The notes beneath the pieces were generated by a model. That model made no database searches. It had not been told where the DNA came from and saw only the letters and a program-made list of their open reading frames with translations. DNA of 64,000 bases from Hydrogenimonas sp. SS33 (GTDB lineage: Bacteria > Campylobacterota > Campylobacteria > Campylobacterales > Hydrogenimonadaceae). The stretch is taken from assembly GCF_040436365.1 (NCBI RefSeq), contig NZ_AP026369.1, forward strand, positions 2,032,501 through 2,096,500, read 5' to 3'. Position numbers and translations under genes: made by a program. Each line of letters begins with the position of its first letter. The first letter of the stretch is position 1. Below are positions 1 through 64,000 of this stretch, one piece after another.

Positions 1-2
1 CC

Positions 3-680
3 ATCACCGCCAAATTGCGAAAACCCTACGTCAAGCTTTTTCACGAAGAGCGGGAATTGAGTGTGGTGGCCGCCTGCATGATGGGCGGAAGCCTTTATTT
101 CGGGACACGCCGCATCAAGCAGGAGGTGGTGGCCGAAGTGGCGGCGATTTTGGGGTACTCTGCCGTCAAAAACGGCGACCTCTTCACCGGTGCCATCGTC
201 GATACCGAGGTGCGCCGCCTGGAGAAACCGACCAAGCGCCTCTTCTCCGTCAACCGGTTCGTCGAAGGAGTCGACAGCGCTTCCGTCCTGGGCAGGCGTG
301 CCGACTACCGCGAGGGGTTGCACAAGCTCTTCAAGCGCCTGAAGCGGCGAAGCGTACTTTTTGTGATCGGGGATTTTCTCTCCCCGGTGGATCTGGCGCT
401 GCTCGCCAAGCGCCACGAGGTGATCGCCGTCATCGTCAGGGACCGTTTCGAGGAGCACCCCTCGCCTCTGGGGCAGGTCCATCTGGTCGATCCCGAAACG
501 GGGGCGACCCTGCAGACCCATTTCGCGCAAAAGAGTGCGGCTGCCTACCGGGCGCAGGTGATCGAGAGCGACAAAGCGCTCTATCGTCATCTGCGCAAGC
601 ACCGCATCCGGTTCGTCAAAATCCACACCGACGAGGAGCCTTTCGGCCGTCTGGTGAAACTTTTCGGAGGGCGTGTGTGA
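3..680 (+). CDS. DUF58 family protein, C-terminal part (Bat operon)
   Basis: Partial: the frame is already open at the window edge and runs through the first possible start (TTG at 15), so the N-terminus lies outside; about 225 residues are visible. The segment looks like the C-terminal half of DUF58 proteins, von Willebrand-like proteins usually encoded between a MoxR ATPase and BatA/BatB. Where a vWA domain has the metal-binding DxSxS, this one reads CMMGGSLYFG, so no MIDAS is visible. A second core strand (VLFVIGDF) follows about 100 residues later. Its TGA overlaps the GTG of the next gene. The upstream neighbour, probably moxR, is inferred only. Confidence 0.8.
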   Translation: MTAKLRKPYVKLFHEERELSVVAACMMGGSLYFGTRRIKQEVVAEVAAILGYSAVKNGDLFTGAIVDTEVRRLEKPTKRLFSVNRFVEGVDSASVLGRRADYREGLHKLFKRLKRRSVLFVIGDFLSPVDLALLAKRHEVIAVIVRDRFEEHPSPLGQVHLVDPETGATLQTHFAQKSAAAYRAQVIESDKALYRHLRKHRIRFVKIHTDEEPFGRLVKLFGGRV

Positions 681-1078
681 AGCCGACGGAGATCCCGATT
701 CGCGACATCAAGCCGCTGCTTCCCATTCCCGATATCTCCTTCTATGTATTCATAGGTTTTGCACTGGTGGGGCTTGTCGTGTTGGCGGCTTTGCTCATCT
801 ACGGGATTCGCTGGTGGCGAAGCCACCGACGTATCGACCCGAGGCGGCAGTGGCTGCGGGAGCTGGACCGCATCGATTTCAACGACCCAAAAAAGGCGGC
901 CTATATCTTTACGCGCTACGCGAGGCTGCTGGCGGAGGAGAAACGCCAGAAGGAGATCTTCTCCCAGCTTCTGCCCCGGCTGGAACGTTACAAGTACAAG
1001 CGGGAGGTGCCGCCCCTGGATGAAGAGACGAAGCGGTTCATGAAACTCTTTATCGAGATGACCCACGATGCACTTTGA
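677..1078 (+). CDS. Small single-pass membrane protein of the Bat operon (DUF4381-like)
   Basis: 133 residues. GTG start chosen because it overlaps the preceding stop (GTGA) and opens the only long frame here. One strong membrane segment at about residues 22-44 is followed by a basic stop-transfer stretch (WWRSHRRIDPRRQW) and a soluble helical domain of about 85 residues. Size, topology and position between the DUF58 gene and the first vWA gene fit the small membrane proteins often seen in Bat operons (DUF4381 type). That family assignment is by context and pattern, not by a search. Its 3' end overlaps the next start by 11 bp. Confidence 0.65.
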   Translation: MKPTEIPIRDIKPLLPIPDISFYVFIGFALVGLVVLAALLIYGIRWWRSHRRIDPRRQWLRELDRIDFNDPKKAAYIFTRYARLLAEEKRQKEIFSQLLPRLERYKYKREVPPLDEETKRFMKLFIEMTHDAL

Positions 1079-1970
1079 GTATCCGTGGATACTCCTTTTC
1101 GGCCTCCTCTTTCTCTTTTGCGAAAGAAAGTGCCCTCTGCGTCTGGAGCTTCTTCTCTTTCCCCATATCGACCGCATCGCCAAAATCTCCCACAACCGCT
1201 CTTTCATGCAGGCGCTCAAGTGGATGGCGTGGAGCGGGCTTATCGTGGCGCTCGCCTCGCCCGTGACGACGAAGCGTTTTGTGCCTTCGACCCTCTGGTC
1301 ACGGGATATGGTACTTATCATTGATACCAGCCGGTCGATGGATGAGCCCTTTTCCATCGTTCAGAAAGAGAACAAATTCCAGGCTCTTCAAAAGGTGTTG
1401 AAAGCGTTTGTCGAGAAGAGGGAAGAGGACCGCATCGGGATGGTGGTCTTCGGGGAGTATGCCTATATCGCCTCGCCGATTACTGCAGACAAAAGACTCC
1501 TCATGCAGATGATTCCCCACCTGAAGGTGGGCATGGCCGGCGAAAGGACAGCGATCTCCGACGCGTTGGTGCTTGGCGTGAAACTGCTGAAGAAGAGTCA
1601 TGCCAAAAGCCGGGTCGCCATCTTGATGACCGACGGCAAGAATACGGAGGGAAAAGTGCCGATGGCCGTTGCCGAAAAAGTGCTGAAAACCTACGGCATC
1701 AAGCTCTACACCATCGGCATCGGGTACGGGGGCAACTACGACGCCAAGAGCCTCGAGAGGCTGGCGAGGGAGACGGGCGGCCGGTTTTTCGAAGCTTCCG
1801 ACCCCAAAATGCTGGAGCAGGTCTACCGGGAGATCGACCGCCTGGAGCCGTCCAGGGTGGAGGGCAAACCGGTGGTGGAGACCCGCTATTACTACATTTA
1901 CCCTCTTTTTATCGCGGCGATGTCGCTGCTGGGGTGGCTCTTTCTGCTGAACCGCTCGGAGGTGGCGTAG
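1068..1970 (+). CDS. batA: BatA-like von Willebrand A domain membrane protein
   Basis: 300 residues. Hydrophobic N-terminus (7-18) and a second segment (about 52-65) precede a vWA domain that starts with IIDTSRS, giving an intact MIDAS (D86, S88, S90); ILMTDGK further on supplies the other metal-side Asp. A C-terminal membrane helix lies at about 275-293. vWA proteins bind protein partners through a divalent cation; in Bat operons they are thought to work with the MoxR ATPase in envelope stress tolerance. The substrate is unknown. It overlaps the gene before it and is 1 bp from the gene after it, so it is part of one transcript. Confidence 0.88.
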   Translation: MHFEYPWILLFGLLFLFCERKCPLRLELLLFPHIDRIAKISHNRSFMQALKWMAWSGLIVALASPVTTKRFVPSTLWSRDMVLIIDTSRSMDEPFSIVQKENKFQALQKVLKAFVEKREEDRIGMVVFGEYAYIASPITADKRLLMQMIPHLKVGMAGERTAISDALVLGVKLLKKSHAKSRVAILMTDGKNTEGKVPMAVAEKVLKTYGIKLYTIGIGYGGNYDAKSLERLARETGGRFFEASDPKMLEQVYREIDRLEPSRVEGKPVVETRYYYIYPLFIAAMSLLGWLFLLNRSEVA

Positions 1971-1971
1971 C

Positions 1972-3597
1972 ATGCGTTTCATCTATCCCGAATTTATCTA
2001 CCTGATGCTGGTGCCGGCGATGGGGCTCATCTATCTCATCGCCACCAACAAGGATGCGGTTGAGCGGGTTTTTGACGCGGAGGTGCTGGACCGCCTGCGC
2101 ATCGAGGGGGATGCGCTGGGGAAGACGGGGCATAATGCGCTGGTTTTCGTCGCCTTTTTCTTTATGGTCCTGGCGCTGGCGCAGCCGGTCATCGACAAAG
2201 GGGTGGAGCAGGTGAAGGTGCCGGGCGGGGATTTGGCCGTCGCGCTGGATCTGTCGCGCTCAATGGAGGCGAAAGACCGCTATCCCGACCGGCTGACCTT
2301 CGCGAAAGAGAAGCTGACGGAGATTCTACCGGCGCTCCCCTCCAACCGCATCGGCATCATCGGGTTTACCCGGGCCTCTTTCATCATCGCGCCTCTAAGC
2401 GAAGACCGGGAGGCGCTCCGTTTTCTGCTGGAGCGGCTTCCGAAAGAGGCGACATCCCTTCAGGGGACCGACCTGAAAGCGGCGTTGGAAGGGGCTGCGG
2501 AACTTCTAGAAAAAAGCCGGGACAGGACGGTGCTTCTGGTCACCGACGGGGGAGAGGAAAGAGATGTCAGGGCCCTGGCCGATTTCGCGAAGAAGCATCG
2601 GCTGCGAATCGTCGTCTGGATGACAGCGACGAAAGAGGGGGCGCCGGTGCCGGGCGTTCAGGGGCGAAAGCCGGTCATCTCCAGGGCCAACGGAGCCCTG
2701 AAATATCTGGCGGGTGCGACGGGAGGGCTCTATGTGCCGGCGACCCTCTCCCAGGCGGACGAGGCTTCCATTGTCCACTTTCTCAAGGAGAAGATGCGGC
2801 ATACAGGGGAGTATGAAAAGGTGGTGCACCACCGCATCCAACTCTTCTACTATCCGCTCGCCATCGCCCTGCTGATCCTTCCTTTCGCCCTCTACTCTTT
2901 CGGCGGGCGCTCCAGGATCGTGGGGCTTCTTTTGCTCTTTGCCCTGGCCTGTTCCTCTTCCATTCCCCTCGAAGCGGGCGTTCTCGATTTCGTGACGATC
3001 GACAGGGGAACGAAGGCCTACAAAAGAGGCGACTACCGCCAAAGTACCGACGCTTTCGAAAAGGTGGCTATCACGACCGACCGGCCGGAAGCCTGGTTCG
3101 ACCTGGGGAACAGTTACTACCGAAGCGGACGCTACAAGATGGCCTGCGACGCCTACGGCCGGGTGGTGACGGACAAGCTGTGGCTGGAGCGGGCGAAACT
3201 CTACAATCTGGCCAACTGCTATGTGAAGCTCGGCGATCTCCGCAAGGCGGCGGAACTCTACCGCAAAGTCCTCTCTTTCGGTGAGGAGCCCAACGCCCGG
3301 TACAACCTGGAGCTGGTGCTCAAATATCTGGAGAAAGAGAAAAAGCAACAGGGGGGCGGCAAAAAGAGGAGCGAAAAAGAGGGAGAGGGGAAAAAGCGTT
3401 CCCAAAAGGGTTCCGACGCCGAGAAAAACGCGCGCGCCCGGAAGGGCGGCAAAGGAGAGGGCAAGGGGAAGCCGAGGCCCATCACACCCAGGGAGGAGCG
3501 GAAATGGATGGAGATGATCGAGAAAGAGCCGGTCGTCACCAAACTCTATCCCCTGACGCCGCCGAAAAAGGAGCCCGAAATTGCGCATCCGTGGTAG
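1972..3597 (+). CDS. batB: BatB/BatC-like fusion: vWA domain plus TPR and charged tail
   Basis: 541 residues. Two N-terminal membrane segments (about 8-24, 54-71), then a vWA domain with intact MIDAS D93-L-S95-R-S97 and a later TDGGEE motif. Two more hydrophobic segments (about 288-330) are followed by TPR-type repeats at about 346-443 (KAYKRGDYRQSTDAFEKVA; AWFDLGNSYYRSGRYKMA). The tail (about 455-520) is very rich in Lys, Arg, Glu and Gly. In Bacteroides the BatB (vWA) and BatC (TPR) parts are separate genes; here they form one chain, with the TPR part predicted on the periplasmic side of the last helix (inference). The 3' end overlaps the next gene by 17 bp. Confidence 0.87.
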   Translation: MRFIYPEFIYLMLVPAMGLIYLIATNKDAVERVFDAEVLDRLRIEGDALGKTGHNALVFVAFFFMVLALAQPVIDKGVEQVKVPGGDLAVALDLSRSMEAKDRYPDRLTFAKEKLTEILPALPSNRIGIIGFTRASFIIAPLSEDREALRFLLERLPKEATSLQGTDLKAALEGAAELLEKSRDRTVLLVTDGGEERDVRALADFAKKHRLRIVVWMTATKEGAPVPGVQGRKPVISRANGALKYLAGATGGLYVPATLSQADEASIVHFLKEKMRHTGEYEKVVHHRIQLFYYPLAIALLILPFALYSFGGRSRIVGLLLLFALACSSSIPLEAGVLDFVTIDRGTKAYKRGDYRQSTDAFEKVAITTDRPEAWFDLGNSYYRSGRYKMACDAYGRVVTDKLWLERAKLYNLANCYVKLGDLRKAAELYRKVLSFGEEPNARYNLELVLKYLEKEKKQQGGGKKRSEKEGEGKKRSQKGSDAEKNARARKGGKGEGKGKPRPITPREERKWMEMIEKEPVVTKLYPLTPPKKEPEIAHPW

Positions 3598-5065
3598 CCT
3601 GCTGCGCTTTCTCGCCCTCTTTTGCTTTTTGGTGGCCTTTGCCCATGCCGGCGTTGTCGCCCGCCTGACGGAAAACCCCATCCTCAAAGGAGAGGAGGCG
3701 GAGCTGACATTGGAGGCGGTGGGGAAAAGGGTCCGCTTTCCCGCCATCGAAAAGATAGGTCCCTACAGAGTCAGGGACGAAGGGGTGCAGCGCCTGGAGC
3801 GGATGGAGGGGAATGCCACGGTGGTGCGTTGGCTCAAAATTTTGACGTTCACGCCGCAAAGGAGTGTGGAGATTCCTACTTTCGAAGTGGAAGTGGACGA
3901 CAAAAAGGAGAGAACGAACCCCCTGCGGCTGAGGGTCCTTTCCGCTGCGGTGACGAAAGAGCCCCCTTTCAGGCTCGATATTTCAGTGAGCAGGCAGACG
4001 GCCTATGTGGGGGAGATGATCGACGCGACGGTCCGTTTCAGTGAGCGCAAAGAGGTTCCGGTGATGAATGTGGACTTCCTGCCGCTGCAATACGACAACT
4101 TCTGGGTCAAACGGGTCTACAAGAAGCGCGTCTATCCCGAAGCGGGCTATCTGGTCCACGAGATGCACTACCTCTTTTTCCCCCAGCGACCCGGCAAGCT
4201 GACGATCGGGCCGGCGAAGGTGAAGGTGGCCGTGACGAAGAGGGTGCGGGACGCCTTCGGGTTCATCGTCAGCCGGCCGAAATGGGTCACTATCGCATCC
4301 GACAGTGTCCCCATACGGGTCAAGCCCCTGCCTGCGGGTGTCGACCTGGTGGGCCAATTTTCTCTGGAGGCCGAGGCCGCACCCCGAAGAGTCAGGGCGG
4401 GAGAACCGGTGACGCTGGAGGTGCGTGTGAAGGCGGAGGGAAACATCGAAGATTTCAGCATGCCGCCGCTGCATATCGAAGGGGTGACAATCTACCCGGA
4501 CAAACCCGTCGTGGAGCAATCCTACAGCCATGGGGTCTACAGGGGGGAGTGGCGGCGAAGGTATGTGCTCATTGCGAACCGCTCCTATACCGTTCCCCCT
4601 TTTTCTCTGCGCTACCTCGATCCCGAAAACGGCCGGGTCGAAACCGTTAAAACCCGGCCGATCCCCATTAAGGTGGAAGCGGCGGTTGCGGGTTCCGTGC
4701 AGGGAAAGGGAGTGAATGGGCCCGAAGAGGATCAGGAAGGAAAAGAGATGGAGAAAACGGTGCTGTTCGGCGTCGCCGCAGGCGCCTTTTTCGCAGGTAT
4801 GGCATTCATGGCCGGCCTGATGCGTCTGTTGGCGAAACGCCGGCTCCCAAAAACGAAAGAGGGCGGTGAGCCCCGAAACGAAGCCCAGATGCTCCAGGCT
4901 CTGATGCCCCATATCGCTGATTCCAAAGAGGCGGCCCAGATGGCGGAGAACCTCTACGCGTCGATCTATGAGGGACGGTCGCTGCATGTGGGGAAAAAAG
5001 AGTTTGCCGGGCTGATGAAACGGTTGGAGAGCAGGAAGGTCAGAGAGGTTCCGTCAAAAGAGTGA
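3581..5065 (+). CDS. batD: BatD-like periplasmic protein with C-terminal membrane anchor
   Basis: 494 residues from TTG 3581, which puts a good signal peptide (LLRFLALFCFLVAFAHAG) directly at the N-terminus; no later start does so. The long periplasmic part is beta-rich with repeated strand patterns (EAELTLEAVG; VTLEVRVKAEGN), as in BatD (oxygen tolerance) proteins. One membrane helix lies at about 388-412, with a helical cytoplasmic tail of about 80 residues. It is last in the Bat operon and ends 20 bp before a GC-rich hairpin. It probably forms the envelope-facing part of the BatA/B/D complex; that is inferred from the operon. Confidence 0.85.
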   Translation: MRIRGSLLRFLALFCFLVAFAHAGVVARLTENPILKGEEAELTLEAVGKRVRFPAIEKIGPYRVRDEGVQRLERMEGNATVVRWLKILTFTPQRSVEIPTFEVEVDDKKERTNPLRLRVLSAAVTKEPPFRLDISVSRQTAYVGEMIDATVRFSERKEVPVMNVDFLPLQYDNFWVKRVYKKRVYPEAGYLVHEMHYLFFPQRPGKLTIGPAKVKVAVTKRVRDAFGFIVSRPKWVTIASDSVPIRVKPLPAGVDLVGQFSLEAEAAPRRVRAGEPVTLEVRVKAEGNIEDFSMPPLHIEGVTIYPDKPVVEQSYSHGVYRGEWRRRYVLIANRSYTVPPFSLRYLDPENGRVETVKTRPIPIKVEAAVAGSVQGKGVNGPEEDQEGKEMEKTVLFGVAAGAFFAGMAFMAGLMRLLAKRRLPKTKEGGEPRNEAQMLQALMPHIADSKEAAQMAENLYASIYEGRSLHVGKKEFAGLMKRLESRKVREVPSKE

Positions 5066-5066
5066 A

Positions 5067-5091
5067 ATCAAAGAGGGGCGCAGCCCCATTC
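5067..5091. repeat. 25-bp hairpin repeat, copy 1
   Basis: A 25-mer carrying GGGGC-GCA-GCCCC, which matches the reverse complement of 8657-8681 at 23 of 25 positions. Both copies lie just after an operon end (batD here, bamA there) in a transcript-terminating position, but neither is followed by a clean U-run. Terminator-like or REP-like. Confidence 0.6.
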
Positions 5092-5098
5092 AGGGATT

Positions 5099-5318
5099 AT
5101 ACCAATCCCTATCCGAAGAAAAACATCGGGTTCGTGCGTTTGGCACGCGGGAGTGCGATTTGCCCTACGGGACGCGGCCCCATTCCTAAAAACCGCTAAT
5201 GCCTTCGGCACCCTACGGGCACGCGCGGTTTTCTTGACGGAATGGGGCCGCTCAAATCGCAACGCTACCCAAACACACGCCCCCGGTGTCTTGTTAGGTA
5301 TCGTTTGAGGATTGGTAT
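5099..5318. mobile_element. MITE-like element, family A, intact copy (ATACCAATCC ends)
   Basis: A 220-bp element bounded by inverted termini ATACCAATCC and GGATTGGTAT. The interior contains two GC-rich hairpins, one around the AAAACCGCGC/GCGGTTTT region. It encodes no protein. A second copy in reverse orientation lies at 20783-21271, interrupted by another element. No convincing target duplication is visible. It fills most of the 258-bp spacer between the convergent batD and tyrA genes. Confidence 0.8.
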
Positions 5319-5323
5319 TACAT

Positions 5324-6151
5324 TCAAAGAATCTTGTGAAGTTTGTTGGCCTCTTCCATCCAGCGGTGCAAACCCTTCCAGTCCGCTTCGTTGATGAGGT
5401 TGCGGCAGCGGGCGAGTTCCTCCTCGAAACGGTCCATCGACTCCAGCAGGTTTTCCCGGTTCTGTTTGAAGATCTCCTCCCACATGACCGGCGAGCTTTT
5501 GGCGAGGCGGCTCATGTCCCGGAAGCCTCCGGCGGCGAGGATAAGGATGTTTTTGGCATCTTCCTGGGCCATGACGGCGTTGGCGAGGGCGAAGCTGATG
5601 GCGTGGGGCAGGTGGCTGATGTAGGCGGCGTGGCGGTCGTGCTCGTGGGCATCCATCGTCACGATCTTCATGCCGATCTTTTTGAAAAGTGTCCGTGCCG
5701 TATCACGCTGCAGTTCGCCGCTCTCCTCCAGGTTGCAAAGCACGACGATCTTGTCCCGGTAGAGGTTGGGCAAAGCGGCGGAGGGGCCGAACTTTTCCGT
5801 TCCGGTCATCGGGTGGGCGGGGACGACGTTTTTGCGGATTTGCGGGGGGATGTTTTCGACGATTCTGGCTTTCGTGCTGCCCAGGTCGATGACGGTGCTC
5901 ATGGGTGAGATGTCGGTCAGCTCCTGCAGGGCGCGGATGATTCCCTCCACCGGTATGGCCAGGTAGATGACGTCGCTTCGCTTGAGCTCTTCCCACGAGA
6001 CCACTTCGTCGACCAGCTCCAGTTCCAGTGCTTCGTTGCAGTGGTGGGGGTTGCGGTCGTAACCGACGATCTTTTCCACCTGGGGCACCCCTTTGAGGGC
6101 GAGTCCGAGCGATCCGCCCATCAGACCGAGTCCCACGATTCCGACGACCAT
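5324..6151 (-). CDS. tyrA: Prephenate dehydrogenase
   Basis: 275 residues. N-terminal Rossmann fold with G7-L-G9-L-M-G12 and an acidic residue after the second strand (GYDRN) that fits NAD preference. The conserved AHPMTG segment (about 113) and SHLPHAISFAL give the catalytic and substrate-binding His of TyrA. The reaction is oxidative decarboxylation of prephenate to 4-hydroxyphenylpyruvate for tyrosine synthesis, in the cytoplasm. No fused chorismate mutase or ACT domain. Divergent from bamA with about 230 bp between starts; C. jejuni also has tyrA beside its Omp85 gene (from memory). Confidence 0.96.
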   Translation of the reverse strand: MVVGIVGLGLMGGSLGLALKGVPQVEKIVGYDRNPHHCNEALELELVDEVVSWEELKRSDVIYLAIPVEGIIRALQELTDISPMSTVIDLGSTKARIVENIPPQIRKNVVPAHPMTGTEKFGPSAALPNLYRDKIVVLCNLEESGELQRDTARTLFKKIGMKIVTMDAHEHDRHAAYISHLPHAISFALANAVMAQEDAKNILILAAGGFRDMSRLAKSSPVMWEEIFKQNRENLLESMDRFEEELARCRNLINEADWKGLHRWMEEANKLHKIL

Positions 6152-6276
6152 CTTTCAGCCTTCTTTTTTTTGCGACATTGTATCTAAGCGGGGATTTGCG
6201 GGAGCTTATGTGCCCCGCTTTTACGGAAATGACACCGGGCACCGGACCCTTGGCCGTTGATGTTCATTAAAATGTT

Positions 6277-6282
6277 TATAAT
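6277..6282 (+). promoter_or_regulatory. -10 element for bamA
   Basis: TATAAT in an AT-rich stretch, about 97 bp before the bamA start. The spacer upstream also holds an 8-bp inverted repeat, AAGCGGGG/CCCCGCTT (about 6186-6218), with a 19-nt loop. Confidence 0.55.
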
Positions 6283-6378
6283 TGAAAAAATGATAGACTT
6301 GAGACCTTTTTAAAAGAAGTTTCAAAACACGATCGTTCCGCTTTGTACGCAACATGCCGGAGGATCACGAGGATTTCA

Positions 6379-8607
6379 ATGAGACGTTTTTTTATCGCTG
6401 TGATGATGCTGGCTGTCGTGGCCTCTGCCCAGGTGATCCAGGCCATCCGTTTCGACGGATTGCTGCACCTCTCCCCCGATGTGGCGAAAGAGATAACCGG
6501 CCTGCATACCGGTGAGCCGATCGACATCGAAAAGGTGGACGAGGCGATCAGAAAGCTCTATGCCCAGGGCTATTTCAAGGATATCTGGGTCACCGAAGAG
6601 CGGGGGGTGCTGACCTTCCATTTCAAAGAGAAGCCGGTCATCTCCCAGATCGTCATCAGCGGTTACGGCGAGAACAAGAAGGATGAGCTGCTCTCCGCCA
6701 TCGGCCTGAAAAAGGGCGACATCTACGACGAACGGAAGATCGAGAAGGCCGAAGCGCTGATTCGAAGCCAGATCGAGTCGGAGGGCTATTTCGATACGGT
6801 GGTGGAGACGGAGACGACGCCGCTTGAAAACGGCAGCGTGAAAGTGGAGTTCAAGGTCAACAAGGGCGAAAACATCATCATCGAAAAGCTCAACCTCTGC
6901 GGGGCCAAGCACCTGGACAAAGATGACATCGAGAAGGTGATGGCCAACCGCGAACACGATTTCATGGGCTGGATGTGGGGATTCAACAACGGCAAGGTCA
7001 AGATCGACCAGCTCAAATACGAAGCACCCCGCATCCGGGACCTCTACATGCGCCACGGCTACCTCGACTGCAAGGTGGACAACCCGCTGCTGCGTGTCGA
7101 TTTCGACAATTACAAAGCGATTCTCGACTTCAAGATCACCGAAGGGCCCATCTACAAGGTCAAGGCGGTGAAGATCGAACTGGCCCAAAAGGTGATCGAC
7201 CCGGTGATTCTCAGGGACGAGCTGCGGCTGAAGCCGGGAGAGGTGTTCGACATCGAGACCCTGCGGCACGATATGGAGCACATCAAGACGAAGCTGGCGG
7301 ATATGGGGTATGCCTATGTCCGTGTCGTGCCCGACTTTTCCAAGGATGAGAAAGACCATACGACGGTAGTGAAGTACCGGGTCTACCCCGGCGACAAGGT
7401 CTACATCCGGGATGTGATTATCTCAGGCAATACCCGGACCCTCGACAGGGTCATCCGCCGGGAGATCTTTCTGGCGCCGGGCGACCTCTACAGCCTGACC
7501 GATATGAAGGACTCCAAAGCCGCCCTGATGCGCACCGGCTATTTCGAAAACGTGGTGATCGACGAGAGGCGGGTCAACGAGCACGAAATGGACCTGGTCG
7601 TCAACGTCAAAGAGGCCCAGACCGGGAACATCATGGTCGGCGGCGGGTACGGCAGCTACGACGGCTTCATCTTCAATGCCTCCGTCAACGACCGGAACGT
7701 CTTCGGAAGCGGCCTGGCCGTCGGGCTCAGCACCGACCTCTCCCGCCACCGGACCAACTTCAATTTCAATATCACCAATCCGCGTATTTGGGACAGCGAC
7801 TACAGTGCCGGATTCAATATCTACCACAACGAATTCGAAAACTACGACTATACGGAAAAACGTTTCGGGGGATCCGTGACCCTTGGCAAACAGATCGCAC
7901 GCTACTGGCATCTGTCGGGGATGTATCAGTACTACTCCACGAGAATTTCCAACATGGACCCCAACTTTCCTGACTATGAATTTTACGCCAACAACGATTT
8001 CGTTACCAGTGCGGGGACCCTCAGCGCACGTTTCAACAATACCGACGACTTCTACCTCCCCCGACACGGCATGATCTTCAGCGCCAGTGCCATGTACGCC
8101 GGCCTGGGAGGGGATGCCGAATACAACAAGAACTATTTCACCTTCATGATCTTCCAGGGGCTGGAGGACTACATCAACTACGACCTGATCCTCCGCTACA
8201 AGGCGCGCCTGGGCTTTTTCGGAAACGACAGAAAGCTGCCGGTCAGCGCCAAATTCTATATGGGCGGGGTGCGGACCGTCCGGGGGTATGAATCGGGGTC
8301 GATCGGAGGCTTTTACGAAACCTCTGACGGATACATCTACCGGACAGGGGGCGAATATACCTTCTCCAACTCCGTGGAGGCGAGTATTCCGCTGCTGGAA
8401 GCGGCGAAGATGCGTTTGGCATTTTTCCTCGACTACGGGATGATCGGCGACGACAGTTTCGATGAGTATACCCGCGCCGGTACCGGTGCGGCGATCGAGT
8501 GGTTCTCCCCCATGGGGCCGATCCAGCTCATCTTCGCCTACCCGCTCATGGAAGAGTCGGGAGACAGAACCTCCAACTTCGAATTTACGATGGGGCAGAG
8601 ATTTTAA
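6379..8607 (+). CDS. bamA: Outer membrane protein assembly factor BamA (Omp85)
   Basis: 742 residues. Start set at ATG 6379: it is preceded by GAGGA and leads straight into a signal peptide (MRRFFIAVMMLAVVASAQ); the frame extends 36 bp further upstream without a better start. Five POTRA-type repeats run from about 20 to 400 and a 16-strand barrel fills the rest, ending in a terminal Phe (MGQRF), the usual C-terminal signature. The VRGYESGSIG motif corresponds to the VRGF/Y motif of barrel loop 6. It inserts beta-barrel proteins into the outer membrane and is essential in Gram-negative bacteria. Confidence 0.97.
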   Translation: MRRFFIAVMMLAVVASAQVIQAIRFDGLLHLSPDVAKEITGLHTGEPIDIEKVDEAIRKLYAQGYFKDIWVTEERGVLTFHFKEKPVISQIVISGYGENKKDELLSAIGLKKGDIYDERKIEKAEALIRSQIESEGYFDTVVETETTPLENGSVKVEFKVNKGENIIIEKLNLCGAKHLDKDDIEKVMANREHDFMGWMWGFNNGKVKIDQLKYEAPRIRDLYMRHGYLDCKVDNPLLRVDFDNYKAILDFKITEGPIYKVKAVKIELAQKVIDPVILRDELRLKPGEVFDIETLRHDMEHIKTKLADMGYAYVRVVPDFSKDEKDHTTVVKYRVYPGDKVYIRDVIISGNTRTLDRVIRREIFLAPGDLYSLTDMKDSKAALMRTGYFENVVIDERRVNEHEMDLVVNVKEAQTGNIMVGGGYGSYDGFIFNASVNDRNVFGSGLAVGLSTDLSRHRTNFNFNITNPRIWDSDYSAGFNIYHNEFENYDYTEKRFGGSVTLGKQIARYWHLSGMYQYYSTRISNMDPNFPDYEFYANNDFVTSAGTLSARFNNTDDFYLPRHGMIFSASAMYAGLGGDAEYNKNYFTFMIFQGLEDYINYDLILRYKARLGFFGNDRKLPVSAKFYMGGVRTVRGYESGSIGGFYETSDGYIYRTGGEYTFSNSVEASIPLLEAAKMRLAFFLDYGMIGDDSFDEYTRAGTGAAIEWFSPMGPIQLIFAYPLMEESGDRTSNFEFTMGQRF

Positions 8608-8622
8608 CCTGATGGGTTGTTG

Positions 8623-8644
8623 AAACGGGGCTAGCCCGTTTTGT
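8623..8644 (+). terminator. Hairpin terminator after bamA
   Basis: AAACGGG (8623-8629), loop GCTAG, CCCGTTT (8635-8641), continuing into TTTGTCGTTT; 16 nt after the bamA stop. Confidence 0.65.
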
Positions 8645-8656
8645 CGTTTGACCTTA

Positions 8657-8681
8657 GAACGGGGCTTCGCCCCTCTTTGAT
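8657..8681. repeat. 25-bp hairpin repeat, copy 2
   Basis: Contains GGGGC-TTC-GCCCC; reverse complement is 23/25 identical to 5067-5091. Together with the preceding hairpin and the following heptamers it fills the 204-bp space between the convergent bamA and ppx genes. Confidence 0.6.
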
Positions 8682-8691
8682 TTCAGTTTTT

Positions 8692-8719
8692 GGTCATTGG
8701 GCATTGGGCATTGGGCATT
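8692..8719. repeat. Heptamer array (GGTCATT + 3 x GGGCATT)
   Basis: Four exact 7-bp units: GGTCATT followed by three GGGCATT. The reverse complement (AATGCCC / AATGACC) is the same motif class as the CCAATGA arrays at 26140, 27231 and 51157. It sits between convergent genes. Confidence 0.85.
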
Positions 8720-8811
8720 GACGCGCGTTGAGAATGATTCTCGGTTTAAAATTTTGTCGAATTGATGCAAACCCTTGACAACCTATTCAGAATCAGCTTC
8801 GCTGATACTAC

Positions 8812-10281
8812 TCACTTTTTTATAAGCTGGACGGCGATGGGGGCGGGCTTCTCCAGCTCTTTGACACGCTCTTTGGCCAGGTGGTTTTCGAAAGGGGTGG
8901 TGATTTTCAGGACTTCGTTTTCGAAAGTGCAGGTGACTCTGCCGGTGGCCCGGTTCTGATGTACGGTCTGTGCCAGCGACACGATGTAGCTGAGCCAGGT
9001 GAGGGTTTTGGCGTCGGGAAGGAGCTTTTTGTAGGGTTTGGTGAAGCTCTCTTTCGGAAGTCTCCGCTTGTTGAAGCGGATCAGCGTCGCGATGAGGATC
9101 ATCTCTTCGTGGGTGAAACCGTAGTCCAGGTTGTTGAGGATGAAGTAGGCGCTGTGTTTGTGGTAGTTGTAGAAATTGAGCCGTATGCCTGTCTGGGAGA
9201 GCTTGGCCGCGACCTCCAGGTACTTCTGTAGCCCGTCTGCCAGTTGAAGCGGCGTTTTGAGGGTCTCAAAGAGGGTTTTGGCCGTCTGGGCGATGTTGGC
9301 GGAGAGGCGGCGGTCGGTGCAGAACCTGTCCTGCAGGCTCCGCACGCTCGGGTTGAAGTTGGCGGGGAAGAGGTGGTTGCTGTTGCGGAGCAGGTCGCTT
9401 AGAAAAACCCCTTCACGCACACCCACACCGCTGGTGATCACATCCTTCGTACCGATATGCTCCAGAACGCTCAGAAAGATGAGGGCACCGGGGCGGATCG
9501 TGTCGATGCGGTCTTTTTTGATGCCGTATTTGGAGAGTTTCATGACCGACGCGTTGGCCACTTTGCCGATGAATTTTCTCTCCTCCTCCAGATCGAAGGT
9601 GAAGGCGTGCACCAGCTCCACTGCATGGTGGTTTCGCTGCATGATCGCCTTGGCGATGGCCCTGACGGTACCGCCGATGCCGACGGCATGGCGGGAATAG
9701 AAATGCTCGGGCAGCTGGGAGAGGGCATCGTCGATGTAGGCTTTGGCCTCTTCGATGGGGGCTTTTTTGTCGAAAAAGAGCTCTTTGAGCCGGACCGTTC
9801 CCAGCTTGAGAGAGCAGGTTTCGACCACTCTCCTGTTTCGGATGAGGGCCATGTCGGTGGAGCCGCCGCCGATGTCGATGGTGATGCCCTCTTTTATCGG
9901 CAGAAGGTTGACGGCGGCGATGCCGCCCAGCCACGCCTCCTTGTCGCCGTCGATCACCTTGATTTTAAGGCCCAGCTCCTTTTCGACCGATTTGACGAAA
10001 GCTTTGCCGTTGGGGGCGTCACGGACGGCGGAGGTGGCGACACAGAGGATCTTGCGGGTCTTGTAGCTTTTGGCGATGGTGAGAAACTCCCCCAGGGCCG
10101 CTTTGGCCCGGGCGATGGCGGCCGGTTGGAGCTCTCCGCCCTTTTCGTAGGCGCCTTCGCTGATGCGGACCCGGCTGCGGGTTTCGTTGAGTAGGTAGAA
10201 GCCGAAGCGGCTCGTGCGTTCGAACACCACCATCCTGGCGGAGTTGGATCCGATGTCGATGATGGCGGTACGTTTGGCCAT
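8812..10281 (-). CDS. ppx: Ppx/GppA family exopolyphosphatase / pppGpp phosphohydrolase
   Basis: 489 residues. N-terminal actin-like ATPase fold with the phosphate-1 motif IDIGSNSARMVVFE at residues 8-21 and the second motif DIGGGSTDMAL at about 137. The C-terminal third is a helical HD-type region. The family removes terminal phosphate from polyphosphate or from pppGpp; which substrate dominates cannot be read from sequence. It follows the ferredoxin gene by 9 bp on the same strand; in C. jejuni a Ppx/GppA gene, fdxB and cosR are likewise neighbours (from memory). Confidence 0.92.
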   Translation of the reverse strand: MAKRTAIIDIGSNSARMVVFERTSRFGFYLLNETRSRVRISEGAYEKGGELQPAAIARAKAALGEFLTIAKSYKTRKILCVATSAVRDAPNGKAFVKSVEKELGLKIKVIDGDKEAWLGGIAAVNLLPIKEGITIDIGGGSTDMALIRNRRVVETCSLKLGTVRLKELFFDKKAPIEEAKAYIDDALSQLPEHFYSRHAVGIGGTVRAIAKAIMQRNHHAVELVHAFTFDLEEERKFIGKVANASVMKLSKYGIKKDRIDTIRPGALIFLSVLEHIGTKDVITSGVGVREGVFLSDLLRNSNHLFPANFNPSVRSLQDRFCTDRRLSANIAQTAKTLFETLKTPLQLADGLQKYLEVAAKLSQTGIRLNFYNYHKHSAYFILNNLDYGFTHEEMILIATLIRFNKRRLPKESFTKPYKKLLPDAKTLTWLSYIVSLAQTVHQNRATGRVTCTFENEVLKITTPFENHLAKERVKELEKPAPIAVQLIKK

Positions 10282-10290
10282 GTCGGGCCG

Positions 10291-10542
10291 TTACTGCTCT
10301 TCCTGCAGGTGTTCGAATTTGAATTTCAGCTCTTCGACACTCTCCACATTGTCCGGGTCGGGAACGATGCAGTCGACGGGACAGACCGCGATGCAGGCGG
10401 GTTCGTCGTAGTGTCCGACGCACTCGGTGCAGCGGTCGGGATCGATAATATAGATGGGGTCCCCCTCCTCGATCGCCCCGTTGGGGCATTCGTCGCGACA
10501 GGCGTCGCACGCGATACAGTCATCGGTAATCATCAAAGCCAT
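10291..10542 (-). CDS. fdxB: 2[4Fe-4S] ferredoxin (YfhL/FdxB type)
   Basis: 83 residues. First cluster motif CIACDACRDECP (residues 9-20); second formed by C-x2-C in RCTECVGH and CIAVCPVDC, with the short insertion between the second-cluster Cys residues that is typical of YfhL/Alvin-type ferredoxins. A low-potential cytoplasmic electron carrier. The start is preceded by AGAGG. A 9-bp hairpin (10558-10578) stands in its leader just upstream of the ribosome site. It lies between the CosR-like regulator/kinase pair and ppx. Confidence 0.95.
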   Translation of the reverse strand: MALMITDDCIACDACRDECPNGAIEEGDPIYIIDPDRCTECVGHYDEPACIAVCPVDCIVPDPDNVESVEELKFKFEHLQEEQ

Positions 10543-10557
10543 TTCAACCTCTTAATT

Positions 10558-10578
10558 GGGACGGTTGAAAACCGTCCC
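10558..10578 (-). promoter_or_regulatory. 9-bp hairpin between the kinase gene and the ferredoxin start
   Basis: GGGACGGTT, loop GAA, AACCGTCCC: a perfect stem ending 15 nt before the ferredoxin ATG on the minus strand. It is followed by AATTAAGAGG rather than a U-run, so it may be a processing or attenuation hairpin rather than a strong terminator. Confidence 0.5.
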
Positions 10579-10687
10579 GAAAATTAAATTCCGAGATTTA
10601 TAACCTATGTAACCTTAACTGAACATTAAACTTATAGGTTGGATGAAAAAGTTTCAAAAGTTGCGCCAAACCCGACGCTTTGCGGGC

Positions 10688-12004
10688 TCACTCTGTCGGA
10701 AGTTCGCACTGGGGTGTGGAGGAGAAAACGAGGGTCGCGACGGTGCCGGTGGTGCCGTCGGTTCGGTTTTTGAGGGAGATTTTCGCCCCCATGGCGTCGG
10801 CGGCCGATTTGGCGAGAAAGAGCCCCAGTCCCGCCCCCGGGGCGTTGCCGAGGCGTTTAAAGGGGGCGAAAAGGTCCACGCTTTCGTCGATGCCCGGGCC
10901 CTCGTCGATCACCTGGATTTCGATTTTGTGTTCGTCAAGCTGCCGGGTTTTGAGGGTGATGGTTTTGCCTTTGGGGGTGAATTTGATGGCGTTTTGCAGA
11001 AAGTTCTGGAGAATCTGGTTGAGCAGGGTGGTCTGGATGCATCCGACGAAGGTGTCGGGACGGATGTCGAGCACGAGACGCTTTCCTTCCGCTTCGGCAA
11101 GGAGCCTGAAATCCTCCCCCTTTTTGCGGATGAAGTCGATGATGTCCACGGTCTGGGGAAGCTCGAAATGAGCCCCTTCCTGCCGTCCGATCTCCAGGAT
11201 GGAGCTGATCATCTGGTTCATCTCCTGGATCGTTTTGTTGGAAAGCTGAAGCGCTTCGATGTACTTTTCGGGGTCTCTTTTTTTGATGAGGGTGACGTCG
11301 TTTTTGAGCTTCATGACATTCAGGGGCGTTTTGAGTTCGTGGGCGGCGCCGATGAAGAGCTCCTTCTGGTATTTTACGAAGGTCTGGATGCGGTTGATGA
11401 GGCGGTTGATCGATTCGCCGAGGGGGACGAACTCTTCGGGCAGCTCTTGAAGATTGATGGTGGTGAGGAAATTCTCGTTGAGGCTGGAGAGCTTTTTCGT
11501 CAGGCGGGTGATGGGCATCAGCAGCATGGCGGAGAGGCCGAAGGCGTAGAGGACGATGAGAATGAGGCTGATGAGGTTGATAATGACGATGGAGCGCAGT
11601 ATCCTGGAGAGCATCTTCCTGACGTTGGTGATCTCTTTGCTCACCAGCAGGTAGGTCTGGGCCTTGAAGTTGTAGGGGTAGATCAGTTCAATGTAGTGGC
11701 GCCCGTTTCTTTCACGCTCCCGCCATTCGATGGAGCTGTAGAAGTGGTGCGGCGCGGGGATGACCTTTGCCGTGATCTGCAGGGCGTTTTTGAGGTTCTT
11801 CGCGTCGATCTTCTGCCCCTCTTCGTAGTCGGGGAATGTCTGGACGATGTAGCGCGCCTGTTTGACGAGCTGTTGGGAGAGTTCGTCGTAGACCGACTGT
11901 TTGATGTAGGCGTAGAGCATCGTGGAGAAGATGATGAGCAAAATGGCGGAGGCGAAGATGAGCTGGGTCAGAAACTGGTTGCGGATACTGCGGTTGCCGG
12001 CCAT
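10688..12004 (-). CDS. Sensor histidine kinase, probable partner of the CosR-like regulator
   Basis: 438 residues. Two membrane segments (about 11-33 and 167-189) bracket a periplasmic sensor of about 130 residues with no recognisable ligand fold. A HAMP-like linker leads to the H-box AAHELKTPL (about 243), N-box QNFLQNAIKF, G1 DEGPGID and G2 GAGLGLFLAKS, all intact, so autophosphorylation is expected. It is encoded 104 bp downstream of the response regulator on the same strand. In Campylobacter and Helicobacter the orthologous regulator has no adjacent kinase, which makes this pair notable. Confidence 0.93.
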   Translation of the reverse strand: MAGNRSIRNQFLTQLIFASAILLIIFSTMLYAYIKQSVYDELSQQLVKQARYIVQTFPDYEEGQKIDAKNLKNALQITAKVIPAPHHFYSSIEWRERERNGRHYIELIYPYNFKAQTYLLVSKEITNVRKMLSRILRSIVIINLISLILIVLYAFGLSAMLLMPITRLTKKLSSLNENFLTTINLQELPEEFVPLGESINRLINRIQTFVKYQKELFIGAAHELKTPLNVMKLKNDVTLIKKRDPEKYIEALQLSNKTIQEMNQMISSILEIGRQEGAHFELPQTVDIIDFIRKKGEDFRLLAEAEGKRLVLDIRPDTFVGCIQTTLLNQILQNFLQNAIKFTPKGKTITLKTRQLDEHKIEIQVIDEGPGIDESVDLFAPFKRLGNAPGAGLGLFLAKSAADAMGAKISLKNRTDGTTGTVATLVFSSTPQCELPTE

Positions 12005-12108
12005 TGCAAACCTTTACAGGGCTATTCGATGACAAATTGGGAACGATGCGATGGAGGTATTTTAACGTAAAAAGGGAAAGGGCGCCCGAAGGCACCCGGG
12101 GAAGGGGG

Positions 12109-12789
12109 TCAACTTTCGCTTTTTTTCTGAGGGTAGCAGAAGCGGTAGCCGCGGCGCCGGACCGTTTCGATGGTCTGGATGTTGAGGGGCTTGTCCATCT
12201 TTTGGCGGATCTGGTTGATCGCCACTTCGATGACGTTGGGGGTGACCAGTTCCGGCTCCTCCCAGATGGCGTCGAGCAGCTGCTCTTTGGAGACGATTTC
12301 GTCGCGGTGGCGTGCCAGATGGGTCAGGACTTCGAAGGGTTTGCCTTTGAGTTCGATCTCCTTGCCTTTGTAGACGACCTTCTCCTCCTGGGGGTTGATG
12401 CTCAGGTCGTCGATTTCGATGACATTGCTGCCGCCGAATCGCAGGCGTGCCTTGATGCGGGCGATGAGGATGTCGAAGTCGAAGGGTTTCTTGATGTAGT
12501 CGTCCGCACCTGCTTCGAGGGCTTCGATTTCGCTCTCCTTGTCGTCGCGTGCGGAGAGAATGATGACCGCGGTTTTGGGGTTGTTGGACTTCGCTTTCTG
12601 GATCAGTTCGAGACCGTTGCCGTCAGGCAGCATCCAGTCCGCCAGGATCAGGTCGTAGTTTCGGATGTCGAGGTAGTAGTCGCCGTCTTTGAAGTTTTCG
12701 GCCGAATCGGTCTGGTAGTTGAATTCATTGAGCCCTTCGGAAAGGGTTTTGTTGACTGTGGTCTCGTCTTCTACAATCAGTATGCGCAT
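12109..12789 (-). CDS. cosR: CosR/HsrA-like OmpR-family response regulator
   Basis: 226 residues. Start set at ATG 12789, preceded by AAGGA, giving MRILIVEDE directly; the upstream extension adds only 16 unrelated residues. Receiver domain with acidic pair E7/D8, phospho-acceptor D51 (LADWMLPDG) and Lys in IKKPFDFD; C-terminal winged helix with the highly conserved stretch ending in RRRGYRFCYP. The sequence, especially ADDYIKKPFDFD and the whole DNA-binding domain, closely resembles C. jejuni CosR, an essential oxidative-stress regulator. CosR is described as lacking the Asp at this position (from memory); here it is present and a kinase gene follows. Confidence 0.9.
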   Translation of the reverse strand: MRILIVEDETTVNKTLSEGLNEFNYQTDSAENFKDGDYYLDIRNYDLILADWMLPDGNGLELIQKAKSNNPKTAVIILSARDDKESEIEALEAGADDYIKKPFDFDILIARIKARLRFGGSNVIEIDDLSINPQEEKVVYKGKEIELKGKPFEVLTHLARHRDEIVSKEQLLDAIWEEPELVTPNVIEVAINQIRQKMDKPLNIQTIETVRRRGYRFCYPQKKSES

Positions 12790-12848
12790 AGTCTGCAGTC
12801 CTTGGGAGTTGATTTTGCGCGAGGGTGCCCCCGGCAAATTTAAGCAGA

Positions 12849-12854
12849 ATCATA
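12849..12854 (-). promoter_or_regulatory. -10 element for the cosR-like operon
   Basis: TATGAT on the minus strand, about 60 nt before the start, in a strongly AT-rich 105-bp spacer (the most AT-rich of this region) between folB and the regulator. Confidence 0.5.
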
Positions 12855-12894
12855 GCATATTTTTAGATTGTTTTAAACTGTTTTTCAAAAAATT

Positions 12895-13224
12895 TTAAAG
12901 GAAATTACGGAAATCCTCGACGCAGACTCGGCAGTCAGGGAGTATGTCGGGTTTGCAAAAGAGGATGTTTGCCGTTTCAATCGGGGGAAATTTCTCTTTC
13001 AGGGTCTCAAAAAGCGCTTCGATTGCCTCTTCGACCAGCCCGAACCGCCCCTTTGTGACGGTCGAGACGATCGTCTCCGCCACGGCGGCATAATCGAGAA
13101 ACCTTCCCCCGGTATAGGTATAGGTGAAGCGGGCGTCGATGTGAATCCGCTGGGGGGTGCGGCGTTCGTGGGGCAGAATGCCGATGATAGCTTCAAAGCG
13201 CAACCCCTCGATCCGGATGGTCAT
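12895..13224 (-). CDS. folB: Dihydroneopterin aldolase
   Basis: 109 residues, start ATG 13224 overlapping the plsY stop (ATGA). Short single-domain protein with the FolB pattern: EAIIGILPHERRTPQRIHID at the N-terminus (conserved catalytic-site Glu and the PxER type turn), and YAAVAETI in place of the usual DYxxV. Converts dihydroneopterin to 6-hydroxymethyl-dihydropterin and glycolaldehyde in folate synthesis; the next enzyme, FolK, is encoded at 34607. Translationally coupled to plsY. Confidence 0.9.
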   Translation of the reverse strand: MTIRIEGLRFEAIIGILPHERRTPQRIHIDARFTYTYTGGRFLDYAAVAETIVSTVTKGRFGLVEEAIEALFETLKEKFPPIETANILFCKPDILPDCRVCVEDFRNFL

Positions 13225-13847
13225 GCGACCCGCTTCTCCTCGCCCCTGACGAGCCGGACGATGTTGGGAATGTGCTTGTAGACGACGATGATGGCGATGA
13301 TCCAGATGGGGGCGTGGGAGTGGATGCCCGGGACGTCGGGGTAGATGATGTAGCTGGCGACGATGAAGGTGACCAGCGCCCCCAGGGAGGCGAGGGAGGA
13401 GATGCGCAGGGTTTTGCCCAGAATGAACCAGGCGGCGAGGGCAATGGCGGTGACGAGGGGCATCATGAAGGCGAGCACGCCGACGCCGGTGGCTACACCC
13501 TTGCCCCCCTCGAACATCAGCCAGGGGCTGAAGCAGTGGCCCGCCACGGCCAGGACGGCGATGGCCCACAGTGTAGCATCGGGCACTCCCGCCAGTTTGG
13601 CGACAAGAAGGACGGCGACCCCTTTGAGGGCGTCGAGCAAAACGGTGGCGATGGCCAGCTTCTTGGCCAGTTTCGGATCCCGCTCCTTGACGACGCGCAG
13701 GACGTTGGTCGCCCCGATGCTGTGACTGCCGGCACTTTTGATGTCGACGCCGGCGAACATTTTGGCGAGGATGAGGCCGAAAGGGATGCCCCCGATAAGG
13801 TAGGCGGCGATATAGAAAGCGATATTGGTATAGGCCAGAGATTGCAT
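13221..13847 (-). CDS. plsY: Acyl-phosphate:glycerol-3-phosphate acyltransferase
   Basis: 208 residues, five predicted membrane segments. PlsY motifs are visible: GGIPFGLILAK near residue 20, GSHSIGATNVLR at about 40-51 (the Gly-Ser-Gly-like loop and Asn-Val-x-Arg), and the glycine-rich GGKGVATG at about 113. Transfers an acyl group from acyl-phosphate to glycerol-3-phosphate, the first step of phospholipid synthesis, in the inner membrane. Divergent from nadA with only 47 bp between starts; folB overlaps its end. Confidence 0.96.
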   Translation of the reverse strand: MQSLAYTNIAFYIAAYLIGGIPFGLILAKMFAGVDIKSAGSHSIGATNVLRVVKERDPKLAKKLAIATVLLDALKGVAVLLVAKLAGVPDATLWAIAVLAVAGHCFSPWLMFEGGKGVATGVGVLAFMMPLVTAIALAAWFILGKTLRISSLASLGALVTFIVASYIIYPDVPGIHSHAPIWIIAIIVVYKHIPNIVRLVRGEEKRVA

Positions 13848-13882
13848 GGGCGGAAACTCTTTATGGTAAAATTGCTGCCAAT

Positions 13883-13888
13883 TATAGA
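13883..13888 (+). promoter_or_regulatory. -10 element of a likely leaderless nadA mRNA
   Basis: TATAGA (within TTATAGAT) ends exactly 6 nt before the nadA ATG at 13895 and there is no Shine-Dalgarno, so the transcript probably begins at or next to the start codon. Confidence 0.5.
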
Positions 13889-13894
13889 TAAAAA

Positions 13895-14914
13895 ATGGTT
13901 ATTCCCTCATTAAGGACGGATGTGCAACAGCAGGAACTGAAAGCAAAGATTCTGGAACTGAAGGAGAAGCTGCCGGTGACGATCGTCGCCCACTACTATC
14001 AGCGGGACGAAGTCTTCGAACTGGCCGACATCACCGGCGACAGCCTGGAGCTGGCGCGCCGTTGCAAAGCCGACGACAACGAATGGGTTCTCTTCTGCGG
14101 CGTCGGATTCATGGGGCAGAGCGTCAAGGTGATCGCCCCCGAAAAGCGGGTGGCGATGCCCAAGATCGCCTGCTGCGCCATGGCACGGATGATCGACCAG
14201 AAGTGTTACGACGATTCGGTGAAGTTTCTGGAGGAGCACGGCATCAAAGAGAGTGACGTCCTGCCCATCACCTACATCAACTCCAGCGCCGAAGTCAAAG
14301 CGAGCGTCGGCAAGATGGGCGGCATGGTCTGCACCAGCTCCAACGCCTACATGATCATCGAAAAGGGGCTCGCCAGCGGCAAGAAGATCCTCTTCGTCCC
14401 AGACCGCTGCCTGGGACAGAACGTCGCCAACATGATGGGGCTCAAATCCTGCGTCATCGGTGACGGCACCGACCCCAACGAGGCCGACATCATCTGCTAC
14501 AACGGCTTCTGCTCGGTCCATCAGCTCTTCACCGTCGACGATGTGAAGTTCTACCGCAAGAAATTCCCCGGCATCAAGATCGCCGTGCATCCCGAGTGCG
14601 ACCCCTCCGTCGTGGCCGAGAGCGACTTCTGCGGCTCTACGAGCCAGCTCATCAAATATGTCAACGAACTGCCCGAGGAGCAGAAAGTGGCGGTGGGAAC
14701 CGAATACAACCTGGTCCACCGGATGCGTGACAAGAACATCTACGTCCTCTCCTCCACGAAACCGGAGTGCCCCACGATGAACGAAACGACGCTTGAGGAT
14801 GTCTACACGACCCTCAAGGCGATCGAAAAAGGGGCGGTGCCCACCGAAATTGACGTGGACCCCGAGACGAGAGAGTGGGCCAAAGTGGCGCTGGAGAGGA
14901 TGCTGGCGCTATGA
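13895..14914 (+). CDS. nadA: Quinolinate synthase
   Basis: 339 residues. Cys residues expected to hold the catalytic [4Fe-4S] cluster occur in FCGVGFMGQS, in the RCLGQN/CYNGFCSVH region and in HPECDPSV; the early IVAHYYQRDEVFELAD segment is diagnostic of NadA. Condenses iminoaspartate with dihydroxyacetone phosphate to quinolinate. nadC follows with a 4-bp ATGA overlap, so quinolinate is passed to the next enzyme of NAD synthesis from the same mRNA. No ribosome site is visible; the start is supported by homology of the N-terminus and by the -10 placement. Confidence 0.96.
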   Translation: MVIPSLRTDVQQQELKAKILELKEKLPVTIVAHYYQRDEVFELADITGDSLELARRCKADDNEWVLFCGVGFMGQSVKVIAPEKRVAMPKIACCAMARMIDQKCYDDSVKFLEEHGIKESDVLPITYINSSAEVKASVGKMGGMVCTSSNAYMIIEKGLASGKKILFVPDRCLGQNVANMMGLKSCVIGDGTDPNEADIICYNGFCSVHQLFTVDDVKFYRKKFPGIKIAVHPECDPSVVAESDFCGSTSQLIKYVNELPEEQKVAVGTEYNLVHRMRDKNIYVLSSTKPECPTMNETTLEDVYTTLKAIEKGAVPTEIDVDPETREWAKVALERMLAL

Positions 14915-15741
14915 TTATCCAGGAGTTCGTGAAGGAGGTCCTCCTCGAAGATATCGGCCGCGGGGACCTCTTCGGCCGCGTGGCGCCGAGGAAAGAGGCG
15001 ACGGCCCAGATCGTCGCCAAGAGCGAGGGGATCGTGGCGGGGCAGCCCTATCTGGAGGCGTTGGCGGAGTTCTGCCACCTGCGGCTCTACTGGTTCAAAC
15101 GCGACGGCGAAGCCTTCGGCCGCGGGGATGTGCTGCTGAAGATCGAGGGAGACGCCGCCGATCTTCTGGCGGCGGAGCGTACGCTGCTCAATATGCTGCT
15201 GCACGCCAGCTCCATCGCCACCCAGGTGCAGCCCTATGTCAGGGCCCTGGAGGGAACCGGCGTCCTGCTGCTGGACACCCGCAAAACCCGCCCCATGCTG
15301 CGCAATTTCGAAAAATACGCCGTGCGCGTCGGCGGCGCCGTCAACCACCGCATGGGGCTTGACGACGCCCTGATGCTCAAAGACACCCACCTGAGTCTCA
15401 TCGACGACCTGGACGCATTCATCGAAAAGGCGCGCAGGAAGATCCCCTTCACCACCAAGATCGAGATCGAGTGCGAAACGGTGGAGATGGCCGCCAAGGC
15501 GATGGATGTGGGTGCCGACATCGTCATGTGCGACAATATGGCCCCCGAACAGATCCGGGAGGCAGTACTCTACCGCAACGAAAACTACCCCGGCGTCCTG
15601 CTTGAAGCCAGCGGAAACGTGACCCTGGAGAATATCCGCCAAATCGCCGAAACCGGCGTGGACGCCATCAGCTCCGGCGCCATCATCCACCAGTCCAGGT
15701 GGATCGACCTGTCGATGAAGATCGTCACGGAAGAGAAGTGA
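14911..15741 (+). CDS. nadC: Nicotinate-nucleotide pyrophosphorylase (carboxylating)
   Basis: 276 residues. Start ATG 14911 overlaps the nadA stop. Typical NadC features: EDIGRGDLFG near the N-terminus, LLDTRKTRPMLRNFEKYAV and GGAVNHRMGLDDALMLKD binding quinolinate and PRPP, IEIECETVE, and the C-terminal LEASGNVTLENI barrel motif. Makes nicotinate mononucleotide from quinolinate and PRPP with loss of CO2. Its stop codon lies inside a degenerate GGTGAG-type repeat that continues into the spacer. Confidence 0.96.
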   Translation: MIIQEFVKEVLLEDIGRGDLFGRVAPRKEATAQIVAKSEGIVAGQPYLEALAEFCHLRLYWFKRDGEAFGRGDVLLKIEGDAADLLAAERTLLNMLLHASSIATQVQPYVRALEGTGVLLLDTRKTRPMLRNFEKYAVRVGGAVNHRMGLDDALMLKDTHLSLIDDLDAFIEKARRKIPFTTKIEIECETVEMAAKAMDVGADIVMCDNMAPEQIREAVLYRNENYPGVLLEASGNVTLENIRQIAETGVDAISSGAIIHQSRWIDLSMKIVTEEK

Positions 15742-15766
15742 GAAGGTGAGATGGTAGGAAGGTGGG
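15733..15766. repeat. Degenerate GAAGGTGAG array at the nadC stop
   Basis: Units AGAAGTG / AGAAGGTG / AGATGGTAGG / AAGGTGGG run through the nadC stop codon and into the spacer. Same motif class as 26084-26118, 33541-33573 (reversed) and 51086-51140. Confidence 0.6.
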
Positions 15767-15805
15767 TTTGATGCTCCTTCTTCTACTCTCTATCTCTATA
15801 TACAA

Positions 15806-15820
15806 GCGGCCAAAGGCCGC
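15806..15820. other. Perfect GCGGCC-AAA-GGCCGC hairpin
   Basis: 6-bp GC stem with a 3-nt loop, 15 nt before the flhB ATG. No U-run follows. It may mark the 3' end of the nadAC mRNA or affect flhB translation. Confidence 0.5.
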
Positions 15821-15835
15821 TGCTACCCACTCCCC

Positions 15836-16891
15836 ATGGCCGACGATTTAGAAAAGACCGAAGAACCGACTCCGAAGAAGCTGGAAGATGCGAAAAAGGA
15901 GGGAAATGTCCCCAAAAGCATGGATACTTCCGGCTTTATCACCCTGCTGACGGCGGTGATCGCCTTTGTCGCACTGACCGGCTGGATCTTCGACCGGCTC
16001 GAACTGCTCTACCGCTACTATATCCATTACGTGGGAGTGGAGCTGACGCCGAGACTGATGACGGAGATCGCCTCCTATACGATCTTTCAGGTGCTCATCA
16101 TGGTGCTGCCGCTGGCGCTGCCGGTGGCGATTGCTGGGATGCTGGGGGCCTGGGCGCAGTTCGGATTCGTCTTTACGACCAAGCCGCTGGTACCCGACCT
16201 GACGAAGATCGACCCGATCAAGGGGATGAAAAACCTCTTTTCGCTGAAGAAGGCGGTAGAGAGCATCAAGGTGACCGTGAAGGTGGGGGCGGTCTTTGCG
16301 GTGGCATTCTCCATCTTCCTCTCCTTCATCAAGGAACTGGTGTCGGTGTCGCGCTCGCCTCTGCCTCAGCAGCTGGCCTGGCTGTCCGACCGGGCGATGG
16401 TACTGGCGGCGGTGATGCTGGTGCTTTTGATGGTCCTGGCCCTGATCGACCTGGTATTCGTGCGCTACAACTATTTCAAGGGGCTTCGGATGTCGAAGCA
16501 GGAGATCAAGGACGAGATGAAGCAGATGGAAGGGAACCCGGAGATCAAGGCGAAGATCCGTCAGATCCAGATGGAGATGGCCCGAAAACGGATGTTGGCG
16601 GAAGTCCCCAATGCCGACGTGGTCATCACCAACCCGACTCACTTCGCCGTGGCGCTGCGCTACAAGGAGGGGGAGGGCGGTGCGCCGAAAGTGGTCGCCA
16701 AGGGGGCCGACCTGATCGCCCTGAAGATCAGGGAAATCGCCAGGGAACACCATGTGCAGATCGTGGAGAATCCGCCGCTTGCCAGGGAGCTTTACCGAAG
16801 TGTCGAGGTGGATCAGGAGATTCCCGAACGGTTCTACCAGGCGGTGGCGGAAGTGTTGGCTTTCGTTTACCGAAGCAAAAGGGCTCTTTGA
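15836..16891 (+). CDS. flhB: Flagellar export apparatus protein FlhB
   Basis: 351 residues, full length. Starts with the conserved EKTEEPTPKKLEDAKKEGNVPKS and has four membrane segments before about residue 215. The cytoplasmic C-domain carries the autocleavage motif N266-P267-T268-H269. Part of the export gate of the flagellar type III system; self-cleavage after Asn switches export from rod/hook to filament proteins. It stands apart from the flagellar operon at 35095-40323, as flagellar genes usually do in Campylobacterota. Confidence 0.96.
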   Translation: MADDLEKTEEPTPKKLEDAKKEGNVPKSMDTSGFITLLTAVIAFVALTGWIFDRLELLYRYYIHYVGVELTPRLMTEIASYTIFQVLIMVLPLALPVAIAGMLGAWAQFGFVFTTKPLVPDLTKIDPIKGMKNLFSLKKAVESIKVTVKVGAVFAVAFSIFLSFIKELVSVSRSPLPQQLAWLSDRAMVLAAVMLVLLMVLALIDLVFVRYNYFKGLRMSKQEIKDEMKQMEGNPEIKAKIRQIQMEMARKRMLAEVPNADVVITNPTHFAVALRYKEGEGGAPKVVAKGADLIALKIREIAREHHVQIVENPPLARELYRSVEVDQEIPERFYQAVAEVLAFVYRSKRAL

Positions 16892-16903
16892 GCCAAATTG
16901 GGA

Positions 16904-16909
16904 TAAAAT
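16904..16909 (+). promoter_or_regulatory. -10 element of a likely leaderless DHH-gene mRNA
   Basis: TAAAAT ends exactly 6 nt before ATG 16916; no Shine-Dalgarno. It also lies in a small GGGAT-AAA-ATCCC palindrome. Confidence 0.45.
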
Positions 16910-16915
16910 CCCGCC

Positions 16916-17869
16916 ATGGTTTACGAAGCAGCGAAAATGGCGGTCGAGGGAGCGCGCCATATCACCGTGGTCGGACATCTCAATCCCGATGCCGATGCCC
17001 TGGGGACCGGCCTGGGGCTGTGGTGGATATTCAAAGAGATGGGCAAGCGGGCCGATGCCCTCTATCTTTCCCATCCGCTGCCCCAGACCCTCACCTTTCT
17101 GCCGGGATTCGGAAAGATCAAGCGCCGGCTCCATCCCAAAACCGACCTGATCGTGGCGGTCGACTGCGGCAGTTTCGACCGGCTCGGCATCGAAAGGCCC
17201 GAAGGGGTGACGGTGCTCAACATCGACCACCACCGCAGCAACGAAGGGTACGGCGACATCAACCTGGTCGAACCCGACTACGCCTGCGCCGCGGAGGTGG
17301 CCTTCCGGCTTGCGGCTTTCGCGGGATGGGAAGTCCCCCGGCCCAGCGCCGTCGCCTTTTATACCGCGCTGGTGAGCGATACCGGTTTTTTCGGATTCGA
17401 AGGGGTCAACGGGCGGGTTTTCGATTTCGCCCGGAGGCTGGTGACGCTGGGGGCCGATCCGGCGACCGTCGCCCGGATGCTAAGGGAGAACCAGCCCCTT
17501 TCGAAGCTGCGGCTGCTGCCCATGGTGCTCGAGACGTTGACACTCTACCTGGGTGGCCGCGCCGCGGGGCTGGACCTGACCCGTGCGATGTTCCGCCGAA
17601 CCGGGGCCACGGTGGCGGATGCGGAGGATTTCGTCAACTACGCCCGTTCCCTGGCGACGGTGGAGGTGGGCTTTCTGATCCGTGAAGAGGAGGACGGCTC
17701 TCTGAAGGTCTCCCTCCGCGCCAAAGAGAGGGCCGATGTCAGCCGGATCGCCGTCGCTTTCGGCGGCGGCGGGCACCGCCGGGCCGCCGGCTTTACCGTC
17801 AGGGGCATGGAGCGTGAAGCGGTTTTGAAAACGTTGTTACCCATGATCGAAGAGGAGATAGCAAAATGA
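16916..17869 (+). CDS. DHH/DHHA1 phosphoesterase, NrnA-like oligoribonuclease / pAp phosphatase
   Basis: 317 residues. Motif I H21-x3-D25-A-D27 (HLNPDAD), motif II AVDCGS, motif III D104-H105-H106, and a C-terminal DHHA1 domain with GGGGHRRAAGF (from about 283). This is the layout of NrnA-type enzymes that degrade short oligoribonucleotides and dephosphorylate pAp with Mn2+. Campylobacterota lack the Orn-type oligoribonuclease as far as I recall, so this may be the main nanoRNase; that is inference. It is coupled (ATGA) to the M23 peptidase gene. Confidence 0.88.
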   Translation: MVYEAAKMAVEGARHITVVGHLNPDADALGTGLGLWWIFKEMGKRADALYLSHPLPQTLTFLPGFGKIKRRLHPKTDLIVAVDCGSFDRLGIERPEGVTVLNIDHHRSNEGYGDINLVEPDYACAAEVAFRLAAFAGWEVPRPSAVAFYTALVSDTGFFGFEGVNGRVFDFARRLVTLGADPATVARMLRENQPLSKLRLLPMVLETLTLYLGGRAAGLDLTRAMFRRTGATVADAEDFVNYARSLATVEVGFLIREEEDGSLKVSLRAKERADVSRIAVAFGGGGHRRAAGFTVRGMEREAVLKTLLPMIEEEIAK

Positions 17870-19242
17870 GAAGAAAGAAGAGCAATCTGGGGGTCACCCT
17901 TTTGCTGCTGATTGTCCTGGCGGTTGTCGGCGGGGTGGTCTACCTGGCAAACTCGCCGATGTTCGAACGCAACAAACCGGTCATCGAGGCCCCGTCGGCG
18001 ATGTTCTGGAACCTGCGCAACCCGATCGTCGTGACGCTGAAGGACGACACCGGCATTAAAAGCTACAAAGTGGTGCTCAACGACGGCAAAAGCAGCTTCG
18101 AAGTGGCCAATGTCATCCTGGAGAGTCCGCAAAAGGAGGTGAAGGTCGAGATCAGGCTGCCCAGAGCGGGCTGGAACCGGCGCACCGCCAACGCTACGAT
18201 GCAGATCGAGGCGCGTGACGCGAGTGACTGGAACATGTTCAAGGGCAACAGGGCGACGAAGGTGACGCAGATCAGTATCGACGCCATCCGCCCCCGGGTC
18301 AACGTTCTGGCCAACTCCTACAAGATCACCCAGGGAGGGAGCGCCCTGGTGGTTTTCGGCGCCAGCGACGCGAACCTGAAGGAGGTGGGCATCCATACCA
18401 GCTTCGGGAAAGTCTTCAAAGCCGAACCGTTCTACAAAGAGGGGTACTATGCCGCTCTCATCGCCTGGCCCGTGACGGTGAAGAAGTTCAGGGCGTGGGT
18501 CGAGGCGAAAGACCTGGCGGACAATGTCACCAAGGCCCATGTCCCCCTCTATGTGGAGCGTTACCGCTACCGCCGCTCCAACATCACCCTCAAAGACCGT
18601 TTTCTGGAGGGCAAAGTGGCCGATCTGGCGAGCCAGTTCGACGAAACCGCCAATGTGGCCGACCCGGTAGAACGCTTCAAGATCATCAACGAGGATATCC
18701 GCAAAAAGAACGAGGACCTGATCCACAAGCACAGTACCAACGTCTCCGACCGGCTGATCCGCCGCTGGGGCGTCAAACCCTTCTACCCCCTGAAAAACGC
18801 CAAGAAGGTGGCGAGTTTCGGAGATCACCGTTTCTACTACTACAAAGGGAAACTGGTCAGCGAATCCTACCACCTGGGGCTCGACCTCGCCAGCGTGAAG
18901 ATGGCCGACGTGCGCGCCTCCAACCCCGGCCGGGTGGTTTTCGCGGGTTACAACGGCATCTACGGCAATATGCCGCTCATCGACCACGGCCTGGGGCTCT
19001 ATACGCTCTACGGCCACTGCTCTACGCTCTATGTGACCGAAGGGGATGATGTACGCCGTAACGAGACGATCGCCAAAACAGGCAAAACCGGTATGGCCCT
19101 GGGCGATCACCTCCATTTCGGGGTCCTGGTCCAGGGCATCGAAGTGAGGCCCGTGGAGTGGATGGACGCCCACTGGATCAGAGACAACATCAGCAACGTC
19201 TTCAATGTGGCGAGGAAGATGATCGACCGGCGCGACCGCTGA
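17866..19242 (+). CDS. M23 (LytM) family peptidase, membrane-anchored
   Basis: 458 residues. An N-terminal anchor (residues 8-28) is followed by about 280 residues of beta-rich sequence and helices, then a LytM domain with H336-x3-D340 (HLGLD) and H415-L-H417 (HLHF), the zinc ligands of active M23 enzymes. Expected to cut peptidoglycan cross-links or peptide stems in the periplasm. It sits directly upstream of lpxC, as does the M23 gene of C. jejuni (from memory). It differs in layout from the cell-shape peptidases Csd1-3, so no shape role is claimed. Overlaps the DHH gene by 4 bp. Confidence 0.9.
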   Translation: MRRKKSNLGVTLLLLIVLAVVGGVVYLANSPMFERNKPVIEAPSAMFWNLRNPIVVTLKDDTGIKSYKVVLNDGKSSFEVANVILESPQKEVKVEIRLPRAGWNRRTANATMQIEARDASDWNMFKGNRATKVTQISIDAIRPRVNVLANSYKITQGGSALVVFGASDANLKEVGIHTSFGKVFKAEPFYKEGYYAALIAWPVTVKKFRAWVEAKDLADNVTKAHVPLYVERYRYRRSNITLKDRFLEGKVADLASQFDETANVADPVERFKIINEDIRKKNEDLIHKHSTNVSDRLIRRWGVKPFYPLKNAKKVASFGDHRFYYYKGKLVSESYHLGLDLASVKMADVRASNPGRVVFAGYNGIYGNMPLIDHGLGLYTLYGHCSTLYVTEGDDVRRNETIAKTGKTGMALGDHLHFGVLVQGIEVRPVEWMDAHWIRDNISNVFNVARKMIDRRDR

Positions 19243-19331
19243 GCGGGGTCCGGTGTCTCTCCTTTCAGTGCCGATATGGTATGATAAAAGCAGCATGGAT
19301 TGAGAACCGGAACACTATTTGCAAGCTGTTT

Positions 19332-19402
19332 TGCACCAAGCCAAAAGGTGCAGGGGGATGCAGATTGTCCCCGCCGGAGCGGCGGCATGGCCGAAACTCC
19401 GG
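19332..19402 (+). ncRNA. Structured 5' leader of lpxC (three consecutive hairpins)
   Basis: Three stem-loops stand side by side in the 183-bp spacer: TGCACC/GGTGCA (19332-19337/19347-19352), GGGGA/TCCCC (19354-19358/19368-19372), and CCGGAG/CTCCGG (19374-19379/19397-19402) enclosing CGGC/GCCG with an AAA bulge. A -10-like TATGAT lies at about 19279. The last stem ends 23 nt before the lpxC ATG. I could not match it to a riboswitch class I know, so it is reported as a candidate structured RNA only. Confidence 0.45.
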
Positions 19403-19425
19403 GCAATAGCAAGAGGAACTGATAA

Positions 19426-20313
19426 ATGATAAAACAACGAACGATCGCGAAGCCGGTTTCGAGCGTAGGCATCGGCCTGCACAAGGGACGCCCGGTCCAC
19501 CTTAGACTGGAGCCTCTCGATGCCGATGCGGGCATACTCTTTTACCGAAAAGACGAAGGGATGACGATTCCCCTCTCTCCCGAATATGTGGTCGATACGA
19601 CGATGGCGACCGTCATAGGCAAAGAGGGTGTCAATATCTCCACCATCGAACATTTTCTCTCCGCCCTCTACGCCTACGGCATCGACAATCTTAGGGTCGT
19701 GCTGGATGACGGGGAGATGCCCATCATGGACGGAAGCGCGGCGAGTTTCTGCATGATGCTGGATGAAGCGGGCATCGCCGAGCAGAATACGGGCAAGAGG
19801 ATCTACCGCATCAAGCGGGAGGTGCGGGTGACCGACGGCGAGAAGTACGTCGCCCTGCAACCCTCCGACACGGCCGCCTTCGATTTCAAAATCCGTTTCG
19901 ACCATCCCGTCATCGGGGAGCAGCAGAGGGAATTTGTTTTCAGCAAAAGCGGTTTCGTCCGCGACATCGCGCGGGCGAGGACCTTCGGCTTCCTCAAAGA
20001 GGTGCAGTACCTGCGCAGCCGCAACCTGGCTTTGGGCGGAAGCCTTGAAAACGCCATCGTCCTGGATGACAACAAAGTGATCAACCCCGAAGGGCTGCGT
20101 TTCGACGACGAGTTCGTCCGACACAAGATTCTCGACGCCATGGGCGACATGAAGCTTCTGGGTGCGCCGATCATGGGACGGTACGAATCCTTCGCCGGCA
20201 GCCACGGGCTAAACCACCGGCTTACCCTGGCCCTGCTGGCCGACCCGGATGCCTACGAAACGGTGACGTTGAAAGTGGGGGAGACCCTCGAATTTGCCCG
20301 AAGCTTCGCCTGA
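19426..20313 (+). CDS. lpxC: UDP-3-O-acyl-N-acetylglucosamine deacetylase
   Basis: 295 residues. ATG 19426 with AGAGG upstream. Zinc ligands H76 (STIEHFLSAL), H233 and D237 (HKILDAMGD) and the catalytic His H260 (GSHGLNH) are all present. Catalyses the committed step of lipid A synthesis in the cytoplasm. The next gene starts inside its 3' end. The gene is preceded by a structured leader (19332-19402) that could control its expression, as LpxC levels are controlled in other bacteria by other means. Confidence 0.96.
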   Translation: MIKQRTIAKPVSSVGIGLHKGRPVHLRLEPLDADAGILFYRKDEGMTIPLSPEYVVDTTMATVIGKEGVNISTIEHFLSALYAYGIDNLRVVLDDGEMPIMDGSAASFCMMLDEAGIAEQNTGKRIYRIKREVRVTDGEKYVALQPSDTAAFDFKIRFDHPVIGEQQREFVFSKSGFVRDIARARTFGFLKEVQYLRSRNLALGGSLENAIVLDDNKVINPEGLRFDDEFVRHKILDAMGDMKLLGAPIMGRYESFAGSHGLNHRLTLALLADPDAYETVTLKVGETLEFARSFA

Positions 20314-20770
20314 AAAAAGCGCCGCCGAACTGCTGGTGGTCGGGGTGACTTCCCCGCTTATGGCGGGCGTTTATATCGACGGCCGGCTCGAAGAGGTGTT
20401 CGAATCGGCCGAGAAAACCTCCAAAGCCCTGCCTCCCCTGCTTCACGACGTACGCTACCGGTATGACGTGAAGGGGCTCTACTACGCCAAAGGGCCGGGA
20501 AGTTTCATGGCGATCAAAGTGACCTACGTCATGCTCAAAACCTTCTCCATCGCCCTGGGTATCCCCCTCTACGCCGCCGACGCCTTCGCCTTCAACCAAA
20601 ACCGTCCCCTCAAAGCGGTGGGCAGAAGCTGTTTCGTCAAGCGGGGCGAGGCCATCGTCGTCGAAACAGGGTGCGACGCCCCGGCCCCCGGGTTCCGCCT
20701 GCCCAAAAGGCTCGACGAAATCTGTTTCACGGACGAGAACGAACCCCTCTACATCCTCCCCGCCGTATAA
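20294..20770 (+). CDS. tsaB: TsaB-like protein (tRNA t6A modification)
   Basis: 158 residues from TTG 20294, which lies within the end of lpxC; a GTG start at about residue 14 is possible. VVGVTSPLMAGVYIDG and GLYYAKGPGSFMAIKVT (the GPGSFTGxR-type loop) mark the N-terminal lobe of TsaB, the non-catalytic partner of TsaD. It is much shorter than the E. coli protein (about 230 residues), as in other Campylobacterota, and the second lobe is reduced. Position between lpxC and thrB matches C. jejuni (from memory). Confidence 0.75.
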   Translation: MPEASPEKSAAELLVVGVTSPLMAGVYIDGRLEEVFESAEKTSKALPPLLHDVRYRYDVKGLYYAKGPGSFMAIKVTYVMLKTFSIALGIPLYAADAFAFNQNRPLKAVGRSCFVKRGEAIVVETGCDAPAPGFRLPKRLDEICFTDENEPLYILPAV

Positions 20771-20782
20771 AGGGCACCTCTA

Positions 20783-21271
20783 ATACCAATCCTCAACCAA
20801 ATACCTAACAAGACATCAGGAGCGTACGTTTGGGTAGCGTTGCGATTTGAGCGGCAAGAAAACCGCGCGTGCCCGCAGGGTGCCGAAGGCATTAGCGGTT
20901 TTTAGGAACTGATGTTACGCAGTATATGCCATCATCCGTCCAGCGAGAACGCATACGATGCGAGGCGAAAAGGTTCGGGCGTAGCCAAAGCTACGTCCGG
21001 TTCTTTTCAACGACGTCAGCGTGTGCGTTATCGTTGGACCCCGAAGGAGCGGCACCATCGCCGCACGATCACGGCGTTGCGACGGCATCGGCGTAGCTTT
21101 GGCTACGCCTCGCCGCCGCGCCTTGTGCTCGCACGACGCTGATGCCGCGGATGGTGGCGTATACTGCGTAACATCAGTTAGGAAGGGGGCCGCGTCCCGA
21201 AGGGCAAATCGCACTCCCGCGTGCCAAACAGACGAACCCGATGTTCTCTTTTGGATGGGGATTGGTATAAA
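20783..21271. mobile_element. MITE-like element, family A, second copy, split by a family B element
   Basis: Reverse-orientation copy of the 5099-5318 element with ends ATACCAATCC (near 20783) and GGATTGGTAT (near 21271). After GCGGTTTTTAGGAA it is interrupted by the 269-bp element at 20909-21177 and one 7-bp duplication; removing them restores the same sequence order as copy 1. It fills nearly all of the 580-bp space between tsaB and thrB, and no gene is seen in it. Confidence 0.85.
20909..21177. mobile_element. MITE-like element, family B, long form, with perfect 7-bp target duplication
   Basis: 269 bp. Inverted termini begin CTGATGTTACGCAGTATA and match over about 28 bp with few mismatches. 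Flanked by TTAGGAA at 20902-20908 and 21178-21184. The interior has further palindromes (GCTACG.. / ..CGTAGC) but no transposase. It shares only its ends with the 110-123-bp copies at 29860, 48003 and 55950. Confidence 0.88.
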
Positions 21272-21317
21272 TAGAATCGTTAAAAATCGAAAAATCATTT
21301 TCTAAGCCGTCATCCAT

Positions 21318-21323
21318 TACAAT
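21318..21323 (+). promoter_or_regulatory. -10 element for thrB
   Basis: TACAAT, 27 nt before the TTG start, just outside the family A element. Confidence 0.45.
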
Positions 21324-21350
21324 GTCCGCAACCATTTCAGGAGAGAGCCC

Positions 21351-22232
21351 TTGACCATCAGTGTGCCCGCCACCAGTGCCAACCTCGGTCCCGGTTTCGA
21401 CACCCTCGGGCTCTCTCTGGCGCTGCGCAACAAAGTGGTGCTGCAGCCCTCTTCCTTTTTCAGTGTCTCCATCCGGGGAGAGGGGTCCAAAAACCCCCGC
21501 CTGAAGGGGAACAATATGTTCATCAACATCTTCAACGACCACTACAAACACCTGACGGGCAAAAAGGGCGTTTTCCGGTTCCGTTTTTTCAACAAGATCC
21601 CCCTCTCCCGCGGGCTCGGAAGCTCTTCGGCCGTGATTGTCAGCGCCATCGCCTCCGCCTACAGCGCGGCGGGGGTGCATATTACCAAGCGCAAACTTCT
21701 GAATCTGGCGCTCCATTACGAGCACCATCCCGACAACATCACGCCGGCGGTCATGGGCGGTTTCAATGTAGCGGTGGTGGAGAACCGCCGGGTCTACAGC
21801 CAGAAGAAGCGGATTCCCAACTACCTCAAAGCGGTCATCGTCATTCCCGACAAGCCGATTTCCACGGCCCATTCGCGGACGACACTGCCCAAAAGCTACC
21901 GCAAGGAGGATGCGGTCTACAACATCTCCCACAGCTCCCTGACCACCGCCTGCTTCTTCAACGAGTCGTGGGAGATGCTCCGTATCGCCGCCAGGGACCG
22001 GTTTCACCAGACCCAGCGGATGAAGCACCTTCCCGAACTCTTCGAGGTGCAGAAGATCGCCATCGAAGAGGGGGCGCTTATGAGCACCCTCTCCGGCAGC
22101 GGCTCCACCTTCTTCAACATGACCTACCGCGACGACGCCGAAAAACTGCTGCGCCGCTTCAGGGAACGCTTTCCCGGCTTCAGGAGCATGATACTCGATT
22201 TCGACAACGACGGCGTCATTTTCGGACCCTGA
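21351..22232 (+). CDS. thrB: Homoserine kinase
   Basis: 293 residues. TTG start chosen because AGGAGAGAG precedes it and the N-terminus ([18 protein letters not shown]) is the conserved GHMP start. ATP loop [16 protein letters not shown] at about 85-100; C-terminal LSGSGSTFF. Phosphorylates homoserine in threonine synthesis. Mobile elements occupy its upstream region, leaving about 80 bp for its promoter. Confidence 0.95.
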
Positions 22233-22279
22233 ATTTCTCCCGGTTTCCTCTCGACAGAAGTTTCATACGATTATTTTGG

Positions 22280-22285
22280 TATAAT
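22280..22285 (+). promoter_or_regulatory. -10 element for the ylxR-infB-rbfA-rimP operon
   Basis: TATAAT (in GGTATAATTCC) ends 9 nt before the ylxR ATG at 22295, so the 5' leader can be only a few nucleotides long. No Shine-Dalgarno is visible. Confidence 0.6.
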
Positions 22286-22294
22286 TCCACGATT

Positions 22295-22588
22295 ATGTCC
22301 GATCCGGTTAGAATGTGCATACATTGTCGCGGCCGCTTTCCGCAGTCGCATCTTATACGGCTTCAGTGTCAAAACAATCAGATACGAACATTTCAGGGGT
22401 ACGGAAGAAGTTTCTATCTTTGTCCTACCTGTATCGATGACAGAAAGCTCGGCAGGCGGCTTGCGAAACAGTGCGGAAACAAAACGTTTCTGAAGCTCGA
22501 CCCGGGGGAACATATACGAAATCTGCTGCGCGAGAGCGGCAACGAATTGAAGGAGATGGCAGCGAATGGGCAAAGTACGAATCAGTGA
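22295..22588 (+). CDS. ylxR: YlxR-family (DUF448) RNA-binding protein
   Basis: 97 residues. MCIHCRGRFPQSHLIRL at the N-terminus and GRSFYLCPTCI further on are the two signature blocks of the YlxR family, whose members lie before infB in many bacteria and are thought to bind RNA. Not in the usual list of long frames because the ATG is internal to a longer open frame; the start is supported by the promoter 9 nt upstream. Overlaps infB by 23 bp. Confidence 0.9.
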   Translation: MSDPVRMCIHCRGRFPQSHLIRLQCQNNQIRTFQGYGRSFYLCPTCIDDRKLGRRLAKQCGNKTFLKLDPGEHIRNLLRESGNELKEMAANGQSTNQ

Positions 22589-25304
22589 AATCGCGAAAGA
22601 GCTGGGTGTAAAGAGTAACGAGGTTGTCGAGAAGGCCCAGGAGATCGGCTACGGCAACGTCAAAACTCACTCCAGCGGCGTCACGCCCGCGGAAGCTGAA
22701 GTCATCATGAACTATATCATGACCGGCACGTTGCCGCCCTCGATGGCGAAGCAGGAGACGAAAGCCGAAAAGAGTCCGGCAAAAAAAGCCCCGGAAGCGA
22801 AACCGGAAGCCAAAGCCGAAACCGAAGTGAAAGAGGAGGCGGCTCCCGAGGCGGCGAAACCGGCGGCCGAAGCCGAAGAGAAAGCTCCCGAGAAAGTTGC
22901 GGAAACTGCCGAAGAGGCGGCGGAAAAAGCGCCGGAAGAGAAAGCGCCCGTCGAAGCCGAGGCCGAGAAAGAGGCGGAAAAACCCGCCGAAAAGGCGCCG
23001 GCGAAAGAGAGCGAAAAGGCGGCCGAGCCGGAAGCGAAGAGAGAGGAAGCGAAAGAGGCGCCCAAAAAGGAGAGCCTCGCCGAAGCCTCCGTCAAACGCC
23101 GACGGGGCATCTTCATCGTCAAGAAGAAGCGACCCAAGGTGGAGCCGGCTTCCGAGACGCCGACGATCAAGAAGAGCGAAATCGCCATGGAGAACCGGAT
23201 CATCGCCTCCGTGGACGAGAGCATCGCCGCCAAGAAGGCGAAGAAAAAGGCCAAAAAGGCGGGCCCGGCTCCCAAGAAAGAGGAGGGGGTCAGACTCAAC
23301 CTTCTGGAAGACCGGGATATCGGAACCATTCCCGTCGACTATACGGTGGAGGAGGAGGTGCTTCCCGACCTGACCGAAGCGATGCGCTCCATGGAGGCAC
23401 CCAAGTCACCCACCACACTCAAACCCGCCGAACCGCGGCCCAAACAGCCCATCGGCCGCCGGGGACCCCAAAGCAGAGGAAAACGAAGCGTGAGCAGAAC
23501 CACCCCCAAGAAGCGTCATCGACGCGGTGAAAAGACGGAAGCGACCCCTTCCGTGGTGAAGATCCCCGAAGAGTGCCGGGTCTACGAATTTGCCGAAAAA
23601 GTGGGCAGAAGCGCCGGCGAAGTGATCAAAGTCCTTTTCGGGCTCGGAAAGATGGTGACGAAAAACGATTTCCTCGAAAAGGACGAGATCGAAATCCTCG
23701 CCGAAGAGTTCGGCGTCCAGGTCGAGACGATGAATCCGCTGGACGAACTCGACTATGTGGCGCAGTACGACGCCGTCGAAGACGACTATCTGGAAGAGCG
23801 CCCGCCGGTCATCACGATCATGGGCCACGTCGACCACGGAAAGACGTCGCTTCTGGACAAAATCCGCGAAACGAAGGTGGCGGAGCGCGAAGCGGGGGGC
23901 ATCACCCAGCATGTAGGAGCCTACCAGGTCGAAAAGGACGGCAAGAAGATCACCTTCATCGACACGCCCGGCCACGAAGCCTTTACCGAAATGCGCGCCC
24001 GGGGTGCGCAGGCGACCGATATCGTCATTATCGTCGTCGCTGCCGACGACGGGGTGAAACCCCAGACCATCGAGGCCCTCAACCACGCCAAAGCGGCGGG
24101 GGTACCCATGGTCATCGCCATCAACAAGATCGACAAACCCGACGCCAACCCCGACATGGTGAAATCACAGCTCGCGGAGCTGGGGTATATGCCGGTTGAC
24201 TGGGGCGGCGAGTATGAATTCGTCGAAGTCTCCGCCAAAACGGGGCAGGGGATCGAGGATCTGCTGGAGACCATTCTCCTGCAGGCGGAGATCATGGAGC
24301 TCAAGGCCAACCCGAAACGCCTCGCCAAAGCGGTCGTCATCGAAAGCTCCCTGGAGAAGGGGCGCGGCCCCGTCGCCACCGTCATCGTCAAAAACGGAAC
24401 GCTCCATGTGGGCGACCATGTCATCTGCGGCCGGACCTTCGGCCGGGTGCGCACCATACTCGACGACCTGGGCAAGCAGGTCAAGCAGATCGGCCCCAGC
24501 GACCCGGGTGTCGTCGTGGGATTGAACGAAGTGCCGGAAGCGGGGGAGATCCTCGTGGCGATGGAGAGCGATAAGCAGGTGCGCGAACTCGCCCAGAAAC
24601 GGGCGGAATACCTGCGCCAGAAAGAGCTGAGCAAATCGACGAAAGTCTCCCTGGACGAATTGAGCGCCCTGATCGCCGAAGGGCAGATCAAATCGCTGCC
24701 GGTCATTGTCAAAGCCGATGTGCAGGGTTCTCTGGAAGCGATCAAGGGAAGCCTGGAGAAACTGAAGAACGAAGAGGTCAAAATCGACATCATCCACAGC
24801 GGTGTCGGCGGCATCACCGAAAGCGACGTCACCCTTGCCGACGCCAGTGAAAACGCCGTGATTCTCGGCTTCAACGTCCGCCCCACCGCCGCCATCAAGA
24901 ACAAGGCGAAGCAGCTGGGTGTGGAGATCAAGACCTACTCCATCATCTATGACCTGATCGACGACGTCAAAGCGCTGCTCAGCGGCCTCATGAGCCCCGT
25001 CATCAGCGAAGAGGGGATCGGCCAGGCGGAGGTGCGCGAAACCTTCAGTGTCGCCAAGGTGGGCACCATCGCCGGTTGTATCGTCACCGACGGTGTCATC
25101 AAGCGCAACGCCAAGGCGCGCCTCATCCGTGACGGCGTCGTCATCTACGACACCAGCATCAGCTCCCTCAAGCGCTTCAAGGACGATGTACGCGAAGTGA
25201 GCAAAGGGTACGAGTGCGGCCTGATGCTGGAGAACTTCAACGACATCAAAGTGGGCGATGTCATCGAAGCCTACGAAGAGAAAGAGGAAAAAGCGACCCT
25301 ATGA
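22566..25304 (+). CDS. infB: Translation initiation factor IF-2
   Basis: 912 residues. N-terminal IF2_N domain, then a long low-complexity stretch (about residues 60-190) of Ala, Glu, Lys and Pro repeats (EAEKEAEKPAEKAP type), a second helical domain near 330-395, and the GTPase domain with G1 GHVDHGKTS at 420-428, DTPGHEAF and NKID. Domains II-IV follow (KADVQGSLEAI; GVGGIT). Delivers fMet-tRNA to the small ribosomal subunit. Central gene of the operon; coupled to rbfA by ATGA. Confidence 0.97.
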   Translation: MGKVRISEIAKELGVKSNEVVEKAQEIGYGNVKTHSSGVTPAEAEVIMNYIMTGTLPPSMAKQETKAEKSPAKKAPEAKPEAKAETEVKEEAAPEAAKPAAEAEEKAPEKVAETAEEAAEKAPEEKAPVEAEAEKEAEKPAEKAPAKESEKAAEPEAKREEAKEAPKKESLAEASVKRRRGIFIVKKKRPKVEPASETPTIKKSEIAMENRIIASVDESIAAKKAKKKAKKAGPAPKKEEGVRLNLLEDRDIGTIPVDYTVEEEVLPDLTEAMRSMEAPKSPTTLKPAEPRPKQPIGRRGPQSRGKRSVSRTTPKKRHRRGEKTEATPSVVKIPEECRVYEFAEKVGRSAGEVIKVLFGLGKMVTKNDFLEKDEIEILAEEFGVQVETMNPLDELDYVAQYDAVEDDYLEERPPVITIMGHVDHGKTSLLDKIRETKVAEREAGGITQHVGAYQVEKDGKKITFIDTPGHEAFTEMRARGAQATDIVIIVVAADDGVKPQTIEALNHAKAAGVPMVIAINKIDKPDANPDMVKSQLAELGYMPVDWGGEYEFVEVSAKTGQGIEDLLETILLQAEIMELKANPKRLAKAVVIESSLEKGRGPVATVIVKNGTLHVGDHVICGRTFGRVRTILDDLGKQVKQIGPSDPGVVVGLNEVPEAGEILVAMESDKQVRELAQKRAEYLRQKELSKSTKVSLDELSALIAEGQIKSLPVIVKADVQGSLEAIKGSLEKLKNEEVKIDIIHSGVGGITESDVTLADASENAVILGFNVRPTAAIKNKAKQLGVEIKTYSIIYDLIDDVKALLSGLMSPVISEEGIGQAEVRETFSVAKVGTIAGCIVTDGVIKRNAKARLIRDGVVIYDTSISSLKRFKDDVREVSKGYECGLMLENFNDIKVGDVIEAYEEKEEKATL

Positions 25305-25663
25305 CGACCGAAGAGATCAAACGCAAGCGCGCCGACTCCATCCTCAGGGAGCTGATTCCCGAAGCGCTCTCGCAGCTTGGGGACGAACGGCTTCGGGGGC
25401 TGACGGTGACAGAAGTGGTCTGCAGCCGGGGACGCAACGACGCCGACGTCTATCTCGACCCCACGGGGATCGACGAAGCGGAGCAGGCAACGATCCTGAA
25501 GCAGCTCAAGAAAGTTTCCAGAGGCCTGGAAGCCTACTGCCTCAAAGCAGAGGGGTGGTTCAAATCGCCCAAATTCCACTTCAAATTCGACAAAGAGCTG
25601 GACCGGGTCAAACGGATGGACGAACTCTTTGCCAGGATCGAAAAGGAGATCGGCCATGAGTGA
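25301..25663 (+). CDS. rbfA: Ribosome-binding factor A
   Basis: 120 residues, ATG 25301 overlapping the infB stop. Small KH-like protein with N-terminal IKRKRADSILRELIPEAL and LTVTEVVCSRGRNDADVYL, the conserved RbfA strand. Needed for 16S rRNA 5'-end maturation in 30S assembly. The end overlaps rimP by 8 bp. Confidence 0.92.
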   Translation: MTTEEIKRKRADSILRELIPEALSQLGDERLRGLTVTEVVCSRGRNDADVYLDPTGIDEAEQATILKQLKKVSRGLEAYCLKAEGWFKSPKFHFKFDKELDRVKRMDELFARIEKEIGHE

Positions 25664-26090
25664 CGTGGAGCGCGAAGTCGAAAAGGTGGTCAAGAGCCAC
25701 GGTGCCACCCTCTACGACACGGAAGTTGCCAATGAGGACGGCCGGACGGTCTACCGGGTGACCGTGCTGAAAGAGGGGGGCGTCGATCTGGAACTGTGTG
25801 CCGATATCAGCCGGGACCTCTCCCCGCTGCTGGATGTCTACCCGCCCGTCAGCGGCCCCTACTACCTGGAAGTGAGCTCTCCCGGGGTGGAGCGGACCCT
25901 GAAAAAGCCGGAGCATTTCGAAAAATCTGCGGGTGAAAAGGTGCAGCTGAAACTGCGTTCCGGCGACAAAGTGAAAGGAACTCTCAAAGGGCTCGATGAC
26001 AAGGGAGATGTGGTTTTGCAGACCGAGCATGGCGAAGAGAGCTTTCCCCAGAGCGAGATCCGCAAAGCCCGAACCTATTTTGAATGGTGA
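25656..26090 (+). CDS. rimP: Ribosome maturation factor RimP
   Basis: 144 residues, ATG 25656 inside the end of rbfA. Contains the RimP blocks LYDTEVANEDGRTVYRVTVL, GGVDLELCADISRDLSPLLD and YYLEVSSPGVERTLKKPEHF, then a short SH3-like C-domain. Acts in 30S subunit assembly. Its last codon is TGG followed by TGA, and the stop codon opens the GAAGGTGG octamer array that fills the next 30 bp. Confidence 0.95.
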   Translation: MSDVEREVEKVVKSHGATLYDTEVANEDGRTVYRVTVLKEGGVDLELCADISRDLSPLLDVYPPVSGPYYLEVSSPGVERTLKKPEHFEKSAGEKVQLKLRSGDKVKGTLKGLDDKGDVVLQTEHGEESFPQSEIRKARTYFEW

Positions 26091-26118
26091 GAAGGTGAGA
26101 AGGTGGGAAGGTGGGAAG
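26084..26118. repeat. GGTGAGAA / GGTGGGAA octamer array at the rimP stop
   Basis: About four 8-bp units (AATGGTGAG, AAGGTGAG, AAGGTGGG, AAGGTGGG), beginning in the last codons of rimP and containing its stop. Confidence 0.8.
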
Positions 26119-26139
26119 ATTTGGTTCCTTTTTCTTATC

Positions 26140-26174
26140 CCAATGACCAGTGACCAATGACCAATGACCTCAAC
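26140..26174. repeat. CCAATGA heptamer array overlapping the ribD start
   Basis: CCAATGA, CCAGTGA, CCAATGA, CCAATGA, CCTCAAC in perfect 7-bp phase. Each unit carries an overlapping ATG and TGA. The ribD ATG (26157) is inside it. Confidence 0.88.
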
Positions 26175-27251
26175 CCCCTAACCGATACACCAATAGACCA
26201 ATACACCCATAACCATTCCTTTTTCCTCTCCCTCGCCCTTCAGGAAGCGTGGCGCTATCAACTTTTGACCTTCCCCAACCCTGCCGTAGGGGCCGCCGTG
26301 ACAGACGGGCGCGGTGCTCTGCTCTCCGTCGCCGCCCACCGGGAGGCGGGAAGGGCCCATGCCGAGGTGCTGGCGATAAGAGACGCCTATATCCGCCTCA
26401 GCGGCGATGGGACGCTCGCCGGGTGCGACGACGCTTTTTTGCTTCATGAGGAACTTTTAAAACGTGCCAAAACCCTTTTTCATGACGCCACTATTTACGT
26501 TACGCTGGAGCCCTGTGCCCATGTGGGCAAGACCCCTGCCTGTGCGGATTTGATCGCCGGACTCGGCTTCAAACGGGTGGTGATCGGGGCCGAAGACCCC
26601 AACCCCGAAGCGGCGGGCGGTGCCCGGAGGTTGCGCCAAGCGGGCATCGAGGTGGTCACGGGCGCAGAAAGCGCGGCATGCGAAGCGCTCATCGAACCTT
26701 TCGTCAAATGGCAGCGGACGGGGCGCTTCGTTTTCTTCAAACTGGCACAGACGCTCAACGGCATCCTCGACGGCGGGACCATCAGTTGCGAAACCTCCCG
26801 CCGGTGGGTCCATGCCGTACGCTCCAAAATCGATACCCTTCTCATCGGCGGTGAAACGGTGCGCCAAGACCGCCCCCTGCTGGATGCCCGGCTGACGGGC
26901 GGCAGGGCCCCCGATGTGGCGATCTTCACCCGCCGGCCCGAAAGTATCGACCGGACGATCCCCCTCTTTTCGGTTTCCGGCCGGCATGTGACCTTCACGC
27001 GGCAGCTTCCCGAAAAGGGGCTGGTGATGGTCGAGGGCGGCCCGGGGACCTTCTTTGCACTCAGAGACGAGATCGACTGGATGGTTCTTTTCGTCGCCCC
27101 CTTCGTCAAAGAGGGGATGGGGTATAATGCTCCCAAAAAATTCCGGCTGCTGCATCTGTGTCGAAGCGGAGAGGATGCGATGCTGTGGCTGGGACGGGAA
27201 ACGAGGATGGGAAATGGGGATCGTATACCACCCATTCCCAATGACGAATGA
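26157..27251 (+). CDS. ribD: Bifunctional riboflavin biosynthesis deaminase/reductase
   Basis: 364 residues. Deaminase domain with zinc ligands H68 (HAE, with E70), C120 and C129 (PCAHVGKTPAC); reductase domain from about 175 (FVFFKLAQTLNGILDG, IGGETVRQDRPLL, VEGGPGTFF). Performs the second and third steps from GTP to riboflavin. Odd point: the first 20 or so residues are encoded by repeats (CCAATGA heptamers, then four ACCAATAG-type octamers at 26181-26212), and the last residues IPPIPNDE with the stop are encoded by a second array. No other ATG precedes the conserved core, so repeats appear to provide both the start and the end of the gene. Confidence 0.9.
   Translation: MTNDLNPLTDTPIDQYTHNHSFFLSLALQEAWRYQLLTFPNPAVGAAVTDGRGALLSVAAHREAGRAHAEVLAIRDAYIRLSGDGTLAGCDDAFLLHEELLKRAKTLFHDATIYVTLEPCAHVGKTPACADLIAGLGFKRVVIGAEDPNPEAAGGARRLRQAGIEVVTGAESAACEALIEPFVKWQRTGRFVFFKLAQTLNGILDGGTISCETSRRWVHAVRSKIDTLLIGGETVRQDRPLLDARLTGGRAPDVAIFTRRPESIDRTIPLFSVSGRHVTFTRQLPEKGLVMVEGGPGTFFALRDEIDWMVLFVAPFVKEGMGYNAPKKFRLLHLCRSGEDAMLWLGRETRMGNGDRIPPIPNDE
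26181..26212. repeat. ACCAATAG-type octamer array inside ribD
   Basis: Four 8-bp units: ACCGATAC, ACCAATAG, ACCAATAC, ACCCATAA, coding for part of the variable N-terminus of RibD. Confidence 0.65.
27123..27128 (+). promoter_or_regulatory. Possible internal -10 before ubiE
   Basis: TATAAT in GGGGTATAATGC within the 3' part of ribD, about 150 nt before the ubiE start. Such a hexamer is rare in this GC-rich coding sequence. Confidence 0.3.
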
Positions 27252-27272
27252 CCAATGACCAATGACGAGATA
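27231..27272. repeat. CCAATGA heptamer array at the ribD stop and ubiE start
   Basis: CCCATTC, CCAATGA, CGAATGA, CCAATGA, CCAATGA, CGAGATA in perfect phase. The ribD TGA (27249-27251) and a possible ubiE ATG (27255) both fall in it. Confidence 0.88.
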
Positions 27273-27275
27273 AAG

Positions 27276-28004
27276 ATGAAACAACCGACCGACAAGCGTG
27301 AAAAACAGGAAAAGATCGTCTCGATGTTCGACGAGATCGCCTCGACGTACGATGTGACCAACCGGATTCTCAGCATGGGAATCGACAAATCATGGCGCAA
27401 AAAAGCGTGCGACAAAACGCTGGAACTGCTGGAGCGAAGCGAGGGCCTGACGGTCCTGGATGTCGCCTGCGGAACCGGCGACATGCTCCAGTGGTGGCGG
27501 GATAGGGCCGAAAGAAAAGGGGCGAAGATCGGCCGTTTTATCGGGGTTGACCCATCTGAAGGGATGCTTGAGGTGGCAAAAAAGAAGGTCGATTTCGCCG
27601 ATTTCGTCGTCGCCAAAGCCCAGGAGATGCCGCTGGAGGGGGAGACGGCGGATATCCTCTCCATCAGCTACGGCATCCGCAACGTGGTGGACCGCCAGGA
27701 GGCGATCGACGAATTCTACCGGGTGCTCAAGCCCGGCGGCATGGTGGTGATTTTGGAGTTCACCAAACGCGAGGAGAGGGGCCTCAAAGGGAGGGTGGTC
27801 GACTTCTACATGCACAACATCCTCCCTACGCTGGGCGGGCTGGTGAGCCGCAACTACGCCGCCTACAAGTATCTCCCCGATTCCATCGAAGGGTTTCTGA
27901 CCACCGACATGCTCAGAAACGAGCTGGAGACGGCAGGCTTTACGGTCCGCCACGTGCAGCCTTTTTCCATGGGCATCTCCACCCTTCTCATCGCCCAGAA
28001 ATGA
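27276..28004 (+). CDS. ubiE: Demethylmenaquinone methyltransferase
   Basis: 242 residues from ATG 27276; ATG 27255, inside the heptamer array, would add MTNDEIK. Class I methyltransferase with motif I VLDVACGTGDM (about 66-76), the UbiE/MenG signature FDEIASTYDVTNRILSMGIDKSWRKK near the start, and SISYGIRNVVDRQEAI. Methylates demethylmenaquinone with SAM; with mqnF at 31493 this indicates menaquinone as the quinone. Coupled to xseA by ATGA, an order shared with C. jejuni (from memory). Confidence 0.93.
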   Translation: MKQPTDKREKQEKIVSMFDEIASTYDVTNRILSMGIDKSWRKKACDKTLELLERSEGLTVLDVACGTGDMLQWWRDRAERKGAKIGRFIGVDPSEGMLEVAKKKVDFADFVVAKAQEMPLEGETADILSISYGIRNVVDRQEAIDEFYRVLKPGGMVVILEFTKREERGLKGRVVDFYMHNILPTLGGLVSRNYAAYKYLPDSIEGFLTTDMLRNELETAGFTVRHVQPFSMGISTLLIAQK

Positions 28005-29254
28005 TGCAGCCCGTCACCGTCGCCGAGCTCAACGAGCGGATCAAGTCCCTACTTGAGTCCCACTTTATCCAGGTGCGGGTGGAGGGGGAAATCTCCCGCG
28101 TCACCTACCATACCAGCGGGCACATCTACTTTACGATCAAGGACGAAAGAAGCGCCATCGACTGCGTGATGTTCCGTTCCAACGCCAGAAGCCTGCGGTT
28201 TCGGCTGGAGCAGGGGCAGCATGTCATCGTCGGGGGTTCGGTCACCGTCTATGTCCCCCGGGGCAACTACCAGCTGATGGTCCAGAGTGTCGAACCCTAC
28301 GGGGAAGGGGCGCTGGCCCTGGCTTTCGAACAGCTCAAGAAGCGGCTCATGGCCGAGGGGCTCTTCGCTCCGGAGCGGAAAAAGCCGATCCCCCGCACCA
28401 TCCGCCATATCGCCGTCGTCACCTCCAAAACCGGTGCGGCGATCCAGGATATGATCCGCGTGGCTTCCAAACGGTGGCCGCTGGTGAAGATCACCCTGGT
28501 CGATACCCTGGTCCAGGGGGCAGGTGCGGCGGCGGAGATCGCCCGCCACATCGCCTATGCCGACCGGTTGGGTGCCGACGTGTTGGTGGTGGGCCGCGGC
28601 GGCGGGAGCCTGGAAGATCTGTGGGCCTTTAATGAGGAGGTGGTCGCCCGGGCCATCGCTGCATGCCAAACACCGGTGGTTTCGGCCGTGGGGCACGAGG
28701 TGGATACGCTCATCTCCGATTTCGTCGCCGACATGCGTGCGCCCACACCCAGCGCCGCCATGGAGCAGATACTGCCCGACAGGGTGGAGACGCTCTATGC
28801 CATCGACGAGATGATGGAGTCGATGCGGCGGCGCATGGCCCAGATTCTTGGCGACAAGACGCGGCTTCTGCAGCACTGGCGTACCCAGATGGAGCAGCAC
28901 GCCATCAGCCGGCGTATCGCCCTGCAGCTCGATGCCGTCCACCGGCTGGAGAGGGAACTCTCTTTGCAGATGCGTCGGCTCCTGGAACGCAAAGCCGAAG
29001 CGCTTCCGCGCATCGAAAGCCAGCTACGCATGGCGGAGCACCATATTCTGGAAAGCAGGAGCCAGACCCTCGAAGCGCTGCAGCGCCAGCTGCTCTCCCT
29101 CGACCCGAAGAACCGGCTGCGTCCCGGCTTCGTGCAACTGGTCAAAGAGGGTAGAACCGCCACCCTCGAATCGCTCCGGCCCGGAGAGAAGATCCGCCTC
29201 GAAGACGGCCGCTACGTCGCCGACGCCACCGTCGATGCCGTCAAACCGCTATAA
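28001..29254 (+). CDS. xseA: Exodeoxyribonuclease VII large subunit
   Basis: 417 residues. N-terminal OB fold (FIQVRVEGEISRVTYHTSGHIYFTIKDE) and the catalytic core with GRGGGSLEDLWAFNEE at about 203-218 and SAVGHEVDTLISDFVADMRAPTPSAA; the C-terminal third is coiled coil. Degrades single-stranded DNA from both ends together with XseB, whose gene is not in this window. Followed 12 bp later by a family C palindromic element. Confidence 0.95.
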   Translation: MMQPVTVAELNERIKSLLESHFIQVRVEGEISRVTYHTSGHIYFTIKDERSAIDCVMFRSNARSLRFRLEQGQHVIVGGSVTVYVPRGNYQLMVQSVEPYGEGALALAFEQLKKRLMAEGLFAPERKKPIPRTIRHIAVVTSKTGAAIQDMIRVASKRWPLVKITLVDTLVQGAGAAAEIARHIAYADRLGADVLVVGRGGGSLEDLWAFNEEVVARAIAACQTPVVSAVGHEVDTLISDFVADMRAPTPSAAMEQILPDRVETLYAIDEMMESMRRRMAQILGDKTRLLQHWRTQMEQHAISRRIALQLDAVHRLERELSLQMRRLLERKAEALPRIESQLRMAEHHILESRSQTLEALQRQLLSLDPKNRLRPGFVQLVKEGRTATLESLRPGEKIRLEDGRYVADATVDAVKPL

Positions 29255-29266
29255 AAGATCCCAGCG

Positions 29267-29420
29267 TACTTCAAGTTCAGGATTTCTTTCAGTTTTTCGC
29301 TCATTCTCGAAATCTCCTCCCTGGGATTTCTCCGAGGTTGAGGGCTGTTTGGCACATCCCGCGCAAAACGGGTGCCCTCAAAGCCGCTTAAATCCGAAAA
29401 TGAACCTTAAACTTGAAATA
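29267..29420. repeat. Palindromic element, family C, copy 1
   Basis: About 154 bp bounded by TACTTCAAGTT and AACTTGAAATA. Inside are two hairpins, GAAAT..ATTTC around CTCCCTGGG and GTTTGGCACATCC..AAAC, and the GAGGTTGAGGGC/GCCCTC arm. Copies at 32741-32889 and 40353-40509 share the layout. No coding frame. It lies between xseA and the RRM gene. Confidence 0.8.
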
Positions 29421-29454
29421 TTGTCAAAACTCCCTATCCTCAAGCAGATTATGT

Positions 29455-29460
29455 TATAGT
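29455..29460 (+). promoter_or_regulatory. -10 element for the RRM gene
   Basis: TATAGT (in TTATAGTGTC), 54 nt before the ATG; the hairpin at 29463-29494 starts right at the expected transcription start. Confidence 0.5.
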
Positions 29461-29462
29461 GT

Positions 29463-29499
29463 CTCTTCCGTTCCGAAATTTCGGGCGGAGAGAGTTTTT
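29463..29499 (+). promoter_or_regulatory. Terminator-like leader hairpin before the RRM gene
   Basis: CTCT..CCG..CCGAAA pairs with TTTCGG..CGG..AGAG across 29463-29494 and is followed directly by TTTTTATT. It has the form of an intrinsic terminator but lies in the 5' leader, 15 nt before the ribosome site TTGGAGAAG, so it may act as an attenuator or autoregulatory site. Confidence 0.5.
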
Positions 29500-29513
29500 A
29501 TTGGAGAAGTAGA

Positions 29514-29792
29514 ATGAATATCTACGTTGGCAACCTGTCTTATCGTATGGACGATGGTGAACTGAGAGAAGTTTTTGAAGCGTACGGCGAAGTTAGCAGC
29601 GCCCGTATCATCAATGATAGAGAGACCGGCCGTTCGAAGGGCTTCGGTTTCGTGGAGATGCCCGACGACAATGCGGCGAACGAAGCGATCGAAGCGCTCA
29701 ACGGCAAAGAGGTCGGCGGACGCAACCTGCGTGTCAACGAAGCGCGCCCCCGCGAACCCCGACAGCCCCGAAGCGATTTCAACCGATTTTGA
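29514..29792 (+). CDS. RRM-type RNA-binding protein
   Basis: 92 residues, a single RNA recognition motif: RNP2 NIYVGNLSY at 2-10 and RNP1 RSKGFGFVEM at about 40-49, with a short basic tail (PREPRQPRSDFNRF). Such small glycine-poor RRM proteins occur in cyanobacteria and many proteobacteria and may bind mRNA; the target is unknown. GGAG precedes the ATG. A hairpin in its own leader could be its binding site (inference). Confidence 0.93.
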   Translation: MNIYVGNLSYRMDDGELREVFEAYGEVSSARIINDRETGRSKGFGFVEMPDDNAANEAIEALNGKEVGGRNLRVNEARPREPRQPRSDFNRF

Positions 29793-29852
29793 TCTTCCGG
29801 AAGCGGCCTCTACGCCGCTTCCCTTTTTTCCTTCTTTTTCCCCTTTTTGCAC

Positions 29853-29976
29853 TTTGTAACTGACGTTACGCAAAAGGCGTCATCTACGATTTCGTAGCTT
29901 TAGGGGGGTGCAGGGGACAGCCAGTCCCTGCCAAAGATTGGGCTTTGCCCAAGCTTTGCGTAACATCAGCTTGTAA
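29853..29976. mobile_element. MITE-like element, family B, short form with target duplication
   Basis: Element 29860-29969 (110 bp) with ends CTGACGTTACGC and GCGTAACATCAG, flanked by TTTGTAA and CTTGTAA (6/7 match). Interior has the GGGGGGTGCAGGGGAC segment shared with 48003 and 55950; relative to those it lacks 13 bp near the left end. Confidence 0.85.
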
Positions 29977-30025
29977 AAATTAAGATACAATAGAACTATC
30001 TCATAAATTTGTCCCGGAGCCCTCC

Positions 30026-30607
30026 ATGCGGAAAAAATCCCCCATTCTCTACGCACTCCTGCCGATCGCGGCATCGGGCCTGCTCCATGCCGCCGCGACG
30101 GCTCCCGATGGCGTCGAACTCCCCTCCAAAGTGCTCAAAACCCGGAACGAAACCATCACGATGGAGGTGGAGTCGGTCGACTACCCCACAGGGGCCGTCA
30201 CCCTGCGCGGGCGCGGATTCGAGCGCCGGACGATCCATGTCAACAAAAACCTGCACAACCTGCGCAAGATCAAGCCCGGCGACTGGCTCTTCATCACCAC
30301 CCACGAAAAGGCGGTCGTGACGACGGCCCGGGGCGGCAAGGCCTATGCGATGGAATCGGAAGAGAGAGTGGCCGGGCCCAAAAGCAGGAAACCGACGCTC
30401 AAGTCGGTGGAGCGCTCCATCATGCAGGCGAAGATCGTCTCCATCGACCATGCCCACAGGAGTATGACGGTGGAGGGCCCCACCGGCAAACGAAGAACGG
30501 TCCGGGTCAAAGAGGATGTGAAAAATTTCGACGCCCTGAAGCCGGGCGACACAGTGAAGGTGACCATCATCAAAGTCACCGACATCAAAGTTAGACCGAT
30601 GGATTGA
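30026..30607 (+). CDS. Exported protein with two tandem copies of an unknown beta domain
   Basis: 193 residues, signal peptide 1-22 (LLPIAASGLLHAA), then no membrane segment, so periplasmic. I do not recognise the family. Two parts align with each other: residues about 38-100 (VESVDYPTGAVTLRG..RTIHVNK..LRKIKPGDWLFITTHEKAVV) and about 132-190 (IVSIDHAHRSMTVEG..RTVRVKE..FDALKPGDTVKVTIIKV), separated by a basic linker. The pattern of strands ending in KPGD suggests a small OB- or SH3-like barrel. GGAG precedes the ATG. It faces sppA tail to tail, 8 bp apart. Confidence 0.75.
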   Translation: MRKKSPILYALLPIAASGLLHAAATAPDGVELPSKVLKTRNETITMEVESVDYPTGAVTLRGRGFERRTIHVNKNLHNLRKIKPGDWLFITTHEKAVVTTARGGKAYAMESEERVAGPKSRKPTLKSVERSIMQAKIVSIDHAHRSMTVEGPTGKRRTVRVKEDVKNFDALKPGDTVKVTIIKVTDIKVRPMD

Positions 30608-30615
30608 TCCGCGCC

Positions 30616-31500
30616 TCAGCGGATCACCCACTCCTTCAAGGCGGCCGCGAAAGCCCGGGCGCTTTGGGAGGTCAGCTCCTCGATATATTGCTCCCATTTG
30701 CTCTTTTCCCGCCACCTCGCTTCCGAGACGCCCGCCAGGGTTTTGGTCAGCTCTTTGGCTTCGGCGATGGACCCTACCTGGTCGATCAGCCCGATGCGTT
30801 TGGCTTTCTCGGCGATGAAGATTTTCGCGTCGGCGAAGGTTTCCGGATGGTTCGCGTCGAGGCTGCGGGCCTTGGCCACGTCACCGATGAACATATGGTA
30901 GATGTCCATGACGTGGGTTTCGATCTCTTTGCGCTCGTAGGGGGTCCACTTCCTGAAAGGGGTGCCCGTCTCTTTGAATTTTCCCGCCTTGACCACCTGG
31001 GGTTCCACACCGATCTTGTTCATCAGCGGCCGGATGTTCATCCCCTCCATGATGACGCCGATGGAGCCGATGGTGGCGGCCGGGTTGGCGACGATGCGGC
31101 TGGCCCAGATGGAGGCGTAGTAGCTGCCGCTGGCCATGGTCCCCTCGGCGTAGGCGACGACCGGTTTTCGCTTTTTGAGCCGTTTGACGGCCATGGCGAT
31201 CTCCACGGAAGGGGCCACGGCGCCGCCGGGGGAGTCGACGATGAAGAGAACCCCCTTGATATCGTTGTCTTTCGCCAATTCGTCCAGTTCGTCGACGACC
31301 GCGTTGCCGTCCACGATGGGGCCGTAGAGTGTGACGGTGGCGAGATTTGGGGGCTTGACCGTTTCGGTCCCGGCGGGCATCAGGAGCAGCAGGAGGATCA
31401 GGAGGAAGATCAGCGCTTTGAAGTACTTCTGAATGAAATCGAGGGTGGCGGTGACGGGGGTGAACAGGTTTCTCTTTTTCTGTGAACGCTCTTCAGGCAT
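30616..31500 (-). CDS. sppA: Signal peptide peptidase SppA (36-kDa type)
   Basis: 294 residues. Start placed at ATG 31500: the in-frame ATG 15 nt upstream is itself part of the GAAGGAGAA ribosome site. One N-terminal anchor (about 30-43), then the protease domain with nucleophile S124 (TMASGSYY) and Lys K176 (AGKFKETGTP), 52 residues apart as in the short SppA enzymes. Cleaves leftover signal peptides in the membrane. Overlaps mqnF by 8 bp; C. jejuni has the same pair side by side (from memory). Confidence 0.93.
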   Translation of the reverse strand: MPEERSQKKRNLFTPVTATLDFIQKYFKALIFLLILLLLLMPAGTETVKPPNLATVTLYGPIVDGNAVVDELDELAKDNDIKGVLFIVDSPGGAVAPSVEIAMAVKRLKKRKPVVAYAEGTMASGSYYASIWASRIVANPAATIGSIGVIMEGMNIRPLMNKIGVEPQVVKAGKFKETGTPFRKWTPYERKEIETHVMDIYHMFIGDVAKARSLDANHPETFADAKIFIAEKAKRIGLIDQVGSIAEAKELTKTLAGVSEARWREKSKWEQYIEELTSQSARAFAAALKEWVIR

Positions 31501-32704
31501 GCTGTTCTCCTTCAATGATGACGGTTTCGGCTTTTTTGGTATGTAAAAGGGCCTGGAGGGGTACCTGCGCGGCGTCGTCGGGGGCGTCGGGAAGGGCGAC
31601 GACGATCAGGTCGGCCCCGTATCCCGCTTCCAGCCGCCCGACGGGAAGCTTCAGCGCCTCGGCGGCGTCGGCGGTGGCCCCTCTCAAAAGCCGGCGGGCC
31701 ACCTCTTCCAGCGGGGCCCGGTAGTGGAGCATCAGCGCCGCGCGCATCTCCTCCCAGAGGTTCAGCGACGTGTTGGAGCTGAGCCCGTCGGTGCCCGGAA
31801 ACCAGGGGATCCCTTTTTCATTCAGCTTTTCGACCGCCAGCCGCCCGCACCCCAGCAGCCGGTTGGAGCGGGGGCAGTGGATGACGGTGTGGCCCTTTTG
31901 GGCGATGGTCTCCAGCAGCGTCTCGTCGGCCTGCACGGCATGGGTCAGGAGAGCGGGGCGGTCGAGGCTGTCGAGAAACTGCCCGGGGGTCTGGAGGGGG
32001 CGGCTCTGCCCCAGAAATTTTTCGAAAAAATCCCGGAAGGGGCCCTCGCCCCGCTCCAGCCACGCCTTTTCCGCCGGAGACTCCATGAAGTGGGCCGTCA
32101 GGGGCGCGTCGGGGATTTCGGAGAGGATTTTGCGCATCAAAACGGGGTGGACGGAGTAGGGGGAGTGGATCGCCACGGCGGGTATGAAGCGCGCGTCGGC
32201 GGCTTTTGCACTTGCTTCGAAGCGCTGCATGAAGTCGCTGTAGAGGGCGTCGACGGCGGCGGGCTGGGAACCGATGGCTTCGTTGAAGAAGACGACCCGC
32301 TGGGGCGCCGCCTTGCAGGCGACGAGGTCTTTGCCGTAGCTGCTGATGGCGCCAAAGGCGGTGGTGCCGCTTTGAAGCATCGCCTCCACCTGCCCTTTGT
32401 AGCAGGCGGCCCGGCAGGCGTCGATGAGTTCGTCCCGCTTTTCGATGACGCTCTGAAGCCACGCCATGAAGTCGCCGTAGCGCAGGTGGGTCGTATTGGC
32501 GCCGAACTCCAGGTGGACATGGGGGTTGACGAGCCCGGGCATCAGCAGGCGGTCCGCGTCGAGGCGGATGGTTTCGGCTTCCGGAAAACGGGTTTCGAGA
32601 ATCTCGAAGGGTTCGACCGCCACGATCTTTCGGTCGTAGGCGACGGCCAGGTTTCGGTGCACTTTAACACCGTCGAAGAGCCAGGGGGCGTGGATGATAG
32701 TCAT
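31493..32704 (-). CDS. mqnF: Aminodeoxyfutalosine deaminase (amidohydrolase)
   Basis: 403 residues. Metal-dependent hydrolase with H62-V-H64 (NPHVHLEF), a His in VAIHSPYSVHP, His in TAHFMES and Asp in PGTDGLSSN. This is the Cj0067-type branch that deaminates aminodeoxyfutalosine in the futalosine pathway to menaquinone; function for that branch is known in Campylobacterota, and the assignment here rests on similarity and on the sppA/aroQ context. Overlaps sppA. Confidence 0.87.
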   Translation of the reverse strand: MTIIHAPWLFDGVKVHRNLAVAYDRKIVAVEPFEILETRFPEAETIRLDADRLLMPGLVNPHVHLEFGANTTHLRYGDFMAWLQSVIEKRDELIDACRAACYKGQVEAMLQSGTTAFGAISSYGKDLVACKAAPQRVVFFNEAIGSQPAAVDALYSDFMQRFEASAKAADARFIPAVAIHSPYSVHPVLMRKILSEIPDAPLTAHFMESPAEKAWLERGEGPFRDFFEKFLGQSRPLQTPGQFLDSLDRPALLTHAVQADETLLETIAQKGHTVIHCPRSNRLLGCGRLAVEKLNEKGIPWFPGTDGLSSNTSLNLWEEMRAALMLHYRAPLEEVARRLLRGATADAAEALKLPVGRLEAGYGADLIVVALPDAPDDAAQVPLQALLHTKKAETVIIEGEQHA

Positions 32705-32740
32705 GGAACCTCTTTGGATTCAGAATTTATGAAACGGTAC

Positions 32741-32889
32741 CGCAAGCTCAAGATACCTTCCAGTTTTTTGCTCATTCTCGAAATCCCATCCATGGAATTT
32801 CTCCGAGGTTGAGGACTGTTTGGCACATCCGGTGCCAAACGGCCGTCCTCAAAGCCGCTCAAAACCGAAAGGTATCTTAAGCTTGAAGA
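32741..32889. repeat. Palindromic element, family C, copy 2
   Basis: Ends AAGCTCAAGATACCTT and AAGGTATCTTAAGCTT. Inside, GAGGAC..TTTGGCAC-ATCCG-GTGCCAAA..GTCCTC gives a long near-perfect stem. The terminal sequences differ from copies 1 and 3 but stay complementary to each other, as expected if the fold is selected. It lies between the divergent mqnF and aroQ genes. Confidence 0.8.
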
Positions 32890-32961
32890 AGCGGGAAATT
32901 TATGGAAGATTATGGCAAAGGAAGCTAAAATATCCGATAAATTTCAACATAAGGAACGAGA

Positions 32962-33447
32962 ATGAAGATTATGGTCATTCAGGGCCCCAACCTCAATATG
33001 CTGGGAGTTCGCGAGCAAAACATTTACGGCCCCATGAAACTGGAGCAGATTCATGAGCAGATGCGCGCGTTCGCGCAGCAAAACGGCCTTGAGATCGAGT
33101 TTTTTCAGAGCAACCTCGAAGGAGAACTGGTCGACAAGATCCAGGAGTGCCTGGGGGATGCCGACGGCATCATCATCAACCCTGCCGCCTATACCCACAC
33201 CTCCATCGCCATCCGTGACGCCATCGCCGCCGTGGCGCTGCCGACGGTGGAGGTACACATCTCCAATATCCATGCCAGGGAGGAGTTCCGCCAAAAAAGC
33301 CTCATCGCACCGGTCTGCGCGGGGCAGATCAGCGGTTTCGGGCCCTTCAGCTACCACCTGGCGATGGTGGCCATGACCCAGATTCTCAATGAGATCAAGG
33401 CGATGAGGGAGATGCAGCAGCAACAGCAGCAGGCCGGGGAACAGTAA
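32962..33447 (+). CDS. aroQ: 3-dehydroquinate dehydratase, type II
   Basis: 161 residues. [18 protein letters not shown] (catalytic Asn/Arg/Tyr region), [17 protein letters not shown], and [15 protein letters not shown] with the catalytic His. Third step of the shikimate pathway. The C-terminus ends in a Gln run ([11 protein letters not shown]) from CAG repeats, and the stop is the TAA of an AACAGTAA unit that opens the following heptamer array. Confidence 0.96.
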
Positions 33448-33531
33448 AGTAGTGAACAGTGAACAGTAAACGGTGAAAAGTGAATGGTGAACGGGAATGG
33501 GGAATAGGGAAACGGAAATCTGGAAGCGGGA
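33439..33531. repeat. AGTGAAC heptamer array after aroQ
   Basis: Begins at the aroQ stop (GAACAGTAA) and runs as 7-bp units AGTGAAC, AGTGAAC, AGTAAAC, GGTGAAA, AGTGAAT, GGTGAAC, GGGAATG, GGGAATA, GGGAAAC, drifting in sequence along its length. Confidence 0.85.
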
Positions 33532-33540
33532 AAATCCCAC

Positions 33541-33573
33541 CTCCTCATCCTCTCACCTTCTCACTTTCCCACC
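33541..33573. repeat. Reverse GGTGAGAA array before the Xaa-Pro peptidase gene
   Basis: CCTCATCC, TCTCACCT, TCTCACTT, TCCCACC: the reverse complement of the GGTGAGAA octamers at 26084. It ends 15 nt before the ATG. Confidence 0.7.
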
Positions 33574-33587
33574 AAAAAAGGAACCCG

Positions 33588-34610
33588 ATGAACTACATCC
33601 TTCGTGACGAGAACGCCGTCTACTACGAGTGCGGCTACAGCAGCGACAACGCGCTTTACCTGCGTCTCGGGAGCGAAGCGTGGCTCATTACCGACAGCCG
33701 CTATACGGTGGAGGCGAAAGAGGCGGTCCGCGGGGCGGAGGTGGTGGAAGCTTCCGACCTGCTCAAGGCCGCCCGCGCCCTTTTGCGCCGCCATCACGTC
33801 AGGCGGCTGGTTTACGATCCGAAAGAGTGGAGTGCGGCGGCGATGGAGGGGCTCATGAGAAAGCTTCCCCACCTCTATTTCCACCCGCAGCCCGCTTTTT
33901 CGCATCGCAAACGGATGGTCAAAAGCGACGCCGAGATCGCCCTTTTGAAGCGTGCCGCCGAACTGGGGCGTGAAGGTTTCGACCGTTTCGCCCAGGTGGT
34001 GCGCGAGCGGGGGATCGGCGAGAGGGAGAAACGGCTCCATTTCGAAGCGAAAGCGGCCATGAGCCACCACGGGGAGTACGACCTCAGTTTCGACCCCATC
34101 GTCGCCGTCAACGCCAACGCCGCCAAACCCCATGCCCTTCCCACCGAGGTCCGACTCGCCAAAGGGGACCTTCTGCTGGTGGATGCGGGGCTCAAATACC
34201 GGAGATACTGTTCCGACAGGACCCGCACCGCCTATGTGGACGAGACGCTTCGGTTCGAAGAGGAGCAGCGTTTCGCTTCCGCCAGAATCCAGAAAGCCTA
34301 CGACCTAGTCCGGAAGGCCCACGACCGCGCCATCGAGAGGGCGCGCCCGGGCATGACGGGGGCGCAGATCGACCGTCTGGCCAGGGAGGTGATCGAAGAA
34401 GGGGGGATGGGCGAGGCTTTCGTCCACTCCACGGGCCACGGCGTGGGGCTCGACATCCACGAGATGCCCGTCATCTCCAAACGCTCCGACACGGTCGTGG
34501 AGGCGGGGATGGTCTTCACTATTGAGCCGGGGGTCTACTTTCCCGGTGAGTTTGGCATCCGCATCGAGGATATGGTGGTCATGCGAGAGGATCGGGTGGA
34601 GATTCTGTGA
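33588..34610 (+). CDS. pepQ: M24 family Xaa-Pro aminopeptidase
   Basis: 340 residues, ATG 33588 with AAGGAA upstream; the longer frame to 33480 only translates repeats. Creatinase-like N-domain, then a pita-bread catalytic domain with all five metal ligands: the two Asp in LLLVDAGLKYRRYCSDRTR, His in HSTGHGVGLDIHE, Glu in FTIEPGVYF and Glu in IRIEDM. Removes N-terminal residues before proline, or splits Xaa-Pro dipeptides; the two activities cannot be separated here. Coupled to folK (GTGA). Confidence 0.9.
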   Translation: MNYILRDENAVYYECGYSSDNALYLRLGSEAWLITDSRYTVEAKEAVRGAEVVEASDLLKAARALLRRHHVRRLVYDPKEWSAAAMEGLMRKLPHLYFHPQPAFSHRKRMVKSDAEIALLKRAAELGREGFDRFAQVVRERGIGEREKRLHFEAKAAMSHHGEYDLSFDPIVAVNANAAKPHALPTEVRLAKGDLLLVDAGLKYRRYCSDRTRTAYVDETLRFEEEQRFASARIQKAYDLVRKAHDRAIERARPGMTGAQIDRLAREVIEEGGMGEAFVHSTGHGVGLDIHEMPVISKRSDTVVEAGMVFTIEPGVYFPGEFGIRIEDMVVMREDRVEIL

Positions 34611-35098
34611 AGCGGCTGAAGCTCTCCGACCGGCTGGCATTGGTCGCCACCCGCCGTTTTCCCGCCCGCTTCGGCGCCGCGGGACTCCCCCACCGGGCCG
34701 TCGTGGGCATCGGCGGAAACGTGGGCGACGTGGCGTCGCGGTTTGATCGGGTCATAGACTACATGCGCCGAAGCGGCCGCGTCCGGGTCCTTGAGACGTC
34801 GCCGCTGCTGGAAAACCCGCCGTTCGGGTACCTGGACCAGCCCGATTTTCTCAACGGGGTCATCCTGCTGGAGACGGCGATGGACGCGCTTTCGCTGATG
34901 CGGTGGCTGCTTTGGGTGGAGAAGCGGTTCGGCCGGCGCCGCACCTTTCCCAACGCCCCCAGGACGCTCGATTTGGATATAATATTTTACGATGATCTAC
35001 AAAAAAGAACGAGAAGGCTTTATGTGCCCCATCCCCACTACCGAGAGAGGGAGTCGGTGATGATTCCCCTGCAGTTTCTGGAAGGCATGAGACGATGA
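34607..35098 (+). CDS. folK: 6-hydroxymethyl-7,8-dihydropterin pyrophosphokinase
   Basis: 163 residues, GTG start overlapping the preceding stop. HPPK blocks GIGGNVGDVASRFD, ETSPLLENPPFGYLDQPDFLNGV, and RRTFPNAPRTLDLDIIFYDD with the Mg-binding Asp pair. About 30 residues longer at the N-terminus than E. coli FolK, as in other Campylobacterota. Folate synthesis, but encoded first in the flagellar operon as in C. jejuni (from memory). A TATAAT at 34978 inside the gene may be an extra promoter for flhF onward. Confidence 0.93.
   Translation: MKRLKLSDRLALVATRRFPARFGAAGLPHRAVVGIGGNVGDVASRFDRVIDYMRRSGRVRVLETSPLLENPPFGYLDQPDFLNGVILLETAMDALSLMRWLLWVEKRFGRRRTFPNAPRTLDLDIIFYDDLQKRTRRLYVPHPHYRERESVMIPLQFLEGMRR
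34978..34983 (+). promoter_or_regulatory. Possible internal promoter (-10) for flhF-fliY
   Basis: TTTGGATATAATATT: the 11-mer TTGGATATAAT is identical to the prs promoter region (42292-42302). It is 112 nt before the flhF start. The AT-rich run is conspicuous in GC-rich coding DNA, though the protein motif LDLDIIFYDD partly forces it. Confidence 0.35.
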
Positions 35099-36438
35099 AA
35101 CTGATGACGTTCAGTGCCCCGACCCCCGCCCAGGCGCTCAAGGCGGCCCAGAAGGAGTGCGGCGAAGATGCGCTGGTGGTGAGCACCAAGCAGATCCGCA
35201 AAAAGACGCTCACCCAGCCCGCCCTCTACGAAGTGGTCGTGGCCATCGAGGATGCGCCGCAGAAAAAGGCGTCGAAGCGTGCCGCCAAAGAGCCTTCCGC
35301 ACCGGGCGCAGCGTCGAAAACCCGAAAAAGCCGCAGCAGCGCCGCTCCCGAAGAGGTGCTGGTCAACATCTCTGAGGCGGCCCGGCAGATTTCGGAGATC
35401 GCCAACGTCACGAAAGAGGAGAAACCCGCCTCCCGGCCCAAATTCGCCGTCAAAGAGGAGCCGGAGCCGGTCAAACCGGCGATTGCCGCGCCGGAGATGG
35501 AGGAGCTCGGCGCCATTAAAAAAGAGCTCTTCAAGCTGGCCGACAAGGTGAAGCTGATCCAGAACATGGTGTGGGAGGAGAAGAAGCCCTCAAGCGGGAC
35601 CATTCCCCCCGAATTCGCCGAGATCTACCGCATCGCCAAAAAGAGCGGCATGGACCCCCACCACCTCGACGAAATCATGCGCCTGACGCTGGAGCATATG
35701 CCGCTGCAGATGCGCACCTCCAGCGAAACGGTGCGCCGCTACTTCAGGACGCTGCTTCGCAAGATGGTGCCGGTGCGACTGGAGAGCGACCTGACGCCGC
35801 CCCAGAAAAAGGTGATGATGCTGGTGGGCCCCACCGGCGTGGGCAAGACGACGACCCTGGCGAAACTGGCGGCACGCTACGCATACCTGATGGAGCGCAA
35901 ATACAAGGTGGGCATCATTACACTCGACACCTACCGCATCGGGGCCGTCGAGCAGCTGATGCAGTATGCGAAGATGATGCGCATCGGCATCGAGGCGGTG
36001 GTGGACCCGCCGGAGTTCATCACGGCGCTGCAGACCCTGTCGCACATGGATATCATTCTCATCGACACCGTCGGAAGCAGCCAGTACGACAAGGAGAAGA
36101 TCGACAAACTGCAGCAGTTCCTGGCCTCCAACAGCGATGTGGGCATCGACGTGAGCCTGGTGCTGGGGGCCCCGACGAAGCTGGAGGACCTGCGCGCCAT
36201 CTACACCAACTTTTCGCCGCTGGGGATCGACACCCTCATCTTCACCAAGCTGGACGAAACCCGGGGGTTCGGGAACATCTTCTCCCTGGTCTACGAGACC
36301 GAAAAGCCGGTCAGCTACCTTTCGGTGGGCCAGGAGGTTCCCGACGACCTGCGGTGCGCCGACAGCGACTACCTGGTGGAGTGCCTGATGGAGGGGCGTG
36401 CCGACAAAACGAGGCCTGAGATGGGGAGAAAGAGATGA
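35095..36438 (+). CDS. flhF: Flagellar biosynthesis GTPase FlhF
   Basis: 447 residues. SRP-type GTPase: a basic, Ala-rich N-domain (about 50-130), then the NG domain with P-loop GPTGVGKTTT at 245-254, TLDTYRIGAVEQL, IDTVGSSQYD and FTKLDETRGFG. Places the polar flagellum and, in Campylobacter, is needed for flagellar gene expression. Coupled to folK and flhG by 4-bp overlaps. Confidence 0.96.
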   Translation: MKLMTFSAPTPAQALKAAQKECGEDALVVSTKQIRKKTLTQPALYEVVVAIEDAPQKKASKRAAKEPSAPGAASKTRKSRSSAAPEEVLVNISEAARQISEIANVTKEEKPASRPKFAVKEEPEPVKPAIAAPEMEELGAIKKELFKLADKVKLIQNMVWEEKKPSSGTIPPEFAEIYRIAKKSGMDPHHLDEIMRLTLEHMPLQMRTSSETVRRYFRTLLRKMVPVRLESDLTPPQKKVMMLVGPTGVGKTTTLAKLAARYAYLMERKYKVGIITLDTYRIGAVEQLMQYAKMMRIGIEAVVDPPEFITALQTLSHMDIILIDTVGSSQYDKEKIDKLQQFLASNSDVGIDVSLVLGAPTKLEDLRAIYTNFSPLGIDTLIFTKLDETRGFGNIFSLVYETEKPVSYLSVGQEVPDDLRCADSDYLVECLMEGRADKTRPEMGRKR

Positions 36439-37304
36439 GCACCCAGGCCAGAGGACTCGAAGCGCTGGTCGCCTCCAGCCAGGAGCCGGGAGGCGCGACG
36501 CGGGTGGTCGCCGTCACCAGCGGCAAGGGGGGTGTCGGAAAGAGCACCCTGAGCGCCAACATCGCCTATGTGCTGGCGCAAAAGGGGTTCAAGGTGGGCA
36601 TCATGGATGCCGACATCGGGCTGGCCAACCTGGATGTGATGTTCAACGTGCGGGCGGCGAAGACGATTTTGCACGTGCTCAAAGGGGAGGCGACTTTCGA
36701 AGAGATCGTGGTCCAGCTGGGGGAGAACCTGTGGCTCATTCCGGGAGAGAGCGGCGACGAGATTCTCAAATTTTCCGACGCCACCATCGTCAGCCGCTTT
36801 CTCGACGAAGCCCAGGCTTTGGAGAATCTCGATTTTCTCATCATCGACACGGGGGCGGGCATCGGGGACACGATCCAGATGTTCCTGCGGGCTGCCGACG
36901 ATGTGGTGGTGGTGACGGTGCCCGACCCCGCCGCCATCACCGACGCCTATGCCATGGTGAAGGTCGTCAGCAAGGAGCGGGACGAGATTGAAATGGTGAT
37001 CAACCAGGTCAAGAACCCCAAAGAGGGGGAGAAGATCTTCGAGACGATCCGCAAGGTGGCCCAGGGCAACATCGGGGAGAATCTGCACCTCAAGCTCCTC
37101 GGCTCGGTCCGCAGCGACGACTATGTGGCCAGGAGCGTCAAGCAGCGGGTGCTGGTCTGCAAAGAGCTCGCCAATATCGCCCCCGCCCACGATATCGAGA
37201 AGATCGCCGTGGCGCTGGGGAACAAAAAGGAACACAAAATGCTTGAGGCTCGGAACGAGGGTGGCATCGGCACCTTTTTCAAAAAACTGCTGGGGCAGTT
37301 TTAG
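36435..37304 (+). CDS. flhG: MinD-like ATPase FlhG (flagellar number regulator)
   Basis: 289 residues. Deviant Walker A SGKGGVGKST at about 29-38, signature DADIGLANLDV and IIDTGAGIG (Walker B). FlhG partners FlhF and limits flagellar number; in C. jejuni it also influences division-site placement. The C-terminal amphipathic helix (GTFFKKLLGQF) would be the membrane-targeting sequence. Confidence 0.95.
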   Translation: MSTQARGLEALVASSQEPGGATRVVAVTSGKGGVGKSTLSANIAYVLAQKGFKVGIMDADIGLANLDVMFNVRAAKTILHVLKGEATFEEIVVQLGENLWLIPGESGDEILKFSDATIVSRFLDEAQALENLDFLIIDTGAGIGDTIQMFLRAADDVVVVTVPDPAAITDAYAMVKVVSKERDEIEMVINQVKNPKEGEKIFETIRKVAQGNIGENLHLKLLGSVRSDDYVARSVKQRVLVCKELANIAPAHDIEKIAVALGNKKEHKMLEARNEGGIGTFFKKLLGQF

Positions 37305-37340
37305 GTGCCGGATCGTCTCCGAACGAAGAGAAGGTAACGC

Positions 37341-37694
37341 ATGCGTGAAGAGAATTTCATCGCTTTCTGGCTGGTTTTCGGCTTCTTCGCCGGGCTGATG
37401 ATCGCTTTTGTATCGCGAAACGACCCTTTCGACATCCTCTCCATCGTCGCGTTGACGACACTCTTTTTCTACCTTCTGGCCCATGTGAGCGTGGCGATGT
37501 TCGTCCGGTTCATGGAGTTCGGAAAGATCCATTTCGAAAGGATGGAGTACGAAAGGAAACTGGACTGGTTCTACAACCAGCTGCTGCAGCGGGAGGCGGG
37601 GATCGAAACGGGAGAGGTCCATTTCGACGACGAGCCGCGCCGCAGAAACGGCGTGATGGGTGAAGAGGTCGCAGGAAAAGGGAAGAGGGCATGA
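37341..37694 (+). CDS. Conserved small membrane protein of the flagellar operon (Cj0062c-like position)
   Basis: 117 residues. Two membrane helices (about 7-25 and 32-55), then a charged, mostly helical cytoplasmic tail ending in Arg/Lys-rich sequence. I do not recognise a named domain. A membrane protein occupies the same slot between flhG and fliA in C. jejuni (from memory), so a flagellum-linked job is likely but unproven. Coupled to fliA (ATGA). Confidence 0.8.
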   Translation: MREENFIAFWLVFGFFAGLMIAFVSRNDPFDILSIVALTTLFFYLLAHVSVAMFVRFMEFGKIHFERMEYERKLDWFYNQLLQREAGIETGEVHFDDEPRRRNGVMGEEVAGKGKRA

Positions 37695-38377
37695 TGGCGA
37701 AAAGATACGGTTACGATGATCAGATCCGCCACTACCAGGATGAGCTGGCGGTGCAGTACCTCCCCGCGGTCAAGGCGATGGCCTACCGCCTCAAGGAGCG
37801 CCTGCCCCGCTCCATCGAGTTCGACGACCTGGTGAGTATCGGCGCCGAAGAGCTCATCAAGCTGGCACGCAGGTACGACAGGGAGCAGAACGACTCCTTC
37901 TGGGGGTACGGAAAGACGCGTGTCTACGGCGCCATGCTCGACTATCTGCGTTCCCTCGACATCGTCAGCCGCGCCAACCGGAAGCTGATCAAGCAGATCG
38001 ACGAAATCATCGCCCAGTATATGGACGAACACGGCGTCGAGCCGGAAAACAGCTACATCGCGGAAATTCTGAATGAAGAGGAACAGAAGATCAAAGAGGT
38101 GCGCCGGGTGGCCGCCATCTACAATGTGCTTCCGCTGGACGACCAGCTCGAGAGCGAACAGAAGAGCACCTTCGAGCAGATCGAGCAGGAGGAGCTGATT
38201 GAAAAGATCATGGAGGTGCTGGAGACGATGCCCAAACGGGACCAGCTCATCATGCAGATGTACTACTTCGAGGAGCTGACCTACAAGGAGATCTCGGAGA
38301 TTCTCGACATCACCCCGTCGCGCATCTCCCAGGTGCACAAGCGTGTCATCACGAAGATCAAAGAGAGTATAGGATGA
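37691..38377 (+). CDS. fliA: Flagellar sigma factor sigma-28
   Basis: 228 residues; ATG 37691 overlaps the previous stop, with a second ATG right after it. Region 2 (EFDDLVSIGAEELIKLARRYD..FWGYGKTRVYGAMLDYLRSLD) and region 4 (LIMQMYYFEELTYKEISEILDITPSRISQVHKR) are both clear. Directs RNA polymerase to late flagellar genes. Five bases separate it from fliM. Confidence 0.95.
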   Translation: MMAKRYGYDDQIRHYQDELAVQYLPAVKAMAYRLKERLPRSIEFDDLVSIGAEELIKLARRYDREQNDSFWGYGKTRVYGAMLDYLRSLDIVSRANRKLIKQIDEIIAQYMDEHGVEPENSYIAEILNEEEQKIKEVRRVAAIYNVLPLDDQLESEQKSTFEQIEQEELIEKIMEVLETMPKRDQLIMQMYYFEELTYKEISEILDITPSRISQVHKRVITKIKESIG

Positions 38378-38381
38378 GGCC

Positions 38382-39461
38382 ATGGCCGACATACTGAGCC
38401 AGGAAGAGATCGACGCCCTCCTGGAAGCGGTGGAGGACGAAGGGACGCCCGAAGCGCTGGAGTCGGAAGAGGAGGTTTTCGACCAGCGGCAGATCACCCT
38501 CTACGACTTCAAACGCCCCAACCGGGTCAGCAAGGAGCAGCTGCGGGCCTTTCGGGGCATTCACGACAAGATGGCCCGCTCTCTGGCGTCGCAGATCTCC
38601 TCGGTGATGCGCTCCATCGTCGAGATCCAGCTCCATTCGGTGGACCAGATGACCTACGGGGAGTTTCTGATGAGCCTCCCCAGCCCCACCAGTTTCAACG
38701 TCTTCTCCATGAAACCGCTGGACGGCAGCGGTATTCTGGAGATCAACCCCTCCATCGCCTTCCCGATGGTCGACCGCCTGCTGGGCGGCAACGGGGAACC
38801 CTACGAAACGACTAGGGAGTTCACCGACATCGAACTCAACCTGATGGACACGATCCTTCGTATCATCATGGGGACGCTGAAGGAGGCGTGGGCGCCCGTC
38901 ATCGACCTCTACCCCAACGTGGAGTCGAAAGAGTCGAGCCCCAACGTCATCCAGATCGTCGCCCAGAACGAGATCGTGGTGATGGTGGTCATGGAGATCG
39001 TCATCGGCCACAGCAGTGGCATGATGAACATCTGTTATCCCGTCATCACCCTCGAATCGATCCTCAACAAACTGGGTAGCAGGGATTTCATGCTTTCGGA
39101 GACCAGCGCCAAAAAGAGCCGCAACAAGGAGCTCAAGGCGCTGGTGGGAGGCGCACGGGTGACGGTGAACGCGTTCCTGGGAGATGCGGAACTGAGCCTG
39201 CAGGAGCTTCTGAGCCTGAAAAAGGGGGATATCATCCGCCTCGACCGTCCCGCCGACGATACGGCGGTCATCAATGCCGACGGCAAAGACCGTTTTATCG
39301 GAAAAATGGGGCTTCGCCGCTTCAGGAAATCTCTGGAGGTTCTGGAGCTGATCGTCGACGAGAAGGATGAGGTGAAAGAGATTCTCCAGGAGATCGAGGA
39401 GGAGCGGAAAAAACGTCTCGCAATGACACTGAACGAGGAAGAGGAGGTCGTCAATGGCTGA
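38382..39461 (+). CDS. fliM: Flagellar motor switch protein FliM
   Basis: 359 residues. N-terminal CheY-P-binding peptide ILSQEEIDALLEAVED, middle CheC-like domain, and C-terminal SpoA domain (VTVNAFLGDAELSLQELLSLKKGDIIRLDRP). The switch complex sets rotation direction. Overlaps fliY by 8 bp. Confidence 0.97.
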   Translation: MADILSQEEIDALLEAVEDEGTPEALESEEEVFDQRQITLYDFKRPNRVSKEQLRAFRGIHDKMARSLASQISSVMRSIVEIQLHSVDQMTYGEFLMSLPSPTSFNVFSMKPLDGSGILEINPSIAFPMVDRLLGGNGEPYETTREFTDIELNLMDTILRIIMGTLKEAWAPVIDLYPNVESKESSPNVIQIVAQNEIVVMVVMEIVIGHSSGMMNICYPVITLESILNKLGSRDFMLSETSAKKSRNKELKALVGGARVTVNAFLGDAELSLQELLSLKKGDIIRLDRPADDTAVINADGKDRFIGKMGLRRFRKSLEVLELIVDEKDEVKEILQEIEEERKKRLAMTLNEEEEVVNG

Positions 39462-40323
39462 CTGGATCGAACTGCTGGCAGCCGAAACGGCCGCTACCAT
39501 CGAGGGGCTGACGGGCCAGCGTCCCGATGTCACCTTCAAAAACAGGGAAGAGATCAGTATCTCCAACATTCTCGCGCCGATGGCGGTGGTGACGGTCGAA
39601 GCGAGCGGAGATCTGACGGGCAAGATGGCCTTCGTCCTCTCCCCCACGCTGGGAACCGCCCTTTCGGACCTGATGCTCGGCGGAGAGGGTGAGAGCAAGC
39701 CGACGATGGACGAGGATGACCTGGATGCGGTCAAAGAGATCGTTTCCAACATTTTCGGGGCCCTCTCCACCGCCATGAAGGCACAGAAAGAGTTCCCCAA
39801 CCTCGATTTCAGCGTCAAAGAGATCAAATTCTACCCGGAAGGGGAAGATATCGACCTTCAGGACTACGAGACGCTGCTGGCCTACAACTTCTCCCTGGGG
39901 ATCGTCAACGGCATCTTCATGACCCTGCTCGACGCCGATCTCACCTCTTTGATCGAAGCGCCGGAGGCGGGAGGGAAGGAGGAGGCCGCCGCGCCGCAAG
40001 CCCCGTCGAATGAGGGGGCATTTCCCTGCGAGGAGTCCCGGGAGATCGACCCGAGCGAGATGAAGAACATCGGCCTGATTCTCGACGTGAAGCTTCCCCT
40101 GCGGGTGCGCATCGGCAGCAAAAAGATGCTGCTCAAAGACGTGCTGGGGATGGATATCGGTTCCGTCATCGAACTGGACCAGCTCGCCAACGACCCTCTG
40201 GAGATTCTGGTGGACGACAAAGTGATCGCCTACGGCGAAGTGGTCATCGTCGACGGCAACTTCGGCGTGCAGATCACCCATATCGGCAGCAAGCGGGACC
40301 GCCTCGAAAAGCTCCGTTCCTGA
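39454..40323 (+). CDS. fliY: Flagellar motor switch protein FliY
   Basis: 289 residues. N-terminal CheC/FliM-like part (to about 170), a Glu/Ala-rich linker, then a FliN-type SpoA domain (ILDVKLPLRVRIGSKKMLLKDVLGMDIGSVIELD). FliY replaces or supplements FliN and, in B. subtilis, dephosphorylates CheY-P; whether that activity remains here is not visible. Last gene of the operon, followed by a family C element and a hairpin with a U-run. Confidence 0.94.
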   Translation: MADWIELLAAETAATIEGLTGQRPDVTFKNREEISISNILAPMAVVTVEASGDLTGKMAFVLSPTLGTALSDLMLGGEGESKPTMDEDDLDAVKEIVSNIFGALSTAMKAQKEFPNLDFSVKEIKFYPEGEDIDLQDYETLLAYNFSLGIVNGIFMTLLDADLTSLIEAPEAGGKEEAAAPQAPSNEGAFPCEESREIDPSEMKNIGLILDVKLPLRVRIGSKKMLLKDVLGMDIGSVIELDQLANDPLEILVDDKVIAYGEVVIVDGNFGVQITHIGSKRDRLEKLRS

Positions 40324-40352
40324 CAATAGACTTCTTGCAAGGGTGTTAACAG

Positions 40353-40509
40353 GGTACTTCAAGTTCAAGGTTTCTTTCAGCTTTTCGCTCATTCTCGAAA
40401 TCCCCTCCATGGGATTTCTCCGAGGTTGAGGGCTGTTTGGCACATCCTATGCCAAACGGGCGCCCCCAAAGCCGCTCAAAACCGAAATGAACCTTGAACT
40501 TGAAATACC
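40353..40509. repeat. Palindromic element, family C, copy 3
   Basis: Ends GGTACTTCAAGTTCAAGGTT and AACCTTGAACTTGAAATACC, nearly fully complementary over 20 bp. Same interior as copies 1 and 2, with GAAATCCC..GGGATTTC and TTTGGCA..TGCCAAA stems. Confidence 0.82.
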
Positions 40510-40511
40510 GT

Positions 40512-40539
40512 GGGGTGCCAAAGGCCCCCTTGATTTTTT
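40512..40539 (+). terminator. Hairpin with U-run after the flagellar operon
   Basis: GGGGTGCC-AAA-GGCCCCC followed by TTGATTTTTT. It is the most terminator-like structure after fliY and lies just beyond the family C element. Confidence 0.55.
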
Positions 40540-40604
40540 CCCCCGATCGCGCTATATTTCGGAAAACGGCATTTAAACTATAAAAAATAGTAATGGAATA
40601 AAAG

Positions 40605-41636
40605 ATGAAAAAACGGGTTTTGGTAGGCATGAGCGGCGGCGTCGACTCGACGGTGACCGCCAAGCTTCTGCAGGACGGGGGGTACACGGTCCGGGGTGTC
40701 TACATGATTCTTCACGACAACCCAGACTACCACAGAAAAAATATCGAACGGGTGCGGCATGTGGCGGAACATCTGGGGATCGAGGTCGATATTCTCGATC
40801 TCTCCGAAGATTTCAAAGAGGCGGTCTACAACCCCTTCGTAGAGGGGTACCGCAAAGGCCTCACCCCCAACCCCTGCGCCCTTTGCAACCGGCAGATCAA
40901 ATTCGGAAAGATGATCGAGTATGCCGACAGGGTGGGTGCCGACTATCTGGCCACGGGCCACTACGTGCGCCACGACGGAAAAAACATTCTCGAAGCCCTG
41001 GACGAAACGAAGGACCAGAGCTATTTTCTCTTCGATATCGACCGATCCATCCTGCCCCGCCTCCTCTTTCCCCTCGGCGAGTGGCGGAAGGAGGATGTGA
41101 AAGCCTATGCCGCCGATATCGACGCCCTGAAGGATTTCGCGACCCAGAAGGAGTCGAGTGAAATCTGTTTTGTGGACACGACCTATGTGGATGTTCTGAA
41201 AAAGCATATGAACGTCGATATGCCCGGTGAAGTGCTCGATACCGAAGGCAATGTCATCGGCCACCACAAGGGGTATATGCACTACACCATCGGCAAGCGG
41301 CGGGGATTTTTCGTCAAAGGGGCACAGGAACCCCACTATGTCAGCCGGATCATCGCGGAAAAGAACCAGATCGTCGTCACCAAAAAAGATACGCTGCTGG
41401 CCGACACCATCCATATCGAAGACGTCAATCTCGACGAGGATCTGAAAGATATCGAATGCGAAGTGAAAATTCGTTACCGGACCAAAAAGATTCCCTGCCG
41501 TGTCATAGTGGATGAAGAGAAACGGGGGGTTGTCGAGCTGAAGGAGCCGGTCTACGGGGTCGCGGCCGGACAGGCGGCGGTCTTTTACGACGGGGAGAGG
41601 TTGCTGGGGGGAGGTTGGATTACCGGGGCGGAATGA
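40605..41636 (+). CDS. mnmA: tRNA 2-thiouridylase MnmA
   Basis: 343 residues. PP-loop SGGVDST at about 10-16; catalytic Cys in [13 protein letters not shown] (nucleophile) and in SSEICFV (persulfide acceptor). Thiolates U34 of Glu, Gln and Lys tRNAs. Single gene with an AT-rich 65-bp upstream region. Confidence 0.96.
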
Positions 41637-41659
41637 GAATCGTTTAAGAAAATTTGGAG

Positions 41660-41665
41660 TATAAT
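41660..41665 (+). promoter_or_regulatory. -10 element for tRNA-Pro
   Basis: TATAAT in TTTGGAGTATAATTCC, 16 nt before the mature 5' end. Confidence 0.6.
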
Positions 41666-41681
41666 TCCAGCCTGCATTGCG

Positions 41682-41761
<80 letters not shown>

Positions 41762-41803
41762 TTTTTTCTCCCCCCAAACCAAAACGCTTGTCGCATTTGA
41801 AAC

Positions 41804-42145
41804 TTACGCGTAAACCGACTCTTTTTCGAATTTTTTCGCCAGCAAGGCATAGAAAAGCGCACGGTATTTGTTGCGGTTGGAACTGCCCATCGCTTCACAG
41901 ACCTCTTTGATGGCGGCGTCGAGCGTGGCGTCATCTTCACCAAGGCCCAGTTTTTTCTTCAGAAAGTTTTCCCGGACTCTCGCCAGTTCGTCAGGGTCGG
42001 AGCAGGAGACCGATTCGGCATCCGCATTGTAGATGGAAGGTCCCAGACCGCGGGTCACCTTTTCTACCAGTTCCGCACTCACATCCAGGTCGAGTTTTTT
42101 GCACGCCTCGGTGTATTTCTCTATTTTTTCGTCCAGTTTGCTCAT
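41804..42145 (-). CDS. DUF2853 family protein
   Basis: 113 residues. Start at ATG 42145, just after GGAGGCTC; the longer frame adds 17 residues from the leader. Small, soluble, helical, Lys-rich, with the DUF2853 core TRGLGPSIYNADAESVSCSDPDELARVRENFLKKKLGL and a C-terminal NKYRALFYALLAKKFEKESVY. The family is widespread in free-living bacteria and has no assigned function that I know. Monocistronic, convergent with the tRNA, divergent from prs. Confidence 0.85.
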   Translation of the reverse strand: MSKLDEKIEKYTEACKKLDLDVSAELVEKVTRGLGPSIYNADAESVSCSDPDELARVRENFLKKKLGLGEDDATLDAAIKEVCEAMGSSNRNKYRALFYALLAKKFEKESVYA

Positions 42146-42296
42146 TTTTGAGCCTCCTTGTGTTGTTTTTGAAAAAAGCATTGTACCATACACCATTTTA
42201 AAACATGAATTGTTAACGGTTGAATTTGATGCATAGAGAAGAGAGACAAGCCACCTCTTTTTGTCTGCCGGTCACCCAACGAGACTCCAAATTGGA

Positions 42297-42302
42297 TATA
42301 AT
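42297..42302 (+). promoter_or_regulatory. -10 element for prs
   Basis: TATAAT in ATTGGATATAATTGCG, 36 nt before the prs ATG. Confidence 0.6.
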
Positions 42303-42337
42303 TGCGCTATCTCAAACCTACAAACAAGGGTAAATCT

Positions 42338-43267
42338 ATGCGCGGGTACAAACTTTTCTCCGGGACGGCTTCCGAGCCCTTCGCGGAGGAGATCAGCAAG
42401 TATCTGGATGCGCCGCTCAGCGGTGCCAACATCCGTCGTTTCAGCGACGGCGAAATCGGCTGTCAGATCAGCGAAAGCGTGCGGGGGCGGGATGTCTTCA
42501 TCGTCCAGTCCACCGGGGCGCCGGCCAACGACAACCTGATGGAACTTCTCATCATGACCGATGCGCTGCGCCGCTCCTCGGCCCGCTCGATCACGGCGAT
42601 CATGCCCTATTTCGGCTATGCCCGCCAGGACCGCAAAGCAGCACCCCGGGTGCCCATCACCGCCAAGCTGGTCGCCAACCTAATTCAGACCGCCGGCATC
42701 GACCGGGTCGTGACGATGGACCTGCATGCCGGGCAGATTCAGGGATTTTTCGACATTCCCGTCGACAACCTCTACGGGGCGATTCTCTTCATCAACCACA
42801 TCAAGAGCAAGAATATCGAAAACCTGATGGTCGCCAGCCCCGACATCGGCGGTGTCGCCCGGGCCCGCTACTTCGCCAGTCGCCTGGGGGTGGAGATGGC
42901 TATCGTCGACAAGCGCCGCGAAAAGGCCAACGAGTCGGAAGTGATGAACATCATCGGAGACGTGGAGGGCAAGAACATCGTTCTGGTCGACGACATGATC
43001 GACACGGCCGGCACCATCGTCAAAGGGGCAGCCGCCCTCAAGGAACACGGTGCCAGGAGCGTCATCGCCTGCTGTACCCATCCGGTGCTCAGCGGTCCCG
43101 CGTATGAACGCATCCGTGACGGGGAGCTGGACGAGCTGATCGTCTCCGACACGCTTCCGCTGACCCAGCACTGCGAAAAGATCACCGTCCTTCCGGCGGC
43201 GCCCATCTTCGCCGAAGTGATCCGCCGCGTCTACCACAACGAGAGCGTCAACTCGCTCTTCGCCTGA
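42338..43267 (+). CDS. prs: Ribose-phosphate pyrophosphokinase
   Basis: 309 residues, ATG 42338 with AAGGG upstream. Class I Prs: [33 protein letters not shown] flexible loop, [20 protein letters not shown] and the PRPP loop [13 protein letters not shown]. Makes PRPP, the substrate used by NadC here and by nucleotide, His and Trp synthesis. Ten bases before lepA. Confidence 0.97.
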
Positions 43268-43277
43268 CGGGAACCGA

Positions 43278-45071
43278 ATGCAGGAAAAGATCCGAAACTT
43301 CTCCATCATCGCCCATATCGACCACGGCAAAAGTACCCTGGCCGACCGCATCATCCAGGAGTGCGGCGCCGTCACCGAACGGGAGCTTGGCAGCCAGATG
43401 ATGGACACCATGGATATCGAGCAGGAGCGGGGCATCACCATCAAGGCCCAGAGCGTGCGCCTTACCTACGTCAAGGATGGCCAGCCCTACATCCTGAACC
43501 TGATCGACACCCCCGGCCACGTCGACTTCAGTTACGAAGTGAGCAAGTCGCTGGCCTCTTCCGAAGGGGCGCTGCTGGTCGTCGATGCCTCCCAGGGGGT
43601 CGAAGCCCAGACCATCGCCAACGTCTACATCGCCCTGGAGAACGACCTGGAGATCATCCCCGTCATCAACAAGATCGACCTCCCCGCCGCCGACCCGGAC
43701 CGGGTGGCCGAAGAGATCGAGCAGACCATCGGGCTCGACTGCAGCGGGGCGATCTTCGCCAGCGCCAAGACGGGCGAGGGGATCCGCGAACTGCTCGACG
43801 CCATCGTGGATAGGGTGCCGCCGCCGCAGGGGGATGAGACGGCACCGACCAAGGCGATCATCTACGACAGCTGGTTCGACAACTACCTGGGAGCGCTGGC
43901 GCTGGTGCGGGTCTTCGACGGCGCCATCAAAAAGGGGCAGGAGGTGCTCATCATGGGCACCGGCAAAAAGCACCAGGTACTGGACCTGAGCTATCCGCAC
44001 CCACTCAAACCCATGAAGACCGGCGAAATCAAAACCGGCGAAGTGGGCATCGTCGTCCTGGGGCTCAAAAACGTCAGCGACGTGGCGGTGGGCGACACGA
44101 TCACCGACGCCAAAAACCCGACGAAAGAGCCGGTGGGCGGCTTCAAGGAGGCCAAACCCTTCGTCTTCGCCGGCCTCTACCCCATCGACACCGACAAGTT
44201 CGAGGAGCTGCGCGACGCCCTGGACAAACTGAAACTCAACGACGCCTCCATCAGCTACGAGCCCGAAACCTCCGTCGCCCTCGGATTCGGCTTTCGGGTC
44301 GGCTTTCTGGGGATGCTGCACATGGAGGTGGTCAAGGAGCGGCTGGAGCGGGAGTTCGGCCTCGACCTGATCGCCACGGCCCCGACGGTCATCTACAAGG
44401 TGGAGCTGACTGACGGCAGCGTCGTGGAGGTGCAAAACCCCAGCGAAATGCCCGACCCGGCCAAGATCGTGCGGATTCTGGAACCCTACGTCAGGGCGAC
44501 CATCATCACCCCCACGGAATTTCTGGGCAACATCATCACGATGATGGCCGAGAGGCGCGGCGTGCAGGAGAAGATGGAGTACCTGAACGAAGAGCGGGTG
44601 ATGCTGGTCTATGCCGTGCCTATGAACGAGATCGTCGTCGACTTCTACGACAAACTCAAAAGCGCCACCAAAGGGTACGCCAGCTTCGACTACGAGCCTA
44701 TCGACTACCGGGAGGGGGACCTGGTGAAACTCGACGTCCGGGTCGCCGGGGAGGTGGTGGATGCGCTTAGCATCATCGTTCCCCGCGAAAAGGCCCAGAG
44801 CCGCGGGCGGGAGCTGGTGAAGACAATGAAAGAGCTCATCCCCCGCCAACTCTTCGAAGTGGCGGTACAGGCGAGCATCGGCAACAAAGTGATCGCCCGC
44901 GAAACCGTCAAATCGATGGGCAAAAACGTCACCGCCAAATGCTACGGCGGCGACATCACCCGAAAACGCAAACTCCTCGAAAAGCAGAAAGAGGGGAAAA
45001 AACGGATGAAGGCGATCGGCAAGGTCCACCTGCCGCAGGATGCCTTCCTGGCGGTGCTGAAGATCGACTAG
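43278..45071 (+). CDS. lepA: Elongation factor 4 (LepA)
   Basis: 597 residues. G1 [10 protein letters not shown] at about 12-21, G3 [12 protein letters not shown]4 NKIDLP; LepA-specific C-terminal domain including [10 protein letters not shown]-like and the end [17 protein letters not shown]. Ribosomal GTPase acting in initiation/back-translocation. An inverted pair of heptamer arrays starts about 10 bp after the stop. Confidence 0.96.
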
Positions 45072-45083
45072 AGCGGTAGACAG

Positions 45084-45140
45084 GGAACAGTAAACAGTGA
45101 AGAGGTTGGCATTCACTCCGCTCACTGTTTACCGTTTACC
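45084..45140. repeat. Inverted heptamer arrays forming a hairpin, lepA-comF spacer
   Basis: AACAGTAAACAGTGA (45086-45100) pairs with TCACTGTTTACCGTT (45122-45136), 14 of 15 complementary, loop 21 nt. Both arms are AGTGAAC/AGTAAAC units. Confidence 0.82.
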
Positions 45141-45154
45141 GTTCACCCCAATCA

Positions 45155-45176
45155 CCCCAAACTCAAAAGTTTGGGG
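45155..45176 (+). promoter_or_regulatory. 9-bp hairpin just before comF
   Basis: CCCCAAACT, loop CAAA, AGTTTGGGG; it ends 6 nt before ATG 45183 and would cover any ribosome site. Confidence 0.55.
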
Positions 45177-45182
45177 CCACTG

Positions 45183-45743
45183 ATGCGCTGCCACAGCTGC
45201 CGGCGTTTCAGCTTTTCGCCGCTTTGCGGGGCGTGCCGAAAACTCTATCTGCGGCCCGAACCTTCCATTCGAACCCTTCCTTCAGGCCTCAATGTCGTGA
45301 GCCTCTATGCCTACGACGAAATCGAGCCTTTTTTGCTCACCAAACACCATCCCCACGGCTGGTTCATCTACCGCATTCTCGCGAAGGAGGCTTTCGCTGT
45401 GCTGGAGAGGGCGGAGCACTTCCATGCCGTCGCCGTGGACGACGACGCGACCGGCGGCTACAGCCATACCGCCCTGCTTGCCAAAGGGTTGGCGAAGCGG
45501 GGGTACCGGTCGATGCATGGGGTACTGCGGGCGCAAAACAGGGTCTCCTATTCGGGCCAATCGAGGGAGTTTCGCCTCTCGAACCCCCGCGATTTCCGCT
45601 ACAGCGGGCCCGGCGGCATCGACGCGGTGCTGGTGGACGACATCGTCACGACGGGACTGACGCTACAGGAGGCGCAGGGGGTTCTGATGCGCCACGGCGT
45701 GAACGTCAGAGGGGCGATCGTGCTGGCGGATGTGGACCGGTGA
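45183..45743 (+). CDS. comF: ComF family protein (phosphoribosyltransferase fold)
   Basis: 186 residues from ATG 45183 (TTG 45171 would add four). N-terminal zinc-finger-like CHSCRRFSFSPLCGAC, then a phosphoribosyltransferase fold ending in the PRPP loop VDDIVTTGLTLQEA. In competent bacteria ComF acts in uptake of transforming DNA at the inner face; here only homology supports that. Its stop is followed at once by another heptamer array. Confidence 0.87.
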   Translation: MRCHSCRRFSFSPLCGACRKLYLRPEPSIRTLPSGLNVVSLYAYDEIEPFLLTKHHPHGWFIYRILAKEAFAVLERAEHFHAVAVDDDATGGYSHTALLAKGLAKRGYRSMHGVLRAQNRVSYSGQSREFRLSNPRDFRYSGPGGIDAVLVDDIVTTGLTLQEAQGVLMRHGVNVRGAIVLADVDR

Positions 45744-45795
45744 TGCGGGGGACAGTGAACAGTAAACAGTGAACGGGGGACAGTGAACGGTTAAA
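45741..45795. repeat. AGTGAAC heptamer array between convergent comF and exonuclease genes
   Basis: Contains GGACAGTGAACAGTAAACAG and GGACAGTGAACGGTTAA. It starts at the comF TGA (45741-45743) and contains the exonuclease stop (TAA on the minus strand, 45791-45793). Confidence 0.85.
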
Positions 45796-46576
45796 AGATC
45801 GTCAGTTTCTTCTTCTCTTCCTGGGCCTGTTTCCAAAAAAAGGGTTTCTTCTGCAGCCAGTGGCGAAGGGTGTACTCCAGGTCGTCCCAATCTTCGGTCA
45901 TGTTGGCGTACATCCAGACCAGGGCGCCGGGCTCTTTTTCGAAAACCTCTTCAAACCGTTTCCCCTTGAACTTCCCGAAGGTGATCTTCTCCAGCATCAT
46001 CGGCTCGGCGGTGAGCCGCACCAGCTCCTTTGCGTCGCCGTTGGCCTTTTCCAGCAGCAGGGTGTAGAGGGCGTAATGCCAGATGGCGTCGCTCAGGGCG
46101 TCGTGGGCTTCGATATCCCCCTTGCCGAGGGTTTTGGCGACCGCCTCCGCCCGCTCCTTGAGGCCGTAGCGTGCGATGAGGTCGCCCAGTTTGTAGCTGG
46201 GGGCATCCAGAAGCAGGGCCCGGGCGCACTTGTCGGTGTCGACCTTCTTCATGACGATCTCCAGCCCCTCGTTGGCCAACATCGCCAGGTCGAGCCGGTT
46301 GCCGTGGGAGAGGAAGATGTTTTCGGGACGGTTGCCCTCCTGAAGCGCCATGAAAGCGTCGGTTTCGTCGGGCCAGTAGGCCTCCTCCAGCTTCGCGTTG
46401 GTAATGCCGGTCATCTCCGCAACAATGGGCGGAATCTCGATGTCGGTGTAACAGAGGTCGTCCCACGCCTCCACGTTCTCTCCCTCCACCTTCAGCACCG
46501 CCAGCTGAATCATCCGGTCGTTTCTATAGTCAACTCCTGTTGCTTCGATATCGACGGAATAGATGATAGGCGGCAT
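45791..46576 (-). CDS. DEDDh 3'-5' exonuclease with ExoX-like C-terminal domain
   Basis: 261 residues. Exo I motif SVDIEATG (D9, E11), a middle motif around HGNRLDLAML, and the HDALSDA motif with the catalytic His and Asp. The C-terminal ITFGKFKGKRFEEVFEKEPGALVWMYANM is the short domain found after exonuclease X and some relatives. Probably degrades single-stranded DNA or RNA ends; the exact substrate is open. Ends inside the heptamer array. Confidence 0.88.
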   Translation of the reverse strand: MPPIIYSVDIEATGVDYRNDRMIQLAVLKVEGENVEAWDDLCYTDIEIPPIVAEMTGITNAKLEEAYWPDETDAFMALQEGNRPENIFLSHGNRLDLAMLANEGLEIVMKKVDTDKCARALLLDAPSYKLGDLIARYGLKERAEAVAKTLGKGDIEAHDALSDAIWHYALYTLLLEKANGDAKELVRLTAEPMMLEKITFGKFKGKRFEEVFEKEPGALVWMYANMTEDWDDLEYTLRHWLQKKPFFWKQAQEEKKKLTIF

Positions 46577-46601
46577 GTCACTCCTTTACTGGACTGGAAG
46601 T

Positions 46602-47975
46602 CTATTGGAAAATTCCCCGGGAAAATGCGAACCCGAAGGATGTTTTCGTGACATTGTGGTTGTAGTCGATGAGACTTTCGCCATACCCGTTGAAGAGCTT
46701 GAAGTACCAGAAGGTGGTCTTGGAGCCGAAGAAGGGGTAGCTCCAATCCAGCTGCACGGCGCCCCGGTCGTGGCCGCCTTTGCCGAAGTTGTAGCGAAAG
46801 AGCCCGCCGAACTGGTGTTTGTGCCAAAGATAGCTGAATGTGATATCCCCGTAGCCCAAATAGTCTGTAATGTCGGGATTGTCATCCTTTCCGCTTTCGG
46901 AGTTGGGGTCGACGAGCCGGTCTCCCGTATCGGGTCTCCCGTTGTGATTGACATCCACATATCCGCGATAGTAGTCATCCGATTTGTCCGTTTCGGGAAT
47001 CCGATACCAGACCCTGGGCTTCAGGAAAAGATTGCCCCATTGAAACAGACCTGCGAGATAGAGGCGGTTCCACGATCGTGACCGATACCCTTCCTGTCCG
47101 TTGGACTGGTGAATAAATCCCCATTTTGTCGCTTTGAGACCATAGGTGTTGTCAATCTCGGAAGAGGTCGGAAACGTCGCAAAAAGTTCGGGCATATAGT
47201 TGGTTTCACGGAATGGGCCGGAAGCGGAATAGAGCTGCCAGAAAGAACGTTGGGTATAGGCTGCGGTAATGTATTCGTGAAATCCGAAAAGGTTATAGGT
47301 GAGATTTTTTTTCAGGCTGAATTGAAACTCGACTTCCGCTTTCTCGTCGTAATACCCATATTTTTTGTCACGACTGAAACCGGGAATGGGATTGATGGCA
47401 TCGGCAATGGCAAAATTTTTGTAGGCTGAAGGTTGACGCCTGTATTTTTGATCGGCATACCCTATGGGAAGAATGTAGTTGGCTTTGTAGGGCATCAGGC
47501 CGAAGAAGCGCCCCTCGGCGAACTCTTCGAAGAAGGTTTTGGTTTCGGGGGTGTCGTGCCCGATCTTGGCCAGGGAGTTTTCCCGTGCCGCCGCCATGCT
47601 TTCGGGAGTGAACTGGGCCTTGAAACGGGTGGCGAAGGAGTCGCTGTTGATATCGAGCTCCCTCTTCTGACTTTCGACGGCGTAGGCGTAGGTGCTGGCC
47701 GCCTTTTTGTACCACAGGGCCGCCGCCTTGAAGTCTTTGGGGACGCCGAGGCCGTTTTCGTACATGTAGGCGAGGCGGTACATGGCGGTCTTGTCCCCGC
47801 TCTCGGCGAGCTCTTCGAGAAGGGGGAGCGCCTCTTTGTAGTGTTTCGCTTCGAAAAGCCCGATCGCTTTGTGAAGCTGGCTGTCGGAGGAGGACGCCAG
47901 GACCGCGGCAGGGGAGGCCAAAAGAAGAAGCGCCAGTGCGCCCGATCCGAAAAGAGAGCCGATCTGTCGTTGCAT
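46602..47975 (-). CDS. pldA: Outer membrane phospholipase A with N-terminal Sel1 repeat
   Basis: 457 residues. Signal peptide 1-28, then about 70 residues with a Sel1-type repeat (GDKTAMYRLAYMYENGLGVPKDFKAAALWYKKAA), a helical linker, and an OMPLA barrel from about 155. The catalytic triad is intact with E. coli spacing: H289-x-S291 (HQSNG) and N303 (SWNR). Hydrolyses phospholipids that reach the outer leaflet of the outer membrane, with Ca2+. The barrel half looks less GC-rich than the N-terminal half. A family B element lies just upstream, within 30 bp of its start. Confidence 0.92.
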   Translation of the reverse strand: MQRQIGSLFGSGALALLLLASPAAVLASSSDSQLHKAIGLFEAKHYKEALPLLEELAESGDKTAMYRLAYMYENGLGVPKDFKAAALWYKKAASTYAYAVESQKRELDINSDSFATRFKAQFTPESMAAARENSLAKIGHDTPETKTFFEEFAEGRFFGLMPYKANYILPIGYADQKYRRQPSAYKNFAIADAINPIPGFSRDKKYGYYDEKAEVEFQFSLKKNLTYNLFGFHEYITAAYTQRSFWQLYSASGPFRETNYMPELFATFPTSSEIDNTYGLKATKWGFIHQSNGQEGYRSRSWNRLYLAGLFQWGNLFLKPRVWYRIPETDKSDDYYRGYVDVNHNGRPDTGDRLVDPNSESGKDDNPDITDYLGYGDITFSYLWHKHQFGGLFRYNFGKGGHDRGAVQLDWSYPFFGSKTTFWYFKLFNGYGESLIDYNHNVTKTSFGFAFSRGIFQ

Positions 47976-47995
47976 TCTCGTTCCTTTTTTCCGTT

Positions 47996-48132
47996 TCAGT
48001 AACTGATGTTACGCAAAGCTTGAGCAAAACCCAGGCTTTGGCGGGGACACAATGCCCCCTGCACCCCCCTAAAGCTACGAAATCGTAGATTTCGAGAGGA
48101 CGTTACGCCTTTTGCGTAACGTCAGTCAGTAA
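47996..48132. mobile_element. MITE-like element, family B, short form with perfect target duplication
   Basis: Element 48003-48125 (123 bp), ends CTGATGTTACGC and GCGTAACGTCAG, flanked by exact TCAGTAA repeats (47996-48002, 48126-48132). Opposite orientation to the copies at 29860 and 55950. It separates the divergent pldA and AI-2E-type genes, so their promoters must be in or beside it. Confidence 0.9.
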
Positions 48133-48216
48133 TTAAGGATGATTATAATAAAATCCCCATTAAATTAAAATCATTTGAACCTGTTCATTCCCGACTTGCA
48201 GGAACAAGGAACCGAA

Positions 48217-49302
48217 ATGCCGTCAAAAATCGAAAATGAAAAGGTCGGAACCGCCATCGAGATCGCCATCAAACTCGGCTTTCTCTTCCTCGTCCTCTAC
48301 ATCTCCTACCTGATCGTCAAACCCTTTCTTGCGCTGATTTTGTGGGGCATTATCCTTGCCGTCGCTTTCGAGCCGCTCGTGAAGCGGCTACAGAAGCGGT
48401 TCGGTAACCGCAAAAAGGTGGTGATTGCCATGACGACGGCGATGATTCTGGTGCTGGTGATCCCCGCCTGGTCCCTCTCGGACAGTCTCGTCGCCTCCAC
48501 CTCCAAACTCCTGGCGGCGGTCCACGGTAACGAACAGATCATCCCCCCGCCGACGGAGCAGGTGAAGTCCTGGCCGCTGGTGGGCGAAAAGGTCTATGAC
48601 CTCTGGAACAAAGCCCATAACGACTGGCGGGAAGCCCTGGCCCCCTTCAAAGAGCAGATCAAAGCTTTCATTCTGAAACTGATCTCCATGCTCAAAAGCG
48701 GCGCCATGACCCTGCTGCTGACCATCGTTTCGCTGGTCGTCGCCGCCTTTTTCCTGATAGGGAAGGAGGCAAATACCGCCTTCTACCACCGCATCATGCG
48801 CCGCATCCTCGGCGAGCGGGGCGATGAATGGGCCGACATTTCGGTCCTGACCATCCGCAGCGTCGCCACCGGCGTCGTAGGGGTGGCCGTCATCCAGAGC
48901 GCCCTGGCGCTGGTGGGGATGGTTCCGATGGGCGTGCCCCTGGCGCCCCTGTGGGCCCTCATCATCATGTTCCTGACGATCATCCAGCTGCCGGCCCTCA
49001 TCGTCATCGGCCCCATCATCGCCTATGTCTACTCCTACGCCGAAGGGACGCCGGCGACGATTTTCGCCGTCTACATGCTCGTCGTCGGCGCCAGCGACGG
49101 GGTCCTCAAGCCCATGCTGATGGGGCGGGGCGTCGACCTGCCGATGCTGGTCATCCTCATCGGCGCCATCGGGGGAATGATGCTGATGGGAATGATCGGC
49201 CTCTTCCTGGGTGCCGTCATTCTGGCGCTGGCCTACAAGCTCTTCTACCTCTGGCTGGCGGAAACGGAAACGAACGATGTCCCTGCGGCGAATCAGCAGT
49301 AG
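48217..49302 (+). CDS. AI-2E transporter family permease
   Basis: 361 residues from ATG 48217, with AAGGAACC upstream. Seven to eight membrane segments, with a soluble helical part (about 105-160) between the second pair and the rest, and the C-terminal glycine-rich ILIGAIGGMMLMGMIGLFLGAVILAL typical of the family. Members export AI-2 or act as Na+/H+ antiporters; the substrate cannot be read here. The next gene starts inside its 3' end. Confidence 0.9.
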   Translation: MPSKIENEKVGTAIEIAIKLGFLFLVLYISYLIVKPFLALILWGIILAVAFEPLVKRLQKRFGNRKKVVIAMTTAMILVLVIPAWSLSDSLVASTSKLLAAVHGNEQIIPPPTEQVKSWPLVGEKVYDLWNKAHNDWREALAPFKEQIKAFILKLISMLKSGAMTLLLTIVSLVVAAFFLIGKEANTAFYHRIMRRILGERGDEWADISVLTIRSVATGVVGVAVIQSALALVGMVPMGVPLAPLWALIIMFLTIIQLPALIVIGPIIAYVYSYAEGTPATIFAVYMLVVGASDGVLKPMLMGRGVDLPMLVILIGAIGGMMLMGMIGLFLGAVILALAYKLFYLWLAETETNDVPAANQQ

Positions 49303-49945
49303 AAACAACTTTCTCTACCTCTGCCTGGCGCTGGTGGGGATGCTGCTGGCCAGTGCCGTCACCAGCCAGTTTCCCAACACCCTCCTGGACACCCTCTTCT
49401 CCATTCTGCTGGTCGTGATGCTTCTGGTGGGGGTCAAGAGCCTCAACACCGAAGCGGCCTGGAAGCGGATCGTCTATGTCTTGGCGGCGATCCTCGGGTC
49501 GCTGATGCTGCTGCTACACCTCTACCCCACCAAAGCGACCCTTTTTCTCGTCTACACGCTGCTGCTGCTCTTTTTCGTCGGCTCTTTCAAAAAGGCGGCG
49601 CGGCAGATCCTCTTTACGGGCAGGGTCGACGCCAACAAGATCGTCGGGTCGCTCTCGCTCTACCTGCTCATCGGCCTCATCTGGACCATGCTCTATCTGC
49701 TGATCCTTCTCTTCGACGCCCACGCCTTCCACGGCATCGACGTCAGGGAGTGGGAGCACCTCTTCTTCCGGGTCGCCTACTACAGCTTCGTCACCCTCAC
49801 GACGCTGGGGTACGGCGATATCTCCCCCGCCACCCCCATCGCGGAGTTTTTCGTCATCCTCGAAGCGGTCTCCGGGGTCTTCTACATGGCGATCTTCGTC
49901 TCCAGCCTGATCAACCTGGCGGGACAGAATGCAAGTAAACAGTGA
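49277..49945 (+). CDS. Two-pore-helix K+ channel-like membrane protein
   Basis: 222 residues, ATG 49277 inside the end of the permease gene. Four hydrophobic segments precede a pore loop with selectivity filter T176-L-G-Y-G-D181 and a last membrane helix; no cytoplasmic RCK domain. A K+-selective channel is likely. The C-terminus NASKQ and the TGA stop are encoded by a heptamer array that also forms the hairpin at 49934-49980. Confidence 0.88.
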   Translation: MSLRRISSRNNFLYLCLALVGMLLASAVTSQFPNTLLDTLFSILLVVMLLVGVKSLNTEAAWKRIVYVLAAILGSLMLLLHLYPTKATLFLVYTLLLLFFVGSFKKAARQILFTGRVDANKIVGSLSLYLLIGLIWTMLYLLILLFDAHAFHGIDVREWEHLFFRVAYYSFVTLTTLGYGDISPATPIAEFFVILEAVSGVFYMAIFVSSLINLAGQNASKQ

Positions 49946-49980
49946 ACGGTAAACAGATTTTTGTCCGTTCACTGTTTACT
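49934..49980. terminator. Inverted heptamer arrays: perfect 16-bp stem between convergent genes
   Basis: AGTAAACAGTGAACGG (49934-49949) and CCGTTCACTGTTTACT (49965-49980) are perfect complements with a 15-nt loop that contains TTTTT. The array holds the channel stop (TGA) and the HlyD stop (TAA on the minus strand, 49976-49978). It probably works as a two-way terminator. Confidence 0.8.
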
Positions 49981-50857
49981 GTTTCACTGTATCGGTGAGA
50001 ATCTGCACCGAGGCGGTCATGCCGACGCGCAGTTTCACCCCTTTAGGGAGCGGTTCGTCGAGCTTGATGCGCACGGGCATGCGTTGGGCGAGGCGGATCC
50101 ACTGGAAGACGGGGTTGACTTTGGGCAGGAGGTTCTGCCCGGGGATGCCGTCGGTGGGGGCGATGCCCCAGGCGATCGACTCGACCCGGCCATAAAGGGG
50201 GGTGTCGGGGTAGGTCATCAGCGTCACGACGGCCCTGTCGCCGACGCGCACGTGGGCGATGGTATCTTCCCTAAAAAAGCCGAAGACCCAGAAGCTTTTT
50301 TCATCCACCAGCGCCATGAGCGGCTTGTTGGCGGTGGCCTGGGAGCCGATCTGGAAGTTGATGTTGCTCACCCACCCCTCCACGGGGGCGGCCACTTTGG
50401 TGAAGGAGAGGTTGAGCTTCGCGGCGTTGAGGGCTTCGACGGCACTGTCGACATCGGCCAAGGATTTGAGGTAGTTGACCTGGTTGCGCACCAGATCTTT
50501 TTGGCTCACGGCACCGGGGTCCTTGGCGTAGATCGCCTTGATGCGTTCGTACTCGATCTTCATCCCTTTGGATGCCTCTTTCGCCCGTTTCAGGCGCGCC
50601 TCGGCCTGGCGCACCTTCAGGATGTAGGTGGAGGGGTCAATATCAAAAAGCGGGTCGCCCGCCTTGACGTGCTGGTTGTCCGTGACGTAGATGCGGGTCA
50701 CCATCCCCGACACCCTCGGGGTGATCTGGATCACCTGGGTGCGGACCTGACCGTCCCTGGTCCAGGGATTTGCCTTGTAGTGTTCGTACTTTTGCCAGCC
50801 GAACCAGCCGGCGGCACCCAGAATCGCGAGGGTCAAAAGAAGTTTCAGCACTTTCAT
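49976..50857 (-). CDS. HlyD family membrane fusion protein (AaeA/EmrA-like)
   Basis: 293 residues. N-terminal anchor 5-22, a lipoyl-like half-motif (VSGMVTRIYVTDNQHVKAGDPLFDI), a short alpha-hairpin (about 78-135), the second lipoyl half (VAAPVEGWVSNINFQIGSQ) and a beta-barrel domain. Links an inner-membrane pump to the outer-membrane channel. Last in a four-gene minus-strand operon with FUSC, OMF and DUF1656 genes. Confidence 0.93.
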   Translation of the reverse strand: MKVLKLLLTLAILGAAGWFGWQKYEHYKANPWTRDGQVRTQVIQITPRVSGMVTRIYVTDNQHVKAGDPLFDIDPSTYILKVRQAEARLKRAKEASKGMKIEYERIKAIYAKDPGAVSQKDLVRNQVNYLKSLADVDSAVEALNAAKLNLSFTKVAAPVEGWVSNINFQIGSQATANKPLMALVDEKSFWVFGFFREDTIAHVRVGDRAVVTLMTYPDTPLYGRVESIAWGIAPTDGIPGQNLLPKVNPVFQWIRLAQRMPVRIKLDEPLPKGVKLRVGMTASVQILTDTVKQ

Positions 50858-50858
50858 A

Positions 50859-51071
50859 TCAGAACCTTATGAAAAATCGGTCGATCAAAATCAGATAGAG
50901 CACCATCATCGCCAAAAAAACGTAGGAGTGGGCGTAAAAGAGGCGCGAAAGCTTCAGGCGATTAAGCAGCAGCGCCGTCACCAGCGCCAGCAAAAAGGCG
51001 AGGGAGAGGGCGGGCAGCCAGGGCGAGAGGTAGACATCGCCCACCTGCAGCTCGTGGGGGTAGGGGTTCAT
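50859..51071 (-). CDS. DUF1656 membrane protein (AaeX-like)
   Basis: 70 residues, ATG 51071 preceded by AAGGAGAGC; the frame continues upstream but only through repeats. Two membrane segments (about 17-35 and 47-66) with the PHELQVGDVYLSPW start typical of DUF1656/AaeX. A small partner of FUSC-HlyD pumps with unknown role. One base separates it from the HlyD gene. Confidence 0.88.
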   Translation of the reverse strand: MNPYPHELQVGDVYLSPWLPALSLAFLLALVTALLLNRLKLSRLFYAHSYVFLAMMVLYLILIDRFFIRF

Positions 51072-51085
51072 TTGCTCTCCTTCGG

Positions 51086-51225
51086 AGAGTGGGAAAGTGA
51101 GATCGCCGCTCCGCGGCTGGTGAGAAAGTGGGAAGCGAAAAGTTTGGTTTCCCAATACCCCATGCCCCATGCCCATTGCTTACCCCTCTCCCCAATGACC
51201 AATGACCAATGACGAATGACCAATT
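51086..51225. repeat. Mixed octamer and heptamer arrays inside the efflux operon
   Basis: GGGAAAGTGAGA and GGTGAGAAAGTGGGAAG units (51086-51140), then CCCAATA, CCCCATG, CCCCATG, CCCATTG (51150-51178) and CCAATGA, CCAATGA, CCAATGA, CGAATGA, CCAATTT (to 51225). The OMF stop (minus strand, 51226-51228) directly adjoins it. The only large spacer in this operon. Confidence 0.85.
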
Positions 51226-52845
51226 TCACTCCCACCCCTCCGGTATCCGTGTCGCGTTCTCGTCCAGCCCGTGCTCCCAGTCGACGCCCCGCTGCCGCAT
51301 CCGCTCCCGGCTCTTTTGAGAAAGGAAGCTTCGGCCATCGGTGGCCTGCCAGCCGCCGCCGAGGGCTTTGTAGAGCAGGGCGGCGTCGACGGCCAGCTCC
51401 CCTTTGGTGCGGGCGTAGGCGTCCTGGGCGAGGGTGAGCTTCTCGACGGTGCTGAGCAGCCGCTGGTAGCTGACCAGTCCGTCGTGGTACTGGGTGACGG
51501 AGATGTTGAAGGCGCGCACCGTCGCCTTCAGCGCCTTTTTGCGCTCTTGGAGTTGGGCTTGGGTGAGGCGGTAGGCGTTGAGGGCGTTGGAAACTTCCGT
51601 GGCGGCGGCGAGGACCTGTTTGGAGTAGCGCACCAGGCTCTCTTCGAAGGCGGCGTCTTTGAGGCGGACATCGTTTTTGAGGCGGCCGTACTGGAAGATG
51701 TTCCAGCTAAATCCGGGCCCCGCGGCGACGGTGATATTGTCATGGAGGCTTCCCCATCCGGTCAGGAATGGCAGGACGGGATTGGGGTCGGAGGCGCTGT
51801 AGCCGATGGAACCCAGCAGCCGGAAGCTGGGGTAGAGGGCCGCTTCGGCGATGCCGATCTGCGCCGCTTTGGCGTGGGCCAGGTATTCGGCGGCGCGGAT
51901 GTCGGGACGGCGGGTCAGCAGCGAGGCGTCGACGATCCGTTCGGGGTCGAATTGCGGTTGGGGAATGTAGCGCAGCGCCAGCAGGTTCTTCTGCTTCTGC
52001 GTCAGTTGGATGATCCCCCGGCTGTTGGTGGCGATCGCCGCGTTGATCTGCCTGAGAAGCCGCTTGTCGTGGGGTTTGAGGATCGTGCGCACCTCTTCGG
52101 GGGTGGTGCCCAGCAGCACCGCCAGGGCGTTGACGATGCGAATTTCGGCCAGCCGCAGGGCGGGCAGCGAGGCGCGGGTGTTGTAGAGCTGGGTGCGGGA
52201 CTGCTGCATATCCAGCTCGCTGACGTTGCCCGCTTTGTACTGCACCTCCGTCATGCGGGTCACCCGCTCCTGGATCGCCACGTTGCGCTCGGCGTAGGCG
52301 ATCCGCTCCTCGGTTGTGCGGTAGTCGATGTAGTTGCGCGCCACTTCCGCCAGCAGGGAGACGGCGGCGGCTCGGTAGGAGGCGACCTGCGCCATCAGCG
52401 ACGCTCTAGCGCTTTCGATACCGCGGGCGTATTTGCCCCAGAGGTCCGCCTCCCACGCCAGGTCGAAGGAGAGGCTGGCGCTGTCGATGTGGTATTTGTG
52501 GTAGGAACTCATGGCGTTGCCAGAGAGGGTCTGGGCCTGGGGGTACCGCAGTCCGGTGGCGATGCCGAGCGTGGCGCGGGCCTGGAGAATCCGAAGGCCC
52601 GCTATCTGGAGGTCGAGGCTCTGGGAAAGGGCTTTGTCGACAAGCCTGTCGAGGGTTTCGTCATGGTAGATGCGCCACCAGTCGGCCAGCTCCGCTTCGG
52701 AGACGTTGCGGTCGTTTTGAAGCGATTTGGAAACGGGCGGCGGCGTGATGCCGTGGAAATCGGGCCCCAGTTTCGTACACCCCTGCAGCATCAGCAGCGC
52801 CGCGAGCCAGGTTAAAAAAAGATGCAACCGTCCCATCCACGCCAT
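51226..52845 (-). CDS. NodT-type outer membrane efflux lipoprotein (OMF)
   Basis: 539 residues. Lipoprotein signal with LMLQGC (lipidated C23). Two OEP domains with the TolC-type coiled-coil pattern (ESARASLMAQVASYRAAAVSLLAEVARNYI and the C-terminal repeat near 390-470). Outer-membrane exit duct for the FUSC/HlyD pump. One base after the FUSC gene. About 40 residues longer than common NodT proteins, in the C-terminal tail. Confidence 0.94.
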   Translation of the reverse strand: MAWMGRLHLFLTWLAALLMLQGCTKLGPDFHGITPPPVSKSLQNDRNVSEAELADWWRIYHDETLDRLVDKALSQSLDLQIAGLRILQARATLGIATGLRYPQAQTLSGNAMSSYHKYHIDSASLSFDLAWEADLWGKYARGIESARASLMAQVASYRAAAVSLLAEVARNYIDYRTTEERIAYAERNVAIQERVTRMTEVQYKAGNVSELDMQQSRTQLYNTRASLPALRLAEIRIVNALAVLLGTTPEEVRTILKPHDKRLLRQINAAIATNSRGIIQLTQKQKNLLALRYIPQPQFDPERIVDASLLTRRPDIRAAEYLAHAKAAQIGIAEAALYPSFRLLGSIGYSASDPNPVLPFLTGWGSLHDNITVAAGPGFSWNIFQYGRLKNDVRLKDAAFEESLVRYSKQVLAAATEVSNALNAYRLTQAQLQERKKALKATVRAFNISVTQYHDGLVSYQRLLSTVEKLTLAQDAYARTKGELAVDAALLYKALGGGWQATDGRSFLSQKSRERMRQRGVDWEHGLDENATRIPEGWE

Positions 52846-52846
52846 C

Positions 52847-54211
52847 TCAGAACCTCCCGCCCTCTTGCAGCGGCTTGATAGGAAGGGCTTGCAGCCGCTT
52901 TCGGCACGCCTCCAGCGCCGGAGTGGTGCCGTGCTCTTTCAGGCACGCTTTTGCCGCCGCCACACACTCCGCCGCCGCCTTTTCGAAAAGCTCCTTTTCC
53001 AGGCCAAACCACCGCCAATTCGTTTTGGCGGTCCATATCTGCAGTTTCGTCGCCGTGGGAAGCAGCATCTTCAGGGCCTCTTCGCGCCAAAAACGCTCCC
53101 AGGGTGTGCGCGCCGGCGCCAGAACCCTCTTTGCAAGTCTCTCGAAGCGCCCCAGGGTGCGCAGGAACATCGTTTCCGGCCGGCTCGAAAAGGGAAAATA
53201 GGCAAAAAGCAGCAGCAGGAACAAAAAGGCGTAGAAGAGAAAGAGGGTGTTGAGAAAGATACCGAAATGAAAAAACATCTGGTTCTCGATGTTCATGAAC
53301 GAAAGGCCCATCCCGATGAAAAGGGCCACCTCCGGTATGAAAAACCTGAAGGCCAGCCAGACGTAGACAAAAAGAAAAAGTCCAAGTTCCATACCCCCGT
53401 GCAGATGGGGCAGAACGAAAACATATGCCAGGGTGGCAAAGAGAAACGAGAGGGTGTAGACGACGATCATCAAAGAGGGGTGGGCAATCGGCGAAAAGAC
53501 GGTGTAGAGGGAGATGGCCGTCGCCAGCGTCACAATGTAAAAGCCCCCCGGCGGGTTGAACCAGACCCACGCCAGCGTCGCCGTCCAGAAGATGAGAAAC
53601 GACACCAGTGTCCCGAGCAGGTGGTCGGGGTCGAAAAAAAGGAATTTCGCCCCTTCGGGGATGCCGGTGTCGGTCACTTCGTCGCCCTGCTTCGCCCCCA
53701 CGCCGAAGGGCCAGAGATAGACGCTGGCGACCGTAAAGAGAATGACGCCCAAAGCGGTCATAGCGGCCCGGTTGACGCCGTAAAGGAAAACATCGTCCGC
53801 TTTGCCGTTGTTAAACATGAACATCATTGTCATCGCCGCGAGCATGAAAATGGTCTTGTCCCCCCGGTAGGCGTAGCCGAGATAGAGGAAAAGGATGACA
53901 AATAGAGAAAGGACGAAGAGAAAAAGCTCTCTTTCCTGAGGCAACCAGGCAACAAGGGCAATGCCGACGGCGGCGCCGATAAGAGTGCCTACAATACGCA
54001 AAAACCCCTTAAAAAGCGACTCTTGAACCGAATGGCTTGCCGCGATGACAACGATGGTCACGGCCGCCATCGATACGGATTTCCAGCCGAGGGAAAAAGG
54101 AATGAGGTAAGAGAGGGCCACCGCCAGCGCCACTTTGATGGCGTAGTGCGTCTTTTGGGAGAAAGAAAAGTATTGCAAAATCCCTTCCGCTCTCGCCACT
54201 TTTGCTGTCAC
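52847..54211 (-). CDS. FUSC family inner-membrane transporter (AaeB-like)
   Basis: 454 residues, GTG start 54211. Two blocks of membrane helices (about 28-170 and 195-350) separated by a short loop, with a soluble C-terminal part of about 100 residues; this is shorter than AaeB (about 650). The family exports aromatic acids or related toxic compounds; the substrate here is unknown. First gene of the efflux operon, divergent from the DEAD-box gene. Confidence 0.87.
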   Translation of the reverse strand: MTAKVARAEGILQYFSFSQKTHYAIKVALAVALSYLIPFSLGWKSVSMAAVTIVVIAASHSVQESLFKGFLRIVGTLIGAAVGIALVAWLPQERELFLFVLSLFVILFLYLGYAYRGDKTIFMLAAMTMMFMFNNGKADDVFLYGVNRAAMTALGVILFTVASVYLWPFGVGAKQGDEVTDTGIPEGAKFLFFDPDHLLGTLVSFLIFWTATLAWVWFNPPGGFYIVTLATAISLYTVFSPIAHPSLMIVVYTLSFLFATLAYVFVLPHLHGGMELGLFLFVYVWLAFRFFIPEVALFIGMGLSFMNIENQMFFHFGIFLNTLFLFYAFLFLLLLFAYFPFSSRPETMFLRTLGRFERLAKRVLAPARTPWERFWREEALKMLLPTATKLQIWTAKTNWRWFGLEKELFEKAAAECVAAAKACLKEHGTTPALEACRKRLQALPIKPLQEGGRF

Positions 54212-54268
54212 ACCGGCCTCTTTTTGCTAGCTATCGTTTGGGAAAATTATACCAGACCCTTTCTGTGT

Positions 54269-54274
54269 TATAAT
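54269..54274 (+). promoter_or_regulatory. -10 element for the DEAD-box gene
   Basis: TATAAT in GTTATAATTCG, 209 nt before the ATG, implying a leader of about 200 nt. Confidence 0.6.
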
Positions 54275-54280
54275 TCGCCA

Positions 54281-54483
54281 TCCTGATAGCCGATTACGGT
54301 CGGCTTCTTCCATCTACCGCAAATATACTCCCTCTGAAAGTATATTTACCGGATGGGCACCGAAGGCACTGGCTTGGGAAGCGTTTGCGTGCCGTCGGTA
54401 AAGAGACTGGACGATCGCCGCTTTTTGCATACTGCCGGAGTGTCGATCGGAAAGCCATATCACACACCAAAGAGACCTATACT
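54281..54483 (+). ncRNA. Long structured 5' leader of the DEAD-box helicase gene
   Basis: Three stems in order: AGCCGA/TCGGCT (54288-54293/54300-54305), AAATATACT/AGTATATTT (54321-54329/54339-54347, 9 bp perfect), and ACCGA-GGCAC/GTGCC-TCGGT (54359-54369/54389-54399) with a 1x1 internal loop. No small ORF is convincing. Long structured leaders precede cold-induced helicase genes in other bacteria, so regulation by temperature or by the helicase itself is a fair guess. Confidence 0.55.
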
Positions 54484-55938
54484 ATGAGTCAAGAGAACCA
54501 CGAGACCGCCATGGAGGCGGAAGGGCACTCCACCATGCGTTTTTCCGATTTCGGATTCAAACGCCCCATCATGCGGGCGATCGAGCGGATGGGGTTCCAG
54601 GTCCCCAGCCCCATTCAGGAGCAGGTCATCCCCCTGATTTTGCAGGGGCACGACGTGGTGGGCCAGGCCCATACGGGGACGGGAAAGACGGCGGCCTTCG
54701 GGTTGCCGGCGCTCAACAACATCGAGTGGCGCAGCGGCGTGCAGCTGCTGGTCATCACCCCGACGCGGGAGCTGGCGACCCAGGTGAGCGACGAACTCTT
54801 CAGCCTGGGGCGCTTCGCCGGCATCCGGACCGTCAGCGTCTACGGCGGCCAGAGCTACCGCCGCCAGCTCGATCTCATCGGCCGCGGGGCCCAGGTGGTC
54901 GTGGCGACGCCGGGCCGGCTTCTTGATATGCTCAGCTCCGGCAAACTGGAAGATTTCAACCCCGCCATCGTCGTGCTGGACGAAGCGGACGAGATGCTAG
55001 ACATGGGCTTTCTGGACGATATCAAGGAGATCTTCAGCTATCTGCCCCAGCAGCGCCAGACCCTCCTCTTTTCGGCGACGATGCCCGAACCGATCAAAGA
55101 GCTGGCCAAACATATCCTCTACGAACCCAAATTCGTCTCCGTCACCAAGAAGGAGACGACCAACAAGGATATCCGCCAGCTCTACTACGTCATCGAAGAG
55201 AAGGACCGCGACGAAGCGATCGTGCGGCTGCTGGAGAAGGAGGAGCCGGAGAAGGCGATCGTCTTCTGCCGCATGAAGCGGGAGGTCGACCGGGTGGCGG
55301 AGATGCTCCAGGCGCGGGGTTTCAACGCCCGTGGACTGCACGGCGACATGGAGATGCGCGAGCGGATGGAGGTGATCAAGGGCTTTCGGGGCAGGGATAT
55401 CGACATTCTCGTCGCCACCGACGTCGCCGCCCGGGGGCTCAACATCGAAGATGTCAGCCACGTCTTCAACTACCACATCCCATTCGATCCCGAAAGCTAC
55501 GTCCACCGCATCGGCCGCACGGGCCGCGCCGGCCGCAAAGGCACCGCCATCACGCTGGTGACGCCCCTGGAGTTCAAGGAGCTCGAGCGCATCCGCCAGA
55601 AAGTGGGGGCGAAGATGGAGTACGGCTTCGTGGGCGCCGAGGGTGAGAGCGAAGAGAACCTGGCCGAACGGATCGCGAACGCGGTGCGGGAGCAGGAGAT
55701 CGACCAGGAGGCGGTGAAGGTCTACGAGCAGCTCACCGAAGAGATGGCGCCCCAGAAGGTGGCCTACAAACTCCTCTCCATGATCATGGAAAAGGGCCTC
55801 GTCCCGCCTTCTTCGGGAAGCATCGGCCTCAGCAAGGCGGAGGTGGAGCGGCTTCTGGAAGAGAGCGGCATCCACGAAAAGCCGGCGGCGAAAAAGGGCG
55901 GCGGCCGGCGGCGCGGCGGCAACCGCCGGAGACGTTAA
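54484..55938 (+). CDS. DEAD-box RNA helicase
   Basis: 484 residues, ATG 54484; the longer frame only translates the leader. Q motif (FQVPSPIQEQ), motif I AHTGTGKT at 62-69, II VLDEADE, III SAT, VI HRIGRTGRAGR, all intact. After the core comes a CsdA/DeaD-like extension (about 395-460) and a basic tail GGGRRRGGNRRRR. Unwinds RNA in ribosome assembly and mRNA decay. A family B element has inserted 11 bp after the stop. Confidence 0.95.
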   Translation: MSQENHETAMEAEGHSTMRFSDFGFKRPIMRAIERMGFQVPSPIQEQVIPLILQGHDVVGQAHTGTGKTAAFGLPALNNIEWRSGVQLLVITPTRELATQVSDELFSLGRFAGIRTVSVYGGQSYRRQLDLIGRGAQVVVATPGRLLDMLSSGKLEDFNPAIVVLDEADEMLDMGFLDDIKEIFSYLPQQRQTLLFSATMPEPIKELAKHILYEPKFVSVTKKETTNKDIRQLYYVIEEKDRDEAIVRLLEKEEPEKAIVFCRMKREVDRVAEMLQARGFNARGLHGDMEMRERMEVIKGFRGRDIDILVATDVAARGLNIEDVSHVFNYHIPFDPESYVHRIGRTGRAGRKGTAITLVTPLEFKELERIRQKVGAKMEYGFVGAEGESEENLAERIANAVREQEIDQEAVKVYEQLTEEMAPQKVAYKLLSMIMEKGLVPPSSGSIGLSKAEVERLLEESGIHEKPAAKKGGGRRRGGNRRRR

Positions 55939-55942
55939 ATAG

Positions 55943-56079
55943 TGAAAAGCAGACGTTGCGCAAAAAGCGTAACGTCCTCTCGAAATCTTCGATTTCGAAG
56001 CTTTAGGGGGGTGCAGGGGACGGCCAGTCCCCGCCAAAGATTGGGCTTTGCTCAAGCTTTGCGTAACATCAGTGAAAAA
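55943..56079. mobile_element. MITE-like element, family B, short form after the DEAD-box gene
   Basis: Element 55950-56072 (123 bp), ends CAGACGTTGCGC and GCGTAACATCAG, flanked by TGAAAAG and TGAAAAA (6/7). The flanks (AGTGAAAAG; then AAAAACT AAAAACT) look like a degenerate heptamer array, so it may have entered one. Confidence 0.82.
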
Positions 56080-56101
56080 CTAAAAACTAAAAGTTTCGGA
56101 C

Positions 56102-56125
56102 GGCCGCTTTGCGGCCTTTCTTTCT
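56102..56125 (+). terminator. Terminator directly in front of the flavoprotein start
   Basis: GGCCGC-TTT-GCGGCC followed by TTTCTTTCTT, ending at the ATG (56127). It would end the helicase mRNA or attenuate read-through into the next gene. Confidence 0.65.
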
Positions 56126-56126
56126 T

Positions 56127-57305
56127 ATGAAATCTCTCAAATCAAACTATACATCTTACGACATCATTGTTCTCGGGGCCGGGGCGGCTGGGTTGATGGC
56201 GGCTGCCCGGTTGCCGGGGTGCAGGGTGCTGGTCATCGACCACAATGCGGGGCCGGGGCGTAAGATCGCCATCTCCGGCGGCGGCAGATGCAACGTGACC
56301 AATGCGGAGGTGGGGCCGCAACACTATCTGGGCGACGCCGGGTTCGTCGAAAAGGTGCTCTCCCGTTTCGGCCCGGATGCGCTGCTTGCCTATCTGCGCT
56401 CGGGCGGGTGCGAGCCGGTGCTTCGCAAAGGGCGGCACTACTTCTGCCCCGAAAGCGCCCGCCAGCTGATCGATTTTTTCCAAAGCCGGACCGCCCATGC
56501 CGATTTTTCCTACGAAAGCAGCATCGAAAGCGTCGAGAAGTGCGGTGAGAGGTTCGCCGTCCACACTTCGGCCGGCCGGTTCGAGGCGCCGAAAGTGCTC
56601 GTGGCGACCGGGGGGCTCAGCTATGCCGGCGTGGGGGCGACGGGCATCGGGTTCGCCATCGCGGAGGGGTTCGGGCATCGCATCGTCCCGCCCCGCCCGG
56701 CGCTGGTGGGGTTGACGCTGCAGCCTTCCGAATTCTGGATGAAGGCGCTGAGCGGGGTTTCCCTGGAGGCGGAGATCGCCGTGGGGCGCCGGAGGCTGCG
56801 GGGCGACCTTCTCTTCGCCCACAGGGGGATCAGCGGCCCGGCGGTGCTGGATGCCTCGCTCTACTGGAACGGCGGGCGGATCATTGTCGATTTTCTGCCG
56901 GGCGTGCGGCTCAAATCGCTGCTTAAAAATCCGAAAAAGTCGGTGATGAACCGGCTTCCCCTGCCGCGCCGCTTTCTGCAGGCCTTTTTCGATGCGGCCG
57001 AGATTCCCAACATCCCCTACGCCGCCATGAATGAGGCGCAGAAGCAGCGTCTCTCCCTTCTCAAATCCTACGCCCTCGCCCCGGCAGGGACCTTCGGCTA
57101 CGCCAGGGCGGAAGTGACCAAAGGGGGCGTGGCGACGGAGGAGATCGACCCGCGGAGCATGGAGAGCCGCCTGGTGCCCGGGCTCTTTTTCGCCGGCGAA
57201 GTGGTGGATGTCACCGGCAGGCTCGGCGGCTACAATTTCCAGTGGGCCTTCTCTTCGGCGGTGACGGCGGCAAAGGGCATGGCGGATGGTATAATCGGGA
57301 CATGA
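56127..57305 (+). CDS. HI0933-family NAD(P)/FAD-dependent oxidoreductase
   Basis: 392 residues, ATG 56127. N-terminal dinucleotide fold VLGAGAAGLMAA (about 15-26), then GRKIAISGGGRCNVTN, the family signature, and a C-terminal GEVVDVTGRLGGYNFQWAFSSA that completes FAD binding. The family is common but poorly defined biochemically. No ribosome site is visible because a terminator hairpin occupies that place. Its stop overlaps the amidoligase start (ATGA). Confidence 0.88.
   Translation: MKSLKSNYTSYDIIVLGAGAAGLMAAARLPGCRVLVIDHNAGPGRKIAISGGGRCNVTNAEVGPQHYLGDAGFVEKVLSRFGPDALLAYLRSGGCEPVLRKGRHYFCPESARQLIDFFQSRTAHADFSYESSIESVEKCGERFAVHTSAGRFEAPKVLVATGGLSYAGVGATGIGFAIAEGFGHRIVPPRPALVGLTLQPSEFWMKALSGVSLEAEIAVGRRRLRGDLLFAHRGISGPAVLDASLYWNGGRIIVDFLPGVRLKSLLKNPKKSVMNRLPLPRRFLQAFFDAAEIPNIPYAAMNEAQKQRLSLLKSYALAPAGTFGYARAEVTKGGVATEEIDPRSMESRLVPGLFFAGEVVDVTGRLGGYNFQWAFSSAVTAAKGMADGIIGT
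57290..57295 (+). promoter_or_regulatory. -10 element of a possible leaderless amidoligase mRNA
   Basis: TATAAT in GGTATAATCGGGAC ends exactly 6 nt before ATG 57302, with no Shine-Dalgarno. Same spacing as for nadA and the DHH gene. Confidence 0.45.
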
Positions 57306-58318
57306 AGACGCCCCGATTTCAAATGCCGCCATTGACCACCAACGCCAAAAACGAAACGCGCCGTGTAGGCTTCGAACTGGAGTTCAGCGGGCTCACCCTG
57401 ACCAAGGCGGCGGGGTTGCTGATGAAGGATCTGGGGGGGCGCATCGAGATCGTCAACCCCTACCATTTCAAGATCGCCGACACCCCGCTGGGCACCTTTA
57501 CGCTGGTGCTCGACTTTCAGTTTCTCATCGAGAGCGGGCTGGAGAAGTGGCTCCACTCCATCGGACTCGACCAGGCGCTGGAGCCGGAGACGGTCCGGGC
57601 CATCGAGAGTTTCATCGCCGACATTTCCGAAACAGTGGTCCCCTACGAAGTCTCCACGCCGCCGCTGCCCCTGGAGAGGCTGGAGACGATGGAGCGGGTC
57701 AGGGAGGTTCTCAGGAAAAACGGTGCCATCGGGACGAAAGCCGACCCCTTCTACGCCTTCGGCTTCCATATCAACCCCGAAGCGGCGCGTATCACGGCAC
57801 CGGATATTCTCGACACGCTCCGCGCCTTTTTCATCCTCTACGACTATCTGGTGGAGGTTATCAAACCCGATTTCACCCGGCGCCTCACCCCCTACATCGA
57901 CCCCTTCGACACCGCCTACATCGAGCGGGTGCTCGACATGGATTACGACCCGACGATGCCGCAGCTCATCGACGACTATCTTGCCTACAACCCCACCCGC
58001 AACCGGGCGCTCGACCTGCTGCCCCTTTTTGCATGGATCGATGTGGACCGGGTGATGGCGAAGATGGAGGGGGAGAAGATTTCGGCCCGCCCCACCTGGC
58101 ACTACCGCCTTCCCAACTCCAGGGTCGATGAGCCCGAATGGTGCACCTGCGACGCGTGGAACAGTTGGGTACTGGTGGAGCGGCTGGCGGCTGACGAGGA
58201 TGCCCTGCGCCATTTTCAGCGGCGCTGCCTCGCCTATCTGGGTTCGCCTCTGCACTTTTTCAAAAAAGAGGCGTGGATCGATGAGGTGGAAGCATGGGTC
58301 GGCCGCGCGTCTTCGTAA
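57302..58318 (+). CDS. Amidoligase-family protein (glutamine-synthetase fold)
   Basis: 338 residues. RRVGFELEF (G23, E25, E27) is the GxExE start of Amidoligase_2 proteins; later FGFHINPEA, YDYLVEVIKP and HYRLPNSRVDEP match their metal and substrate-binding blocks. The family is predicted to join carboxyl and amino groups (gamma-glutamyl-type bonds) and is often encoded next to a gamma-glutamyl hydrolase-like amidotransferase, as here. No product is known for this branch. Coupled upstream to the flavoprotein and overlapping the next gene by 25 bp. Confidence 0.82.
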   Translation: MKTPRFQMPPLTTNAKNETRRVGFELEFSGLTLTKAAGLLMKDLGGRIEIVNPYHFKIADTPLGTFTLVLDFQFLIESGLEKWLHSIGLDQALEPETVRAIESFIADISETVVPYEVSTPPLPLERLETMERVREVLRKNGAIGTKADPFYAFGFHINPEAARITAPDILDTLRAFFILYDYLVEVIKPDFTRRLTPYIDPFDTAYIERVLDMDYDPTMPQLIDDYLAYNPTRNRALDLLPLFAWIDVDRVMAKMEGEKISARPTWHYRLPNSRVDEPEWCTCDAWNSWVLVERLAADEDALRHFQRRCLAYLGSPLHFFKKEAWIDEVEAWVGRASS

Positions 58319-58971
58319 GCGGGTCGGTCCGGGGGAGCCGCATCGCCTGGCTGGCGAGCCGCTTTCTGCTGCGAAACGCCGGCCTCGACCCCCGGTTCGT
58401 TTCCCCCGTTTCCGCGCCGGACGAAGCGGCGATGGAAGGCCTTCTGATTCTCGGCGGCGTCGACATCGACCCCTCGACCTACGGCGGCAGGGGGCATCCG
58501 GCCATCGGGCGCAGCGAACCGGAACGGGACAGGCTGGAGCTGCGGCTGCTGGAGGCGTCGGCGAAACGAAACCTTCCGGTGCTGGGTATCTGCCGCGGGA
58601 TGCAGCTGATCAACCTTTTTCACGGCGGCACCCTTCACCCCCATATCCACGACCTCGACCTCTCCCACCCCCATCCCCATACGCCGCTGCCCCTGCGCTG
58701 GGTCACCATCGAACCGGCCACGACACTCCATGCCCTTCTGGGTGTCGACCGCATCCGCGCCAACGCCCTGCACCACCAGGCGGTAGACCGCATCGGCGCA
58801 GGCCTGAGAAAGGCGGCCTACGACGCCAACGGCATCATCCAGGCCGTCGAGTCGACGGAAGAGCGCTTCGTAACGGGGCTGCAGTGGCACCCCGAATTCA
58901 TGCCCTACCTCTGGCACAGCCGCAGAATTTTCTCTGCTTTTGCCGCCGCCGTCCGGAAGCGTTGCGGTTAG
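58294..58971 (+). CDS. Peptidase C26 / PuuD-like gamma-glutamyl hydrolase
   Basis: 225 residues. Class I glutamine amidotransferase fold with nucleophile C100 (GICRGMQ) and H199-P-E201 (QWHPE), so the triad is intact; LGGVDIDPSTYGG is the C26 signature. Hydrolyses gamma-glutamyl bonds. Next to an amidoligase it may trim or recycle the ligase product. Starts 25 bp inside the amidoligase gene. Confidence 0.88.
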   Translation: MGRPRVFVSGSVRGSRIAWLASRFLLRNAGLDPRFVSPVSAPDEAAMEGLLILGGVDIDPSTYGGRGHPAIGRSEPERDRLELRLLEASAKRNLPVLGICRGMQLINLFHGGTLHPHIHDLDLSHPHPHTPLPLRWVTIEPATTLHALLGVDRIRANALHHQAVDRIGAGLRKAAYDANGIIQAVESTEERFVTGLQWHPEFMPYLWHSRRIFSAFAAAVRKRCG

Positions 58972-59045
58972 GTTTGTTGCCTGCGGTTCCGATGTGAGGT
59001 ATAAAACCCTTTGGGTCTGTTTAACCGCTGTACGGAATTCGCCGA

Positions 59046-59051
59046 TATAAA
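59046..59051 (+). promoter_or_regulatory. -10 element for the receptor operon
   Basis: TATAAA in GATATAAAAAATG, 38 nt before the receptor ATG. Confidence 0.4.
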
Positions 59052-59089
59052 AAATGTCAATTAACGGATTTTTTAAAACAGGAGAGCGG

Positions 59090-61000
59090 ATGAAGCATGC
59101 CGGGACCTTCCTGCGGAGACGAATCGCGGTTTCTGCGGTACTTTTTCTCTATATTGCGGTGGCGGCGGCTGCCGGGTCACTCGATACACTGCTGGAAGAG
59201 TACCGCAGCGAATCGGAACTTTCGAAAATAACGAAACGGGAAAGTGCGGGGATATACGACATCTTTACCCGTGAAGATCTGGAGCAGATGCAGGCGAAGA
59301 GTCTGCAGGATGTACTCAAAACCCTGACCCTTTTTACCTACTCCCGGACTCCGAACGCATCCCACCTTCTTCAAAAGGCGAGTGTGGGATACATACCAAC
59401 CGAGATTGTGCGGCTCTATATCAACGACCATGAACTCTCCTCCGCCTCTTTCGGAAGCGCCATGTTCATATGGGGCGAAATGCCTATTGAATTCATCGAC
59501 CACATCGAAATCTACCGGGCGACCTCTTCCATCGAATTCGGAAACGAGCCCGGGATGCTCGTCATCAAACTCTATACCAAACGTCCGGAACGGGAAGAGG
59601 GGGGCAAAATGCGCCTTCTTGCCGATGAGCGGGGCAGCCTGCAGGGCAATCTTTATTATGCCCATACAAACGAAAAAGGCTTTTCGATGTTCTTTTTCGG
59701 TGAAGGGGAACGGCTGAGAAACAAAACCTATGAAAACAGGGGACGCCGACTCTCCAGTGACCTGGACAACCATCTGTTCTATGCCAACCTCTTCTATGAC
59801 GGCCTGCGGATAGAAGCGGGAGACTATGGAAAGAGCAGTGACCCTTTTCTCGGGAGAAATACGGGATACTATGCTCCTCGGGGAGGAGGTTTGGAGACGG
59901 AGCACCGATACCTGCATATTACAAAAAAGTGGAACGGCTGGAAACTGCAGGCGAGTTACGACAACCTGGATTACGAACGGAGCTACAAAGAGGAGAAGAT
60001 TTACGCCGGTGCCGCAGGATACGTGAACGACTATTTCAACCGATTCAGAGACCAGCTTTACAGTATCGTAGTCGAAAAACGGTGGAAATGGAGAGACCAC
60101 GCTCTTATGGGCGGTGTTTTCTACAAACGGAAAAACTATGACAATGACGGAGATTTCGTCAGGGACGACGGACGGAGGAGAGAAAGCAGTGCCTCGATAG
60201 GACTGAATCTCTATTCCGTCTACCTGGAAGACCGCTGGCGCATTTTCCAGGGGGGCGAACTCCTCTTCTCTCTCAAGTCCGATCATTACGATTACAACCG
60301 GGCGGATATCGACGATTCGACCGAATGGATCGCCCGTGCCGGGTTTTTGTGGTACGGTCCGCAATGGTACTTCAAAGCGTTCGCCGTGCACAATTACGTT
60401 CCCATCGCCTTCTACAGGCTCTACGACCCGGACAACATTCCTGTCCTGGGAGCAAACGGATCACTGAAAATGCCGGAGATGAGAGCTTTTACCAGTGAAA
60501 TCGGTTTCAAAGAGGGGGCGCATCATCTCTATATGCGGTTCGGATATGCCGCTTCGAAAGATGCGGTGAAATACCATGTGGCGGAACACCGCTTTTTCAA
60601 TGCCGGGGAGAATGATTTCAGGCGCATCGGTCTGAACTATGCCTATCAGAAAAACCATGCCCACCGTTACCGGATAGGCTGGTACGTGGCGGAAAACAGC
60701 AAAGATGTGGAACTCTCCCCCCGGGCCGGTGTCGTTGCCCATGCCTTCGACCGTTTCGGGGACTGGGAGGTTTACAATGAATGGAATTGGCGGTCCGGTT
60801 ATACCTATTACGGAAAAAAAGTCGACGATTCGCTTGAATATACGGCGGCGGTGAAGTATAAGATCAATGACGATCTCCATATCGGTCTGCGTGCGGAAGA
60901 CATTTTCAATGACGGCTACAGACAGGCATACCGCGGATTTCCCTATGCGGTTCCGGTGATCGACCGCAAAATCTGGCTCAATCTGGAGTACACGTTTTGA
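59090..61000 (+). CDS. TonB-dependent receptor-like outer membrane protein
   Basis: 636 residues, ATG 59090 with GGAGAG upstream. Signal peptide to about residue 33 (AVLFLYIAVAAAAG), then a plug domain (about 60-165: IFTREDLEQMQAKSLQDVLKTL; IDHIEIYRATSSIEFGNEPGMLVIKLYT) and a barrel ending in Phe (NLEYTF). No clear TonB box is seen. The barrel is short for a siderophore receptor, with modest loops. Ligand unknown. Its stop overlaps the next start; with the two genes after it, it makes a probable signalling operon. Base use looks slightly less GC-rich than the neighbours. Confidence 0.85.
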   Translation: MKHAGTFLRRRIAVSAVLFLYIAVAAAAGSLDTLLEEYRSESELSKITKRESAGIYDIFTREDLEQMQAKSLQDVLKTLTLFTYSRTPNASHLLQKASVGYIPTEIVRLYINDHELSSASFGSAMFIWGEMPIEFIDHIEIYRATSSIEFGNEPGMLVIKLYTKRPEREEGGKMRLLADERGSLQGNLYYAHTNEKGFSMFFFGEGERLRNKTYENRGRRLSSDLDNHLFYANLFYDGLRIEAGDYGKSSDPFLGRNTGYYAPRGGGLETEHRYLHITKKWNGWKLQASYDNLDYERSYKEEKIYAGAAGYVNDYFNRFRDQLYSIVVEKRWKWRDHALMGGVFYKRKNYDNDGDFVRDDGRRRESSASIGLNLYSVYLEDRWRIFQGGELLFSLKSDHYDYNRADIDDSTEWIARAGFLWYGPQWYFKAFAVHNYVPIAFYRLYDPDNIPVLGANGSLKMPEMRAFTSEIGFKEGAHHLYMRFGYAASKDAVKYHVAEHRFFNAGENDFRRIGLNYAYQKNHAHRYRIGWYVAENSKDVELSPRAGVVAHAFDRFGDWEVYNEWNWRSGYTYYGKKVDDSLEYTAAVKYKINDDLHIGLRAEDIFNDGYRQAYRGFPYAVPVIDRKIWLNLEYTF

Positions 61001-61431
61001 GACGGCGGTTCATTCTGATTCTTCTGCTCCTTTTCCCTCTGGTGACGGGCTGGGGAGCCTCCATACACGAGATAGAAAAAGGAATCTACCGCAGTATTAT
61101 CCATTCTCTGTTCCTGCATCGCAACGTGGTAAAAATCTGGAGTGACGACAGGCAGAAGGAGTATCTGCTCACGCATATCGGGGGAGTGGTCCGGACATCG
61201 GACCCCGCAGATGCCGATATTCTTTTTATTTTCCATCGTATCGATGTCAAGGCCGGGAAACCGGTCTTTGTGGGGCGTTACTCCCTGTTCTCCGTTTACG
61301 GAAACCGCGTTATAGGGGGGTTTTACTGGCAGAAAGGGCGCCCGAATCTCATCTTTTTGCGTCCGGGTCTGGAACGATGGGGGATGAAGATTACGGATGA
61401 TCTGGCTCCCTATGTAAGGCAGAGGCCGTGA
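60997..61431 (+). CDS. Periplasmic protein resembling YfiR (DUF4154)
   Basis: 144 residues, TTG start overlapping the receptor stop. Signal peptide to about residue 20. By eye the pattern fits YfiR-like proteins: an early amphipathic segment (IHEIEKGIYRSIIHSLF), an ADILFIFH strand where YfiR has CDVLFI, and an end of the form GGFYWQKGRPNLIFLRPGLERWGMKITDDL, matching the INL..a..gl.isskLL close of DUF4154. YfiR restrains the diguanylate cyclase YfiN from the periplasm. The assignment is a pattern-based inference. GTGA overlap with the GGDEF-EAL gene. Confidence 0.6.
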   Translation: MRRRFILILLLLFPLVTGWGASIHEIEKGIYRSIIHSLFLHRNVVKIWSDDRQKEYLLTHIGGVVRTSDPADADILFIFHRIDVKAGKPVFVGRYSLFSVYGNRVIGGFYWQKGRPNLIFLRPGLERWGMKITDDLAPYVRQRP

Positions 61432-63305
61432 AGCATCGGTACCTCTATATTCTGATATCGGTTTCGATTGTATTGGCGATCGGCTATCTCTATCACTCTG
61501 TTGTGGAGGTCAAAAACGAGATAACGGACAAAATCGGGAAAGTCTATTCGGAAAATGCCGGGGAATTCGCCGCCAATGCGGCACGAATGATCGAAGAGGA
61601 GGTTCCCGGACCGCTCTATGCGACACTGCGTGCGGATCCCGTGCTTCGGAACAGGCTTGAACGGGCGCTCTCTTTGCTGGCGAATCCGACCTACCGTTAC
61701 ATCTATCTTTTGCGAAGGGACCGGTATGGCGACTTCCGCTATCTTCTGGACGGCAGCATGGAGGACCGGGGTGATTTCGATGCCCGGCTGAATGTGGACA
61801 AAAAGAGATGGGAAAGGGCTTTCAACGAGTGCCGGACAACTCTCTTTACCCAGCGGAAACTCGAAACCCTTTTCGCGACGCTTCTTCGTCCTGTAAAGTG
61901 CGGGCCTGACGGAGCGGAAGGGGTGCTCGCTATCGATTTTTCCACCCGGGTTCCTTCTACCATCCAGGATGTGATCGGTCCTGTGGAACGTACCTTCCTC
62001 TATGTTTTCATCGCGATCGCCCTGTTGCTTCTGGCTGTGCTGTGGCAGAGTTATCTGAACTACAAAGTGGAGCGCGAGAAGGAGACCGATCCGCTGACGG
62101 GACTTTACAATCGGGCCTATCTGCGCAAATTTCTCAAAAAGTTCGATCCGCACAGTTACCAGGTCGTTATGATGGATATTGACCATTTCAAAATGATCAA
62201 TGACAATTACGGCCATAAAACAGGTGATGCGGTGCTGGCGGAAACAGCACGGATCATCCGTCGTTCCATCCGGGAGAACGATATCGCCATCCGTTACGGC
62301 GGGGAAGAGTTTCTGCTCTTCATAGAGCGGGAAAAAGAGAATGACGATTTCGCAACGGAAGTCGCTGAGCGGATTCGGCACAATATCGCCGAACACCGGT
62401 TCATCGTCGAGGAGAGCGGTGTGATCGATGTCTCCATTTCCGGCGGAGTGACGCTCGATACGACCCATTTCAAAACGCCGGTCGATGCGATCCGCCATGC
62501 GGACGAGCTTCTTTACCGGGCGAAACATGAGGGCCGAAACCGGATTGTCTCGAGTTCCGACCATCTGCCGGTGCATCAGGATGTCACGATCAACGATGTC
62601 AAACAGGCGCTGATGGAGGGGCGAATCGTCTGTCACTATCAGCCCGTTGTCGATCTCCGTACGAACGAACCGGTAAAGTATGAAGCATTGGTCCGTCTCG
62701 AGAAGGATGACGGCGAAGTTCTGGCCCCCAACGCCTTCCTCGAAATGATTATGTACACGAGTGTATACAACGAATTGACACGTCATGTCATTATGACGGT
62801 ATTCGAAGCGATCGAGCGGCACAGCTGCCCCATCAGTTTCAATCTCAACTTTTCCGATCTGCTCGATAATGTGACATTTGAAATGATCGTCAGGGCGATA
62901 GAGAGCAGAAAAGAGTTGACCCGGTGGTTGACGGTGGAGCTGCTCGAAAACGAGAAAGGGAACGAAACGGTAATGAAAGAACGGGTCGAGAGACTCAAAT
63001 CGCTGGGAGTGACGATCGCCCTGGATGATTTCGGCAGCGGTTATGCCAACTTCGATATCCTCCAGTTCATGCCCATCGACATATTGAAAATCGACGGTTC
63101 TCTCATCAAAAACCTGGCCGGATCGCAAAAACTCCATGCCGTCGTCAAAACCGTCAAGATACTGGGTGACGGGCTGGGGATGGAGTGCATCGCGGAATTC
63201 GTGCATGACGAGGCGACGTACAATGCCGTCAGGGAGCTCGGGATCACCTACGGCCAGGGATACTTCCTGGGAAAACCCGCACCGGAGATCGAAAGCTGCC
63301 GGTAA
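61428..63305 (+). CDS. Membrane GGDEF-EAL protein with periplasmic sensor
   Basis: 625 residues, GTG start overlapping the previous stop. Two membrane segments (about 5-22 and 190-210) enclose a periplasmic domain of about 165 residues. GGDEF domain with R289-Y-G-G-E-E-F295 and an inhibitory RxxD exactly five residues before it; EAL domain with E419-A-L421, D533-D-F-G-S-G and QGYFLGKP. Both c-di-GMP synthesis and breakdown are possible; the EAL loop-6 end reads AEFVHDE rather than AEGVE. Likely controlled through the receptor and the YfiR-like protein. Confidence 0.93.
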   Translation: MKHRYLYILISVSIVLAIGYLYHSVVEVKNEITDKIGKVYSENAGEFAANAARMIEEEVPGPLYATLRADPVLRNRLERALSLLANPTYRYIYLLRRDRYGDFRYLLDGSMEDRGDFDARLNVDKKRWERAFNECRTTLFTQRKLETLFATLLRPVKCGPDGAEGVLAIDFSTRVPSTIQDVIGPVERTFLYVFIAIALLLLAVLWQSYLNYKVEREKETDPLTGLYNRAYLRKFLKKFDPHSYQVVMMDIDHFKMINDNYGHKTGDAVLAETARIIRRSIRENDIAIRYGGEEFLLFIEREKENDDFATEVAERIRHNIAEHRFIVEESGVIDVSISGGVTLDTTHFKTPVDAIRHADELLYRAKHEGRNRIVSSSDHLPVHQDVTINDVKQALMEGRIVCHYQPVVDLRTNEPVKYEALVRLEKDDGEVLAPNAFLEMIMYTSVYNELTRHVIMTVFEAIERHSCPISFNLNFSDLLDNVTFEMIVRAIESRKELTRWLTVELLENEKGNETVMKERVERLKSLGVTIALDDFGSGYANFDILQFMPIDILKIDGSLIKNLAGSQKLHAVVKTVKILGDGLGMECIAEFVHDEATYNAVRELGITYGQGYFLGKPAPEIESCR

Positions 63306-63413
63306 GGTCTCTGCCGGGTCTCTCTTCCCCGGGAGCCTTATGCGGTTGCGTTTTCGTTGTTCCCGACATCCTGCGCTTCTCTTCATGATCTTTGGTTCCG
63401 CTCCGATTCCTAT

Positions 63414-63523
63414 TGCTGCGTAATGTCATCTCGAAATCTACGGTTTCGAAGCTTTAGGGGGGTGCAGGGAACGGTCAATTCCCGCCAATACATGGGCAAA
63501 GTCCGCGTTTTGCGTAACATAAG
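63414..63523. mobile_element. Degenerate family B element, left end missing
   Basis: TGCGTAATGTCATCTCGAAAT through GGGGGGTGCAGGGAACGG to GCGTAACATAAG aligns with 55950-56072 but lacks the outer left terminus. Part of a 409-bp stretch without a gene (63306-63714). Confidence 0.75.
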
Positions 63524-63542
63524 TGCTTAAGTGTGACAGTAG

Positions 63543-63548
63543 TATAAT
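63543..63548 (+). promoter_or_regulatory. -10-like element between two degenerate elements
   Basis: TATAAT in AGTATAATGATT, followed by AATGATT-AAAG-AATCATT, a 7-bp hairpin. The only promoter-like site seen before the antiporter gene, about 165 nt from its ATG. Confidence 0.4.
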
Positions 63549-63572
63549 GATTAAAGAATCATTTTAGAACCG

Positions 63573-63692
63573 GACTTTACGCTAAGGGTATGCTCTTCTC
63601 GAAATCTATGATTTCGAAATTTTGGAGGCAGGGGATACCGGCCTCCGCCAATGCATGAACACTTTTCGCTCATGCGCTTTGCGTAATCTCGG
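63573..63692. mobile_element. More diverged family B element
   Basis: GACTTTACGCTAAGGG..CTTCTCGAAATCTATGATTTCG..TTTTGGAGG..GCTTTGCGTAATCTCGG keeps the layout of the family but with many substitutions. Ends 22 bp before the antiporter start. Confidence 0.65.
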
Positions 63693-63714
63693 TTTGAACT
63701 TTTCCGGATGTGCC

Positions 63715-64000
63715 ATGAATGAACAACTGCTCGGTGAATTTCTGCTTCTGCTCTCCCTTCTGTTCGGACTGACCTATCTCTTCGCCGGTTTTCTGGAGCG
63801 GCTCAAGATCCCGGGAATCCTCGCGGCTCTCTTTGTCGCGATGGGCATCCACTACACCCCGCTGGGTACCATTCTGACCAAAGGGCTCAACGGAGAGATA
63901 TTCACGGTCCTGGCGGACCTGGGGGTACTCTTCCTCCTCTTCTTCATCGGCCTGCAGATCGACATGAAGGAGATGCGCCGCCAAAGCGGCGAGATCGTCA
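63715..64000 (+). CDS. CPA2 family cation:proton antiporter / Kef-type, N-terminal part
   Basis: Runs off the right edge; 95 residues visible from ATG 63715. Hydrophobic helices at about 7-25 and 32-50, then LADLGVLFLLFFIGLQIDMKEMRRQ, the family hallmark (GV.flLF.iGLE/Q.d...). Inner-membrane exchange of Na+ or K+ for H+. No Shine-Dalgarno is obvious (TTCCGGATGTGCC precedes). Confidence 0.85.
   Translation, partial: MNEQLLGEFLLLLSLLFGLTYLFAGFLERLKIPGILAALFVAMGIHYTPLGTILTKGLNGEIFTVLADLGVLFLLFFIGLQIDMKEMRRQSGEIV

Follow-up and report, generated by a model that had tools for sequence, protein, structure and literature searches.

Tandem heptamer arrays around ribD in Hydrogenimonas sp. SS33 and the probable origin of its start codon within one of them

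The window, that is, the whole stretch of 64,000 nucleotides analysed here, comes from the complete genome (2.25 Mb) of Hydrogenimonas sp. SS33 (Campylobacterota). The locus under study carries, by profile matches, the gene series rimP, ribD, ubiE and xseA, the first three of which lie on the plus strand: rimP at 25656-26090 (NCBIfam RimP, E 4e-53), ribD at 26157-27251 (364 aa), and ubiE at 27276-28004, counted from the start that aligns with those of sister species. The rimP-ribD-ubiE order is intact, and three arrays reported on the plus strand by Tandem Repeats Finder separate rimP and ribD. These are a GGTGAGAA octamer array (26086-26118; 4.1 copies), whose first unit(s) contain the rimP stop codon TGA (26088-26090) and which had been overlooked in the initial annotation; a CCAATGA heptamer array (26140-26169; 4.3 copies, 91% matches) holding the ribD start; and a degenerate ACCAATAC octamer array (26181-26215; 4.5 copies, 78% matches, score 42). 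A second CCAATGA array (27238-27266, plus strand; 4.1 copies, 90% matches) contains the ribD stop codon TGA (27249-27251). Elsewhere in the window, a same-family array (51192-51224, plus strand) occupies the typical setting: a minus-strand gene has its stop codon 1 nt away, and the sense strand reads TTGGTCA. A TTGGGCA heptamer array lies at 8690-8809 (minus strand) together with one 88-bp core (8723-8809) of a long composite repeat.

The CCAATGA and octamer arrays described at ribD by the initial annotation are real. For two consecutive CCAATGA units, allowing one mismatch, shuffles predict 0.04 occurrences in the window and 10 are present; genome-wide, CCAATGACCAATGA has 123 exact matches and its reversed control none. 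The octamer part is degenerate (78% matches), as might be expected if the repeats were chance-repetitive ordinary coding or spacer sequence; that reading retains next to no probability in view of these counts, which refute a chance origin of the heptamer arrays, and of the absence of the repeats from most sister junctions.

The last upstream stop in the ribD frame is TGA 26151-26153, and the sole in-frame ATG, GTG or TTG ahead of the conserved RibD body is ATG 26157 (26157-26159), within the first CCAATGA array. We infer from this reading of the sequence that ATG 26157 is used as the ribD start, and RibD could alternatively begin at a non-canonical codon (ATA) past the array. The array had been said to lie across the ribD start, and the start does fall inside it, but one of the array's four ATG positions is a GTG; the octamers attributed to the N-terminus were likewise found, albeit as a weak array. 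The predicted N-terminal peptide from ATG 26157 reads TNDLNPLTDTPIDQY..., and the ACCAATAC octamers encode part of this extension. The array-coded part lies outside conserved RibD, since the TIGR00326 match begins at residue 25; a conserved internal Met of RibD is CTC (Leu) in the window. Upstream, a relic of the ancestral ribD start (26084-26098, plus strand) is still present as ATG 26084 inside the rimP end, now opening only four codons (MVRR) before a stop in the GGTGAGAA array.

In a perfect CCAATGA array, every ATG gives MTNDQ and a stop, the TGA of which overlaps the ATG two units further, and exit into a gene is possible only from an ATG near the array end, such as 26157 or 27255. The 7-bp phase had been taken to present ATG and TGA in all three frames, but this does not amount to a usable start in each, because the ATGs of a perfect array open only five codons. 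At ribD, mini-ORFs from ATG 26143 and GTG 26095 share an end at TGA 26158-26160, which overlaps the ribD ATG, so that an ATGA-type stop/start overlap is present in which the TGA belongs to the mini-ORFs and not to rimP. Downstream, the ribD stop overlaps ATG 27248. The second array had been proposed to hold a possible ubiE start as well as the ribD stop; the stop is indeed inside, and ATG 27255 in the array would lengthen ubiE by 7 codons, but ATG 27276, preceded by GAGATAAAG, is the likelier ubiE start because it aligns with the sister starts.

This geometry makes the stop/restart coupling that had been suggested possible at rimP/ribD, as far as the letters can tell. It also invites a broader explanation, in which the arrays are translation-relay devices selected to couple neighbours, with ATGA in each unit allowing stop and restart in any frame and 14-nt steps leading to the next gene. 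The mini-ORF ends and the ribD stop overlap would suit such a relay, as would the finding that no promoter-like site occurs in the stretch scanned at rimP/ribD, but of its two 14-nt lanes one (26150 to 26164) leads nowhere.

RibD was found in 16 of the 17 other genomes of the genus, a comparison covering one genome per species; the initial annotation had proposed looking for ribD in sister species with and without arrays. In most of them the genes overlap without an array: rimP and ribD do so in 13 of the 16 congeners, either with the ribD ATG inside the last rimP codons (GA-ATG-GTAG; 11 species) or as TAATG (2 species), and in these the ribD frame is open through to the conserved F-F/Y-M-R-L-A-L motif. 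The overlap is lost in G014, G017 and the window, where some 30-100 bp separate the two genes. The tree groups the window with G017 (92/96) and G014 with G013 (98/98); since G013, the sister of G014, retains the overlap, the junction must have opened on at least two occasions. In G014 the RibD N-terminus contains a comparable octamer (CCAATATA/CCAATACA) at the corresponding position, behind a different ATG. The ribD/ubiE junction spans only a few bases in most congeners, contains degenerate heptamers in G017 and G013, and is a run of N in G014. Gap comparisons with G017 gave 157 vs 9, 93 vs -4, 181 vs -11, and 131 vs -4 nt, and sister gaps are often non-empty. Conservation of the arrays base by base as coding sequence, which had been named as grounds for abandoning the repeat interpretation, was looked for and did not occur.

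These observations suggest, with good though not full confidence, that these arrays belong to a heptamer/octamer family that is lineage-specific and genome-wide and that, at rimP/ribD, ended the overlap and supplied a start codon. A repeat-bearing stretch would have been inserted at, or grown at, the overlapping rimP/ribD junction and the ribD/ubiE junction during lineage divergence; with sister gaps often occupied, either insertion or replacement and growth from existing sequence could account for it. The repeat stretch would have separated the body of ribD from the earlier start within rimP. The frame would have stayed open because one heptamer unit gave the in-frame ATG 26157 at the array end and the octamers that follow are open, while the ribD stop would have come to sit in the second array. 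Ribosomes may reach ATG 26157 unaided by a Shine-Dalgarno sequence, by termination-reinitiation at the ATGA (TGA 26158-26160), in an RNA stretch that appears to be of ordinary structure (z-scores +1.4, +0.9 and 0.0, no folding beyond chance). The arrays themselves probably lengthen and shorten by slippage. The suggestion that ribD was "cut loose and re-capped by repeats" thus describes the outcome well, given the sister overlap, the relic start and the sole array ATG, but does not hold as a rearrangement.

The wider family was characterized in 820 kb of the genome, with genes called by a simple script; array densities are biased because the sampled loci were partly chosen for arrays, although positions relative to genes should be unaffected. 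This sample holds 132 distinct arrays with units of 7, 8, 14 or 16 nt, 102 of them of period 7; in the unselected sample, too, no other single period is as common. Units include CCAATGA, CCAATGC, GTAGTGG, CAGTGAA, CGGTGAA, AGTGAGA and GGTGAGAA, the last belonging to the AAGGTGAG unit family with 10 Tandem Repeats Finder rows in the genome sample. In the lag autocorrelation of intergenic DNA, period 7 is visible for the set selected for arrays (0.289) and absent for the unselected set (0.265), and the arrays therefore constitute a minority of intergenic DNA. Across the phylum, three exact CCAATGA units were present in only 4 of 397 genomes drawn, from two genera. Thirty stretches with exact (CCAATGA)3 were also observed in viral contigs (L158-L187).

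Arrays are concentrated at gene ends: 53 lie no more than 10 nt from a stop, and 5 of the 132 lie inside genes. Among short CCAATGA arrays (fewer than 6 units), 21 of 32-34 have TTGGTCA on the sense strand and a stop codon no more than 6 nt away, a proximity expected for 4% of random intergenic 30-mers; overall, in 28 of 39 CCAATGA arrays the closest gene boundary is a stop and the sense strand carries TTGGTCA. The polarity is pronounced. The G-richer strand runs outward from the gene in 35 of the 39 CCAATGA arrays of this genome, and this is kept in 29 of 30 arrays from six other genomes, three of them from another family. For all unit families together it points outward in 106 cases and inward in 21 (n = 127), compared with about 1:1 at array-free gene ends. 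Several arrays recur at the corresponding gene end of two or three species (G000 12744, 721748, 87508 and 2217561), and others are private. As a partner of intrinsic terminators, the array found no favour (3/19 vs 52/361, no enrichment).

The distribution over junctions bears on the translation-relay explanation. Arrays occur at 19 of 108 convergent junctions (18%), 57 of 553 co-directional junctions (10%) and 7 of 80 divergent junctions, so they are no rarer where genes converge than where neighbours could be coupled. Seventeen stop codons fall within arrays, as against three start codons, namely those of ribD, of ubiE (for which the later start is likelier) and of one short, dubious ORF. Moreover, the usual sense-strand orientation at stops, TTGGTCA, is without a stop in any frame. 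Selection of the arrays as relays is accordingly improbable, and the stop and start counts together with the junction types make stop/restart coupling unlikely as the general role of the arrays, if they have one. Rearrangement breakpoints at arrays were likewise rejected: neighbour order is kept in 85% of the tests at array junctions (75 of 88), compared with 67% at array-free gaps of at least 50 nt (129 of 193; P 0.0014), so neighbours are better conserved at arrays than at other junctions.

The long composite repeat follows the order (AGTGRGN)n, the 88-bp core (AGTATCAGCGAAGCTGAT...CTCAACGCGCC) and (CCAATGM)n, often followed by a GGGGCGAAGCCCC hairpin. Its core between two heptamer arrays, with 23 copies in this genome (L062-L084) and 0 in 17 congeners, would be expected if the arrays were ends or remnants of a transposase-moved mobile element of the REP or MITE type. 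The short arrays, on the other hand, have no common core beyond the heptamers, and several occupy the same gene end across species, unlike a recent mover. Genes for Y1 (REP-type) transposase and reverse transcriptase are uncorrelated with the array content of congeners; the Y1 transposase (PF01797) also occurs in array-poor congeners and was not found in G014 and G017. Nor do the array-free gap halves carry a matching skew (17 G to 23 C), on which ground a paired palindromic element as the rule was rejected. We therefore assign a low likelihood to the mobile-element origin.

Inverted arrays and hairpins were observed at several sites. Inverted arrays are visible by eye in some gaps, and at G000:84731-84871 (L023) (GGTGRGAA)n followed by (TTCYCACC)n forms a large imperfect inverted repeat separating co-directional genes, the G013 orthologues of which overlap by about 20 nt in the script gene calls. 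The intergenic region G000:1239191-1239656 (L034) resembles, by eye, a remnant of the 23S rRNA intervening-sequence (four-helix-bundle) protein; it is flanked by inverted heptamer arrays, and the corresponding site in G017 holds a shorter one. Mini-hairpins with a GCGAAGC or CTTCG core (GATTTGCGAAGCAAATC, GGGGCTTCGCCC) recur beside heptamer arrays in several species, for example at G000:375692, G000:82881 and L104.

Intergenic heptameric repeats are widespread and unexplained, and the ribD case, compared over 16 congeners, suggests that in a biosynthetic operon a repeat broke an overlap and provided the new start codon, which would be one way for start sites and N-termini to originate. What builds such polar arrays beside stop codons could be tested through cross-species comparison. 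A bolder proposal, which we rate as quite improbable, is that some undescribed process, acting in unrelated phyla and without need of G-quadruplexes, extends 7/8-mer arrays outward from CDS ends in a strand-specific manner, and that at rimP/ribD such an array made both the start codon and a five-codon mini-ORF relay restoring coupling after the overlap was lost.

The open-access literature searched yielded no report of CCAATGA arrays from Campylobacterota; comparisons are drawn with heptamers of other phyla. The STRR repeats of Calothrix PCC 7601 presumably comprise three heptamer families, one of which may be TTGGTCA, that is, CCAATGA on the other strand. These heptanucleotide repeats are cited by Rehm et al. 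2015 (PMC4692102), who describe GGGAATC / GGGGA(T/C)T heptameric repeats of Xanthomonas and Nostoc, mostly of about 4 units and between genes. Those repeats lie near ORF ends, some overlapping stops, within conserved gene neighbourhoods, and differ in length among relatives; their G-rich strand is the coding strand after stops and the non-coding strand before starts (PMC4692102). The CCAATGA arrays share with this type the 7-nt tandem units at many loci, the mostly intergenic position near ORF ends and the strand polarity, but differ in unit and phylum, and CCAATGA/TTGGTCA (unit GGTCATT), with only GG runs, appears to be no evident G-quadruplex former. Since the strand rule of the G-quadruplex heptamers is also obeyed by a unit without GGG, quadruplexes would not be needed for the polarity, which argues against them as its necessary cause. 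An array-born start codon replacing a gene overlap does not appear in the passages of PMC4692102 considered. The TAACTGA direct repeats of Beggiatoaceae, Cyanobacteria and Bacteroidetes lie mostly just upstream of starts in forward orientation (MacGregor 2015, PMC4679880). The present arrays resemble them as heptamers at many intergenic sites, patchy among lineages and often with no Shine-Dalgarno sequence nearby, whereas here the unit is CCAATGA, the position is mostly just after stops, with the sense strand reading TTGGTCA, and the genome holds several unit families side by side. Taken against these systems, the arrays most likely represent a lineage-specific expansion of heptamer repeats of a known type, with an array-born start codon at ribD.
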